Translations under genes and position numbers: made by a program
Assembly: GCA_032358255.1 (NCBI GenBank)
Contig: JAULBX010025109.1
Coordinates: 1-64,000 of the forward strand
Origin: Heterotrichella gracilis
Taxonomy: Eukaryota; Sar; Xanthophyceae; Tribonematales; Xanthonemataceae
Reading direction: 5' to 3'
DNA: 64,000 nucleotides
Part shown: positions 1-64,000 of the stretch, one piece after another
Layout: each line of letters starts with the position of its first letter
Position numbering within the stretch: the first letter of the stretch is position 1
Notes under the pieces: generated by a model
The model's input: the letters and a program-made list of their open reading frames with translations, nothing else
Database searches by the model: none
What the model was told of the DNA's origin: nothing

Positions 1-60
1 AGGACTGGGGTGAGGCATACCCAGACATGCTAACCTGGCTTCAAAGCTGGAAAGCAATTA
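1..60. repeat. Dispersed repeat, copy 1
   Basis: This stretch closely matches positions 25208-25266: both read roughly GACTGGG.TGAGGCATAC, then CATGCTAA.CTGGCTTCAAAGC. A shorter related piece (CTGGCTTTAAGCTGGAACGCAG) occurs near 20342-20363, next to a predicted exon. It is followed by a (CTTA)n run at 60-77. Similarity is by eye. The origin (short transposon, SINE fragment or other) is unknown. Confidence 0.6.
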
Positions 61-106
61 CTTACTTACTTACTTACATCTGCCACTCCAGGGCCTGCTA
101 GGGCAG

Positions 107-283
107 CTGTCATTCGGCTGCCTGTCCATAGCGGGGGTGCGCTCGGTGGCACAGGCGCGTGCGGCTCGGCTGGCGGGGGCAGACGCGCTGCTCATCAAGC
201 AGGAGCTCCTTCAGGAGGTGGGGCAGCAGGGGCTGGCTGAGTGGGTCAACGAGCTGCAGTACGCGGTGAGCGGGGATGACTAG
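107..283 (+). CDS. 3' terminal exon, indole-3-glycerol-phosphate synthase-like protein (partial)
   Basis: An exon begins after the acceptor at 101-106 and runs open to TAG at 281-283, giving 58 residues. It contains SFGCLSIAGVRSVAQARAAR, then LAGADALLIKQELLQE. This is the layout of the last strands and helices of a TIM barrel of the indole-3-glycerol-phosphate synthase type (S/AGVR.. then AGADALL), an enzyme of tryptophan synthesis, in the plastid in plants. Only the C-terminus lies in the window, so catalytic residues cannot be checked and a related (beta/alpha)8 enzyme is possible. A donor-like GTGAGC overlaps the end at 266, so the final codons could be spliced differently. A decayed copy of the exon end lies at 395-446. 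Confidence 0.45.
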   Translation: MSFGCLSIAGVRSVAQARAARLAGADALLIKQELLQEVGQQGLAEWVNELQYAVSGDD

Positions 284-394
284 GAGTCCGACTCTGTGCC
301 CCCTGTCTCCATACCATGGCATGTATGCCCCTTGTCAAGGGCAAAAAGCGGCTGACGGTGGGAATGCCATTCACTGACAATGGGCTGCAGCAAT

Positions 395-446
395 GCGCTC
401 CTCGCCAGGCAGGAGGTGGCAGTACGCGGCCAGCGTGGACGACTAG
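395..446 (+). repeat. Decayed copy of the preceding exon end
   Basis: Positions 395-446 repeat 174-283 with an internal deletion: a GCGCT.CTC...AGGCAGGAG segment, then CAGTACGCGG, ending in GACTAG like the real stop. It lies 3' of the real exon and contains the exon's 3' part, the rule seen throughout the window. Confidence 0.6.
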
Positions 447-1793
447 GGCTCTGCTGCAGAATGACATTTTTTTAGTATAATAATTTTTTTTTAGCATTGG
501 TGTGTGCAACGTGTGATGCACTGGCACGGTACATCACCAGAGCCTGCAACACAAGTAATGTTTACTGCAAAGTACGCATGTTCAGTGGGTGGGTCAGGGT
601 GAGGTGGGTCAGCAGCGCAGTGCACTGTGCTGTGAGCAGGAACGTTGATGGCCCAGCGGCTATAGCCATCTGGATGTCTTCTGGCTCAGTACTGGTCACT
701 GTGGTAATAGCTGTAGTGTGTTGGATGTACCGTGTAACAACGGGAATAGGGAAATTGCACCAAGGATGGGGGAGGAGGGGAGCGAGGGGGCAGGGGTCTT
801 GGAACAATATTGAATTTCCCACCAAGATGATCCCCCATTCTTGGTTTTTGACTACACATTTGATCTCAAGTAGTACTCATGCACAAAGGCCAATGGCATG
901 GCATGGCGTGACACTGCACTTGTTGGTGGCCAAGTCGAATTAAAATTTCTGTTACTACAAATTGTTACAATTTCTTACCATAATGCCAAGGATGCCTGTG
1001 TGTATATCAGGCCCGGCCTGAGGGCCACAACCTGCCATGCCATTGGGCCTCGCATGCTCTTGAACAAATGCTGACCTCATGTGGCCCAAGCTGGTGTGGA
1101 CCGTCCTGTGACATGTTCCTATATGTACCTGTATGTATGGCCTATCTTTCACCAGCCGTTCTGGCTGGTGTGGTGTCCTGGTGCGAGCCAGTGGTCCCCT
1201 ATTAGTTAGTAGCTACGCCTCTGTGCGTTCCCTTTCTTTCTTTCTTTCTTCTTCTTTCTTGTACCACTATGTGACAATGATCAAATACAGTAACATACCG
1301 GCGGAAGCCTTCCATGAACAGGAGGCTGAAATCAGTAATTTGCGGGGAACAAACAGGACAAAGAACAGGCACAGTACCATAATGGCCATGGGCGGTAGTA
1401 ACACAGGCAAAGCAGCCGACCCTGTGCAGCAAAGCTTGTCAAGCTCAATGAGTACTAAAAGAACCCTTTCAACAGGACAACACTAAACACTGTGCAGGAC
1501 AGCTAGCTAGAGTATTGAAAGGCAACCAGGCAAACAATTCTACACGCATATATGTCATATTACACAGTGCGGCGTAACCCATTACACCGCTACCCCCCAT
1601 CTTGTCAAGCTTGGAATGCCTGCTTGGAGGTTACAACCCCCGCCAAAACGAATTCTGCTACAGACACAACCGCTCAAAACCACAGTAGGTGCGTGTGACT
1701 GTTGAAAGTAAGATGCCCGAAAGGACAACACATGTGGCCCCTCTACCCCTGACCCCTCTACCCATGGCTACAGCCCCCATCCCTTCCCTGCCT
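447..1793. other. Intergenic, no gene recognised
   Basis: Open frames here are short and show no recognisable motif. There are short T-rich runs (about 468-493 and 1230-1258). The region separates the 3' end of a + strand gene from the low-complexity - strand frames. Confidence 0.5.
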
Positions 1794-2462
1794 TCAACAT
1801 CTGCCAAGCCCTGCATCTGAAGATCTCGAGGAATTGCCCACTGGAAAGAGTGAGGGCAGAGTGACGGCACCCTGGCGGAGAGGGTTGGCAAGCTGCGTCA
1901 GTGGCCTGGGCACACCATGTCCGCCTTGGCCCCGAGCTGAGGCAGGAGGGGGCGCCCGTCCGGAGAACACATGCTGCCGAAGCTCACTGAGCAGACGCTT
2001 CAGCCTCGAGTTGGTTGAGGGGCCCATGGTACCTGTGGGTGCTGCGCTGGTGGGTGCTGTCGTGGCGGGGGCTGAGGGGGTGGGGGCGGTGGGCACTGGC
2101 CGGGGCGCTGCTGACAAGGGGGGAAGGCTAGCTGCTTTTGCCATGGGAATGGGACCAGAGGCATTGGGCTGCATGGCTGCAGGCGATATGGCGGAGGTAG
2201 ATGGTGCACCGGGGGTGCTCAGGTCCACAATACCCGTGGCTGAGGCGGGTGGTACATGCGGGAGATACTCCTGCTTGACCATGCACGGCACCAAGGGGGG
2301 CGAGGTGACGGGCGGTGTCCTCCCCAGGCGCTTGTGAAGCGAGGGACGACTGGCTGAGTTCACGCATGGCGACCGATCGCGGGGCTGCTTGCGCCGCAAA
2401 CGCACGTGGCACGGCAGGTGCGGCGGGAGATGCCAATGACCTTGCTGAGCTCGCAGTTCCAC
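1794..2462 (-). CDS. Low-complexity Pro/Ala/Ser-rich reading frame (uncertain)
   Basis: A 222-codon open frame rich in Pro, Ala, Ser and Thr, with a C-terminal stretch that could form a helix (STNSRLKRLLSELRQHVF). No domain is recognised. It lies 3' of, and in the same orientation as, the frames at 3223-5135 and the Tudor-like gene at 6614-9799, and may be a C-terminal exon of that gene. Because the DNA is GC-rich here, open frames also occur by chance on the other strand, so coding status is not certain. Confidence 0.3.
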   Translation of the reverse strand: MELRAQQGHWHLPPHLPCHVRLRRKQPRDRSPCVNSASRPSLHKRLGRTPPVTSPPLVPCMVKQEYLPHVPPASATGIVDLSTPGAPSTSAISPAAMQPNASGPIPMAKAASLPPLSAAPRPVPTAPTPSAPATTAPTSAAPTGTMGPSTNSRLKRLLSELRQHVFSGRAPPPASARGQGGHGVPRPLTQLANPLRQGAVTLPSLFPVGNSSRSSDAGLGRC

Positions 2463-3222
2463 ATGGGTGGGTCAATGCTGCATCTGGATGCTGGGTTGTA
2501 CTGCCGAGGCGCGGCGCCGATGCTTCGGGAGGCGGCGCCGAGTGGCCTGGATGGTGCGCGGTCATGCCGGAAAGTGAGGCTGCTGCTACTGGAGCCAGTG
2601 CACCTGCAGAGGGAATTGAACAGGTCAGTGACGAGCATAGAATAGGATAGAATAATAATGTACCCGTCGCGGCTCATAAAACCATGGACTACAGGCTGGG
2701 ACAGGGGCAGCATCCCTGCAGCGGAGGTGTGCTGAGCAATGCGCGCCCACATGCACAAACACGCGACGTGAGTGACGAACATGCTTCTCAGTGCTGACAT
2801 GCATCCCATGGATGACCATGTGTTCCAGTAATGTACATGGATCCTAGTCATGACTTGACCCTGCATCACCCTTGTGCTTCTGCCGTAGCAACAGCATGCC
2901 ACACAAACCATTCCCAGCATGTATGATTCCTGGATGACGCCGAGGTGCACACAGGTGAGGCTACCTGACTGTACCGCTACGATGCATGCAAGTATATTGT
3001 CTCATTGACCACCGCCAATACTCATCATTGAGACCTGCGGCGACTACTGGATCTTGGTGGCCTGGGGGAAAGCCTGAAGTTAAGCTTTGCTTTTGCTTGG
3101 CCTGGCCTGCAGCATATCAAAAAGGAGGGGGGTAAACATGATTTGCGAAAGAACCCTGTACATTGACTAAACGCTCGACTATAGCAAGCCCATGCACCTG
3201 TTCTGATGAGCTCGAAAGCTGG

Positions 3223-5135
3223 CTACCTTTGTGCATCTTGGTATGTGCATCCTGATATGGCAAAACACATCGCAGGCGCACCTGCCACAGCGCCTGTGCC
3301 CGCACCGCCACTCCCCCTCCCAGCACCACGCTCCACCACCTCCTCCCCTGCACCCCCTGGCATGCCACCCGCCCTGCCCTGCTGCTGCGCCGCCGGCGCA
3401 CACACACCACCCGCACCCCGCTGTGCTGCACCCCCATTAGGGTTCCTGTGAGCACCCCGGCCAGCTGGCGCCTGGCTGGCAACCGCTTCTGTATCAAACA
3501 GCAAGGGCTGCATCAAGCTGCCAAAGCACGCAACCCGTGGGCCCTTAGCCGCATCCATTGTTGGGACTAGGCTGGGCTGCGCTGTGGCTGGACGCTGGGA
3601 GTAGCGGACGCCGAGCGGAAGGGGACGGGGCGGGTAAGGGTGGGGCAGGGGTTGTCCCTCCCCATTTCTGGCTGTGGCCCGCTTCCCTAATGCCCTAGGG
3701 AGGTACGCAGGTGCGCTTGCCGTACACCCTGCTGGGCGCGGCCACCGCTGGGAGAGCCTGGCAGACCCTGGTTGTTGCGCCTGTCCAAGCATGCCAAGAG
3801 CACCCTCCACACCGCCGCGTGACATACTTCCCCCTGGCAACACACCCCCACTAGGTGCGCCAGGTCCCTCCTCACATGGCTTTGTGGCGCGCTCCCCACT
3901 GGCTGCTGCTGCTGCTGCCGAGGCATAGCAGCTGACCTCCCCGCATCGCCTCGAGACCCACTCCCCCCTGGCTGTGAACCCCCACCAGTTGCGCAAGAAG
4001 AGCTCCTCGCATACCCTCCTGACGAGCTCCCCCCCCTAAATACCTCCATGAGCGTGCTGCCAGGGTGCTGCCTGGGTGCAAATTCGCCCCTTACCAGTGG
4101 TGGGGAAGCCACAGGGACTGGAGCTGAGGACGGGGATGCCACGGGGACTGGAGCTGAGGACGAGGAAGCCACAGGGACTTGGGGCTGAGAAGCCACAGGG
4201 ACCGGGGCTGGGGTTGGGAATGCCACATGGACTGGAGTTGAGGACGGGGATGCCACAGGGACTGGATCTGGGGCCTGGAATACCACAGGGACTGGAACTG
4301 GGGCCGAGGATGCCACAGGGACCGGAGCTGGGGACGAGGAAGGAAAAGGGACGGGGGTTGGGGCCTGCGCCAGCTGTGGGAGGTAGGCTGGAGCTCCATT
4401 CCCACCCTGCTGCTGAGTGAACGGAGCCCTTCGTGGGTCCCGTGACACGCAGGTCGTGGGGATGGGCTCCTGCGTAGCGAATGGGTGGTTGCTCTCCTCG
4501 AGCGCCTGCTGGATGTCCTCCAGGGAAAGAGGGTGGGTGCCATCCTCCAGTGCCTGCTGGAGCTGCTGCAGCGCCACGTCAGCAACCTTGTTTCCACCCG
4601 CCACCTGCCCATCCCCAATGGCCATGCTGTGCAAGGAGGTCCCCACACCAACCCCCGCTGCACCACTGGGGTGTGGGGACTCAGCTCCATCCCCAGCTCC
4701 ACCATCCCCGGATGTTGCAGCCGCCATGGCATGCTGCCGATCCAGTGCACTCATCATTGGCCCCGCGTCATTCCCTGCAGGCATCTTGCCGCGCGGGGAC
4801 CCGTTCCCAGCTCCATCCCCAGACGCTGGCGCCGCGGCTTGCATCCGGTCCTGGATGCGCATCTTGGCCGGGCGATCGCTGCTGCCCAATGTGGCGCCAG
4901 GGTCCAGATCCGTCAGTGGGCGCTTGGCAGCAGGGAGAAAGGGGGCGCCGAGTTTGGCCTCTTGGCGGTCTTGGCCCCTGGGAGGGATGAATCGCCGGGC
5001 GACCCCTGTTTGTTGCGTTCCTTGCGCTCGCTCCTGGGGCTTGGCAGGCTCCGGGTGGTGTTGAGATGTGGCCGCCCGGCCAGCTCGTCGCACACCGAAT
5101 GCAAGGGCACCCAAGCAAAGTCCCCTGCAAGCCAT
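3223..5135 (-). CDS. Disordered protein segment with PVPVAS-type repeats (uncertain exons)
   Basis: Two overlapping frames, 3687-5135 (482 codons) and 3223-3996, cover this stretch. The longer one has a charged N-terminal part with AKMRIQDRMQ, a helical segment VADVALQQLQQALEDG, and at about 4080-4370 a chain of near-repeats of the type P-V-P-V-A-S encoded by an 18-36 bp minisatellite; Q-runs follow. In the first 200 bases a different frame (4913-5194; DFAWVPLHSVCDELAGRP...SPRSERKERNKQGSP) looks at least as natural, so an intron or frame change is likely. Composition suggests a disordered region of a nuclear protein. It may belong to the Tudor-like gene upstream. Function unknown. Confidence 0.4.
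4080..4370 (-). repeat. Coding minisatellite (Pro-Val-Ala-Ser repeats)
   Basis: On the + strand this reads as repeated GG.ATGCCACAGGGACTGGAG-like units with small changes. On the - strand the open frame gives P-V-P-V-A-S and variants (PVPVASPSS, PVPVVFQ, TPVHVAF). Units differ by substitutions but keep frame, suggesting selection on the protein. Confidence 0.65.
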
Positions 5136-5819
5136 GGGGAGGCAGGCGCCTCAGAATGGCCCAGATAAAGGTTGAGATGCAGGGCAGGGTCCACCGTGGC
5201 TGGTTAGAAAGGCGGGGTTTATGTGTAGGTGCAGCAGCATATCACGTAGGGTGCACGCGGAATGTGCCTACCCAGAACTGTGCACCTGTTTTTCAAATTC
5301 TGGCCAGAGTGCAGGGTTAGGGTTCAGAAACAGCGGCACTTGCCAAAAGAGCTGCAACAAGCATTTTTGCAAAGTGCAATGCAAACCGTAACCTGTTCTA
5401 CACCTAGAGGTGGATGATATTTATGCAAATGCAGTCGGGTTAATTGAGGCCGCAAGCTGAATGTAACATCTGCTGTTGCTGCATGCTGAGGCTGATGCTG
5501 GTGGGACGTCAGAACCAATCCGCGGTCAAATAGGTCGAGTTGAAAAGCAATCACTGCGTCTATTCTTCCCATTCTGAAGCTGACAGCTCATCAACATGTT
5601 GGGGGATAAAATCACCAGGCTGCCATAACCCCTCAACATCCATCACAGTTGTGTTGTAAGGGCTGCCCTTGCACCAATGCATGCCCGTGCACCCATGGTG
5701 AGGAGAATGGTGGACATGGGCAGGCCCTTCCTTCAGTGGGCATTCAGAGTGAGCATGGCTGTCAGGTCCAGCGATTGCTTAGGGTTTGAAGGTCCAGTGG
5801 GTGTTTAGGGTAAGGTGGG

Positions 5820-5940
5820 AAAGTTGTGGTCAAGGCCCTCACGTTCGTTGGGTGCGACTTCAGTCTGTCTCCACACAGAGAAGATGTCGAATCCCAGGCT
5901 AGAGTCCTTGCACAGCAATGGGTCCCCACGCACAATCCCC
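5820..5940 (-). CDS. Candidate exon, function unknown
   Basis: On the - strand this frame reads GDPLLCKDSSLGFDIFSVWR, then QTEVAPNER. It looks like folded protein rather than random sequence and lies between the verified chain at 6614-9799 and the disordered frames downstream. I could not join it in phase to the exon ending at 6614, so its membership of that gene is only a guess. Confidence 0.3.
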
Positions 5941-6613
5941 GCAGCTGCTGGTGGCTGGCTGGCTGCATCACAATTATGCACGCAGAGGGTGAGTGCATTT
6001 GTCAATAAACGGGGAAGATGGTGGCAGGCTGGGCTACTAGCATAGGAGGGTATAGAAGAGGCGGGGGTTCACATATTCAAAACGAGGAGGAAGTGGGGGT
6101 GGTAGGGGGAATGCATGCCAAATACACGCTGTTGGTATCGGTGGCGGCGCTAGCCAGGGATCAATGCTGGACACCCAATGGTAGGATAGATAAGCAAAAA
6201 TGCTGAGGAAGAGTCAAAGCCTGAAATCTGGCCAATTGCTAGCAACATGAGGCACACAACCCTGCTAAGAAAAGAGAAACATGCAATAGGTATGCGTTCA
6301 TTACCTGGCCAGCGGTACAAGCTGCAACTCTCAATATACTCTTTGTAACTCAACGATGGAAATGATGGCTTCGCAGGAACGCCATGTGTGCTCACGTTTG
6401 CAATGATGGACTTGCCAGGAACGCCCCAAACATGCGAATGCCAATGTCGCTTGCATTTCTGCCTTGTCCTATTCAGTACCAGTGCCATGCTGTACGAAAA
6501 TTGCTGGGCCCTAAAGAAGGGGTGAAATCCTGCTTTGCCCAGTGCATGGCTGCTGCTGCAATTTGGGCTTGAATGGTACAATGATGACTGTACCGTCTGA
6601 ATCACGCACGTAC

Positions 6614-9600
6614 CTGCCAACCTGCGTGGCTGCATGCATTGCTGTACTGTGAGCTGTCATGGGTTTGGCTAAAGGCTTTGCTGGAATGGGTGGTGCTGAG
6701 GCTGCTGCTGCAAGCTGGCATATGAGCTGTGCTAATGTGGCGACGGCATTGCACCCTCTGTGGCATGGTCTAGGCGAGGTGCGGGGTGAGGGGAGAGAGG
6801 AACGATATGAGAGGGGAGGGCAGCTGCCTGGAGAAGGCCTACCTTCTGTCACCGCAGCCACATCCCCCTCATGTAAAAAGACCCCAGAGACGCAGGCAGC
6901 ACCCCCAGGCAGTGAAGCAATTGCCCCATCAGCACTGCCCGACCCACGGGGTGGGGTGCGAGGCAGCCCGTGCCCCACTGCACCAGTCTGCTGCGCCCCC
7001 CTGACAGCACCCCCACCCTCCTCAGGGCCCTGTTGCCCCACAGGCTGCGTGGAGTGCGGCACTGGATGCTGTGGTGAAGGTCCAACCCCAGTGTCTGCGC
7101 CCGCAGGGCCCGGTACGGCCACTGCCTGCGCAGCGCGATTGCGCAGAGCATCCCTGCGAGCCGCCACTGTGAGCGCAGCGAGTTCCGCCACACCGTCCCT
7201 GCCGTCCACTGCCGCAGCCTGATGTGGCACGGAGGCCCCGCCGCTGGGATGCGCCGGTGTTGCGGTGCGGCACTGGGGAGAGCTGCTCACAAAGCGCAGG
7301 CCGGAGGGGCCACGTGGTGCATCACGCGGCGATTGGGCGTTGTCTATGGCCTTCTGCGCAATGGCCAGCAGCTCTTTGTAGATGGTCCTTGCGCGCTGCA
7401 AGCACATGGAACGTGATTGTCAACCCTCATGCATGGCGAGGAGGTGCGGGCCAATAGCCAGGAGATACCTGCCGGGAGCAGCATGTGCAAAGGCTGGCTG
7501 TACCGCTGGCATGCATGTCACTGACTGTACCGCTGGCATGCATGTCACTGACTGTGCCGCATGTCACTTGACTGTACCGCTGGCATGCATGTCACTGAGA
7601 AAGGAACCCATGCTGCGCCTGACCTCGCTGTGTTGCACCAGCCTGGGTTCCACCGGGAGGCGTAGAAGAGGCTCCGCAGTTGGTGAATGGGGTAGAGCCA
7701 GTGTCTGGCCACCTGACTGCGCTTGCGCAGCTGATGGCCCACCAGAATGCGCATGGGTTGCATCACAGCCGCTGCTAGTGTGGCCAAGCTCGTCTGTATG
7801 AAACAAGAGCCAGTGTCAGATACTTGTTGGTCCATCCTGGAAGTAACAAGTGGGCGAGCAAGTGGAATCTAGTCCCTCAGGTGAGAGCATGGTGTGCGAA
7901 TATTTAGCATGCGCCATTAATGGGGGCACAGAAGGGTGATTCAAGCGCGTTGCATTGATCAATGGGTAGCGGTTCACAGTGCATGGCAGTGTGAGCCTGG
8001 CCCCTGCTCCACACATATCGGCAACAGGCTGCAGATGACATTGCACAACCCTTGAAGCAAGTAAACAATTCTTTGTGAACACCAGTGCAGCATTACGGCA
8101 ACGGCATTAGTGAACACCACTGCGGCATCGACTATTGATGATCACTGACCTGATTGGCTACCGCTGCCCATGCGCCGCCTCTTGTGGGACCTGCGCCGTT
8201 TTGACAGGGGGACGTCAATTCCTTCCTCCCCATTCCCTTGCTCCCCCTCTCCCCCCACGCCCATGCAGGGGCCCTCCCCATGCGCAGGCTGCAGGGCTGA
8301 CACCGGGGCATCAGATGGACATGTGCGCTCCCCCCCTTGATTAGCGCTTGGCTCCGCCGTGGTCCCACTCAGGGATTGCTTGGCGCACTGCACAGACGGG
8401 GCAGGTGTGGGGTGCTGCGTGGGCTCTGATTGGTCGCTGCCTACGCCGCCCAAAAGCTGATCGTGCGGCAGGTGTGGGTTTAGGGAATCAAGCTGCTGTT
8501 GCCGCCGCCGCTTCTCTATTGTGCCTTGCTTGGTGCGCCCCATGTGCTTCGCCGTGGGCTGGCTGCTAGGCGCTGGGTCGGGTGTTGATTGGTCCACGCT
8601 GCATGACACAGCTTGGCTGGTGGATGGCCTCCCAGAACCTGCCGCTGAGCGCTCGTGGGATGGTGGGGGGCCTGTGGCTGCCGGCGAAGGGCGCCAATGG
8701 AGTGGCTCTGGGGGAGTGAGCACTAGATCATTGTCAGATCGAGGCTCAGAGGGGCCCCATTGCACAAACTCAGCTGCGAGCCAAAGATCCTCTCGGGTTT
8801 TGTCAGCTGGGTAGAACACCGAGTGCTGGCCGGTGTCAGCATTGAAGCCTGCCGGAAACAGCATGCTGTCAGCAAAATGCGGGGTTGCAAGTCGTGCCTG
8901 GCTCAACCCACGGCTGTGGGTTGTGAGCGAAGGAGCAAATGTGGCAGGGAGGGAGCGGCGTCAGACCATTAATACTTGTATTCATACTTATAAGATACAC
9001 ACACACAGTTCAGATGCCAATTTGCATGCCATGCTCTGCACTGTTGGGTCCAGATGAAGCCTGCAAATATGGAGTGCATGATCTTGCGAGCTCAGGCAAT
9101 GCAATTCTTTGACAGCCACAACAAACCAATCCCCCACCTTCGATGCTAGCCTTGAACCAAACTCCAAGCTTCCGGCCAACTTGTCTCTGCGCAAACCAAT
9201 ATATCCAGATGCGCTGATTCACCAACTGCACACCACCCAAGTCCTGGCCTTGAACCCGGAACCAGGCGTTCAGAGAGACAAGGCCATATGGACACCGGAT
9301 TTGTAGGAACTTGGACAGCGCATCACCGCCCGTCAACGCCAGAATGCCCTCTGCATGAGTGCCCATGGTCAGCAAGTCTGTCATCTAGGCCAAACCTTGG
9401 CCCCGCATTATGCACAGCTGTATTCTAGCTGTACACAGGAACCCCCTCTAGACTGTACGAAAAAAAGGAGCTCCCTCTACGCATGGCATTTTTTAAATAA
9501 AAAAGCAACTTAGCACTCGAGGGATCCTTGAACAACCAGTACATGGCACACAGCTTGAGAAAACCTGTACCCGATGCCGAGACAAGAATGCAGTAGCGTG

Positions 9601-9799
9601 CTCCCTAAAAGAGCCACCCAAGCAAGTGTCATACTTATCGTGAGTCAGGTTGGGCCAGGCATGAGCATGGGATGTAAACCCTTACTTAGGGCATGCTCAG
9701 AAAACTCCTCTAGTGTTTGGACGTTCTCAACTTCCGGGCGGTTGAGGCACTTCTTGCACAGGCACTTGGCAAATAGGCCATTCCCCTGGACGCCATGAC
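6614..9799 (-). CDS. Tudor-like / TDBD-like nuclear protein (partial gene model)
   Basis: Six exons join in phase with GT-AG introns: 9686-9799, 9138-9350, 8150-8848, 7624-7793, 6843-7395, 6614-6755. Exon 1 has GNGLFAKCLCKKCLNRPEVE, then FSEHAL, resembling the Cys-Cys...F..HA pattern of the Tify/Jas-TPL-binding domain (TDBD) of plant PHD proteins. Joining exons 2 and 3 gives a Tudor-like barrel: QRIWIYW...VWFKASIEG, then FNADTGQHSVFYPADKTRED, then LWLAAEFVQW. Each half alone looks like noise, so the junction supports the model. A basic segment (GTIEKRRRQQQ), an RRRSHKRRRMG stretch and long disordered regions follow. Tudor-like folds often read methylated histones, so a chromatin role is inferred. 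N- and C-termini are unresolved; part of the frames at 1.8-5.9 kb may be the C-terminus. Confidence 0.6.
7497..7598. repeat. Tandem repeat, about 26-bp unit
   Basis: Three to four units of CTGTACCGCTGGCATGCATG plus TCACTGA, one shortened. It lies in the intron between exons 7624-7793 and 6843-7395 of the Tudor-like gene and touches no coding sequence in the model. Confidence 0.8.
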
Positions 9800-9882
9800 C
9801 TGCAGACAGGACAGCTTTACGCCGTTGACATGAGACAGTGTTGCTGGCACCAGCGTCTCAATATGCTGTCGTGCACCAAGAG

Positions 9883-10080
9883 CTACACGTGCCCAGTAGG
9901 TACATGTCCGTCTGCCTGTCTGTACCAATATGCCAGCCTCTCAAGTTCTTGTTGTTCGGGCAGACTAGAGCTGTGCGCACCTCCCAAAAACTCCCCAGGA
10001 GTGCCGTTGGTGGACTGTATAGCCATGGGGCCCCTCCAGCTGTTGGCTTTCAACAGAGACTTCCTTTCAGCGATTTCCAT
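9883..10080 (-). CDS. Candidate exon upstream of the Tudor-like gene (weak)
   Basis: A - strand frame reads SLLKANSWRGPMAIQSTNGT, then GGAHSSSLPEQQELERLAYW. Composition is protein-like and position fits an upstream exon of the Tudor-like gene, but no phase-compatible join to 9799 was found. The rest of 10080-10715 shows no recognisable coding signal. Confidence 0.2.
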   Translation of the reverse strand: MEIAERKSLLKANSWRGPMAIQSTNGTPGEFLGGAHSSSLPEQQELERLAYWYRQADGHVPTGHV

Positions 10081-10720
10081 CCACGGCTAGACCCATCAAC
10101 CAACCAGGGAAAAGACTCCTTTCTATTTCACTGCAGGGGCCACCAAACAAGTGAAAGGGTGCACGGCACTGCATCTGACTATAACCCGCCAAAGGAACAA
10201 CTTGCAGAATTAAGCGGAGGCATATATGCATGAGGACCTTCAACTGGGAAACAGAGACACCCTCGTGGAACAAAGCAACTAAGCAACCACTGGTTGTCGA
10301 CTGTGCCGACAAACGTTGTTGGTACAAGGACCTTGTACCAAGGTAGTAAGTGGCGAATGGCCGTTGTGTGTGGATACAGAAGCTTGTAGCAGAGGGAGCT
10401 GGGTGTCCCAGCCGTTACCATTGTACTTGAGGTTGGAAAACCTGACGCCAACGCCCTCAAACTGGCCGACAGGACCGGGAGAATGAGCTTGAAGGTCAAC
10501 AGGTGGAAAGGCATGTGACGAGCAGTTTTGAGTTTAGACACACACACGAGTTGCCGGGCATAGCTTGGCGGTCGACTTTGGCTTTACCGGCTTCTGTCGC
10601 AGTCTTGTTCTACTGTTCTTGCTTTGCAACTTGTAAAACCATGAAATGGATGGCCGATATTATCTTTTCTGAAGTAATTACTCGGTTTGCTGTGCAAATG
10701 AAAAAACGCGGACTGTGACG

Positions 10721-12032
10721 GCGGCCGGTGGCCACGGGTGGTTTAGGGTTTAGGTGGTTTGGGTGGTTCTGGAACGTGTATCGAAAACCTTCGGCCGGGG
10801 TGTTTCCAGATGGTTCCTGGAGCACGTTCTAAAATAGTGGACACGTCGTGCACGGCAGCATTTTGTTTGCTGCCTGCGACAGCATGGACAACCCGCAGCC
10901 CCCCCATGTCGTGTCTGTTCCCCCCACTCGTGGGTCCACCGTGCCTGCGCTTGAGATAGCTACAGGTTCGCAGCTGTATCCGGTTTCAGAGTGGAGCGTC
11001 ACAGTTGCGGTGCGTGCCGACAACGTTCCCGAGTCCTGGTTACAGCGAATGAAGCACTACGCTGTGGCGAAGTGTATTGCGGGGGCTTTTGCTTTAGAGG
11101 CTGGCGGCAGGCAGCGCAGACTACATGTGCAAGGCGTCATTCGGGTCCGTCTGGAAACGACGGCGACGGCAACCAACGCACTGAAAGAGGACATCAAGCG
11201 GTTTATCCCCGTCCAGCGGGGCACTGGAGGCACGGTAGCGCTCACACCTCTACAGCCTGGACAGACGTGGACCTACATGCTGGGCTACGCACAAAAGGAC
11301 GACGGCAGCTCAATATCGCTTGGAGACGCACGAGGTGTCACTGGACGAACTGCGTGCTGGATTGGTGGCCTACGGCGGCGTGAGGAACGATCCAGAGGGA
11401 CGGATCACCATCAACAAAGGCAACCTGCCGAAGCTGCTCACCAGGTTATACAAAACTCATCTCACGCCCCTGGACGACATACTGGTGGACCATGTTCTGA
11501 AGTACATGCTCAACACGGACTGTTATGTGCCGTCGGCGCAGTGGGCTATGGCAAGGTCCGGACAGGGGCTGGCTAGAGACAAGCTGCAAGCGATGTGGGA
11601 CCTGCTCGTCAAGGGCATGCGGAACGCCACCATCCTACAAGTGCGCCGAGTGTTTTTCGACGATGACCGTGAACAGCTGGAAGATGCACTGTGGACGGCG
11701 GGGCTGTCGGAAGTACTGGCAGAGGCGAGAGCTATGCGGGAAAGCGACCAACGGCGTAGGACGAGGGTTTCCGTTGACCCTTTGCGGGACCTTCTGGAGA
11801 CACCAACTCAAACGGCGCCACCACAACCCAACCCCAACGACACGGCACAACGCAACCGTATACTCAGGTTGCTGGATGAGACCGATGCAGCGTATCGCGC
11901 GGATTTTCTGGAACGCAGGAACGTGCGGCGTCGAATACTACCTGACACTGATAGCAGCGATGCAAACAGTATAAGTGTGTGACGGGGGTGGGTTATGAGC
12001 ACCCGTGGCGATTGTGGACGCCGCCGGCCACT
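10721..12032 (+). mobile_element. HUH/CRESS-like Rep element, Replitron-like candidate
   Basis: A Rep-like gene (10884-11982) is bracketed by short inverted sequences: GCCACGGGTG at 10731-10740 faces CACCCGTGGC at 12000-12009, and GCGGCCGG at 10721-10728 loosely faces GCCGCCGGCC at 12020-12029. No intron and no helicase motif is seen. From what I know, Replitrons are eukaryotic HUH-endonuclease transposons described in green algae that lack a helicase; this element fits that outline. An integrated CRESS-type plasmid or virus Rep is the main alternative. True ends and target site are not defined here. Confidence 0.55.
10884..11982 (+). pseudogene. HUH-type Rep endonuclease gene, frameshifted
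   Basis: The first part (ATG at 10884, frame continuing past 11297) has the three Rep endonuclease motifs in order: a motif-I-like strand WSVTVAVRADNV, the metal-binding His-x-Gln in RRLHVQGVIRV (codons about 11121-11132), and the YxxK nuclease motif in YMLGYAQKDDG (Tyr codon 11286-11288). Such enzymes nick one strand and bind covalently through the tyrosine. The second part lies in another frame (about 11302-11982): QYRLETHEVSLDELRAG, then a helical C-terminal region ending at TGA 11980-11982. The frames meet at about 11303-11316, where one extra base breaks the gene. The rest is intact over some 360 codons, so the break is recent, a sequencing error, or a programmed shift. No Walker A motif is visible. 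Confidence 0.7.
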
Positions 12033-12049
12033 CCTGTGAATTTGCAAAC

Positions 12050-12710
12050 AAAATTAAATTACTCGGTTGTTCAAAGAGTATTAAATAGATAGTATTTTTT
12101 AAAGTATTGCCCAAAAAACGGTTTAGAGTGTGCCACACACCCTAATAGGGTTCAGGTTAATAGGCTGCAGACTGAGGCTTCATGGAAGGAAAGATCCAAC
12201 TTGCTCACCAAATTTTTTAATCAGGACGAATTTGCTCTTATAAACATTTTAATTTATAACTGCACTGATGTGAATTGCTCATCATAACAGTGTTATAATA
12301 ATCATAATACAACAAACGAATGCTGCAGGCTTATCTTTACAGTGTGCCAGACCTGTGCTTACACCCCCGTGTCAGATCCAATATGTATGTTTCCTCCGCT
12401 GGCAAACCCCACTGGCGTTTGATCATTAGGCAACGGCCAACAATATGTCATGTCCTGTACAATTTTCTGACAGAGCGAGTGTGTGCAGTTGCTGCCGATG
12501 ACCTTGTGGCACTACATTCAAAGGTCAGCCTACATACACCACTCACATGCACATATGCACTGCAATGCTTTGTTGCGCCCAGGCACTGAGTACTCCACAT
12601 ACTATGTCTCCATCTGCTCTGTATTGCTTTGCTACACCTATCACCAACAGCGACTATTTGATATTCTGAAGATATAAAATTACCAAGATGTTTTCTCACC
12701 ACAAGCATAC
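12050..12710. other. AT-rich spacer, no gene recognised
   Basis: This stretch is clearly more AT-rich than its surroundings (for example 12050-12120 and 12210-12310) and has only short frames. It separates the Rep element from the 3' end of the TPR gene and probably includes that gene's 3' UTR. Confidence 0.5.
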
Positions 12711-14400
12711 TCAGAAGGTATACTCCTGCACTCGTTGATCATAGCCTACGGCACTGCTGCGCCTGGACAGGTGCAAAAACCCGTCCAGGGCGGCCGTCGC
12801 ACGAGGGGGCCAGCGGGTGCGTACTCGATCCACCGCTTTTGTCTTCCCATACAGCGCAGACCCCATGCCGTTACCAGACTCCTGCAGGTGTTCCCATTCA
12901 CTCTCTGCGCGCGCCTCCTCGCCACTCGCCCACAGAAACGCAGCCAGCGCGCACCTGCACATACCATGCCCTGGTCACAAGGTTGGACAGGCCAAGGCTT
13001 TCTTACATGTCATTGACCGTGGCATTATGCAGCCTGTAGGTAAAACAAGACTTATCCGCTATTTATTGACAGTCGCATTCAGGGATCCAACACAATACCT
13101 TTGGACAATGCGATATCCCATGATAGTGTAATTGTAATTGTGACTTTAATGGCACAGCCCTTACCTCATGTCTAGGAACTCTGGGTCTTTCCGCAGCAGC
13201 TGCTTGGCCTCGCGTATGGCTGCCTTGTCCTCGCCAATCTGGAAGGTAGCCAGCGTGTAGTTGGCCATGGCAATGCTATGCATCTCAGGTGCCTGACTGG
13301 CAGCCAGGAAGTCCTGCATGGCGATATCCCATTGGCCCAGGGCGCCGCGTGCGTTGCCTGTGGCGGGAACAGCATGTCACATGCACAAAGATGGCATTAA
13401 TGGCGTTAATGGCATCAAATGCACGGAGGTGGCATTCTAGGGTCTCAAGTCTGCGTTTTTGGGTGCATTAAATCAGCTGCAAACAACTGCACCCATTGCA
13501 AACAGGAAATCCACCCAGATGTCCCATCAAGTGACGCGGCATGACAACGTTGCGCAGAGCAGAGGAATAGCATAATAATACCCTTACCTAGGTTGTTGAG
13601 CAGCAGTGGGTTTGGTTTGCCAGTGGCCGCCACCTCCAAGTCCAGTGCATGCTGCAGGTCCTCGGCTGCCTGCTGCCATTGGCCGTACTGCAGGCGCAAC
13701 GTGCCACGATTGCTCCAGGCAGCTGAGTTGTCAGGCGCCAATGCGATGGCCTCACTCCATGCGCGCTCCGCCTCCTGGTGATGCATGGGGAAGAGTTCAG
13801 GACTGTGGCAACGATATATGGAAACCAATACACCAATATATGTTTGACCATAAAAATTCACAGGAAATAAATCACTTATATGCTACCCATGCTTGTGGTT
13901 TGTGGGCTGTGATCAACACATACAGGTACATATAGATGCCCCCACACACCCAGTGAGGATGCCAGGTACGAGAGAAGAGCCAATAAAATGTAGCTTGTGC
14001 GGCAATAATGGGAGGAGAGTGCCGGGGTTGGGTGACAGCCAGTGCAAGCAGTGCCATCACAAACCTCGCGGTTGCCTCTCGCTGCCATAGCTGTGTCAAA
14101 CAGCTGTAGGAGCCTGGAGTCCACATCAGATGCCGCAGCAGGCAATGAGGAGGCTACAGATCCAAAGGCTGACAGTGCGGCCACAGACAGCAGCAGCCCT
14201 CGTCGGCTGAACAGGCTGGCTGGCTGTGATGGACTCTCTGATCCAGTGTTGCTGCAAGCCTCATCACCAAAGTGAGCTGGTTGCTCTGTTGCACTTCGTT
14301 CTACTGCAGCATATCTGCATGGTAATATAGTTTGTGAGTTGGGTGTCTGCGTTTCTAAAACGGGAAATAGCAGTTGTGTGGCCCCAGCAAGGCGCTCCAA
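12711..14400 (-). CDS. TPR-repeat protein with plastid/lumen-type leader
   Basis: Four exons (14065-14400, 13588-13774, 13165-13357, 12711-12954) sum to 960 nt, 319 aa. The N-terminus is a transit-like leader followed by a twin-arginine hydrophobic stretch, SRRGLLLSVAALSAFGSVAS, ending near AAASDVD, which suggests import into the thylakoid lumen. TPR helices follow: EAERAWSEAIALAPDNSAAW, SNRGTLRLQYGQWQQAAEDL, NARGALGQWDIAMQDFLAAS. The C-terminal part (LAAFLWASGEEARAESEWEH, RWPPRATAALDGFLHLS) matches the conserved tail of a plant/cyanobacterial TPR family as I remember it (possibly the Arabidopsis At1g78915 type). Family function is poorly known; a scaffolding role in thylakoids is inferred. 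The start at 14400 is the first ATG of the leader frame. It is divergent from the MBL hydrolase. Confidence 0.85.
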
Positions 14401-15055
14401 TTTGCACGTAGGGTGCCATGTCTATGGGCAGTAAAGAGTAGGTGTACAATGACGCAGCTCATACACGTTGGAAGCCAGGTAACCGACGCTACAGGCCTTG
14501 TTAGAGGTGTGGTAAACCTGGTGGTGCACTAGGAAGTTGTGGGCAGTTGGGCACTATGGCGATGACGTGGAGCAAGCACTCGGCATGCCAATCACCTTGT
14601 GTAGCTAAGCTGTGGGCAGTCTTGTATCAATTGCGTTTTATTGCGAGGTGCAACTGAAGGCAACTGTGACGCTGTGACTGGCCGTGCCACAACTGTGACG
14701 CACGTCCTATGCGTGGACAGCATTTTGGTTGGGCAGTGGACTAAGGAGTAGGTGCACGTTGACGCTATCTGAGAGCCCGTGCATGGAACGATTGCACCGA
14801 TGCGAAGACTAGTTACTGCGGAGAGGCGTTGCAGTTTGCTTCAAGTTGGATACCCATCAAGTTCGTCAAGACTTCTGCAAGGAATTGAAGTCTGCAAGCA
14901 AAGTCCACCGTGCCTGCTGGTGAGGTGCTTCGTGGCCACACCTTTCTTTGCGCTTGGCCACATGCCCTGAACCAATATATGCGAGAGGTTTCACAACGCA
15001 GTTGCACCACGACATTCACTCGGTATTCATTCTCACAACCGTTGGCCCAGTTACG
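14401..15055. promoter_or_regulatory. Shared divergent upstream region
   Basis: This 655-bp spacer lies between the start codons of the TPR gene (-) and the MBL-fold hydrolase (+), so it should hold both promoters and 5' UTRs. No specific element is recognised. Both products carry plastid-type leaders, so co-regulation is possible but not shown. Confidence 0.5.
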
Positions 15056-17054
15056 ATGCTGCTTTCACAGCAATTCGCAGCACCAGTCTGCGGGGGAGAA
15101 CAACGCTGCGTGCACCGGGAACCAGCCCCTCGCGTGCAGTGTCACAACTCCTCGATCCAAGCGTCCGATGTGAAGAGGATGTTCCAGCACAAACCCGTCA
15201 CTGCATCGAGGTAAGCGTGGGGTTTGAACGACATGCACCGCTGCTGTATTTAATGTGCTCTCAGGGCCTCTAAACAGCCCACCTGGTGCACCACTAGCCG
15301 TGGTTGCTGTGGCCACTTGGGCGCCTGTAACCTGGCTCCGCAAATGTATTGGCGTGTACAAAGGGGCATAAACTGCATAGTGGAGGTTTTCACTGCATCC
15401 AATTGGGATCTGCAGGGGCCGCCCTTGCAGGCGCTTCAACACTACTACAGCATCAGCAGAGGCAGTCGCCTCCACCTCTGAGCCAGCAGTTCAAACCAAG
15501 GGGCTAAGATACACCAGTCACGAGGGCAACTCCTTCGAGCTTGAGTTTCAGCAAACGGGTGAGCATGGGCCAGTCTCACAGCACAACTTAATTTGGACAA
15601 CACTCCCCTTTTGATCTGTGTGACTAACGGTGTTGAGTTGGGTGGTTTAGGGGTGCGGGTGCTGGTTGATCCCTGGTTGGTGGATGAGCTGACGTTTTAC
15701 GACCAAACTTGGCTATTCAGAGGCAGCAAGCGCAACTTCAAACCCTCACAGGAGGAAATCGAGCAGCTGATCCAGGGGTGTGACTTGGTACTGTTGACAC
15801 AGGTATGCTCGCCAGCGGCATCTTCAGCTATGCCACATTCCAGCGCTTCCCCTGTGATTGTCTACAGTATTTCCTGGGTCGTTTACTGGTCAAGTATTGC
15901 CTTTCAAAAAATCTTACATCTGGCGTGGGCTGTTGACAGGGGCTCCCTGACCATTCACACAAACCCACACTCAAGTTGATACCCAAAGACAAGCCCATCG
16001 TGGCGTCCCAATCCGCTGCAAAAGTGGCACAGGAACTGGGTTTCATGCGCATATACACCCTGGACCATCGGCAGGAAGTGACCTTGGCAAGTGGCAAACT
16101 CAACATCAAGGCCACGGCAGGTAGGCTCACTCACGCCACGCTCAAGCGCATGGCGTGCGAAATCCCTGCACTGCGCCTGCGTTGGCAGTTATATAGATGC
16201 ATCCAGCAAGCGCCTGTGCACATCGTAAGATATGTGAGACGGATCTTTGCATTCCAGATAGCCAAACCCCAAAGCACTCACGCGCCATTTCATTCAAACT
16301 GGATTTTTGCAGTCAGGTTGGCAAAGTGCACTCACATGTCATACCATTCAATTTGCCCGACGTTGCTGACATGCCCACACCCTTGCTGCAGGGGCGCTGG
16401 TTGGGCCACCGTGGTCAAAGCGCGAGAATGGATTCGTGCTAACAGAGACCACAGAAAACGGCATCAAGCTGTACTATGAGCCGCACTGTGACTTTGAGGA
16501 GGAATCGGTGCAGGCCATTGGCAAGGTGGATGTGGCGGTGTCACCTGCCGTGTCGCAGCTGCTTGCTGGGTACCCGCTGGTTCAGGTGGGGAGCACAGCA
16601 CCTACATGCATGAGGGTGGCAGCCCAACCGCAAATTGAAATCATGTTGAATGTAATTTGCATTGAAGAAACAATTTATAATCTATCTTACTATCCTTTGG
16701 AACATCGCTTTTTGCTGGCCACTCCAGTCAGATTTAATAGAAATATTGGATAAATGATGGAGAGATACTTGTTATGCTTCAGTTAGTAATTTGGACATGG
16801 GTGGGTGGTCAAGCAAACTAATGGGGTTTTGTTCGCAGGGCGCCACCAACAGCGTGAAGCTGCTGAAGCTGCTGCAGCCTTCAGTGCTCATCAACCTGAA
16901 GAACGCAGAGTTTGACACCAGTGGTCCACTCAGCAAGGTCATAGGGGAATCGGGGTCATCTGCTGAGCTGCAGCAGCAACTGGAGGAGCTGAACCTAGCT
17001 GTCAAGGTGATGGACCCAGCGCCAGCGGGGCAGGCACTGGCAGTTTCTGTATAA
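15056..17054 (+). CDS. UlaG-like MBL-fold metal-dependent hydrolase, probably plastid
   Basis: Six exons (15056-15210, 15431-15558, 15651-15802, 15940-16120, 16392-16585, 16839-17054) sum to 1026 nt, 341 aa. A leader of about 70 residues rich in Ser, Arg and Gln precedes the core. The core has LRYTSHEGNSFELEFQQTGV, RVLVDPWLVDELTF, DLVLLTQGLPDHSHKPTLK with the D-H-x-H metal-binding cluster, KPIVASQSAAKVAQELGF and a beta-rich C-terminal half (NGFVLTETTENGIKLYYEPH). This matches the plant/cyanobacterial branch of the beta-lactamase-like superfamily (PF13483 type). The full HxHxDH motif is not present in standard form, as is common in this branch. Substrate unknown. ATG 15056 is the last Met upstream of the leader in frame. 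Confidence 0.85.
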
Positions 17055-18353
17055 GAGTGAGGAGTAACGCACACGGTTTGTAGCATGGGGACCCAAGAAT
17101 TTGCCTTAATGAGGGAAATGCGCACCCATAACTTTCTATTGGGGGCGAGGGGAGGGGTGATGGCTACAACAAGGGGGTGGGTGCACACAGTTGGTCAAGG
17201 ACTGTTTGTTGCATATCTGCTTTTGGAACATCAGGTGCCTATATGTGGGCTACTGCATGTTGTTGCACTTTGCATCCTGGAGTGTTTATTGGCAAACATA
17301 CTGCGCGAACCCTTCTGTCAAGCCTTATAGCTGGTGCTCCGGATCAGGGCATATTCCCACCAGCAGGCAAAACAGTCGAGGGTGTTGTTCAGCGTCAAAA
17401 TGGTTCTTTTTTGCAAGGGTTATCACTGCATTGCGTTGACAGAGTCGTTGTTAGCATCAAGTACTGGGTTGTAAAGTTTGGGAAACTAGCACGTAGACAT
17501 CTGAAAGTGTTTGTTTAGGACGTGAGCAGGGCTGACAGTTATTGCCCGGTGCTTGTCAGCAGGCAGCTTGCATATCAATTGCACTAAACAGCCCCTGAGT
17601 CTGGCAGCATAGGATTGTAACATATGGCTCTGTAATTTGTGACACTGTGCTGGAGCTGTTTACAGTCTATGAAGAGTCTGCAAGAGTGGTCCAAAACCCA
17701 CTGATAGTCACAGGATGTCTGTACCCATGTAATATGCGACAGATATGTGACATATTACAAGGGTGTTGCAGGTTTGGACTGGCAAAGTGAGCAGCATGTA
17801 TGTGTGGATACAGTCACTGAATCAGCTGCAACACTGAGGGGTCCATGCACGAACAAACAACGGCACCTTTTAATTTCCTTCTGTAACTTTGCTCGCCCAG
17901 CCTACGTGTTTACCGGCTGTACTGGGCAATGTTGACCCTCACAAGGCTCAAGCTTGTGCACGCGTGACTGGCTGGGTTGTCCTTGGCTAGTACCCAAAAG
18001 CAGGCAGACGAAGTGCACAGTAAAACCAGCCCCCTCAAAAAACAGCAAGTTGATCAGAACAAACAGTGGTTGGCAGTTGGGAAAGAGAAATACGCAGAAC
18101 TAGGAATGCCGAGCAAAAAAGTTCACTGGGCAATGGAGGGGCATGGATCTATGGCATACATACAGTCGGGAACGGGAATGTTGGAAGTCTGGTTGATGGA
18201 TATAATACGATCTGGGAAGTTTACCACACACTGGTACGGTGAAAGGCTGCTGTTTAGGTGCATGTGGGCTCACTCTTGAGGACTTGAGGCTGAAGCTGGC
18301 TATAGCCCAAGTCAGTGCCCCACACCTCCCCGCCGCTGACACGATCCAGCCCT
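17055..18353. other. Intergenic, no gene recognised
   Basis: Contains TGTAA at 17617 and 17631, which could end the MBL hydrolase transcript. A short + strand frame at 17977-18279 has no recognisable motif. Confidence 0.5.
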
Positions 18354-18779
18354 TCAGACGGAGCGCGGGGCACGAGGTGTCCCACCCACCGCTGCGCTGA
18401 GCTCTTTCAGGAAGTCCCCCACATGGGGAGTCAAGTGCAGGCTGGACTTCCCCCACACGGAGCCACTGCTAGCAGCCTTGTGCACCTTGGGACGCTCCAG
18501 GTCAGCAGTTCCTGGGTCATTAAGCTGCTTCAGAGCTGTAGCCCACCGCTCGTTGAACAGTCGTGAAGCGTCTGCGCTCACGAAGACTCGAGGCGCTGCT
18601 GGGGCCATCACTGGACCCTCACTGGGGGATGGGCCACCGTTGAATGAAGAAGGTGCATGACCTGGACGGGGTTGGTATCCACCAGAGTTGTACCCACTGG
18701 GCCCGTAGTTTGACGGGCCATATCCAGAGTGGTATGGGCCCTGCTTTTGCGGCCTGCTGTACCTCCGGGGGTCATCCAT
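18354..18779 (-). CDS. Small Gly/Pro/Tyr-rich protein of unknown function
   Basis: A single open frame of 141 codons from ATG 18779. The N-terminal 60 residues are low complexity with a G-Y/P-S pattern (HSGYGPSNYGPSGYNSGGY), typical of disordered or RNA-associated proteins. The C-terminal half is more regular: VFVSADASRLFNERWATALK, QLNDPGTADLERPKVHKAAS, LTPHVGDFLKELSAAVGG. No family is recognised. An acceptor-like CTGCAG just upstream of the ATG (about 18797-18802) suggests a spliced 5' UTR. Divergent from the adenylyltransferase gene. Confidence 0.5.
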   Translation of the reverse strand: MDDPRRYSRPQKQGPYHSGYGPSNYGPSGYNSGGYQPRPGHAPSSFNGGPSPSEGPVMAPAAPRVFVSADASRLFNERWATALKQLNDPGTADLERPKVHKAASSGSVWGKSSLHLTPHVGDFLKELSAAVGGTPRAPRSV

Positions 18780-19376
18780 GGTGTTTGACCGGGGGTCTGC
18801 AGACGCGAGTTATGTGCTAGCGCCCATCGCGTCAAGTGGGTTCTCGCTGCAGAAGTAATCCTGAGTTGGCTGGCTCACTGTTGGCTGGGGGGTATCTACA
18901 TAAGGTTGGGGGTTGTGGTGATGCATGCATATCAAGTGTCATAAATGATATTCCATTTGTGGGATATTTCCAGTGTCTGCGCATATGCATGCATGCATGT
19001 TTGTTTCGTGGGTTTCAAAGGAGGAACCTCTAGCCTAGAGTCTAGGAAGATCAAGCTTGCCACTACCCAAACCCTGAGTATATACACAGCAAGGAAGTTA
19101 GGCGGGTCGCTTTGTCGTCTGTTTTAGACCGTTTAAAGCACATGCGAGCTATGTCGGTTCCAACCACAGCACGACGTTGTTCCTTTCACAAAGTAGGCCG
19201 TATACACACTGTCTCATAAACAGGTGCACAGCCTGCGTTTTTTGTCAATCTTTATTCGCCTTCGAAGGAATTTGTTGAGGAGCTTTCACGGCTGCCTTCG
19301 TTTCACTTGTTCCAAATGTGACATGCCGTGAAACAAAGGCAGCCTACACAGTGAAATTTTCAACCCATTCACGCCC
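18780..19376. promoter_or_regulatory. Divergent upstream region
   Basis: This 597-bp spacer lies between the starts of the small G/P/Y-rich gene (-) and the adenylyltransferase gene (+). It contains a run of GCATGCATGCAT at about 18984-18998. No promoter element is firmly recognised. Confidence 0.4.
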
Positions 19377-22293
19377 ATGGAGGTGGCAATCTTGCCTGTG
19401 TTTGTCGATGGTCGCAGCTCGTGGACGGCGGGACTGGCGGCGGGGGTTGACCGTACCAAGAAGAGGCTCTACCTGTATTTCCAAGGTAAACATGGGGTAC
19501 ATATGCATGCAATGCGTATCATATGCTTTGCGTCCAGGATTCACTTGGTGGCCCCTCCGCAAGTACTTGGTTAGCGATTGACACCTGCCTAGTGGGCGTT
19601 ATCCTACTTGTAGTACGTGCATGTTACTCGCCCCCTGCATGTCTGATACCTTCCCCCGCCTCAGGTTCCCTTCCCAGTTCACCGCCCACCCTGCTCACCC
19701 TGCAGCACCTAGCACAATGCTATGACGTGGTGGCGCGCCGGAAGCCAACCCTTGACGTGGTACCGCTGCTGCCATGCGCAGGCTGGTCACCAGGTATGGA
19801 CCCAAAACCCTAACACAAACCCTTCATGAAAACACCTAGCAAACCCCTCAAAGCAAAGACCCCGTGCGCAAGCGGTGTACTGCAATTTAACCCTAACTTA
19901 AGGCCTAAGCAGTGCTATGTCGTGCTGGCAGGCCACAACCAAGCCTTGATGGAATCCGCTACTGTTGTGCACCAGCAGGCCGCCATTGGGGGATGGTGCA
20001 CAAATCCTAACGCAGACCCTAGGAATTATGCGCCTAGGGTTGCTCTTGCTGTTTGCGTGCATGGATGGCTGACTTAAAGACTCGCACAAACCCTAGCACA
20101 CATCCTCGGAACCCTGCACAAAGCCAGCCGCAAACGTAGTCGTGGTGTGCTACTGCCTGCGCGGGCTAGTTGCCAGATGTATTGACGCAGGCCTCGACAC
20201 ACACCATAACATACCCCTTAGAGATTCCGCGCCCTGCTGTCCTACCGATGCCCTGCAAGGGTGCTGTCCTCTTGGGTGGACGCACAACAACCTGATATGA
20301 AACCTAGTAATCGTGCGCCACAGGACCCCTTCCGTGCATACCTGGCTTTAAGCTGGAACGCAGGTACTTGCTTACTGACAAGCAAACCCTCAGCCCTGAA
20401 CCAGAACCCTTTTTCTTTTCTTTCAGAGCGAGTTGGTCAGCTGTCAGATATCCAAGCCCTGCTGTCCCTCCCCTCCACCACCACCCTTGCACTCCCCCTG
20501 CTGGCGCTGTGGGACAGCCCTCCACCCCTGGAGACTTTGGAGGAAATTTCCACCAATGATGTAGAAGGGAAGGGGACAAAAGGTGAGGGCACCTTTTTGA
20601 ATCTGCACCCACCAAGACTGAATGTGATTTTACCCAAAGTAATAAAGAGCTCAACAAGGACACGATCATTAATAAAAATAACGAATCCGGTTTCAATGTC
20701 ATTTACCTCCGTACAGGGAGTGACATCATCGACAGCTACCAAGATGTGCCCTCCACCCAGCCCCTCCAGTTTGATGCGGTGGTGGTGGGCGGCACCTTTG
20801 ACCGCCTGCATGCGGGGCACAGGCTGCTGCTGGCTGCGACTGCGCTGGTGGCAACACGCGCGGTGTTGATGGGGGTGACAGGTGCACCATTGCATGAGTG
20901 CCATATGCATTTCATACCTAGGATGGCATTTTGTGCGCATTTTATGAGTCGTGGAAGCTGAAAGAGGATCTTTTTTATACCTTTTGTACTGTGATGCGGG
21001 TGTGGTGGGCGGCGCCTTTGAACGCCTGTATGCCAAACGCAGCCTGCTGCAGGCTGCGACTGCGTGGCGGCCACCCGCAGTGCTGATGGGGATGATGGGT
21101 GCGGGAATCCCCGCATTTTCCCCCACTGCATGGCATGTGTGTACTTTTATATGGAAGTAACAGGGTAAAGAAAATGAAATGAAAACTAGATATTTTTATC
21201 TGGAAGTAGTAGAATTTGAAATGATAAATCTAGATAATAGATTTCTGGTGGAAGTTAAGGTCGTCATGGGTTCCACTGGGGCCATGCAGCAGTTCTTCCG
21301 CAGTGTAGCCAGTGGCCCAGGATTAGTGCGGACGGGGGTCAACTCTATCTAGATCCTTAGCTTGAAAACTCACCCGTATTATACGTCAACCGACGCCCAC
21401 TCTCCCCACTACAGCCGATGCCATGCTGGTGCGCAAGGCACACCGCCAGCTGCTGCAACCCCTTGAGGCCAGGATGGAAGCCGCGACCTCCTTCTTGGAA
21501 CTGGTGCGACCGGGGGTGCAGGTGCTGGTGGCGCCGCTGGAGGACCCTAAGGTAGGGGTTTCACCCTGAATCCCAAACCCTTAATTATATCTAGTTATAG
21601 GGAATATAAATTGGGCCTTGATTGCATTTGGAAATAGAACCAAAGCCGCAACCTCCTTCTTGGCCCTAATGCGGCCGGGGGTTGAGGTGCTAGTGGCACC
21701 GCTGGAAGACCCCAAGGTTGGGCCTTGTGCGCTCCCTTCCTTTCTTTCTGGCCTTTCATCCTCAATTCAGACCCTGAATAGGTATTGACCCTAAACCCTT
21801 AGGGTTTCAGGACTTATCAGGGTTCGGGGTTCCGGGGTATATGGTTGAGGGTTAGGGTTTATTAGGTACTTGAGGCCAGGATCAAAGCCACAACCTCCTT
21901 CTTTGGCCTGGGCTGGCAAGGGAGGGAGGCGGTGGTGAGGTTGTTGCGGGACCCTAGGTAGGGTTTTGGGGGTTCAGAGTTTTTATTTCAGGGTTGGAGA
22001 GTTTAGGGTACTTTTGCCCGCACAAAACCCTGACTATACCGCCACCCCTGCAGGAGCCCACTGCAGCGCAGACCGATCCTTCCATGGAGGCCATCGTGGT
22101 CTCCCAAGAGACCGTGCCAGGGGCAGAACACATAAACACAGACAGGGAGAGTCGCGGGTTTGCCCCCCTGCACATCATTGTGGTGGGGCTGGTGGGGGGT
22201 GATGGGGCAGCGGTGGGGGGTGGGAAGCTGAGCTCGAGTGCGCTGCGGGAGATGGAGGCGGAGGAGGGGGGTGCTACTGGGGAGGGGGAGTGA
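19377..22293 (+). CDS. Phosphopantetheine adenylyltransferase (coenzyme A synthesis)
   Basis: Supported exons: 19377-19485, 19665-19793, 20427-20582, 20717-20881, 21415-21551, 22054-22293, with 20324-20363 probable and at least one piece between 19794 and 20323 unresolved. The enzyme adenylates 4'-phosphopantetheine to dephospho-CoA. The nucleotidyltransferase core has AVVVGGTFDRLHAGHRLLLA with the HxGH signature, then ADAMLVRKAHRQLLQPLEAR, DPSMEAIVVSQETVPGAEHI and KLSSSALREMEAEE, the last matching the ATP-binding (S/T)SS..R region. The first exons give an N-terminal extension of 150 or more residues (MEVAILPVFVDGRSSWTAGL; LLTLQHLAQCYDVVARRKPT), as in eukaryotic enzymes of the COASY/Cab4 type rather than bacterial CoaD. 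The probable exon at 20324 overlaps a stretch resembling the dispersed repeat at 1-60 and is doubtful. Confidence 0.8.
20992..21956 (+). repeat. Three decayed exon copies in adenylyltransferase introns
   Basis: 20992-21107 copies the end of the HxGH exon (VVGGAFERLYAKRSLLQAAT in place of VVGGTFDRLHAGHRLLLAAT). 21640-21716 and 21869-21956 copy the end of exon 21415-21551; the first still ends in a donor-like CCCAAG/GTTGGG. All lie 3' of the parent exon and are in the same orientation. The first has lost the HxGH histidines, so it could not replace the real exon. Confidence 0.8.
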
Positions 22294-23452
22294 GGGGTGA
22301 ACATTTATACTACATGCAATATGGTAGTCGACATTGAGTGGCCTAAGGCTGCAAGCACCCGCAGTCGTTCTGTGGCTAGTAGGTCCAGAGCTCAGAGTCT
22401 GCATAACATTCGCCTGCTCAACGCTGTCACGTGGCGCACTGCCAGAGCATATGAACACTGGTGCAGGGTATCTAGCTAGGCAATTACAGCTGGCTGCAGA
22501 CACTGCCTCAGTGAGGCTCTTCCATCGTTGAAGGTGTATCTTGTGAAGATTTCCTCAGGCTGATGGGCGTTTGTACACCAGTAGTACTACATGCAAGAGG
22601 TGTGCATCGCTCCCGGGCCCCGGTGCCCAGCCCTAAACACTTTATTCGAAATCACCCCTTGCAAGGTGACTAGCACAGTTTTGACGGTATACAGTGACTG
22701 GCAACAGATGCATGTTCTGACCCAGCGCTGCCGTCAATCAGAGCACCTGCATATCGTCTAACCATTGATGCAACAACAATGAAACCAAGTAACACAAAGT
22801 GTAACGATTACTCTGGAGGAAAACAAGGCAGGAATTGGGGTACATAAATCACGGGCCAAGGGGTACATAAATCACGGGCCAATACAGTGCCACTCCAAAT
22901 GTGCAGACTTCTGCATGCGGTGCTCCTAATACGCATTCACCCTTAGGAGTCTAGCGATTTTGACTTGTGAACCTGCATTCCCCCACAAACTGAACGCGCA
23001 GTGTTCGCGGCAGTGCTATAGCATTGCAAGGGATACCAGCAGCATACTGCCATCGTGTGTCACAAGCCGAACATAGCTGCTGCAGCAATCCTGAGAAACT
23101 TGCTACATTGTGGAAATGAAGAAACGCTTTACATGTGGAGCCTAGATAAAAGACTTGCCTGAATACTATGTTTGGGACTTGGCCTGAGTAAATTAGCTGC
23201 TAGGTTCTACAGACAAAAGGAACACATTAGCTGTGTAGTACAAAGGACTGAGCACATCAGCTGGTTGAAAGGGCTCATGGTTAACGTTCTTTGCAGTGTT
23301 GTCTCTCCTATCAAAGGGAAAAGGGCTCAAGCCTGGCCCTGACATATAGCTGCAATCCAAGGACAGGCTGCGTAGCTATTTATTTATTTATTTTTGCAAA
23401 CCAGCCCCGCCCGCAACGTTTACCAAAACGTAGCCAATGCCCATTCAAGGCC
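22294..23452. other. Convergent intergenic region
   Basis: Lies between the 3' ends of the adenylyltransferase (+) and the kinase (-). It holds a perfect 23-bp tandem duplication (GGGGTACATAAATCACGGGC..) at 22837-22859 and 22860-22882, and TGTAA at 22800 that could serve the + strand transcript. No gene recognised. Confidence 0.55.
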
Positions 23453-26400
23453 TCAATAGATGTCCATGCCTACTGCGTGGGTGTGCCTCGATGTTGCGCA
23501 CACCGCATCCAGCACCTTCTCCACTTGCTTCTGGCTCTGTACATGGGGAGGGATGGCCACATCCACAAGCATGTGGTTTATGGTCTGCACACGGGAAAAC
23601 AGCTGTCAGTGGCACAAATTTGGCACAAATCTGATGAAACCCCACACGTACAATACTGCATATCCATATGTCTTATGCTAATTTGGGAGATGCGCGCCTC
23701 CTCGACCATGGCCCCCATTCTCGCTCACCTCAACCATGGTCCCCTTTCTTGCTCACATATGCAGGCCACAGCTTCATGTGCATTGGCAGGTTGACCAGGA
23801 ACCGCCTGAGCAGGTCCTCGATCTTTAGGGTTCTCCTAAAAGCCAAACTCTAAACCCGCACCCCACACCCTAAATTAGGTAGCTACAAAAACCTGCCAAA
23901 CCCTAACCCCACACCCTACCCACAAACCCTACACCCCCAGCGCACCTTCATGTGCATGGGCAAGTTGAGCAGGAACCACGGGTGCAGCATGATGTCGGCG
24001 ATGGTGATACGATCCTCGGGCTTGAGTGTGAGCATGCGCTTGAGCAGGTCCTCACACTCTGGCGTGATGCCCACAGGGATGTGGTAGTCGCCCATCATGA
24101 TGCGCGGGTACACCATGGCCAACCGCGAGATGTGCTGGACCGACTCGTCGCCCTTGCGATAAAAGGGGAACCTGGGAGGAAAAAGAAATGATATATTATT
24201 ACAATGAAATTTATTCCATGAGTTGATGTTACATCATGGCCAACCGCGAGATGTGCTGCACCGACTCGTCGCCCTTGCGGAAAAGGGGAACCTGGGAGGA
24301 AAATGGAAATGTTACATTACTGGAATGAAAATACTATTCAATCAATCGAATGTTACATCATGGCCAGCCACAAGGTGTACTGCATGAACTCGTCCCCTTG
24401 CGGTACAAGGGGAACCTGGCAACAGCCCAAACACATAAGCATGCAAGGAGAATAAACACACTTACTCTATACGAAGAAAGAGCATAGATGGCCTTTCATG
24501 AGAGGCGAGAACACCATGCTCAGTTGGGATGGGCTCAGGGTACTCCTGCTGCCCTGGGCGGCAAACCCTAAACCCTAACCCCGTTACCCTTGACACCAAT
24601 TGCGTGCCTTGAAAGCAGAAACTTGCATTCCACAAGGTGCAGATGAATCCTAAACCCTAACCTTGCAAACCACAACGTGTAGACAAACTAATCTACATGT
24701 CGCGAGTGCAGACTTACTGGCCACAAACGAAGATGTAGAGGAGCACGCCGCACGCCCACACATCCACAGCTTTCCCATCATAGCTGTCACAGGGGGTGAG
24801 CACTTCAGGCGCCACATAGTCTGGTGTGCCGCCATGGGACTTGGGCATCGAGTCAAAGTACTCTGCATCATACAAGATCTGATTAAAAGGGAAGGGAATC
24901 AGTGGCATAAACATCCATCACCTATCACCCGACAGGGCTGTGGCGGGCTGTTCATCATTGCTCTTCTCTTTTATATTCAACCACCCATGGCTACATGGTG
25001 TTTACCTCCCCCAATTGCCCACCCAGTCATTGGTGTATGCTCAAGGATTGGACCACGAGGTCAAGGATTTCATGATTCACAATGGAGGCACAGCATTGCC
25101 TGTTTTCCATGAACCTTTGTCAGACAATCTGATTAGCATGAAAATGCAGTAAGCAGCCCAACTGGTTGGCCACTATCTGCTTCACTGAATAGTACCAAAC
25201 TGGCATTGGCTCTTGGACTGGGTGAGGCATACACAGCATGCTAATCTGGCTTCAAAGCTGGAATGCACATACTTTTCCTTCCCTACTTACCATTTTTCGA
25301 GTAGCCAAAATCGCAGATCTTGAGCAGGGGCAGGGGCCTGGAGTTGTCCAGCAGGATGTTGTCGAGCTTGATGTCCCGGTTTGCCACCCCTTTCTTGTGA
25401 CAAAAGTCCAGGCCGATCACCAGCTGCTGGAAGAACCAGCGCGCATAGGACTCGTTCAGGCCCTTGCCCACCAGCTTGTGCTGGGCGTGTAGGAAGTAAT
25501 CGCACATATCACCGCCCTGCATGATTATACTACCGTAAGGAAAATGCAAAAGTATATACATGTCATCTTTCGTATTAAAAATTGGATGGACTCAAATACA
25601 CCTCAGTACATGCCCATGTCACTGCCCTGAATAACACCAAGAGCGCAAGGCTGGTCAAGCGTTGAAGCATGAGTACACCACAATGGCGCCACATAGGTCA
25701 GCCAAGCAGCGACCCAATTGGGCATAGGCAGTGCATTGCTCACACTGTTGAGCATTTGCAACAGGAATAACGAGGTGGCAGCTTGCATGTTTCACGTTTC
25801 AGAGCGTGAGTTTGGTTTCTAGGTCCAACTGACCTGCATGTACTCCATCACAATCGCCAGCTTGTTCTGGTGCTGGAACACCCCGCAGAACTGCACGATG
25901 TGTGGGTGCACCACCAGCATGCAGTGATGCAAATCTCATGGACCATTCCCACCACCACATTTCCCACCACCACCAGCACCACTCCCACCACCACAGCCAA
26001 AGCCACCACCACCATCGACTCTCACCTGCATGTACTCCATTACAATCGCCAGCTCGTTCTGGTGCTGGAACACCTCGTAGAACTGCACAATGTGTGGGTG
26101 CACCACCAGCATGCGGTGGTTCAGGATCTCACGCGCCAGCCGCTGCTTCATGGCCGATTTGACCCGCACAAACTTGATGGCTACATACTCCCTGGTGGTG
26201 ATGTCCATGGCCAGCTTCACCATGGCGGTGGCGCCTGTGAGCAAAACTTAGGGTTTAGGGTTTAAAGGTGGGCCATGGCTGTGGCGCCTGTGGACAAGGA
26301 TTCAGATTTAAGGTTTGGCCATGGCTGTGGCGCCTGTGGACAAATTTTGGGGTTAGGGATTTGCCCATGCTTGTGACTGCTGTGCACAAGGTTTAGGGTT

Positions 26401-28435
26401 CAGGGTTAGGGATTGGCCATGGCTGTGAACCCTATGAATTGAGAACCATTTGCCATGCATGGTGTCTGCCTCCAGTTGGCAATAACCACACATCGGGTGC
26501 TGGTGCCAGCGCATGCCCTTTGCCTCCAAGCAACACCTACTCGATTGCCACGTAATCCCTGCTGATGGTGTCCATGGCTGTGGTATCTGAGGAAAGGTGG
26601 TGGGGGTGGTGGGAGTGGTGTGTGACGTTTGCCTCCAACTAGCCCCAGGGGGTGTGTGACGTTTGCCTCCAACCAGCCCCATCACATTGAGGCAAAACCC
26701 TAAACCCTAAAGCTCTGGCACATACCTCGGCCAAGGCCTGCCACAATTTGGTACCAATAGGCTTCTCAAATTTGGGATTTGAGCCAAACCCAAAACCCTA
26801 CAGCCCCGGCACCTACCTCGACCGAGGTCCGCCACGATGTGGTATCGCCCGTTGAGGATGGTGTTCTGCGAAGCCAGCGAGTTGTTGCTCAGTGACTGGC
26901 CCGAGCTCGAGGCGCTCCCATCCGACACCCTAGAAAAGGTGGTGGCGCCCAGTTTGCGAAGCTTGACGAGCTCGTTGTAGGCGTCGGCTCGCCGCCGCCC
27001 GTCCAGGACCGCAAAGTGCGCCGCTGTCTGCACGCCAGCCAGCTCCCGCTCCACCTCAGCGCAGTAGCTGCAGTAGCACGACAAATCGTCAGTGACTGCA
27101 CCAACAGTGCGCAAAAAGGAACCTTGTGTAGGGTTTACAATCATCAGAGGTAGGATTTAGGGTAACCGCCAGCCCCAAGTTGCACAGTGAGCAAGACCCA
27201 TTGCGTTGCAGACTGGGTACAATTACAGTGGCACACTGCACCCTCAGCAAGACTCGTGAATTGACTGGGCAGAATGACAGCGGCACACTTTGCCTTGCAC
27301 CACCAAAAAGGCCAAGCCCCTGCCAGGTGGTGCCCTAAAATAAACCCTTTAAGGGTTTGGAGTAGCCTTGTTGAGGGCTCAGGGAAACCTCGCAGCAGGC
27401 GGAGCTGCATGCTGAAAGCCAATGAGGCCTGGGTTGGGGCGGTTATGTTGCTGGAAGCAAGAACGCTACCTTGCTATATGCCTGGGTGCATATACACTGT
27501 GTTGCCTGACCGCATGCACCTCAGGCGGTCATCAGCACCCGCCCTGCCACCACCGCAACACCAGTTAGGGGTTTAAAAAACCTAACAGACAGTGCACCAG
27601 AGAGAAACCCGGCGTTTATCTGCTCGAGCCAACACCACCCACCTCAGGCAGTCGCCGGCACCCGCCCTGTCACTGCATGGACAGTGGCCGCTGTGGCACT
27701 GCTCAGCGTAGCTCCGTATGTCAGACAGGACGCGGCAGAGCAGCGAAATCTGCTCTTCCCTGGCTTGGCGCGTCTCGTAAGCGTGGTTGGCCCTGCAAGA
27801 ACAGTTAGCCTGGACAGCAGCACCCCAATTGCCCACAGGCAAAACACAAGGCAACCTGCGTGGGATGCGTGTCCCGAACTAACAAGGGGGGTAGGGCCGA
27901 GGTGCTCATCCCAACCTGAGCCAGTGGCCTTTCCCACTTTCGCCACCAAAACTGCAGTCCTGCTCTGCCAAAGTCCCTGCCACAGAAGATATACACAAGG
28001 TACCCAGACCCCCCACGTACCACTGCTGCAGCGGTTGCAACTCCTCCAGGGTTGCTTGCACGTTTGGCTCCTGAAGGAAGTCGTCTGTTTCCAGCACGAT
28101 TTTGGCTGCCAGTACCTTGCAGCAGTAGGCAATTTCCTTCAGCCAGCCCCACAGCTGCTGCTCCATGCAGACTCTGCCCACGTCCCTCAGGCTGGGTGGC
28201 CACACACCGGTGTCAGTACGTATTTACCTAACACAAACAGGAGGAGAGGGCAGTATAGTGACGTTGATCGGTGTCACAGCGCCAAATAACGTCATCACCA
28301 CACCAATGTTCCATGACAGTTTCCTTCCATTCCCTACCTTGTCACCAACCCACGCTTGCCAGACACATCGCCGCTGTTCAGCTGGGCCTTGATATCCGTC
28401 AACGCGTCTTCTATCATACCGTGAGCTGCCATCAT
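23453..28435 (-). CDS. SnRK2-like Ser/Thr protein kinase with helical N-terminal domain
   Basis: Nine exons (28338-28435, 28021-28191, 27643-27792, 26817-27067, 26026-26234, 25291-25516, 24718-24862, 23946-24171, 23453-23584) sum to 1608 nt, 535 aa. The kinase domain begins near residue 210: glycine loop [15 protein letters not shown], lysine in [10 protein letters not shown], catalytic loop [18 protein letters not shown] in [23 protein letters not shown] and [10 protein letters not shown]. The [12 protein letters not shown] and CDFGYSKN wording places it near plant SnRK2 kinases; the catalytic His is Asn (NRD). The first 200 residues are predicted all-helical with Cys-rich loops ([20 protein letters not shown]) and match no domain I can name. 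A short C-terminal tail ([20 protein letters not shown]) follows. ATG 28435 lies just 3' of an acceptor, so an upstream exon is possible. Confidence 0.85.
23771..23822 (-). repeat. Decayed copy of kinase exon end
   Basis: CTTCATGTGCATTGGCAGGT and the following bases repeat the 3' end of exon 23946-24171 (NLPMHMK). It lies 3' of the exon in the direction of transcription. Confidence 0.65.
24114..24420 (-). repeat. Tandem copies of a kinase exon start plus intron end
   Basis: The unit comprising the start of exon 23946-24171 and its upstream intron end is present three times, about 120 bp apart: the real one at 24114-24182, copies at about 24234-24302 and 24357-24420. The middle copy lacks one base of the exon (GCGGAAAAGG for GCGATAAAAGG), breaking its frame. 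Each copy retains the acceptor context. Confidence 0.85.
25208..25266. repeat. Dispersed repeat, copy 2
   Basis: Second copy of the repeat at 1-60, within the intron between kinase exons 25291-25516 and 24718-24862. The two differ by several substitutions and small gaps. Confidence 0.6.
25834..25930 (-). repeat. Near-intact copy of a kinase exon end
   Basis: This copies the 3' half of exon 26026-26234: [20 protein letters not shown], then MEYMQ, against [20 protein letters not shown] in the real exon, and ends in a usable donor (CAG/GTCAGT). It lacks the first half of the exon. If spliced it would duplicate the alphaC-beta5 region. Confidence 0.8.
26716..26757 (-). repeat. Decayed copy of kinase exon end
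   Basis: CTCGGCCAAGGCCTGCCACA and following bases repeat the glycine-loop exon end at 26817-26860, including the donor. It lies in the intron 3' of that exon. Confidence 0.7.
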
Positions 28436-29610
28436 GCCTGGAAAGGAAGCCGTTCACAAGACCTTCCTGCGTGGAGGTTCCACGAGCTTCCCAGGCCTTC
28501 CTTTGCCTTCCAGCCCAGGATAATGGTACAAGGGCTATACCAGGGGCACGACGGTGTAACGGCCCGTTAGTGGACAAACGTTGCCCTTCAACCGACAGGA
28601 AAAAACTGTGGGGACGCTGGCCAAGCGGAGACTCGGAGATGCTGAGCAATCAATATGGGTCACAAAAAACGACTTGCCATCGATGGCTGGACTGAAGCCT
28701 GCCTGAAATTGGGCAGCCACGATAGCTACTTGCGGCCTGCGACGACGAAGTTTCCTTGGAGTGGCACAGAGCTCACAATCCAGCGCAGTAAACACCCAAT
28801 TCGGACCGTCGCTCACGCATACTCGGCACGGTGCATGCTGTCGTCACCCATGCAAGACAACGCAGGCCGTCATTCAGATGTATGCAAGTGCCACCCAAGT
28901 CTGGGACTCGGGAGGTGCACGAAGACACGCAACAAGAAACAACTCTCGTCCCACGCCGTGTACAACCACGGACGTGCAGAGCCTGTGCGCCCTTTGCCGT
29001 GTTGTTGCCTGTTGAGAAGGTGGTCCTTCTGTGTTTGCCTTGCTGACGACCAGTGACGTTGCGTTGCGCGATCTCCGGGGAGTTAATCTCCATTATGATG
29101 GCCCCCTGTTCAGAGGGTTTGCGCAAACCCTAAACCCTAAACTGTCGTGAATATATTTATGCACGAGGCACTATGGAAAAACAGCAGGAATACAGTATAG
29201 TAGCAACCCTAAAGCATGCAATTTGAGCATCTTCGTGTCCATTTGTGTGCCCTTCAGTGCCACACAAAGCAATAAGCCAATGCTGGCTGGGAATGGAATG
29301 CCTTCATCTGCCACCCAAATCAGGGACTGCCTTTAATAAGTAAGAAATAGTTTGAGAGTCCTTGCTGCTCCCCGCATCCTCTGTTCCCCTTCTTCCTCGT
29401 CCCCCTTCTCAATCCATCCCGGCAAACTTTCACCCCTAGGCAGTCTGCTAAGGCTTACCGTAGTAATATCAAAAGGGCTGTCTTTGGATCCTCCCCCTCC
29501 CCGCCAACCTGCCGCCCCCCTCAACCCAACTCGCCACTCCCTTCCCCATACACTTGTCTTCCTCACCTCGTCTTGCTCCAGCCACCCCACCCACCCATCT
29601 TCCCACACCC
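28436..29610. other. Upstream region of the kinase gene
   Basis: Lies between the kinase start and the 3' end of the MDR gene, both -. It should hold the kinase promoter, 5' UTR and possibly a first exon (acceptor TTTCCAG at 28438-28444). A - strand frame at 28535-28816 (MSDGPNWVFTALDCELCATP) is not supported by any motif. A CCCTAAACCCTAAAC run is at 29127-29141. Confidence 0.45.
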
Positions 29611-32600
29611 CTAGGCGGTCCCCTCCCCTCCGTTAATCATGTCTATCTGCACCTTCAGCGTGCCCTTGCTGCGTGCCTTTTCGATCGCCTCCACCCCCTT
29701 GGCAAGGGGGAAAACCCCATGCAACATCCCACGTAGCAGGGACTGCATGCGCGGGTCTGACAGGGCGGCCAGAGCAGGCTCAAAGGGGCCACACCTGCAG
29801 AATTTGCTAGGAATTAGGGTTTGGGCAGGGTTCTGGTAGGGTTTGCGGGTCTGACAGGGTGGCCAGTGCAGGCTCGAACAGCCACACCTGCAGGATGTAT
29901 GGATTTAGGGTTCTGGTAGGGTTTCGAGGTCAGATTCCAGCCCAGCCCAGACATGACAACGAGGGTGCGGGGTAGGGATATGGCAGGAACAGGAACCCAT
30001 GACCGCAGTATGGGGCGGGACAGCGCAGGCTCCAAAGAGGCCCCACTGCACGGGGCTTTGGGATTGACCCTGTGAGCACCCTTGCCATTTTAAACCCCAA
30101 AATACAACCTCAATCCTAGCCCCAGCCCCACCAGCAGATTCTCAATCACCACCACATAGGTGGCGATGGCAAACCACTTCAAAACCTATATTCCACTGCA
30201 AACCCTAGCCCAGACCCGCAACTCCAACCCAATTGCCATTGCCAGTGTAGTAGTTCTTAACCTGTAAAGCCTGGATTCCTGCACCCAAAACCCTTACCTG
30301 GACCCCACCAGCACCTTCTCATTCACCACCACATCGTTCGCAATAGCGGACCACTCAGGCATGGGGCTCCCGCCCACCGTGGAACAGGTGGATTTGAGCA
30401 CAATGGTCCCCAGGGGGCGCGTGATAGCGCAGGCCAGGGTGATGCCCTGGGGGGAGCCAGAGGCCTCGATGCATGCGTCAAATGCCTGCGGACATGGTGG
30501 GGGGGTGTTATTGGATAATGAATCTTTCACAAGATATAGATGTGTATGACAATCACATTCAGGGAGCCAATGTAGGCTGAGCCTTGCAAGACAAATGACT
30601 AGTCCTATGTAATTTCTTATCACGCTTGATTCACCAGGCAAGGGGCTGGGTGTGGGTGCGGTATTGGGTTCTGCTGATACACCTTTCAGATTGTTCAATG
30701 CACGCAGCTAATGCCATCACGTGGGGCGCGTGTGTGTGTAGCTAGCACTTGGGAATGCTAGAAATGATGCTGCTGCCCTTTGAATTATTGGTGCACTGGC
30801 AGCACCAATTTCCCTTGCCAACCTCCGCTATTTTCCGCCACTCACCATGTCGAATGCTTCCTTTGTATCCTCTCCCACCACCTCTCTCACAGTGCCTTGC
30901 ACCAGGGCCAATTTGGAGGCATGTCGCCCAAAATGCGTCACATTTTTGAACCCCTTGACCACCAACAGCTCGGCAATTAATAGGCCCAGCTTGCCATCGC
31001 CCACCACAGCCACCTGGCTGTCTGGTTGCAAAACCTGCACAAGGGTTTCCGTTAGGGTCAGGAACAGTGTTCGGCTCAGAAGTAGCTGCCACCTGGATGT
31101 CCGGTGGCAGTATTTGCAGGTGTGCGCACAAGGTTTTGCTTCCACCTCCTGCTCCACAATGCATGCCGCTCCACGATGCATGCCGCGGCCAGGGGCTCCG
31201 CAAAGCACGCCACAACAAGGAATGTGGTGTAGGGTTGAGTGTAATATAATGTAACCGTTTGCATTCTAGCCTCTTGCACAGGCATTGTACATCGATTTGT
31301 TTCAGTGTGTTTTTGGGCAGGAGTGCGCGCAGGGTTTTTGCCTAGGGTTTTGCTTCCCACCTGCTGCTCCACGATTCTGCATGCCACGGCCAGGGGTTCC
31401 GCAAAGCACGCCACAACAAAGATTGTGATGTAGGGTTGTGTTAAGTTTTCTGTAACCGTTCTCATTCTAGTTCCATGCACCAAGTATTTTACAGTACTTT
31501 GCAATTCGTGCGCAGGGTTTCAGCCTAGGGTTTTGCTCCCACCTGCTGCTCCACGATCCTGCATGCCGCGGCCAGGGGCTCCGCGAAGCACGCCAGCTCA
31601 TCCCCTATGCCATTGGGCACCAGGTGAAGGTTACCCACTGGTAGGGTCACCCACTCCCCCATGGTGCCATCCTTGCCGATGATCCCCAGGACCACCCGGT
31701 TGGGCGCGTGGTTGCGTACAAAGATGGGGTCCGGGCAGGTGAAGTCGTCGCACCTGCATGGGGCAAGAATGACGGGAAGAAATAGATTATTATAATGAAC
31801 ATAAGGAATTGGATTGTATAGGGAACAATGCTAAGTCATCGTCACATTTGCAAGTAGGTAAGACTGGATATATACTTAATGATGCTGACTCAGGCGGGGG
31901 CAAAAACGAAACAGTGATGTGTCATTGATACAGCAATGTAGTAGTTCAGCACCTGCAGTTAATCTCTCCCACCACTCGGCGGTTAACAAGCTCTGGCTGG
32001 GACTCGCACTGGGTGACGGTCCCCACGAATTCGTGCCCCAGGACGTGGCAAAACCCCGGGACGTACCCGTTCAGGATCTCAAGGTCCTGGGTGGGAGCAG
32101 GGGGTTTGCATCAGCAGAATGTCACACTCCGCCTGTCTGCAGGGTGGTACATGCGCCCCTTGTCCAGTCTTGAGAGGGTGGTGGGCACCAGGTGGTGGTG
32201 TGGTGCACCATGGTGCCATGGTGATGTGTGTGGGGTGTGGGCAGCGGTTTGAGCAGGGAACTCTTGACGAGCATCAGGTGCTCCAGGTGGGTATGCTTGG
32301 CTGGAGAGGGGAGAAACCCTCTGGCGACGACAGAGACGGACCGTTTGGCTTGACCCGCACGTGCACTGGATCATTCAGCACAGTGATGGATGCACGGCAC
32401 AGGCACGCATGCAACCGCAGCCTCCCTGTCCTACATGCAGGTATGTGTGTGCGTACTTTGTGTGTGTGTTCAAGGCAAGGGTATGACCCCAAACATACCG
32501 TTGAGCACACACCCGCTCGGTGCACCCTAATGAGGGCTTCGCCAGGCCCGGGCTGCGGTGTGGGGTGGTTGGCCACCAGCCGCAGCCCCTCCACCTCCGA

Positions 32601-32618
32601 AAACACCAGCGCTCTCAT
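29611..32618 (-). CDS. Zinc-type alcohol dehydrogenase-like MDR oxidoreductase
   Basis: Six exons (32499-32618, 31953-32086, 31543-31753, 30846-31034, 30298-30485, 29611-29794) sum to 1026 nt, 341 aa, a normal length for the family. The GroES-like part has HRAGVCSTDLEILNGYVPGF with the catalytic Cys and CHVLGHEFVGTVTQCE with the His-Glu pair. The Rossmann part has DSQVAVVGDGKLGLLIAELL, the GxGxxG-like cofactor site. AFDACIEASGSPQGI and VFPLAKGVEAIEKARSKGTL follow. It belongs with COG1063-type threonine/polyol dehydrogenases; the structural-zinc lobe is shortened (CRCDDFTCPDP). Substrate unknown; a soluble NAD(P)-dependent oxidoreductase is inferred. No targeting leader is seen. It diverges from the BRUTUS homologue. 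Confidence 0.88.
29848..31420 (-). repeat. Five decayed exon copies in MDR introns
   Basis: 29848-29893 and 30006-30050 copy the start of the last exon (29611-29794). 30127-30180 copies the end of exon 30298-30485. 31141-31214 and 31358-31420 copy the end of exon 31543-31753 (CATGCCGCGGCCAGGGGCTC). Start copies lie 5' and end copies 3' of the parent exon in the direction of transcription. Confidence 0.8.
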
Positions 32619-33310
32619 GGGGCTGGCGGCGGTGAGGCAGGGGTGGCGGAAGCAGCAGCGGGGGACGGGACCGCGAGGCGTGGGGTTTGATACCGGGAGA
32701 GTGGGCCTGGTCTAGGTGGGCTTAGGGTTGCTTAGGGTTACACCGGCATAGCAGTGAAAGTTGCTACTGTGTCACCGCATCAAAGCACCGTTGGGTTTGC
32801 GTACTGGTGCTTCATATATCTGCTTATAGCCTACACGAAAGCTTGCGGTCTGGTGCATGCATGCATATGCATAATTTCCTCCCCTTCGAATCCTCGTATA
32901 ACACACGAGACTGGGGCAACCACTTCCAAAGCACACGACACACTTGCGCACGAAGCCTGCAACCCACGCTACAAGCGCCTGCACCTCCACCGCTGCGTAA
33001 CCCCCGCATATCGTCGCCAGGCTCTGCGCAACAGCCTCGGATTCCCTATACAAGCTGACCCCCACTGCCCTGGCCTCCCGTGGCACTTCTCTTTCCGGTT
33101 TCAAACCTCATCGCCCACTTTGTGCCTCTGCCTGTGGCCTGGAACGCCCCAGCGCTCCCTTGGCGTGTCTTGGTTCTTGCTCGAAGAGATACAGGGTGGA
33201 AATACAGCAGACCTCGTGGGTGTAGTAACCTGACTGATAGCGGGCCATCCCATCCATGGCACCCCACCCCCAGTGCTAGGACCCAACACAGGCCACCGCC
33301 CACTGGCGCG
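32619..33310. promoter_or_regulatory. Divergent upstream region, MDR and BRUTUS genes
   Basis: A 692-bp spacer separates the MDR start (-) from the BRUTUS start (+). It must hold both promoters. It has a GCATGCATGCATATGCAT run at about 32856-32872. BRUTUS homologues are linked to iron status, but no iron-response element known to me is recognised here. Confidence 0.5.
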
Positions 33311-36300
33311 ATGTCGACAGTGGCTGTCGAGGCTGTGGCGGTGGTAACCGACCAAGCTGCCTCGCCGCAGCCAGCGGCGCTGGCCCCGCCTATCAACTTC
33401 TTCTATGCCAGGCTGCATGACAGCATTCGGACCGAGCTGGACGCCCTCAGTGGCAAGGTCTCGGACTTGGAGCCCGCCACCGAGGAAGGGGAGCTTGTAG
33501 GCAAGCTGCAGGACCTTCAGGAGAGATACCTGTTCCTTGAGCAGGTGTACAAGTACCACAGCTCGGTGGAGGACGAGGTGGGTGGTCGTATTTCGTATAT
33601 GCATGTGGTATGGAGGTATGGGTGGGGCTGTGCCAACGGGGGCTTAACGAGGTGGGTGTTCATATTTCATATATGCATGTGGTATGGAGGTATGGGTGGG
33701 GCTGTGTGCCAACGGGGGCTTAACGAGGGTAGCTGAGTAGCGGGTGGAGGACGAGGTGGGTGGTCGTAATCTAGGACATGCATATGCATAATGGGTATGG
33801 GAGTGGCTGTAGCAACGGGGTAGCAGCGTAACGAGGGTAGCTGAGTAGTGGGTGGAGCAGGGTTGGATGCAAAGTGTGTTAAAACTTGAAAGCAGGTATC
33901 ACAGGTCGGGTAGAGGGCGAGGTGGGTGTGGGTGGAAGTGGGCACTTTGTACTATTTACCACTGTGGGTGTGGTAGGGGCTGTGGCAGCGGGGGTCCATA
34001 CACAGTTGGGTACAGTTTTAAAGCGGGTTTATGGTTGAAGGGCTCACGTTGTTGTCACTTTTCAAGCTTGAAAGGTTGTCCAACCCAATGCATGCATATG
34101 GCAGTACCCTACCCCCCAGAAGCTTTCACGCTGTGCCCCTCCCCACCCCCTGCAATAGTGGGCCAAACCCTAAAACCCAAATCCTCCCCACCCTACCCTA
34201 TCTAGCGGGTGCCCCTGCACCATTCTTAGCACACACGAGAGTGGATTGGGGAAAGGTCACCGCCGCATACCCTACACAGGCACCTTAGGTGACGTGTGCT
34301 ACCACACCTGAGACGCGCACCTAGCACACACACCCACCTGAAATAAGCACAGGCGTATTGCGTCCGGGCCAGGTGGCTGGCTTTGTTTTTTTAAGTGCAC
34401 TCGCTTCGCCATGTGCACACTGGGCTCTGGACAGTCGGTTGTGCCGCGGTCGCCACGTTGTTGGCCCGTTGCACACACTGTGTTGGCGCGAACGGGTTAA
34501 CAGTCACCCAATAGCAGGTCTAGCAGCAACCGCTCACCCCCACCACGGCGTCCTCTCCCCCCTCCCAGCCTTACATACCCCCCCCTCCCCCACCCCTTGC
34601 AGGTTGTCTACCCTGCGCTTGACACCAAGGTGAAGAACGTGACCCTGGCATACAGCGTGGAGCACGAGGATGAGGTGAGGAGCGGACGGCAGAAAGGGGG
34701 GTCCGGAGGCGTGCGGACCACCGTTTCTATACCCTCAACCCAATCCCCCCTACAGCATGGACCATACGACTGAGTTACGGCGCACTTCCCTACCAAAGCC
34801 CTCCTTTTAGACGGGCCTGTTTGAGCAGCTTTTGCAGCTCCTATCTGCAGCTCCTATTTGCAGCTCCTATTCCCAGCTCTTGCACCCAGTCGGGCAAGCG
34901 CCGCGCCGCCACAATGCGCCAGCTGGCACTCAAAAGTGACCCACCGGAGATTAAAACCATGCGGAAACCCTGCCAATACCATGCAGAAACACTTACCAAC
35001 ACCCACACGCGCGCGCTCCCTTACTTTGCAGAAGCGCCCGTTTGAGCAGCTCTCGCAGCTCCTGTTGGCAGCGCTCACCCAAAGCGCTGCGCGGCCGATG
35101 GGTGCAGTTGGGTATCAAAATTGACCCACCGAGGACCCCTCAAAACCCTGCCAAAACCCTGCAGAAACCCCTCCCATTCCCCACACACGTGCCCCTTCTC
35201 AATGCCTCCCTCCCTTTGCAGGAGCGCCTGTTCGAACAGCTCTCGCAGCTCCTATCCGCAGCCCTCACCCAGTCGGGCAAGCGCCGCGCGGCCACGGTGC
35301 GCCAGCTGGCATGCAAAGTGGAGGAGATCCACACCACTTTGCGCCAGCACCTGGCGAAAGAGGAGGAGCAGCTTTTCCCCTTGCTGCTGCAGCACTTCAC
35401 GCACGCTGAGCAGGCCTCGCTGGTGGCACAGTTTCTGTGCTGCATCCCCCTTGGGGGTGTGGAGCGCGTGCTGGGGTGGCTGAAGCGGGGGGTGCCGGTG
35501 GCGGAGCAGCAGGGGCTGGCGGAGCAGGTGGGTGGGAGACCCTAGGGAAGGGTTTGGGGGATTGTTAGGGTAAACCATAGGGTGGCTGAAGCGGGGGGTG
35601 CCGGTGGCGTAGCAGCAGGGGCTGGCGGAGCAGGTGGGGGGTAGACCCTAGGGAAGGGGTTGGGGGATTGCTAGGGTAACCTCTGGGGTGGTGGCGGAGT
35701 AGCAGTGCCTGGTAGAGCAGGTGGGTAGTTGTGTGGGACGGAACCCCGCGGTAGGGTTGAGGGAAGGGCCCTGGGTGTACACCCCAGGTTGGATATACCC
35801 TAGTGGGAAGGTTGGGCGGCGATCCTGCTTTTGCACCATCAGGCTGTGGCCCCCGCCCACCACCACCACCCGCCCACCCACCCAAAGGTTCCACCCCTAA
35901 CCCCTGACATTTGAAATATTGTCAGCGTGACGTCAACACCCCAGGAACCCTGGCGCTAATCCCCTGCCTTTAACTCGCAGGTCCGCACAGTTGTACCTGA
36001 CAGGCTGCTGCTGCAGCTGCTGATGGTGTGGCTGGCACCCACCACACCACCACCACCATCACCACCATCGACAACAGCACCAGCCACCGGTGGAGATGGT
36101 CGGGAGGATGGTATTGGGGGGCGGGAGGGGAAGCGGCGCAGGGTGGAGGCACCAGGGGATGATGCGGATGGTGGTGGGTGCGATGTGTGTGACCAGGGGT
36201 GCGACAAGGGGGGCGATGGCAGCCAGCCGCCGCTGCAGGTGCGTGGGTGGGGGGTGAGGGGTGTTGGAGGGGTAAAGGCAGCATTGCTGTGCAGGATTGG

Positions 36301-39300
36301 AATTAACCATCCACTTTTTCCTTGGACCCACATGAAGTGTTGTATCGTTGCATTGTGGGTTTGGGGATGCTGGGTGAGTGCATGCGGCCAAGACTGGCAT
36401 CGTCCATCATGCCCTAATCTAGACCCTCCCTCCTTTGTTCCAATCAAAGCGGGACTTTCTGTCAGCACAACCCGTCCCTTTGTCCAAATTCATGATAAAG
36501 CCTAAACCCCATCCTCCCCAGGAGCTGTTCTACCTGCACGGCGCCATCCGCCAGGCATTGGAGGAGTTTGTGGAGGGCGCGCGGCAGCTTGCGGGCCAGG
36601 CGGTGGTCAGCGGGCCGCACCTTGCTCGGCTGGTGGAGCGCCACAGGTTCCTGCGCAGCGTGTGCTCCTGCCACAGGTAGGGGCCCCAAAGCCCTGTTCG
36701 TTTCGTGCCTGACCTGGCTCGCGGGCTTGCCGTGCACCTGGCGGGCGCACGCGACGCATGTCACGAGGATCACTCGGAAGCACACCGCAGAACCCTAGTA
36801 GGACTTGCCCTTAAGCCCTCCCAGGACTTCAAATGGACCCTGACACAAACCCTGCCATCGCAGCGCGCCTGAGGACCAGGTTGCCTTACCCGTCATCTCA
36901 TCCCTGCCATCCCACCATGGGGTGGCTGGCGCATGACAAACATGCATCTTGGGATGCACCAAAATCCCAGAACATTCCAACCCCAAACCCTAACAAACCC
37001 CAACACAACCCTAACACAGACCCTACCCTTACCGCAGCGCGTCTGAGGACCAGGTTGTGTTCCCCGTCATCTCACCAAAGCCCTGGTATATTCCACCCCA
37101 AAACCCTAACAAAACCCCAACACAACCCTAACACAGACCCTAACCTTCCCGCAGCGCGTCTGAGGACCAGGTTGTGTTCCCCGTCATCTCCTCCCTGCCA
37201 TCCCACCTTGCTGTGCGGCTGGCGGGTGCGTGCGACACGTGCCACAAGGACCACTCGGGGGAAGCTGCACTGTTTGAGGAGCTGGGGAGGCTGCTGGGGG
37301 ATGTGCGGGCAAGCGCACGGTAAGCATGTGCTTTCTTTTTTCATCCAAGGAAATATTTGGGAAAATGCAAGTACATTCGCATGAAAAACTCGTTTATAAA
37401 TTTCCCGGGGGAGGCTGCTGGGGGATGTGCGGGCAAGCGCGCGGTAAGCGCATGGTTGCTATGTTAATAAGTAATCTGGTGGTTTGCATAGAGAAATGTC
37501 AGTGCATTCACACGAATATACAAGGAACCATTACATAAACGTCCCTACGCAATAAAGGCGGGGCGCCTTGTGCCCCCTTTTGCTGGGTTTCACTCACCGC
37601 TCACCCCCAACCCTCCCCCACCCCAGGCGAGGCGCTCGTGAGGCGGGTGCCCTTACTGCTGAGCTGCTGCGCTGCGCCGACGGCGTGCGTGCCACCATCA
37701 ACCGCCACATGGCGATGGAGGAGGCAGAGCTGCTGCCGGTGCTGCAGGTGGGGCATGGGGGTGGGTGGGGGGTTGCCAGTGGGGGGAGGGTATGGTGGGT
37801 ACTGGATGCTGGGGGTGAGGGTTTGCTTACGGGGTTTTGAATGGTATTTTGATGGGTATAGGGGATTTGAGGTCGCCACCATCAACTGCCACATGGTGAT
37901 GGCAGGGGTGGAGCTGCCGCCGGTGCTGCCGGTGTGTCTCGAGGGGGTTGTTGTTTTAGTGGTAGGGGGGGCGGGGTACCACTGGTGGCGGGAACCCTAG
38001 CAATTCTTATCACCCAAACCCTGATCACCCCACTCAAAACCTCACCCACCACCCGCAGGCCGAGCTGTGCAGCACCCAGCAGCGCGCAATGGTGTGGCGC
38101 ACCCTGCGCTCCATGCCCCTGCGCCTGCTGGAGCGGGTGCTGCCGTGGCTGGCCAGGGGGTTAAGCGAGGGTCAGGCGGGGAGGATGCTTGCCAACATGC
38201 GGCTGGCGGCTCCCGAGGGTGACCAAGTGCTGGTGCAGCTTTTGATACAGTGGGCGGAGGGGGGGCGCGGGGCGGGGGTCGAGGCGGATGGGGAGGTGGG
38301 AGGGGAGAGCACGGTGAGCTTGGATTTGCAATTGAAGTCGGTGGTTGGGATTTTTGTGGTTGTGTGATGGATATTTAGTTGCATGGATGCTGGTTTACAT
38401 TTGGCTGGGGGTGGCTGATGGCTGTTTAAAGGTTTGGGGTCTTGGCTGAGGTACATTGGGTGGGGAGGTTTCTGGAGGGTTGTTTAGGTTCCCATTCTTG
38501 CGTCAATTTTGTGTGTGAGCGCATTTACCTGCAATGGAAATGTGGTGGGAACCATACTTTTGTACTTGTGGACGCACTGTAGTACTGTGTAGGGTTGCGT
38601 GTGGCTGGCATTACCCCCACCACGAGCGCATGGCTTTCTGTATTTGATTGTTGAGGTCCTAGTATTGTTGAGCATGCATGTACTTGTGGGGCGCACTTCT
38701 AAGTACAACATAGGATTGCGTGTGCACCTGGCGTTTTGCTCGTAAGAAACTTATGCAACATCCCCCCACCCTCCACCATTCCCCTTTCAACACCCCACCT
38801 CCCTCCCCCACCCCTCCCAGGAGCGCCAGGACAGCAGCACCCACGCCACCACCTCTGGCCACCACCACCCCTCACCCCCCACACCCACAGCCACAGCCAC
38901 AGCCGCTGTGGAGGCGGGGGCCAACCCCATCGACCACATCTTCCAATTCCACAAGGCGCTCAGGAGGGAGTTGAGCCATTTGGAGAGGGGGGCAGTGCGC
39001 TTGGAGGCGGATATGGACGACGCGCCTGAGAAAACCCTAGAGCAGGTGCGTGGTGGGGCTTCTCATAGCTCTCATCTCTTACCTACATGCTTTCTGTATG
39101 CCTGCTGTGTACACCATTAATACCTTTTTGGTTTGTGCACTTTCTTCACCCTGATACTCCACAGAAGATGGAGCCCCTCAGTTCCAATATTACTGCCAAA
39201 CCCTAATGAAAACCCTAACCTCCTCCACAGGAGATCCAAGCCCTCCAGGGCCGCTTCCATTTCCTGTGGGGCATTTACCGAGCCCACTCCCGCGCCGAGG

Positions 39301-42300
39301 ATGACATTGTGTTCCCTGCATTGGAGGCAAAAGAGACTCTCATCAATGTTAGCCATGCATACACCTTGGACCACCAGCAGGAGGAGCAGCTGTTTGCAGA
39401 TCTGGACCAGGTAAGGAAAACCCTAGTGAAAACCCTAGACATGTCCCAGACCCTAGAGAAGCCCTATGTTTAACCCTGAGGCACGCATGCACCTTTGACC
39501 ATCAGCAGGAGGAGCAGCTGTTTGCAGACCTGGACGGAAAAGGTTGCGCAGCTGTGCGCGTCAGCCCTGAAACCCCGACCACCTCCACACCCCACATGTC
39601 TGAAACACCACCTCAACGACCCCCACAGATGTTTAAAGACCTGCGCGCCGCCCCCTCCCCCGCCGCCCGCACCCCCCTGGTGCGCTCCCTGCGCCGCCAC
39701 TGCGCAGCGGTGCGCGCCAGCCTGGAGACCCACGTGCGGGCCGAGGAAAAGGAGCTGTGGCCTCTGTTTGCCGAGCACTTTGAGGCCGAGGAGCAGCGCC
39801 AGCTGGTGGGGCTGATCATCGGGCACACGGGGGCGGAGGTGCTGCAGACCATGATCCCATGGGTGACGAGTACGTGGGGGGGGTGGGGGATGGATGGTGG
39901 TGTGTGGGTTTGGGCTGTTGTGGGTGTTGGGGGAAGAGGAACGTTCTGCAGGGTTTCGGGAGTTGGTGGGGGGCGGGGCTTGATGGTTGGGCACAGGGGG
40001 GCGGAGGGTGCTCGAGACCATGATCCCCTGGGTGACGAGGGGTGGGGGTGGGGAGGGGGGAATAGGGGGAGGATGAGTGGTTGTCTGTGTGTGGGGAACG
40101 GAATTATTTTCTGACACACAGACCTACCGTCCACAATTGAAATTGTGATGTTGAATTATGGATCTGAAGCGCTTGGTCAATGGGCACTGTGGGGTGGATG
40201 TGCTTGAGGGGTGGTGTGTGTGTGGGGGGGGGGGGGGGTACTGGGGTGGTGGGGAGGGTGGCACCTCTGCGAATGATTAGGATTGGTGAATAGTGTTAAA
40301 ATTAGGATGCAGTGCCATCAAAGTAGCTGCCAGTCCCCTGCCATGCGCACCACCCAGCTCCGCCTCGCCAAACCTGGGAACCTTGCAGGGTTTTGCTAAG
40401 GTTTTGCAACGCGCTGACAAGCCCAACCCCATCCGTTCAGGTTCGATTACCAGTGATGAGCAGGAGGCCATGATGATCAGCATCCGATCAGCCACGCGCA
40501 ACACCATGTTTGATCGGTGGCTGGATGCAACCATCCAGGGAGGGGGGGAGTCGCCAAAGGGACAGGTGCGTGGCTAGTCATTAAACCCCTTCAAAACCCT
40601 AGCTGAGACCCTGTGCACAGCCCTGTGTAACCTCCTCTCAGAAACCCTGTGTCAAATTGCAACAGGGAACCTGTACGCATCCTTTTTGCCATATTTGGTC
40701 GGTGCCTGGATGCCACCATCCAGGAAAGGGGAGTGGCCAAAGGGACAGGTGTGTGGGCCACCCTAAGTCTCTTGTGCACACACCTTAAAGCAATCTCTGT
40801 GCAAATCCTATCAGAAATACCCTGCGCTAGCGCTAGCCCCTGACAAGGACCCCGAACCCAGCCCTCTCAACCCCGCCCCGACATGCACCCCCCCTCATTC
40901 CCCTGCCCTCTCAACTCCACCCGCCTCACCCACCACCCACCACCCACCACCCACTCACCCGCAGGACGACCCCGCCGCCGACCACACCACCGGGCGCCAG
41001 GCAGTGTTGACCGATGTCGCGCACTATCTGTCGGGTGGGGGCGAGCCCGCACCCAGCGCGCAACCCGCACCCCCCGATGCTAGTGGCTTGGTGGCGGATG
41101 ATTCCTGCTTCAGACCGGGGTGGGAGGACATTTTCAGGATGAACCAGAAGCAGCTGGAGGTGCGTGGGCGGCGGCGTGGGCATCTAGGGTTTAAGGGTTT
41201 GGATCGGAGCGGGAGGATATTTGTGGGTTGGTACAGAAAGTGGCTGGAGGTGCATTGGGATGTGGGTGTGGGGGGGTGGGAGGTCTAGAATTGTCAGGTG
41301 ACCGGTTTGTGGGAGGCCAAGTTCGAATTCAGGGTGAATCAGCAGCAGCTGGGGGTGCAATGGGGGGGTTGAGGTGGTGGTGGCGGTGGTGTGGATTGGG
41401 AGGGTGGGGCGAGTAGGGTTTCAGGGTGCATGCTGGGGGTGGGAATAATGACATAAGACAGTGGGAGGTGCGATGGAGGTCGAGGTGGGTTTTGGGGACA
41501 TCATCAGGATGTGCTAGGAGCGCCACCCTTTACCCTGACAGATACCCACGGTTGTGATTACCCCAACATATTACCTCACTCTTCATGCCCCTTGGCAATA
41601 TGTGTCCAACGACCTCACCCTTGAGCTGCAGTGCAGGGCATACCTGACCATAACCCCTACAAGAGACCATACCAAATACCCTAACAAGAGAACCTACATG
41701 AGACCCTAACAAGTACCCTACCCAAACCCTAACAGATCCCTCCGCATGCAGGCCGCTGTGCGACGTGTGTCCAACGACACCACCCTTGAGCCGCAGCGCA
41801 AGGCTTACCTCATCCAGAACATCATGACGTCGCGATACATCGTGGCCCAGCAGCGCAGGATGATGGGGGGCGGGGAGGGCGCGGGGCTTGGGGTGAGGCT
41901 GGTGGGGATTGGAGGTGGTGGTGGCGGTGGTGAGCGCATGTGGTCTTTTCTAGTGGTGTGGGTGTAGGTGCTTGTTGTGGATGGGGACATTAAAACCCTT
42001 TTGTAGGGTTGAATACACCTGACCTGGTGACCTGGCGGGAACGCAAAATTTGCCAACTTGACCTGTTAAGCGAGCATGCCCCACACTCCCCTCTTCATTA
42101 AAACCCTAGTAAAACCCCAACCCCCATCCCCCGCCTGCAGGCGCCCATCCCCACCGCGCAGCCCCCCCACCCCGCCTCCGCCCCCCCACCCCCCACCGCC
42201 ACCGGCGGCTGCCCCCACTACCGCCGCCACTGCCGCCTGGTGGCCCCATGCTGCGGGGGTGTGTTCACATGTCGCCTGTGCCATGATGAGGTGGAGGACC

Positions 42301-44125
42301 ACCGCATGGATCGCTATGCGGTCACTGAGATGGTGTGCAACCTGTGTGGGGTGCGCCAGCCGGTGGCAGGTGGGTGGATAGGTTTTGGTGGATGGGGGGG
42401 TCAGAAGCTTCATATGTAGGGACAAAATGTGTGTCCATCGCGAGATTAGGAGCGCCCTGTTGTGTTTATCAGTTCCCTGAAACCCTGGCAATGTCTAATT
42501 TTACGTTCCATAACGATGGTGTGCAAACCTGTGCGGGGGGCGGCAGCCGGTGGCAGGTGGGTGGCTGGGTTGTGGTGGGTGGTGATGATGGTGGTGGGAA
42601 TGTGAAAGGAGGGTGGTGGTATGTGGGTGTGATGGTGTGGGGTGGGGCAGCCGGTGGCAGGTGGGTGGATTGGGTGGGGGGTGGAGGAGTTGGGTGTTTG
42701 GGGGCATTGTCTTTGAGGGACAAGACAATGTATCGATTGTGAGAACTGGGAGCGCCCTGCTTTGGCAGAAGTTCATTGGAACCCTACCATTATTCGATGC
42801 CACGTTCCATTTCGCTCGGAGTGAAGCATTAAAGACACCCTTGCACCCCAAGCACCCAGAAACCCTAATCAACCTCCCCAACCTCCTGCAGGCAAGTGCG
42901 CCTCCTGCGCCGCCTCCCTGGCCCACTACTATTGCTCCATCTGCCACCTGTTCGACGACGACCCCACCCACCCCATCTACCACTGTCCCTTCTGCAACGT
43001 GTGCCGGAGGGGCAAGGGCCTGGGCGAGGACTTTTTCCACTGCATGGACTGCAACGCCTGCATGAGCGTGAGCCTGTTCAGGCGCCACAGGTGCCGGGAG
43101 CGCAGCCTGCAGGAGAACTGCCCGGTGTGCAGCGAGGGCATGTTCGACAGCAGCGCGCCGATCAAGGTAGGGTGTTATGTGGGAACTGGCAGGGTTTTGA
43201 TGGTGGGGGTTTTGATAGGGTTTTGGTAGGGTCTCGGTTGGTTTTGGGTAGGGTTGGATAGGGTTTGGTAGGGGCTGCAGGGAGCGCAGCCTGCAGGAGA
43301 ACTGCCCGGTGTGCAGCGAGGGCATGTTTGACAGCAGCGCGCCAATCAAGGTGCGGAGGGTAATCCTGGTTTGGTGGGGTTTTTAAATGCGTTGGCAGGG
43401 GTTTGCTGGGGTTGCTGTAGGGTTTCAATTGGGTATCAGTAGGTTTTGGTAGGGGCTTGCAATGAGCGGAGGCTGGAAGGTGCGAAGGGTTTTCTGTAGG
43501 GTTTCAGTGGGGTTTTATTGGAGTTTTGACAGGAGGTGCAGGGAGAGGAGGCTGCATGAGAAATGCCTATGTGCTGGGAGAAGGGAGAGGAGGACTTGAC
43601 GCTTTCCCAGCCCCCTGTTTGCCCCTTACAGGATCTTCCCTGCGGCCACTTCATGCACTCGCAGTGCTGCTCAGCCTACACGCATTACCCACGCCACCTT
43701 GCTGTACCCTTAATCATTCAGACAGAATAATAAATAGCAACATGCGGAAAAAAGAGGACTAACAGTTGAAGTGTTACACTTCTGCAAAATATGCAATGTG
43801 GGAAATAGAGTGTACCAACTTTTTTGCAACCCCTATTCTGCCACAGGAGCTCCCTTGCGGCCACTTCATGCACTCGCACTGCTTCTCAGCCTACACGCAC
43901 TACAACTACGCCTGCCCTGTGTGCTTCAAGTCCATGGGGGACCTGTCGGTGTACTGGAAGATGCTCGACAGCCTGCTGGCATCGGAGGAGACCCTGCCAG
44001 TGCAGTACGCCAGCCGGGTGCAGACCATCCTGTGCAACGACTGCGGCAGCACGGGCGCCGCGCCCTTCCACTTTGTGTATCACAAGTGCCCCGACTGCCA
44101 GTCCTACAACACGCGCGTCAAGTAG
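33311..44125 (+). CDS. BTS: BRUTUS-type hemerythrin E3 ubiquitin ligase
   Basis: Seventeen exons (33311-33577, 34603-34674, 35222-35527, 35981-36238, 36522-36676, 37155-37319, 37627-37747, 38059-38313, 38821-39045, 39231-39410, 39629-39869, 40441-40565, 40965-41159, 41752-41892, 42141-42369, 42892-43166, 43847-44125) sum to 3489 nt, 1162 aa. Three hemerythrin/HHE domains keep their metal ligands: [86 protein letters not shown]. Next come a CHY zinc finger ([15 protein letters not shown]), a CTCHY region ([14 protein letters not shown]), a RING ([21 protein letters not shown]) and a C-terminal zinc ribbon ([20 protein letters not shown]). In plants BRUTUS senses iron and ubiquitinates bHLH regulators of iron uptake; that role is inferred. 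Plant proteins are slightly longer (about 1250 aa). Confidence 0.95.
33578..33860 (+). repeat. Three repeats derived from the end of BRUTUS exon 1
   Basis: The exon end GGACGAGGTGGGTGGTCGTA is copied with downstream intron (GCATGTGGTATGGAGGTATG, then GGGCTTAACGAGG) in units of about 80-100 bp, the last at about 33745-33850. It is intron growth from a donor-spanning tandem duplication. Confidence 0.75.
34812..35110 (+). repeat. Two decayed copies of BRUTUS exon 3 start
   Basis: 34812-34932 and 35032-35110 copy the start of exon 35222-35527 ([20 protein letters not shown]); the first also carries a CAGCTCCTATYYGCAGCTCC slippage. The second retains an intact acceptor TTTGCAG. Both soon lose frame. 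Confidence 0.85.
35576..35727 (+). repeat. Two decayed copies of BRUTUS exon 3 end
   Basis: 35576-35640 copies GGTGGCTGAAGCGGGGGGTG through the donor GAGCAG/GTGGG with a stop where GCGGAG became GCGTAG. 35684-35725 is an older copy. Confidence 0.85.
36708..37447 (+). repeat. Four decayed copies around BRUTUS exon 6
   Basis: 36708-36780 copies an internal part ([18 protein letters not shown] against [18 protein letters not shown]). 36859-36925 and 37036-37080 copy the acceptor and exon start (CGCGTCTGAGGACCAGGTTG). 37403-37447 copies the exon end and donor. The real exon is 37155-37319. Confidence 0.85.
37869..41645 (+). repeat. Decayed end/start copies of BRUTUS exons 7 and 10-14
   Basis: End copies 3' of the parent exon: 37869-37935 (exon 7), 39480-39537 (exon 10), 39985-40045 (exon 11), 40681-40752 (exon 12), 41206-41255 and 41318-41362 (exon 13). 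A start copy 5' of exon 14 is at 41548-41645 (GTGTCCAACGAC.TCACCCTT). Each is direct and partial. Confidence 0.8.
40215..40239 (+). repeat. (GT)n/poly-G tract
   Basis: A short TGTGTGTG tract followed by about fifteen G. It is intronic, in the intron before BRUTUS exon 12. Confidence 0.9.
42515..43692 (+). repeat. Copies of BRUTUS exons 15-17 edges, one nearly identical
   Basis: 42515-42563 and 42630-42666 copy the end of exon 15. 43276-43354 copies the last 74 nt of exon 16 with only about three differences, including the first RING cysteines ([18 protein letters not shown]). 43626-43692 copies the start of exon 17 ([18 protein letters not shown]). An acceptor-like CTGCAG precedes the exon 16 copy, but splicing there would be out of phase. 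Confidence 0.9.
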
Positions 44126-44224
44126 GGAGTGTGCGGCACCCGTTCAGGGGATTTGTGTGTGTACCCCGCTTGCCACAGGTACAGCAGGCGGGGTCAAGTA
44201 GGTTAGGTCTGGGTTTTCCCTGCA

Positions 44225-44294
44225 GGGCCGAATGTCAGTAAACCCTTAAGCAAACCCTCTAGGGTTTGCTTAAGGGTTTACTGACAGTCGGCCC
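44225..44294. other. Perfectly folded hairpin just downstream of BRUTUS
   Basis: Two 34-nt arms (44225-44258 and 44261-44294) are inverse complements with one mismatch and a 2-nt spacer, and include CAGTAAACCCTTAAGCAAAC. It starts 100 nt after the BRUTUS stop and so probably lies in its 3' UTR. Copied BRUTUS C-terminal exon sequence (44284-44342, CTGCCAGTCCTACAAC) begins inside its right arm. It could be a 3'-UTR stem, a replication-slippage product or a small-RNA source. Confidence 0.9.
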
Positions 44295-45839
44295 TGTCCC
44301 ACAAGTGGTCGCGCCTGCCAGTCCTACAACTTGCGGGTCAGGTGAAGTGGGGGTGGAGTTGGTGTTCTGTAGGGCGTTCTGTTGGGTTGCTATTTGTTTG
44401 CCACAGCCCAGGGAGGACCGCAGCAGGTGGATTTTTGTCTGTTTGGTCCTCTTCTGCTATGCTTCCTGGCTTTAGTGTATCCTGCAGGGTTTTTGTTTGT
44501 TTGTGTATCAGACTCCCCGCCTGTGGTGCATTATGTGCATGGAGTACCGTAGTGGGGTCTTCTGCAGATCCGATGCAGGTGTGCATGCCAGCTATGGTTT
44601 TATTTAGGGTTTGTCAATGACCGAAAAAGGGTTGTGGGAGTCGGCAACTGGCGAGAGGCATCAAATATGTGGTTAGGCGGGGTTGTACAGGAAGTTTTTT
44701 CAAAGAGCATATGTACTATCAAATAGGATGGGGGTCATGGCATCACAGCCTTGAAATATCATATGTGGGTAGGCTATGCAGGGACTTATGAGGCGCGCGG
44801 ATGGCAGGGCGCACTTTCTGCAGCGGCTGTAATACTAATTTGCAACACGTTGTGTTGATGGATCAGACATGCTGTGCGGCCTCCAGGAGGAGGCAAGGAC
44901 CTAGCAAGTTGACAACATTGTCAGGGGGGTCACAGTACATGCGAGTATGTGCGTGGGGTCTTCAAAGTTTGTCCTAACATCCCGTGCACTGCACACTGTT
45001 AGTATCCGGGTTTACTGTATTCTTATTTTTGCATTGTTATTACGAATGTGCTTTGGCGCCTCAGTGACACCCAGTTTCTTAATCCCTGCTTTGTATTACA
45101 TGAGCTCTTAGATTGAAAATTTGGTCCTCAAGGGTTTGGCACCCCATCTGAAACGGATTGAGTGGGGTGGGGCGGGGCAGGCATTTCGCCAGTTTGGAAC
45201 GTGACCCAGCGCAATTGTACTCTGCAACTTACAACCAGTACAGGTGGTCACCACGAGTCCTTACGAAAGTCAATGAGTCATACATTACCAAATACATTTG
45301 CTGATTTGATTTGTATAACTCATCAGTGTCCACCTATGCGTGGCCCCCAGGGCAAGAGTGTCACACTGGCGCATTAGTGTTGGCCATAGGATAGGTTAAA
45401 CTAAATTGCTGACCCTGCGATGCGCATGGCGCCAAGAAAATGCCTAAAATAGTAGATCATCATGTGACATTGAGTTGTATACCCCGTAAGAAGGGCTCTA
45501 CCTTCCCCCGCAGATATAGCTCTTAGATTCAGGAATCTATCAAAGTTTGTTTAACAGAACCTGGCTGCTATGGTTACTCGTGGACAACTTCACTGGCAGT
45601 GCCACATAAATGCAGAGGTCACTGGCCGCTTGACAGCTTTGAAATGAAAGTGGCATGCCCAATGCATTCAGTGCAATTTGCTCACTAGTGAGGCTTGGAC
45701 GTGGTGCATACCCTGATAATATCCACTCTTTCATCATAGCCAGGCATGGCCATCTCGCTCACTTGATTGTGTGACAAATACTACTGCCATTGAGGGCTCA
45801 AGCACTGCTCCAGACAACCACGTATCAGCGATCGCAGTG

Positions 45840-45981
45840 GAGCGCTGCAATGAAGAGGGCGCGAGAGTTTAGTACTGCCAAGTCCTTCACATGAGATGGG
45901 AATCCTGTCTGTCTGTGACACCCAACTCATGTGAAGAACTTGGCAGTAGGGAACCCTCCTGCCATTTGCATTGCAGCGCTC
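45840..45981. repeat. Imperfect inverted repeat A
   Basis: Inner arms 45875-45895 and 45926-45946 (CTGCCAAGTCCTTCACATGAG and its complement) differ at one base. Outer arms 45840-45852 and 45969-45981 (GAGCGCTGCAATG) match perfectly. The intervening arm sequence is diverged. It resembles a foldback or MITE core. Confidence 0.85.
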
Positions 45982-46017
45982 CCCTGCAGTCACCGATAAG
46001 CGATTCTCTGCCAGATC

Positions 46018-46142
46018 CCCCCTGTTCTGCCCCCCTTCCCTCCACCCACCCACCACTTCCTCTCTCTGTCACATGCTTGAAGCTTGAAGCATGTGACAGG
46101 ACAAGGAAGTGGTGCTTGGGGGGAGGGGGACAGAACAGGGGG
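46018..46142. repeat. Long hairpin B
   Basis: Arms pair along about 58 nt: CCTGTTCTG (46021-46029) with 46131-46139, CACCACTTCC (46051-46060) with 46105-46114, GTCACATGCTT (46068-46078) with 46087-46097, loop 8 nt. It begins about 35 nt after inverted repeat A. Such foldbacks are typical sources of small RNA in green algae, or short non-autonomous transposons. Confidence 0.85.
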
Positions 46143-46492
46143 GGTCGTCCGCCCTCCACCCTAACGCAATGCTCCCTCCCCTGCTTGCTTTGGCCCTGGC
46201 GCGTCCTACCCTTTAGCCACGCCCTGCGCCCACACCCACCAGCAGTCAGGACAGCAGAGTGGTGGTGGTGAAACCTACTGTGTGGAAGGAACATGCACGT
46301 GCAATTTTGACTTGGACACTGGGAGACAGTGCTGCATCTGACATATGGGTCGCCGCTAGCCACAACCACACAGGTGTAACTGATTCCCCGTGACAGCGTT
46401 GCTGTATCCAACGCATCCAACACCTTGCAAGTGCACTTGTCGCCAGTCTGGCCACAACAAGTTTCCACAATGACGTGGCATAGTATGTAAAT

Positions 46493-46523
46493 AATACTAG
46501 GTATACAACGTATACCTAGTATT
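46493..46523. repeat. Short perfect inverted repeat
   Basis: Two 14-nt arms (AATACTAGGTATAC and its exact complement) around the trinucleotide AAC. AT-rich; function unknown. Confidence 0.9.
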
Positions 46524-47028
46524 TTCTACCTGGTCCAGTGATGTGTTGTGCTAGGCCTGGCCCAAAACTAGCGAGACCCATGATCCTACGCGGTATGTGT
46601 TCAGCACACTGACGATGCATCGGGTACCCTACCGCTACCCTACAGATACATGGCGTGCAAGTGAACCTGAGCTGGCAAACATTAATACAAGATATTCTGG
46701 TCTGTTATATGCGGTGTGACCACCAGACAGCGCCGACAGTAGCAGGTGCCCATGCACCCCTGGCCAAGGAAGCTGTAATTTCAATAGTCTTAAACTAGCT
46801 TTTTATAAAGTAATCTAGCACATAGCTACACCAAGCAGTCAGCTAGACCCAAGCGGGAGCCCACCGGCCACTCACAAAGAAATCTTCCATGCCTGCATTT
46901 AGGTGCACTTCAGATGTACTTCAGCTGCATACCCGCAAGCAAAACGCTACCGCGGAACCAATTGGCAAACCTGCTGCCATACCTGCTGCCCCCCCTGTCC
47001 GCCCTGCTGCACAAACTGCTGCACTGCC

Positions 47029-47597
47029 TTAACCCCCACTGACCTCATTGTCCACGCCCATCAGGACCTGGTCGACCGTGGCCAAGGCAGCGCCTCCCCT
47101 TTGGAAGCTGGTTTTCAGATCATCCTGAAGGCAAGCACGCAGTACCACTTGTGTATAAAATAGGGCAGCTGCAGGTGCGAGGACCGCCAGAAACAAGAAA
47201 GAGCGCACAGGCGGGTTCCACACTATGCTGCAAAGTGACATATGTGGCGTACCCTCAGATTGTTAAGCCCTTCGTCGAGCTTGTCAAACCTTCCGTCAAG
47301 CTTGTCAAATCTTCCGTCGAGCTTGTCAAGAATCCTCTCAAACCTGCTGTCCAAGAAGTCCTTCAGACCTTCATGCAGGAGCTTCTCCTGCGGTCACAAG
47401 CAACCGTGTGGGCATCGCTGGACAAGCAAACAAAGCCGCAAGTGACTAGCATTCTGTTGCTTCTAAGCATGGTGGCGAGAAGCTATGGGTTGGCGTACCT
47501 TCTGGCTCATCTTGGTGCCCATTATCAGCGCAGACACCCCTCCTGTCACGGCTATTGTCAACATTACTGGATTAAAACCTTCCATCGGCGGTGGCAT
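47029..47597 (-). CDS. Small membrane-anchored coiled-coil protein (109 aa)
   Basis: Three exons (47499-47597, 47253-47387, 47029-47124), each an exact number of codons (33, 45, 32 including stop), give 109 aa. An N-terminal hydrophobic segment (MLTIAVTGGVSALIMG) is followed by a charged helix with nearly exact seven-residue repeats: ILDKLDGRFDKLDGRFDKLD, then EGLNNLRDDLKTSF. The spacing suits a coiled coil. One transmembrane anchor plus a coiled coil suggests an organelle or ER tether or oligomeric membrane protein; no family is recognised. An in-frame upstream Met at 47705 would add a 36-residue basic leader (FRKLATCCRATLPKQRRR), so a targeting peptide is possible. Confidence 0.75.
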
Positions 47598-49432
47598 CGC
47601 AGCTTGTACCCATCCCTCTCGGCGGCGCTGCTTCGGCAGAGTCGCCCTGCAGCAGGTTGCAAGCTTCCTGAAGGTGAGGGGTTCGATTTCGTGGGGCACA
47701 AACAACGCAGCTGCAGTGTGGGTTGAGCTCTGGAGTCAGGGCCACAGGCCAGGGCCCCTTGTGGTGTCCTCACCACACGGCTCCGGGTTGCTGGGCGTTG
47801 GGTGTGGGGCGGCGGAAACCCGAAGCGAGTGGTGTTGCCATGTCAGCTGGGTCAGTTCTGTCTGATAAGGATGTGCTAGTGACCTCCAAGAGGGGTGAGA
47901 CTGCGAAGAATTACCTGTCGCAAAGGAAGTACCTAAGAGAATGCCACCCTACACAGTGGGAAAGTGAAATACGAAACACGTTTGAAGCATTTGGGCCCTG
48001 GTAACGTGGTCTAAGGAAGAAACGAGGATGGGCTTGTATTGCATGCATGCATGCATAAAACTTGAGTAGCACCCACCTATACCTGTGAACTTCCTGAAGG
48101 GATGCAGCACAGCTAGTGTCTAAAGCGCGTTCTCAGCAGCCGAAGAACGCGTTACAAGTGGCTGAGCCCTCAACTACTCGTTTTTGAAGTGGACAGCGTC
48201 AGAAAGGTAGGGTATACCCCTAGGGTTTCTGCCGTGGGCACTCGTTTGCTGACTGGGTTCATGATGTGAGCTTCCTAGCTCTGCACTGCTTGTAAACGCT
48301 ACAAAAATTGCAATACCTTTGGTTGAAAGGTGCTTTGCCGTCTAGTACTCCTCCAAGCATGTTAGCGTTTCAAGTGTGCTGCTTGATGACCGTTATCCGC
48401 TGCCCCCCTTGGTATCTCCAAGCTCCGTAATAAGCAGGGATTTATGCAACGAGCCTTTGAAAGCTTCCATATGGTTCCTCTGAGTTTGCTTTAGCAGCCT
48501 CAGTTGGAATCGGCGGCATGCTGCCCCCTCCCTACCCCACGAAGGTAATGTCAAAATTGACAATGCATGCGTATGGACATGACATCAGTTTGCCTATGCC
48601 AAGGAAGCTTTGGGGACATTTTAGCTGGATAGCAGTTATGGTGTTGTTTGCTAGTTGCTGAACATCTGAGGTTGACTGAGCGTTGCCTTTTCGCTGCGTG
48701 AATGAAGGGTGCAGTTGCTCGAGCGTACCAAACGCCTCCCGATCGAGTGTACCGTGGCCAAGCATGGAAGGTCTGGTTGGTAGCAGGGGATTGCACTCTC
48801 ATCGGTGAGTTTCTGCAGTTGTCACTTCATATGTGAAGGTGTCCTTTGCTGATCTGCACAAATTGTTTACTAACCGTTCTGTGCAAAATATGTGTGTCGT
48901 GGGCCAATGTTGTGACGCTGACCTATGGTGGCATTGTTGGTCTGAGATTGTGTTGTTGTGTGGCACTGTTGGTCTGAGACCTGCGGTGGTTACTTTTGAC
49001 AATGTGTTTGCGATTGTGCTGTGCTGGCATGGCCCACCTTAAAGTGCTCGAGCCTTGCACTGGCAGTGGTCCACATGACAGCCTCCTGTGCAAAGTGGTG
49101 CTCTGGCACTGTCAATGCTTCACATTATGGCAGGGTGCAGATGATGCACTCTTCAATTAGACCAGTACCTCCACTAGTCCAGTGATGCTCAGCCCTTGCA
49201 CCAGCCCTTGCCCCTGCCCCACCTTGCATTGGTGCAGTAACCTGGGTCTTATTGGTGCACTGGAACTTGTCCGCCGTGGCACTGTCAGTCTCCTTCACAG
49301 CAATGCTGTGGCGGTGGTGGGTTGCACGGGGTCTAAGGTTGCACCGGTGCCGGCCCACCTTGCCACTTTGGACCTCTTTACACCCATTGCATGCTGTGGG
49401 TCGATTGGTAACCCTGGTCTGGCGGTGCGCAG
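47598..49432. other. Divergent upstream region; transporter first exon probably here
   Basis: Lies between the 109-aa protein gene (-) and the first recognised transporter exon (+). The transporter's start codon and first transmembrane helix should lie here but were not identified. Sequences at about 49193-49225 and 49332-49363 resemble the start of exon 49433 (TTGCACC.GTGC.GG.CCACCTTGCCA) and look like decayed start copies. Confidence 0.45.
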
Positions 49433-52400
49433 GCCTTGCACCTGTGCTGGTCCACCTTGCCAAGAATAAGGAGGGCAAGTACAGCTTCCACCCAGTCAGC
49501 GTGAACTTCATGGTGGAGGTGGCCAAGACAGTGTTTGCGCTCATCGTCCTGCTGCTCAACGTACGCACAAAACCCTGCTGGCACACCGCTTATCACACTG
49601 CAAACACCCGCCTCATTAATTAAATCTACCCACCAAGCATATCTTGACACATCACAGTGCCTATCACACCAGATGCCTTGAAGGGTTGCTGCTCACCCTT
49701 GATGTTAACCCCAAGCTCCGTGCGTAGGTCCGTTAGGGTCAAGCCTTAGGGTTTCTTGCCAGGGAACCTTCCGTTGCAATGAAACCGTAACCAATCACCT
49801 CCCACTTTAACCCTGTACAGGGCACCACCACGGCCGACCCCGCGCCCCCATGTACTGCTGCCTGTGCTCCAATGGAAACCTTATCGTGCTGTGACCCACT
49901 CCTACCCTTGTGCAGGGCACCACGTACTGCTCCCCATCATCCTTCCTGCAACCAATTAAATTCTTTCATTTGTGTGTGCCCAAACCCTATTCCTTTCCCT
50001 GCACAGGGCACCGGCCGGCCCGGCGCCCCCATGTATCGCTCACTGCGCTCCTTCCTGCGCGACGCCCGGCACAACTGGCTGCTGGCGGTTCCCGCGGGGC
50101 TGTACGCCATCAATAACTACCTCAAGTTTGCCATGCAGCTGTACTTCAAGCCCACCACCGCCAAGATGCTGAGCAACCTCAAGGTGAGCAGGGTGGCGGG
50201 GCTTAGGGTTTAGGGTTTATTGTGTAGGGTATAGGGACGCCATGGCTCATGCATGCAGTGGACCATCAGACCCATCACTGGCGAGGTGCTGAGCAGCTGC
50301 GAGGTGAGTCAGACATGGGCCGTACGGTTTAGGGTTTGGGGATGCCATGGCTCAAGCAGGCAGTAAGTCACACATGGTGCTTTAGGGTTTAGGGTTCAAG
50401 TTCAGTACGGTGCACACATGCAGTGTAGTACGATAAGCAATGGAAAAGGCAGTTGCAGCAAAAGGGTGCAGCGTTGGGCAGCGACTGCACTTCCCTGTAC
50501 CCGAGCATGATTGATGCTGCATAACCAAGTCTGACCAGGTGTAATCGTGCGTTGCAGATTCTTGTGATTATCCGTTGGGCAGCGACTGCATGTCCCCAAG
50601 CATGATCGGTGCTGCTGTGCTGTCTGATCGTTTGTGATCGGGTGTGACCGTGTCTGACCATGTGTGATCGTGTGTCGCAGATCCTTGTGATTGCCGTGCT
50701 CATGAAGTGGATCATGCGGCGCAGCTTCACGGTGGTGCAATGGGAGGCTTTGTACCTGCTGGTGGCGGGCATCACTGTAAACCAGCTGAACTACTGCGGG
50801 GGAGACGGAGGTGAGTGCAGTAGGGTGGGCGTTGTAAGCGGGGAGAGGTCATGACATGCATTTCAGTAGTTAGAGGGCCGTAGTTGTTCATTCACCCAGC
50901 CCAACTGCTGCTGGGGAGGGGCTAGGAAATGTAAAAGAGGATCTGACCAGAGGTTAGCCCCACCAAACACATCCACCCTCAAACTAATATATGTGCTGGG
51001 CATAATCCCCTCGCTCAGTCTGCGCTCCAGCGCCACATGGACGCGAGCATTCATCTCCCTGAGTTTCTGAAGCACCCGTGGCTGAGTACCCACCCACCCA
51101 CCCACCCACCCTCCCGCATCCCAGGCAAGGACCAGGACGTGTACGCCACCATCGCGCTGGTGTACACGCTGGGCACCATCACCGTCCCCTCGCTGGCCTC
51201 GGTCTACAACGAGTTTGCGCTCAAGCGCCACATGGACACCAGCGTGCACCTGCAGAACTTCTTCCTCTACTTCTATGGGGCGCTGTTCAACGCAGCGGGG
51301 CTGCTGGGCCTGCTGGCGGTGGGCGGGCATACCCTGGGGGGCATGTTTTCGGGCCACTCGTCGGTGCGTGTGGGCGGGTGTGGGGATGGTGGTGCTGGTG
51401 GTGGTGGGTAGGTTTGGGAGAGTGGTTATAGTGCGCTGTTCGATGCAGCTGGCCTGCTGGTGGTGGATGGGCACAGCATTGAAAGGCAATCTGTCCACCA
51501 AATACACCCTTGTCCCCCGGTGACGGATGGGGCTGGGGATAAGCCATGCGCTGCGGGGCATACTGTCCTGTTCCTTCTTCACATACACATGCCTCAAAAT
51601 GTACTCATCAAACGTCGCATCACCACCATCACCATAACCACCATCACCTCCGCCACGACCACCATGGCCACCACCATCACCACCCACCCACCACCACCAC
51701 AACCTGGTCACCACCCACCCACCACCTATCCCCGCTTCCCCAGGTGACCATGGCGCTGGTGATGAACAACGCGCTGCAGGGCATACTGTCCTCCTTCTTC
51801 TTCAAGTATGCGGACACCATCCTCAAGAAGTACTCCTCCACCATCGCAACCATCTTCACGGGGGTCATGTCGGCGGTGCTGTTTGGCCACAAGCTGACAA
51901 TCAACTTCTGCATAGGGGTGTCCATCGTGTTCATCTCCATGCACCTGTTCTTCGCGGCAGGTGGGTTGTGGGGTTGTGGGGAACAAGGCGCGGTAGGGTG
52001 GGGTGTGGGGGTATTGCAATCAGTGCTCTGGGGTTTGAATAGGGCAACATGTGAGGGCGCCTTTCTATACTGGTACAGTGAGCTGCACCACAGGGTGTGA
52101 TATGCATGCCAATTGTGCTTTTCAAAGCTACGCCGATATTCTGCACAGAAGTTTCCATCTTTTTCATGCACATGCGCTTCAAAGCAGGTGGAGGCTGGGG
52201 TTTTGTCGGGGTTGAAGGCTGCATCTCCCCTGTGCGCATGTGTGCCAGGAGCTGCACCACCACCATTGAGGTGTTCACATCCATGCACCTGTTCATTGTG
52301 GCAGCTGCGGGAGGGGTGTGGAATATGGTGTGGCGAGGGGTTGCCGAGCTGCTCAGTGCAACACGGCGAAGGCCCCTTGTAAAGCAGGCCGTTACCTATG

Positions 52401-52792
52401 CCAGGAGCTGCACCACAAGGGTGTGTATGGGCATGCCATTCCCCCAAACCCAATCCTCCAAACTCCTTACCCTTCACCCTACCCTTCACTCCATCCTCCA
52501 TTTCCATCCCTGCACTCTGAATCGGTCCCCAATTTCCCACTAAATTCCCACTCCCTGTCCCTCCGCAGGCGGCATCAAGGGCAGCTCCAAGCTCCCCTCC
52601 CAACTACCCATCACAGGCGCCCCCCGGCCCCTGGCATTCGCAGTGTCACCGTCCATGGACCACCTGGCACTGAGGTCAGATTCCATAGACAGCCTGGCCA
52701 GCTTGGATGGGGTGGGTGTGGGGGAGAAGGCGCCGCTGCTTGGGGGGGCCAAGGGGCGGCCGGTGGTTGGGTTGGCCACGCACACAGCGTAG
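49433..52792 (+). CDS. Nucleotide-sugar transporter (UDP-galactose/CMP-sialate type), 5' incomplete
   Basis: Six exons (49433-49560, 50007-50183, 50681-50810, 51125-51363, 51744-51960, 52569-52792) join in phase for at least 371 aa; the first exon is missing. The protein exchanges nucleotide sugars across the Golgi membrane. Family signatures of the NST group are clear: [120 protein letters not shown]. About eight membrane helices are visible. The C-terminal 70 residues are hydrophilic and end [13 protein letters not shown]. It resembles plant CMP-sialic-acid-transporter-like proteins; substrate cannot be read from sequence. Confidence 0.88.
49818..52312 (+). repeat. Decayed exon-edge copies in transporter introns
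   Basis: Start copies 5' of parent: 49818-49860 and 49915-49933 (exon 50007), 50553-50582 (exon 50681), 51519-51612 (exon 51744; CATGCGCTGCGGGGCATACT). End copies 3' of parent: 50252-50305 (exon 50007), 51428-51480 (exon 51125), 52115-52195 and 52243-52312 (exon 51744). An internal copy of exon 51125 lies at 51010-51080 (GCCACATGGACGCGAGCATT). Confidence 0.8.
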
Positions 52793-53639
52793 GGAAGGGG
52801 TATCTGGGGGTAGGGTGGGGTGGGTGGGGTGGGGTGGGTGTCGACGTGAGGGTGGTGGCGGGGGAGGGGATGCTCCCGCAGACGCGATGGTTTCATGCAG
52901 GCAGTGTTTTTGTATGGGCAGGGCTGGAACTTGTAGGTAGATTGAGGTATTGTCTCAATCAATGTCCTCACCAAGGAGTCACGGTTACCCAAGTAGGGGT
53001 TTGGACTCGGCCTAAGGGTGTGGCGCATCTCTTCCCTGTCCAAGTTAAATGCCGGGGGATAATTCTGATGTTACTGTAAACAATACCGACGTTACTGTAA
53101 GCAGTTGACTGCAGTTACATCGATGAGAATCCTCTGTCTTCTATGCCTTTCGGCAGACTGATACTCGATGCACAGTGTTGAACGTGCAGCGACTGCATCG
53201 AGTTATCAACGAAAAGCGCGGGAACACCGGGAATTCCCAGCTGGCTAGCCCCCGTGATCATTCACTTCCTTGCTTCTGAGCCGAGAAAAGGGTTGGGACA
53301 CTCTTTCCAAAGAGCTCTCCACCTGCTTTGGCCCTGTCTAAGCTCCAACCACCTTTGAATACCTCTCGTACAGGCGTCCTCGGCTCCTGCTGCACGTATC
53401 AACCTATGACCCTAGCATGCCCCCACTGCAGTCACAGCTCTGCCTGATTTGACCCAACCTGCGGCCTCCAAGGTGCAATACAAGCAAGCCCTATACTTTT
53501 GAGAGCACCACGGCGGTCGATCACCACCTCACGACGCGCTGCCAGTATTAGCAGGAGTCACACCTTTTGGCGCACCCATAGCCAGTGCAGCAAGATGGCG
53601 GGGTAGCGGGCAGCGGTCCGAACCGCGGGGGAGGCCAGG
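52793..53639. other. Intergenic between transporter and M28 peptidase
   Basis: Holds TGTAA at 53075 and 53094, which could end the transporter transcript, and the promoter of the peptidase gene. No further gene recognised. Confidence 0.5.
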
Positions 53640-56600
53640 ATGCAGTTTTTCAAGGGGCGGGGTTCGAAGGGTGACACAGCTAGCCTGTCGGCAGCCAAGC
53701 GGCGGGTGCGGGGGCGGGGGGAGGGGGATCTGAGCCCCACATGGTCGGGCGGCGGTCAGCGCAAGGGGGCGCTGGGGGAGCAGCTGACGGGGGTGGCGGT
53801 GGTACCGCTGCTCGTGTTGGTGGCTCTGGAGATCTTCTTGGTGCGGGGGGCGGGTGGGGGTTTGGTGTGCATATGCATGCATACACTTCCACATGCATGC
53901 AAATGCATGCAAAACGCATGCTTGTGTGTCGCGGCGAATCGAGCCGCGCGGCTTTCCCGCCACGCTGTCTCCTTTCACTATCTCGCTTGAGTAAATTATA
54001 TAGGCTTCAAGAGGGCATGTTTTAGGCACTTGTGCTGACTATGCATGCATTGCACGTCTGGTGCCCATGACTTGGGTTGCGCGCCCCACCCGCCCCGCCC
54101 ACCTTGCTTGAGCGCACAATCCTTCTCGGGATTGACATATCGTTCCAAATACAGGGCTTTGAGCCAGTTTGGACAGGCATCCCTTGCATGTGCACTCTGA
54201 CGATACAACCAAACCCTAGGGTGTGATGGCACATCTTTTTTGTATACACTTGCTGTACACCAGTCTTGCCTATCCACCCCTGCCTGCATTTGAGCTGCAT
54301 GACCCTTATACCACTATTCCTACTTGAAGTGCATTCACGTATGCCCCCTGCAGGTGACTTACACCGTGCACTGCCTGTACTGGACCCCTGACCCCCTACC
54401 AAGGGAGGCAGAGCCACATTTGTTTTCGGAGGGGAGGGCGATGGCGCATGTGCAGGCGCTGGCAGTAGACATAGGGGCGCGCTCGGTGAGCAACAAACCT
54501 CCCTAGGGTTCTGAGGGTTTACGGAAATTGACGTAGGGTTTTGTTGTTTAGTGGTTGGCGTTGGCACTGGCAGGCATTGGCGGTGGATGTAGGGAAGCAC
54601 AGGGGAGCATATGCCCTGAACCCCGCGGGGAGGCACTGGGGGCTGGGCATGCATGCGCATGTGGGTTTCGTTGAGTAGACTGTGCATCCATGGGGGTTGG
54701 TCAAGCAGGCTTGTGCATCCACTCAGACGCGGGGATTGCAAAAGGTGGTGGGTGGGGGTTGCTCATCTATTCATGCATCACCTGCATGCCCTCCCCTGTC
54801 CCCCCCCCAATCCACTCCTCCCCTTCGCCCATCATCAGCCTCGAGTTACCAGTCCCCCATGCCATGGCCGCAGATACCCCCTCACGAACACACGTGAACC
54901 CTACCACCACCACCCACCCCTCACAGATTGGCCAGTATGGCAAGACCATAGCTGCACCCCCACACATACACCACCGCTACAACACCCTTCCCACCCCGCA
55001 ACCTCCCACGCCACCACTACCTCACCCCCCTTCCCCACCCACCCCTTGCAGATTGGCTTGGAAGGCAACGACCTGGCTGCAGAGTACATATACAACGAGG
55101 CCAGGCTGCTTCAGCAGCAGGCAGAGGCCAGCCAGTCGCGCGTGACTGTACAGGTGGGAGGGCATGCGAGTGCAGCTTGGTGGTGGTGCTCTGCTGTAAT
55201 GCCCTCATTTGAACAACATCAGCCATACCATGTGCTGGTTGGGGAATTTATCAGTGCATCATCAATGCATCATCAGAGCATCATCAGAGCATCACCGCAG
55301 CATCATACGGTAGTCAGAGCATCATCAGAGCATCATCAGAGCATCATCAGAGCATCATCAGAGCATCATACGGTAGTCAGAGCATCGTCTAGAATGAGGC
55401 CATGCGGGGCACCAACCGCACCCGCCAGATACAGGCAGCTGCCGTAACAGGAGGAGGATGGCCGATGGCGCCAGGGTGTTTTTCCTCAAACCAGGCGTTT
55501 CTGGTTCTTATACTGCTTGACAACCCAAATTTCCACAGCAAATCTACAAACCCTCATTTTCAATCACCTCATGCCCACAGGTAGAAAGAGAGTCTGTGAG
55601 CGGGGCCATAAACATGGAGTATTTTGGCCACCCCTTCACCAACATCTACTCCAACCTCACAAATGTGCACCTGTGGCTCATACCGGAGGGGGTCACTGGC
55701 AGGGGGGTGAAAACATTGCTCATCAACTCGCACTTAGACTCAGCAATGTCGGTGACAGGTGGGTGGTGGTGGCAGTGGATGTGGGGGTGGCTTGCTGGGG
55801 TCGGCAGTGAGGTGGAGTGCGAAAAGCATTTCCATTTCCGTTGTTATTGAGATAAAGCGTTTAGTTGTTCATGCCAAATGCTTTTATGGCTGGATGATGC
55901 AGTCTTCCCCTTACCCCCACCCTGCTTTGATTCAAGCAACCTCCCCCACCACACCCACCCCCTTCCACTGACCGCCTACCCCACACACCCCACCACAGGC
56001 GCATCAGATGCGGCCTCCTGCATAGGCGTCATGCTGGAGGTGGCCCGGACGATAATTTCAAATCCCAGCGGGGCGCCGCTGCGGTCCCCTGTCCTCTTCC
56101 TGTTCAACGGAGGGGAGGAAACCATCTCTCCTGCGGCGCATGGCTTCATGCAAAATGTGACGAGGGCGGCGAATCTGGGGGCCTTCATTAATTTGGAGTC
56201 CACGGGGCCAGGGGGGCACGATATCGTTTTCCAACATAACAGTATGTTCCCGTCACCTACACCATACATTAAAAGCCCTAACCAGTGCGTATCCTCATAC
56301 TGAACTCACATGCTAAGCAGTTTTTCCTCTTTACAATACCCTTAACCTTGAGCAGTACACGCCACTCTCAACCTACACCTGAGTGTCCTTGTCATTGCGT
56401 TCTTCCCACTTGAATCCTACACCTACATGCTGATCCCCACTTCACATTCCACTTCACTGGAGTGGAACACCCTAGCCACACCATATAATGGATATTCCAC
56501 TCCCTAATCCACAACCTCCACCCCCCACCGCAGGCGCATGGACCACCGAGGCCTACGCGCGCGCCGTGCAATACCCTAGAGGGTCCATAGTGGCACAGGA

Positions 56601-59600
56601 CATGTTTGACTCCAAGCTGGTGCCTGCCGATTCTGACTACCGCATGTTTTCTTTCAAGCATTTTGGGTCCCTGCCGGGGGTGGACATTGCGTTTGTATTG
56701 GACAGCGGGGCCTACCACACTGACAGGGACCGAATGGAGAGGATTGCAAGGGGGTCGCTGCAGGTGAGAGGGTGGGGAGAGTTTTTACTCTGTAGCGTGC
56801 AGGGTATGGCGAGAACAGTGCGCAGCTGGCATCTAAGTTCAACTAGGGGGGTTATCATGGCATGATTTCAGGTTTTTGCTGCGCATGTGTTTCATACTGG
56901 AAAAGGGACAGCACGCGGGTTTAATTCTGTGCATTGCGGGGGATAGGCAAGATCAGTCGGCGGCTGGCACATGTTCCAACATGCTAGATCAAGATGCAAA
57001 TCTCTCCATAGGGTTTTAGGTTTTCTTCAAGGGTTTTGCCGTGTGTGCTGCGCAGGGTATGTGTGAGAACAGCGTGCGGCTGGCATACAAGCTCTCCCAC
57101 GTGATGGACCACACACACCAAGGGGACAGGGTTTTCTCACCTTTAGAGTTTCATAAGGTTTTTGCCGTGTGCTGCGCAGGGTATGGGCGAGAACAGCGTG
57201 CGGCTGGCATACGAGTTCTCCCACGTGCTGGACCAAGCTGCCAGGGGGGAGGTTGACATCGATGACAGGGACACATCGGTGTTCTTTGACGTGCTGCTGG
57301 AGGGGATGGTGAGGGCTTGCGCTAGGGTTTTGCGGTCGGGATTGTAGAGCTTTGCGCTAGCGTGAGCATGTTGCACTTGCTAGGGGTTCTCATGTATTTG
57401 GGCTAGGGTTACTGCTAGGGTTTTGTACTGGGTTTGACATCAACAATAGGGACACATTGGCATTTTTTGATGTGCTGCTGATTGGTAAGGGTTGACAAGG
57501 GTGTAGCACTAGGGTTTTGCTATAGGTTTTTATGCACTAGGGTATTCATGCTGCCCTGTTGGTGGTCGAGAGACAGGAATTAAAATCAAGGGAAAGAAAC
57601 GAATGATCTTGACAATTAATTTCTCAATATTCATGTAATTTCTTTGTCTTTTTATGCAGGTGACCTACCGCAAGAGCACCGCCCGCCTGCTCCATTCCCT
57701 CCCCTTGGCCCTCGTCCTCCTAGCCCCCCTGGTGATGGAACGACAGGGGGTGAAGCTCAGGAAAACACGCGTAGGGGCCTACCAATCGGTCATTGCCACC
57801 TCATTGCTGAATTCCATGAGCATTGGAGGGGGGCTGCTTGGGACGGGCCTATTTGCTGTCCTGCGCACGGCTATCACTGGTACAGGGTTGGGCCTCTAAA
57901 CTCTGCGGGGTTGACTGTAGAGCCTCAAACCCTTTGCTAGGGTGCCAATGGGGCTCTTTTTAGGGTCTGTGCCACCACCACATACCCACACGCCACCACC
58001 TCCCCACACTCCTCTTACTGCTTGCTGCTCGCCGCATGGTGTGACACAGCATGGCATCAACCTCCTAAACCGCATATTACCTTCCTGCAGGCACTGTAAT
58101 GTGGTAGAAAATGGCGAATAGATACCGATTGTTACCGTCGTTGGAACTTGCATTAATGATCCCACACCCTTCTCCCACACACCCCTCACTCCCGTTGCAG
58201 GTCGGCCCATGGTGTGGTACGGTAACAACCTGCTGGCCTACGTCATGTACGCCCCCTTTTCACTGGCACTACTACTCGCCCCCTATGCCTATGCCCCCAG
58301 GGGGGACATGCTCATGCAGACCCTGGGGATTGGGTTCCAGCAGGGGATGGTGGCGTTCCTGCTGGGGATTTGGGGCTGGGGATCCGCCTACCTGTTTGCG
58401 ATGACCTCGTTTTTTGCCACGCTGTCAGTGGTGCTTTCGGCCAAGGTGGGTGGTGGCAGGAGGGAAAGGAGGGGCCAAAATGTGTGGGGACTGAATGAAG
58501 AGTAAATTGGCTTTAGCTGGGATGATGCATACCGGTAATCATGAAGCTCTGGACTGCTTGCCTGGGGGTATCCACACATGCAAACCTCGCCGGGAGGGGG
58601 TGGGGCTTGGAAACACGTACTTATTACAATGCATGTGTCATTTCCAGAGTCAAACTCCTATGTATTTACTTACGACAGGGTCAACATGGAGCTCCTGTAC
58701 ATGCCTCCCCTCCCCTGCTCACAACCCTCACTTTTGTCAATTCCGCAGGTTGCCTCCCCGTTATTCCGATTTTTCATTTCCCTGCTTTGTTTCCTCATCC
58801 CAGCAGCAGCCTGCTATCCCGTGGGGGCGATGGGGGCCATTTACATGCTGGAGAAGATTTCGCTGGGCGGCAACTCCCCCGGGCCCGAGGGCCTGATTGT
58901 CTCGGACGCGATTGCCGGCATTTTGACGGGGGGGGCGGTCACCCTGGCTGTCAGCTTTTTGGCCCCTTGGATCGTGCACCACCTGAGGGAGAATCGCAAG
59001 GTGTGGCGCATGCAGTTCATTCAGTAGGTTTTAGCCTTTTATAAAATACAAGCATATAAAAACATGACATATAAATGGCATTGAGAGTGCTTTTTGTGCT
59101 GCTCAATTCCCACCTGGCCCAAACCCTACCACCTTCCTCATCCCAGAAAATATAGGGCTTCTGAACAGGATGGGGGCTCATCCACAACCAACCCCATGTC
59201 CCTCCCCAAAAAGACAGTGTATCTTATCCCATTCCGCCCCCTTGCCCTCCCCGACCGCCCTAGCACCCCTTGCCATGCCCGCAACACCACCCTCCACCCC
59301 ACCCACCACTCCCCACAGGCCGTCCTTGTCGCCCTCCTCGGTGTTTCACTGGCTGCGGCTGGCGCGGGCTCATTCACAGCCACCCCCTACACCCCCCAAA
59401 ACCCCAAGAAAATCTACCTCCAGCATCTGCATGAACACACACCCGAGAAGGGCATAATAGCGTCCAAGCTGATAGTGGCAGCGGTGGATTCGGTGCCCAT
59501 CGAGGGGTATTTGACAAAGGAGATGCTGCAAGGGATACTCCCGGGGACGTACAGGGACTGGCAGGTGGGGACTTTGAATTACTATATTTTTTTGCGTATG

Positions 59601-60319
59601 TGGTACAGAAAGCTGATGCAAATAAAGTTAGAATCTTACAAATACATGTTGCAGAAAATTGAATAATTATGGCACTACTCAGGATGCGTGGTTTGCAAAC
59701 TCCTGCATTGCAGTCCTGAACGTTACAATATAATTTCATTTCCACTGACTGTTTTGTACAATTGCAGACCCTGTACATCGTCAACAACATCCTCAAGGGC
59801 GTTTCCCTCCCCTCCTCACCCATCGCCGCCGCGGAGCTTTCCCCCTTGCCAGCTGTCACCATCACGCGCTCCGAAAGCATGGGCATGGTGAAGGGGTCAG
59901 GGGGCAAAATAGTGCAGCGGATGCACATGGAGATGACCCTCCCCCAGCCGGCATTTGGGGTTCTAAATCTGACGGGGCCCCTGGTCGGGTGGTCATTTAC
60001 CGAGTATTTGCAGCCCAATAAAGCAGAGAAGGGGCTGGTCCAGTTGGTGGCATTTTTCTCGGGGGGCAAGGGTAGCGAGAAATGGTCCTTCTGGCTGGAT
60101 GCGGTCAAATACGACGATTTGAAAGGGGACGATGGGAAATCAATTGGCCCCGAAATGCTGGACCCCCTGCAGCATGTGAATGTGGAGGTATCGGCCTCAT
60201 TTGACCCCCCCGCCTCGTCGCATTTTGCGACGTCCAAGGTCCTCCAGCATTTGCCCCCCTCCACATTTGTTGCGCAATGCACCACGTTGCAATCAGAGTG
60301 GCGATTTACTGTCACGTGA
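53640..60319 (+). CDS. ER metallopeptidase, ERMP1/FXNA type (peptidase family M28)
   Basis: Twelve exons (53640-53840, 54354-54485, 55052-55153, 55581-55758, 55999-56241, 56534-56763, 57180-57308, 57660-57879, 58201-58445, 58749-59000, 59319-59564, 59768-60319) sum to 2730 nt, 909 aa. An N-terminal anchor (GVAVVPLLVLVALEIF) precedes a lumenal M28 domain: LLINSHLDSAMSVTGASDAA has the His-Asp and bridging Asp zinc ligands, FLFNGGEETISPAAHGF the catalytic and binding Glu pair, and DSGAYHTDRDRMERI the last His. About seven membrane helices follow (LLHSLPLALVLLAPLVM; LLAYVMYAPFSLALLLAPYA; FRFFISLLCFLIPAAACYPV), then a beta-rich lumenal C-terminal domain. This is the ERMP1/FXNA layout and length. 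ER location and zinc aminopeptidase chemistry are inferred from family; substrate unknown. Confidence 0.93.
54560..57482 (+). repeat. Decayed exon-edge copies in M28 peptidase introns
   Basis: 54560-54604 copies the end of exon 2; 54923-54950 resembles the start of exon 3. 56804-56838, about 56938-56975 and 57048-57120 copy the start of exon 7 (GENSVRLAYEFSHVLD; the last reads CENSVRLAYKLSHVMD with intact acceptor). 57430-57482 copies its end (FDINNRDTLAFFDVLL). Confidence 0.85.
55256..55392. repeat. Tandem AGAGCATCATC array
   Basis: About a dozen units of AGAGCATCATC and variants, with a higher-order block ending in ATACGGTAGTC that occurs twice. It lies in the intron between peptidase exons 3 and 4. 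Units are contiguous, without spacers. Confidence 0.9.
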
Positions 60320-61629
60320 CAGCACGCCCATGGTAGAAAGGGGACCGTGGCACGCGTGTAGTATGGGCGTTGCCATTTTTGTATGCTACATGGGTTGTAC
60401 ATATTTCCATTCCCATTCACACTCAAGTCCTCCAGGGGTAGACATAGAAATGAACATTAACACCTAGCAATAGGTGTTTCCCTTGGCAATGGCGCGTCCA
60501 CAGACTGGCTCTCAAGGGTTTACTAGGGTTGACCACTGGCCAAGAAGGCACCTGCCGCCACCTTCCGCAGCTTGACCCAATCATTGTATGATACTGCATG
60601 GCACAGTGGTGGGCCATCCTTATTCAACAGTGTCCTAGTACCTAGTCTAGATGAAATACTATTAGCCTGGGGATGAAACAATGGAGCTGATTGAAATCCA
60701 TGAGTTGCTGCAGTGGGTGGGCCAGGCTTTTAACTTAAAGTTTAAAACCGGCCTTTTAAATTGCATGTAAACGGTTACGGTAGTACTACTATGTGGCATG
60801 ACAAGGCTTGGGAGGTGAAGAGGTACCATGCATGTACAACGCATTTAATTTGACATGGGACAGGACCTGCCAGTGGCATTAACACTCCCCACCTTGAAAA
60901 TAACGTGCAAACTGCTTCCACTGGCTGCCAATGTCGACAACGAGTGGTGCCAGGGCCTCAAGATCTTAGGGTTCCTAGAACCACTGGGCTAGAAAAGAAA
61001 AAGAAAGTCCTAGAAACATACTTGAAAACCGGCAACGAAAAACTTGGCTGGCATGTTGCAATTGGTGTGATACTAGCATTTGAGAGGCTAAGAAAGAGGC
61101 ATGCCATTGGCCCCACACTGGCTTTGTAACAGTAGAGTCGAGGCCGTAAGGTAGCTTGAACAAAAACCGCAAAATTCACTTTAAAAATAACTAGGTTAAC
61201 CAAGACAACGCAGCGTCATTCACTACCACTTGAACAGTGTGGCTTCAAGCTGAGCTCAGAAGCGCATTCAAAACAAAAAAGGAAGGAAACCTTGCAGACC
61301 GGAGACCTCAAACACAACTCCTATGAAGACCCAAAGTAAATCGCTGTTGAGACCCATCTCTATCCGGCTGGCCACGTCATTGACAAGTGCCAATCTGCCA
61401 GCATCTTTTTCCAAAGACCAGCTGTTTGCTCAATCTGCCGCGACGTTGCAAGTTCCCTTCCTTTCTTGTTTGTCATTCGTTTATTCATTGGCGTGCCTCC
61501 CCTTGCAAGGGGCCCAAACAGTGCTGGACACATCCCTATACCCGAAACACATCCACCGTGTACAGCAGCACCCCCACATGTCCCTCCACCCTGTATAAAT
61601 CCTAAACCCTAAACCTTCAACCGGCAACC
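60320..61629. other. Convergent intergenic region
   Basis: Lies between the 3' ends of the M28 peptidase (+) and the membrane protein gene (-). TGTAA at 60765 may end the peptidase transcript. A CCTAAACCCTAAACC run is at 61600-61614. No gene recognised. Confidence 0.5.
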
Positions 61630-63961
61630 CTAAACACCTCGTGTGAGGGTGTACACATACAGCAGCACCCACACATGTGCACACGCCACGCAGCACATCA
61701 CCAGCCAGCCCAGCAGCCACAGTAGCATAGGCAGGCTGCGCCACGGCTGAAGCTGCCCCACAGGAGCCTGGTGCTTCAGGAAAGTTTCCCGTGATCGCTG
61801 CTCCACCACGTAGAGGAGCACCGAGGGTATGAGGAACTGCGCGCTGAAGAGGATGGTGAGGATGACTGGCTGGCACAATGGTAGCAGACCCTGTGCGGGG
61901 CCTGCAAATGGGGTACGCTGTTAGCTACACGCCTTCTGTGCTTTTTCCATGTTTCGTAACGTGCATTTCAGCAATACAGCTGGTGCCCCTTCACGTAGAG
62001 GCGCCCGGAGGGTACGCCGTTTTGTGAGTTTTAAAGGATGGTAAGGATGACCTGCTCGCACCATGGCGCCAGATCCTGTTCGGGGCCTATGGATGTGCCC
62101 AGGCATAATCAAGTTGGCACCATCTGCCCCGTATAGACACTTGCTTCATTTCACTTTCTTAGGGTTCATGGTAGCTGGTGCCATAGGCTTGAGAGCACAG
62201 CGGTGGCGCACATGTCTGTTGCAACTCTCGCACGTCAGGCGCGAGCAGGCACTTACGGGCTGCCTGCCTGGGACGCGTTTCCCAGTAGCATCACCCACGC
62301 ACGGGTACAGACCGCGCATGTGGGCAGGCAACTCACATCCTACCTCTCTGACATGCTTGGATGTCTACGGATGAAAGCGATAGGTGCAGACTATAAAGCG
62401 GAAGGTGCAGGACCTCCAAGCCTCACCTGTATGTACGGTGACTGGCAGTGGGTAGGGCAGCATGGGGGGCGTGACTTGGTGCAGCCAGGTGGCGATGCCT
62501 GCTATCTCGGGGATCTCCTGCCACTGCCCAGCCGCAGACGAAAACCCTGCGCTAGGGCTTGTAGTGGCCATCTCGCTGTACCACCTGCCACCAAAGAAGG
62601 AAACAATAATAAAACTATGCAGTCTGTCCCTAAACCCTAACATACGAGCACTCATTTCCGTCCTCAACTTGTTGGCATGACTACTCTGAAGTCACCAGCC
62701 AAAACCCGCTCTGGAAATTGGGTGGTTTGCGGAAGCGTAAGTCGCACAACCTTTAAACCCAAAGTTGCCATTAAACCCATCTGTCATGTCAGCCCTGTGG
62801 CTCTCATTAGTGCAGCCAGGAGCATTCCTATGGCCCCTTGCACCACCACCTGGTGCCGCAGTTGCCTGCGCACCCCCATTCTCCCCCTCCCAACAGCTCC
62901 ACAACAAATACTATGGGATAAGCTGGCGTTTGGGATATGGGAATAGCCTTTTTTGTACTTGTACATGTCATTACCTGTCGCACAGCCCCGTGGCAGGCGC
63001 GGTGGTGAGTGCAGCCAGGAGCAGCGCTGTGGCCCCCTGCACCACCACCTGGTGCCTGAAGAGCATCTGAAACCCTAGGGCATTGGTCACGCCAGATATG
63101 ACCACGTCCTGGAGGTAGAATCTGAAGATGGACGGGTTCCTGCAGGCAGCGAAACAGCTGCTTAGGGTTTAGGGTTCTTTATGGGGCTTAGGGTTGAATA
63201 TTGACGGGTGCCTAGCAAACAGCTGGTTAGGGTTTGGGGTTGGAAAGCCAACAATATCTACACAATGGGGGATTTCCACTTTTTGACAGGCCAGATTGTG
63301 TAGGTTTTAGGGTTCTCAAGGGTACAGGGTTGTAGGTAGAGGGGTTCCTGATAGGGAAGCCAAACAGCATTTAGGGCTTAGGGTTTCAGCTCTAGGGCAT
63401 TTGTCACGCCGGACATGACCACGTCCTGGAGGTAGAACCTGAAGATGGAGGGGTTCCTGGCAGGGCAGCAAAACAGCTGCTTAGGGTTTCTTCATGGGGT
63501 GTAGGGTTCTTTAGGGCAGGGTACCAAAGCAGCGGCTTAGAGTTTCTTCATGGGGTGTAGGGTTCTTTAGGGCAGGGCAGCAAAGCAGCTGCTTAGGGTT
63601 TATTTATGGGGTTTGATGGACGGGTGCCTGGCAACAGCTGGTTAGGTGTAGGGTTGAAAACTCAATAATCGAAGCACGGTGGGGATTTTGAGATGGATTG
63701 TGGCATTTTGACAGGCCAGACAGCTGTCTAAAATTTAGGGTTGCCGATGAGGGCTACCTGATAGCCAAGCTAAACAGCTGTTTAGGGTTTAGGGTTTACG
63801 AGGTTGGAGGATTACCTGACAGGGAAGCCAACCAGCCACAGCACCGCCAGAGCCAGCGGCCGGGTAATGCGCGTGAGCAGCACTGCAGGGGTGCGGTGCT
63901 GTATGTAGTACTTCCAGCCCTTGTTGAACATGCAGAGGACCACCACCCGGGGCAAGAGTAC
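61630..63961 (-). CDS. Multi-pass membrane protein, C-terminal part (gene runs off window)
   Basis: Four exons (63816-63961, 62975-63139, 62427-62584, 61630-61901) join in phase for 246 residues and a stop; the gene continues beyond 64000. Hydrophobic segments include RITRPLALAVLWLVGFPV, VVVQGATALLLAALTT, VILTILFSAQFLIPSVLL and LPMLLWLLGWLVMCCV. Loops are short and basic near membrane edges (MFNKGWKYYIQHRTPAVLLT; EQRSRETFLKHQAPVG), and one hydrophilic loop holds EIPEIAGIATWLHQVTPPML. I do not recognise the family; Chlorophyta have many such multi-pass proteins fused to other domains, so the missing N-terminus may decide its function. Confidence 0.75.
62030..63470 (-). repeat. Decayed exon-edge copies in the membrane protein gene
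   Basis: 62030-62095 with 61980-62010 copies the start of the last exon (61630-61901). 62776-62870 copies the end of exon 62975-63139 (GCCCCTTGCACCACCACCTG). 63397-63470 copies its start (ACGTCCTGGAGGTAGAACCT). Polarity again matches position. Confidence 0.8.
63160..63830. repeat. Degenerate intron tandem repeat with TTTAGGG motifs
   Basis: Units of about 60-90 bp of the form GGCAG.GCA.CAAA.CAGCTGCTTAGGGTTT recur at about 63145, 63205, 63350, 63455, 63515, 63575 and 63755. The unit joins the exon-edge sequence AACAGCTG with a telomere-like TTTAGGGTTT. They fill the intron between exons 63816-63961 and 62975-63139. Confidence 0.7.
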
Positions 63962-64000
63962 CTGTGAAAGTTCACCACAGACTCCCTCAAAATGGCGGTA

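Follow-up and report, generated by a model that had tools for sequence, protein, structure and literature searches.

The window, by which we mean the whole 64,000-nucleotide stretch analysed, contains a BRUTUS/HRZ-type gene (Table 1). All 16 of its introns run from GT to AG, as read from the splice-site strings, and Pfam finds three hemerythrin stretches in the product along with zf-CHY, RING_2 and zinc_ribbon_6. Self-BLAST of the gene shows 23 local matches between exons and introns, every one of them direct, and each intron copy lies in an intron adjoining its source exon. This agrees well with the first-pass annotation, which had reported about twenty partial exon copies, all direct. Copies occur in 12 of the 16 introns, being absent from introns 4, 8, 9 and 14. 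A further match (38251/41864, 3.6 kb apart) is low-complexity in appearance; of the seven inverted matches, six are over distances of more than 1 kb and one is self-palindromic. The BRUTUS region has no match in a phage collection.

The annotation also proposed an edge rule, by which copies 5' of an exon hold the acceptor and exon start (acceptor-type) and copies 3' hold the exon end and donor (donor-type). In BRUTUS the side is as expected for all copies. The junction itself is not reached by four of the 23 (34860-34934, 36726-36777, 39545-39575 and 41601-41654) and is missed by 3 nt in one more (39479-39535).

Table 1. The BRUTUS/HRZ-type gene and the exon copies and spacers associated with it (positions in the window).
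Feature	Positions	Strand
BRUTUS/HRZ-type gene; 17 exons, 1162 aa, uninterrupted frame	33311..44125	+
Intron 1: two 74-nt units head to tail with 94% identity, opening with the final 5 bases of exon 1 and the donor	33573..33728	+
Intron 1: two more donor-type copies of exon 1 end, from 33743 and at 33893-33928	33743..33928	+
Intron 2: exon 3 start, degenerate acceptor-type copy in two alignment pieces	34799..34934	+
Intron 2: exon 3 start, second acceptor-type copy; true exon start 35222	35016..35096	+
Intron 3: exon 3 end, two donor-type copies, the first within a head-to-tail 106-nt unit	35580..35726	+
Intron 5: fragment of exon 6 interior, no acceptor; exception to the rule	36726..36777	+
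Intron 5: exon 6 start, two acceptor-type copies, the second lying within a unit of 116 nt that includes CCCTAA-like sequence	36837..37074	+
Intron 6: exon 6 end, donor-type copy, 97.6%, 82 nt from exon copy	37408..37449	+
Intron 7: exon 7 end, donor-type copy	37875..37934	+
Intron 10: spacer that separates the exon 10 end from its copy and contains AAACCCTAG repeats	39411..39478	+
Intron 10: exon 10 end, donor-side copy, 3 nt short of junction	39479..39535	+
Intron 10: exon 11 interior, weak match; exception to the rule	39545..39575	+
Intron 11: exon 11 end, donor-type copy	39972..40053	+
Intron 12: exon 12 end, donor-type copy	40689..40756	+
Intron 13: exon 13 end, donor-type copy	41328..41358	+
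Intron 13: exon 14 start region, copy from 14 nt inside exon, then CCCTAA-like tract at 41647-41732	41601..41654	+
Intron 15: exon 15 end, two donor-type copies	42515..42684	+
Intron 16: degenerate GGGTTT-like spacer between exon 16 and its copy	43169..43275	+
Intron 16: exon 16 end, donor-type copy, 72/75 exon columns identical	43276..43352	+
Intron 16: exon 17 start, acceptor-type copy	43628..43688	+
3' of the stop codon: last coding bases copied; same edge pattern, no splice site	44300..44343	+

The pattern was surveyed more widely in 324 kb of the genome, made up of the window and 26 stretches of 10 kb, with gene models from a custom unsupervised gene finder that uses sequence only and recovered 15 of the 17 BRUTUS exons exactly. 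Repeat pairs at 60-600 nt spacing are overwhelmingly direct (216, as against 10 inverted). Among 132 exon-to-intron pairs, 115 contain the nearest junction, 15 are exon-internal, one contains the far junction and one both. As a control for this polarity, the gene models were slid by -120, -80, +80 and +120 nt, giving near:far ratios of 23:21, 19:16, 16:23 and 16:19, or about 1:1. After removal of 71 low-complexity matches, 470 exons gave 93 direct matches and one inverted match to the adjacent intron. They gave two to a different intron of the same gene, 37 to exons of the same gene, 17 elsewhere within 1 kb and 26 elsewhere in the same stretch (14 direct, 12 inverted). Eight fell at other loci. 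Chance or unrelated-exon matches do not account for the pattern.

The annotation saw the same rule in kinase, MDR, adenylyltransferase, transporter, M28 and membrane protein genes. Pfam supports the kinase, MDR/ADH, nucleotide-sugar transporter and M28 genes, and in the five Pfam-supported genes there are 32 near, six internal and no far pairs, with one exon-exon and ten other. The claim thus stands for Pfam-supported genes, while the putative adenylyltransferase and the membrane protein have no Pfam match; the former bears a GGTFDRLHAGH motif, which we take to indicate an adenylyltransferase. Exon-edge copying is confirmed as real and as extending beyond BRUTUS. That it should be an artefact of assembly or gene modelling is highly improbable. 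The sequence-only gene finder does call some intron copies exons, but it places most BRUTUS exons exactly, and the pattern persists in Pfam-supported genes and under another gene model. Moreover, no direct pairs at spacings of 20-1000 nt occur in 30 kb from three AT-rich contigs belonging to this assembly. Assembly duplication in particular is unlikely because the copies differ by 10-25% and decay neutrally.

Differences between copy and exon are 0.110, 0.106 and 0.188 at codon positions 1, 2 and 3, respectively, and intron-intron differences are 0.189 in junction pairs having 20 or more intron columns; gaps in the exon parts of pairs are a multiple of three in 7 of 67. Intron copies decay as neutral sequence, and neither the codon-position nor the indel pattern shows the coding constraint expected of alternative or tandem exons. 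Near polarity and neutral decay fit the annotation's idea that the copy adjoining the remainder of the exon retains its function and the other turns into intron. Median length is 478 nt in the 89 introns with a junction copy or intron-only duplication and 256 nt in the 348 others, a contrast to be read with the caution that long introns also offer more room for copy detection. Selective loss of decoy splice sites was considered and showed no sign, the decoy GT being retained in 53 of 57 cases, a count that alignment ends may bias, and the decoy AG in 36 of 45.

The copies are mostly separated. Across 144 clusters the spacer is at most 5 nt in 32, 6-19 nt in eight and at least 20 nt in 104, the last group having copy length quartiles of 43, 59.5 and 84 nt. 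The junction-spanning part of the annotation's tandem duplication fits the copies, whereas simple head-to-tail duplication describes a minority. One could still suppose that ordinary head-to-tail tandem duplications, by slippage or unequal exchange, arise anywhere in genes, with exonic ones purged by selection and the spacers being intron halves that diverged faster. The clusters with copies within 5 nt would suit this, as would some very similar pairs (L026 7762/7883, 97%), a divergence of intron parts about twice that of the first two codon positions in the exon copies, and the BRUTUS exon 16 pair, whose alignment runs on across the spacer, though at low identity (84 identical columns among 131 in the intron). 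Yet in 25 of 28 donor-type pairs with at least 80% identity and an intron part of at most 15 nt, the next 30 nt are at background similarity, and a young spacer may consist of nothing but telomere repeat, which is missing outside the copies. We consider this explanation somewhat unlikely. Nor does one element recur in many introns in the manner of introners, since 66 of about 70 direct matches in the window are within 3 kb. A repeat origin of the inserts was rejected on the sole spacer searched, of 154 nt, which is single-copy in the genome and matched only itself.

TTTAGGG is taken to be the telomere repeat of this genome because perfect CCCTAAA arrays open six contigs, starting within 7 bases of the contig start; the genome also encodes a telomerase RNA-binding domain. 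Exact telomere-register runs of at least 11 nt occur at 1.41 per kb in spacers and 3.25 in head-to-tail units. The densities for copies, outer flanks and copy-free introns are 0.37, 0.53 and 0.23, respectively, which makes spacers 6-fold and units 14-fold enriched over the last. None of 19 scrambled units gave more than one run in spacers, units, copies or flanks, or more than four in copy-free introns. Such runs are confined to a minority, being present in 11 of 104 spacers and in 11 of the 32 head-to-tail units, and the greater part of the inserts cannot be recognised as telomeric. A clean telomeric insert lies at L028 5574-5598 (TGTTTAGGGTTTAGGGTTTACTTAT).

Telomere-like tracts might instead have been in the introns already, triggering duplication of their surroundings as fragile or recombinogenic sites. 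Exact AAACCCT/AGGGTTT is indeed found at 6.3/kb in introns with copies and 1.3/kb in those without, and the outer flanks are mildly enriched, but the greater density of runs in spacers and units than in flanks and copies makes this unlikely.

Other possible signs of telomeric involvement were examined and set aside. The orientation expected of telomerase priming, with the G-rich repeat nearer the left copy, is not favoured (14 left, 21 right, n=35, p=0.31). Telomere-like tracts hug junctions (median edge distance 18 nt, where uniform placement gives 81), but the figure is 13-25 nt for scrambled and related units and 1 nt for GGTGGTG; this was dropped as evidence of targeted insertion because intron ends are generally G-rich and C-rich. 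Direct repeats flanking tracts are only partly specific (46/162 for the telomere unit, 10/66 to 28/82 for five scrambled units). A lenient telomere score of at least 10 is reached by 37 of 104 spacers, but with 19 scrambled units the median count is 19 and the highest 32, so the enrichment rests on exact runs and not on this weakly specific score.

Copies lie at exon edges more often than random placement would give. In an intermediate estimate the junction share is 0.68, as against 0.37-0.45 in slid models. The excess is clear when copy length is the unit and weak when whole offsets are, the youngest class having 22 junction to 15 intron-only duplications where a ratio of 1.08 is expected. 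Donor-type copies are exon-centred and stop about 9 nt beyond the donor; acceptor-type copies stop about 22-29 nt before the acceptor, but evidence that these end near the junction is thin, since in three of six acceptor-type pairs whose intron part is short the match runs on past it. This bias was the unexpected part of the analysis and had no counterpart in the annotation.

Repair-mediated capture, in which an intron break is filled by copying a nearby exon edge through synthesis-dependent strand annealing, with telomeric filler, has a vertebrate precedent in the proximal copies of median 147 bp described in the available part of one report (PMC2671141), and could produce the exon-internal pairs. 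However, random capture predicts far ends too, of which there is one in 132, and copies of other exons, whereas exons match other introns of their gene twice and adjacent introns 93 times. We regard it as distinctly unlikely.

On balance, and with only modest confidence, we favour repair of staggered breaks as the process behind the duplicated exon edges, with telomeric filler in some cases. A break with ends roughly 40-80 nt apart would fall across an exon edge, both ends would be filled in and then joined, and extra DNA, telomere repeat included, would sometimes be caught or added between them. The outcome would be an exon edge and splice site doubled around an insert. Of the two copies, the one joined to the rest of the exon would keep its function, and the other would become part of a longer intron and decay neutrally. 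Some structures may later have expanded into arrays in which copy and insert repeat head to tail. What is directly observed is the geometry, the direct orientation, the polarity towards the near junction, the neutral decay, the separation of copies and the telomere enrichment between them. Polarity, being the necessary geometry of any junction-spanning duplication, cannot identify the mechanism, and the exon-edge bias, which random staggered breaks do not predict, counts against the staggered-break model, as do the small share of inserts with a telomere run and the failed prediction of telomerase priming.

Several known systems are similar in part, as far as the available portions of the cited papers show. 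Telomere repeats are inserted at mammalian breaks with duplications in a minority; targets are duplicated at 6/130 rodent, 4/25 primate and 3/66 horse interstitial telomeric loci, the horse set having two complex cases besides, and the intronic share of the human sequences fits random placement (Nergadze 2007 PMC2246262; Santagostino 2020 PMC7215372). The likeness lies in short internal telomere inserts, read as break repair, with some targets duplicated; in the algal introns, by contrast, duplicated exon edges define the pattern and a minority of inserts are recognisably telomeric. Breaks with 43-50 nt 3' overhangs give small tandem duplications via CST-Pol alpha fill-in (Schimmel 2021 PMC8355091), which are likewise direct and tens of nt long. 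Those are nuclease-induced with adjacent copies, whereas the algal ones are natural, mostly have intervening DNA and are biased to exon edges.

Introns can also be gained by tandem genomic duplication of an AGGT-containing exon (Yenerall and Zhou 2012 PMC3443670; Drosophila PMC2891723). There too an exon is duplicated and one copy turns into intron, but a new intron is made within an exon, whereas the algal case lengthens existing introns. Among 14 flank alignments from 404 introns, none places donor and acceptor at an equivalent position in the two copies: that in L018 crosses both splice sites 9 nt out of register, that in L020 is about 5 nt out and reaches neither, and the rest are further out. 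The single possible intron gain is L018 3883-3978/4047-4142. Finally, the available part of Pace 2009 (PMC2671141) describes local repair-mediated copies of about 150 bp, partial exons included, as here; its exon/intron donors are few (four partial ones) and, unlike in the algal introns, no positional rule is reported in that part. Among the matches listed from the open-licence literature, the titles and abstract openings do not describe the present pattern. The underlying processes are already known; the separated copies, the telomere-enriched inserts and units and the exon-edge bias go beyond the annotation.

U1 and U2AF bind near the donor and acceptor ends of introns. Since copy ends lie close to the stretches so bound, coupling to transcription or splicing is conceivable. 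More speculatively, a repair route preferring exon edges, perhaps coupled in this way, might be a main source of intron sequence in this alga, with added telomere repeat supplying new signals for splicing, in that CCCTAAA would act as a pyrimidine tract and resemble a branch site and GGG runs would follow donors; we rate this proposal as unlikely. For gene predictors there is a warning here, as intron copies can be mistaken for exons. Intron lengthening is usually attributed to transposons. The copies represent a different route of intron growth, of which one genome preserves many stages, and they possibly tie introns to telomere-type repair. They also come with a built-in neutral clock, the decay of each exon copy being readable codon by codon, so that intron growth, the survival of decoy splice sites and the repair pathway become directly testable.

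The window belongs to a eukaryotic assembly of 68.5 Mb in 903 contigs, putatively from a green alga judging by the BRUTUS-type protein and the TTTAGGG repeats. From this assembly, 29 stretches of 10 kb were sampled, of which 26 together with the window gave the 324 kb analysed. The remaining three, AT-rich and lacking the algal 4-mer profile, served as within-assembly controls: L003, L012 and L016 (contigs C1, C100 and C180; GC 0.35-0.38) are probably non-algal sequence within the assembly. L003 and L016 have long open frames across most of the stretch. Gene models came from a simple gene finder trained on the sampled sequences themselves, which recovered 15 of the 17 exons of the BRUTUS/HRZ-type gene (BRUTUS) exactly and made no predictions in the controls. 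Swapping in our manual BRUTUS model left a set of 76 genes with 521 exons.

After removal of low-complexity matches, 216 direct and 10 inverted pairs were counted at 60-600 nt in the 324 kb, with a further 10 inverted pairs at 20-60 nt, the hairpin range. At spacings of 20-1000 nt the control stretches were free of direct pairs; one was counted at 1000-2000 nt. Pair density is uneven, six of the 26 sampled stretches having none and the richest 20. The direct pairs comprise 132 exon-intron, 43 intron-only and five intergenic pairs. A further 14 are exon-intergenic, several of them at locus ends that truncate a gene, and in 22 both members lie in exons, which reflects in part intron copies predicted as exons and in part a repetitive coding stretch at 4099-4363 of the window. 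Their start-to-start distances (offsets 30-600) look bimodal, with peaks near 105 and 195 nt and none below 60 nt; second-order copies in arrays may partly account for this.

The first-pass annotation had described partial exon copies in introns, with acceptor and exon start copied 5' of an exon, and exon end and donor 3' of it. This pattern is sound and general across the sample: 115 of the 132 exon-intron pairs hold the junction nearer the intron copy, 15 are internal, one holds the far junction and one both, while near and far are about equally frequent once the gene models are shifted by 80-120 nt. An over-predicting gene model gave 111 near, 14 internal, one both, none far and one mixed. 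The polarity rule follows from geometry. BRUTUS, which encodes three hemerythrin stretches, zf-CHY, RING_2 and zinc_ribbon_6 according to a domain search, had been credited with about twenty direct copies; self-comparison yields 23 local matches between exons and introns, all of them direct. Each copy lies in an intron adjoining its source exon, and 12 of the 16 introns hold an exon copy. Four of the 23 stop short of the junction and a fifth ends 3 nt before it, all on the expected side. The BRUTUS coding end is also copied, giving the edge pattern without a splice site. The other genes named in that annotation behave like BRUTUS.

Coordinates of individual features in the window and in sampled stretches
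Sequence	Position	Strand	Feature
Window	33311-44125	+	BRUTUS; 17 exons encoding 1162 aa, no internal stop
Window	44081-44123 / 44300-44343		BRUTUS coding end / its copy
Window	44223-44296		Hairpin shortly after the BRUTUS stop codon, separating coding end and copy; 36 nt, arms 97% complementary, telomere-like core AAACCCTTAAGCAAACCCT / AGGGTTTGCTTAAGGGTTT
Window	25834-25890		In-frame copy of an exon end in the kinase gene, which the prediction makes an additional 57-nt exon; possibly a decoy, possibly a tandem exon that is spliced
Window	4099-4363		Tandem repeat within predicted proline-rich coding exon
L018	3883-3978 / 4047-4142		Copies separated by AAACCCTAAA; one spans a predicted donor and its partner a predicted acceptor, with a register shift of 9 nt; possible intron gain
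L027	8647/8741 (copy pair)		Young telomere-repeat spacer, clean copy boundaries
L028	4814/4892 (copy pair)		Young telomere-repeat spacer, clean copy boundaries
L028	5531/5599 (copy pair)		Young telomere-repeat spacer, clean copy boundaries

In exon-intron columns, the fraction of differences between copy and exon is 0.110 at codon position 1, 0.106 at position 2 and 0.188 at position 3. The fraction is 0.189 for intron columns of junction pairs with at least 20 such columns, and 0.137 for intron-only pairs. As the aligned parts were chosen by similarity, these absolute rates are underestimates. Of the 67 gaps in exon parts, only seven have a length divisible by three. This is the pattern given by one constrained and one free copy; the intron copies do not look translated.

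Tandem duplication across the junction, as originally proposed, agrees with the near junction being held but not with the spacing of most copies. Counting a single pair per cluster, the copies are head-to-tail (spacer of at most 5 nt) in only 32 of 144 clusters; spacers measure 6-19 nt in eight and at least 20 nt in 104. Among the 39 most similar pairs (at least 86% identity and 40 nt, offset below 260), nine consist of adjacent copies, and in the other 30 a spacer of at least 25 nt intervenes.

Several young spacers consist of telomere repeat. At six contig starts, perfect CCCTAAA arrays set in after no more than 7 bases, oriented as at a chromosome end; others lie further in, at least one being internal (in C120, a contig of 104,654 nt). 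Spacers (8.5 kb) and head-to-tail units (3.7 kb) each contain 12 exact runs of at least 11 nt in TTTAGGG register; copies (13.4 kb) contain five, outer flanks (17.0 kb) nine and introns without copies (101.6 kb) 23. Each of nineteen scrambled units gave at most one run in any of the first four classes and at most four in the last. The telomere repeat thus marks sequence between copies, although 93 of 104 spacers, and 33 of 39 young ones, lack such a run. Exact AAACCCT/AGGGTTT occurs on average 6.3 times per kb in the 101 introns that contain copies and 1.3 times in the 341 that do not. In predicted introns overall, the 5' end is rich in G, which makes up 35% of the first tenth, and the 3' end is rich in C, at 37% of the last tenth; their commonest 7-mers are AAACCCT and AACCCTA.

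Copies also favour exon edges. At 90% identity or more, junction pairs make up 16 of 28 junction plus intron-only pairs, versus 0.23 expected from random placement with copy length taken as the unit (p=9e-5), and the excess is also seen in the other identity classes. Clusters with a pair of at least 88% identity comprise 28 junction, seven intron-only, five exon-exon, three exon-intergenic and one intergenic. For copies of at least 80% identity with spacers of at least 15 nt, the medians are 37 bases of exon and 8.5 of intron in the donor type (exon part larger in 29 of 34, p=4e-5), and 40 and 22 in the acceptor type (10 of 15, not significant). Similarity in the 30 nt beyond copies with at most 15 intron bases exceeds the 95th percentile of the background in three of 28 donor-type and three of six acceptor-type cases. 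Selection against insertions within exons accounts for spared exon interiors but not for spared intron interiors. The separated copies, telomeric inserts and exon-edge bias are new beyond the first-pass annotation, and their combination had no earlier description among the matches listed from the open-licence literature (titles and abstract openings).

Repair of staggered breaks with fill-in would fit the direct orientation, length and adjacency of the copies. Telomerase extends 3' overhangs at telomeres, and its RNA-binding domain is encoded in the genome. According to PMC8355091, CST acts at telomeric 3' overhangs, and such duplications arise in mouse cells when CST and Pol alpha fill in 3' overhangs of 43-50 nt. 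The action of CST and telomerase at telomeric overhangs would make telomeric filler natural. The repeat orientation predicted by telomerase priming was not borne out, which leaves capture of telomeric DNA and its synthesis equally likely. The exon-edge bias would arise if breaks fell preferentially in exonic DNA and edge events alone survived.
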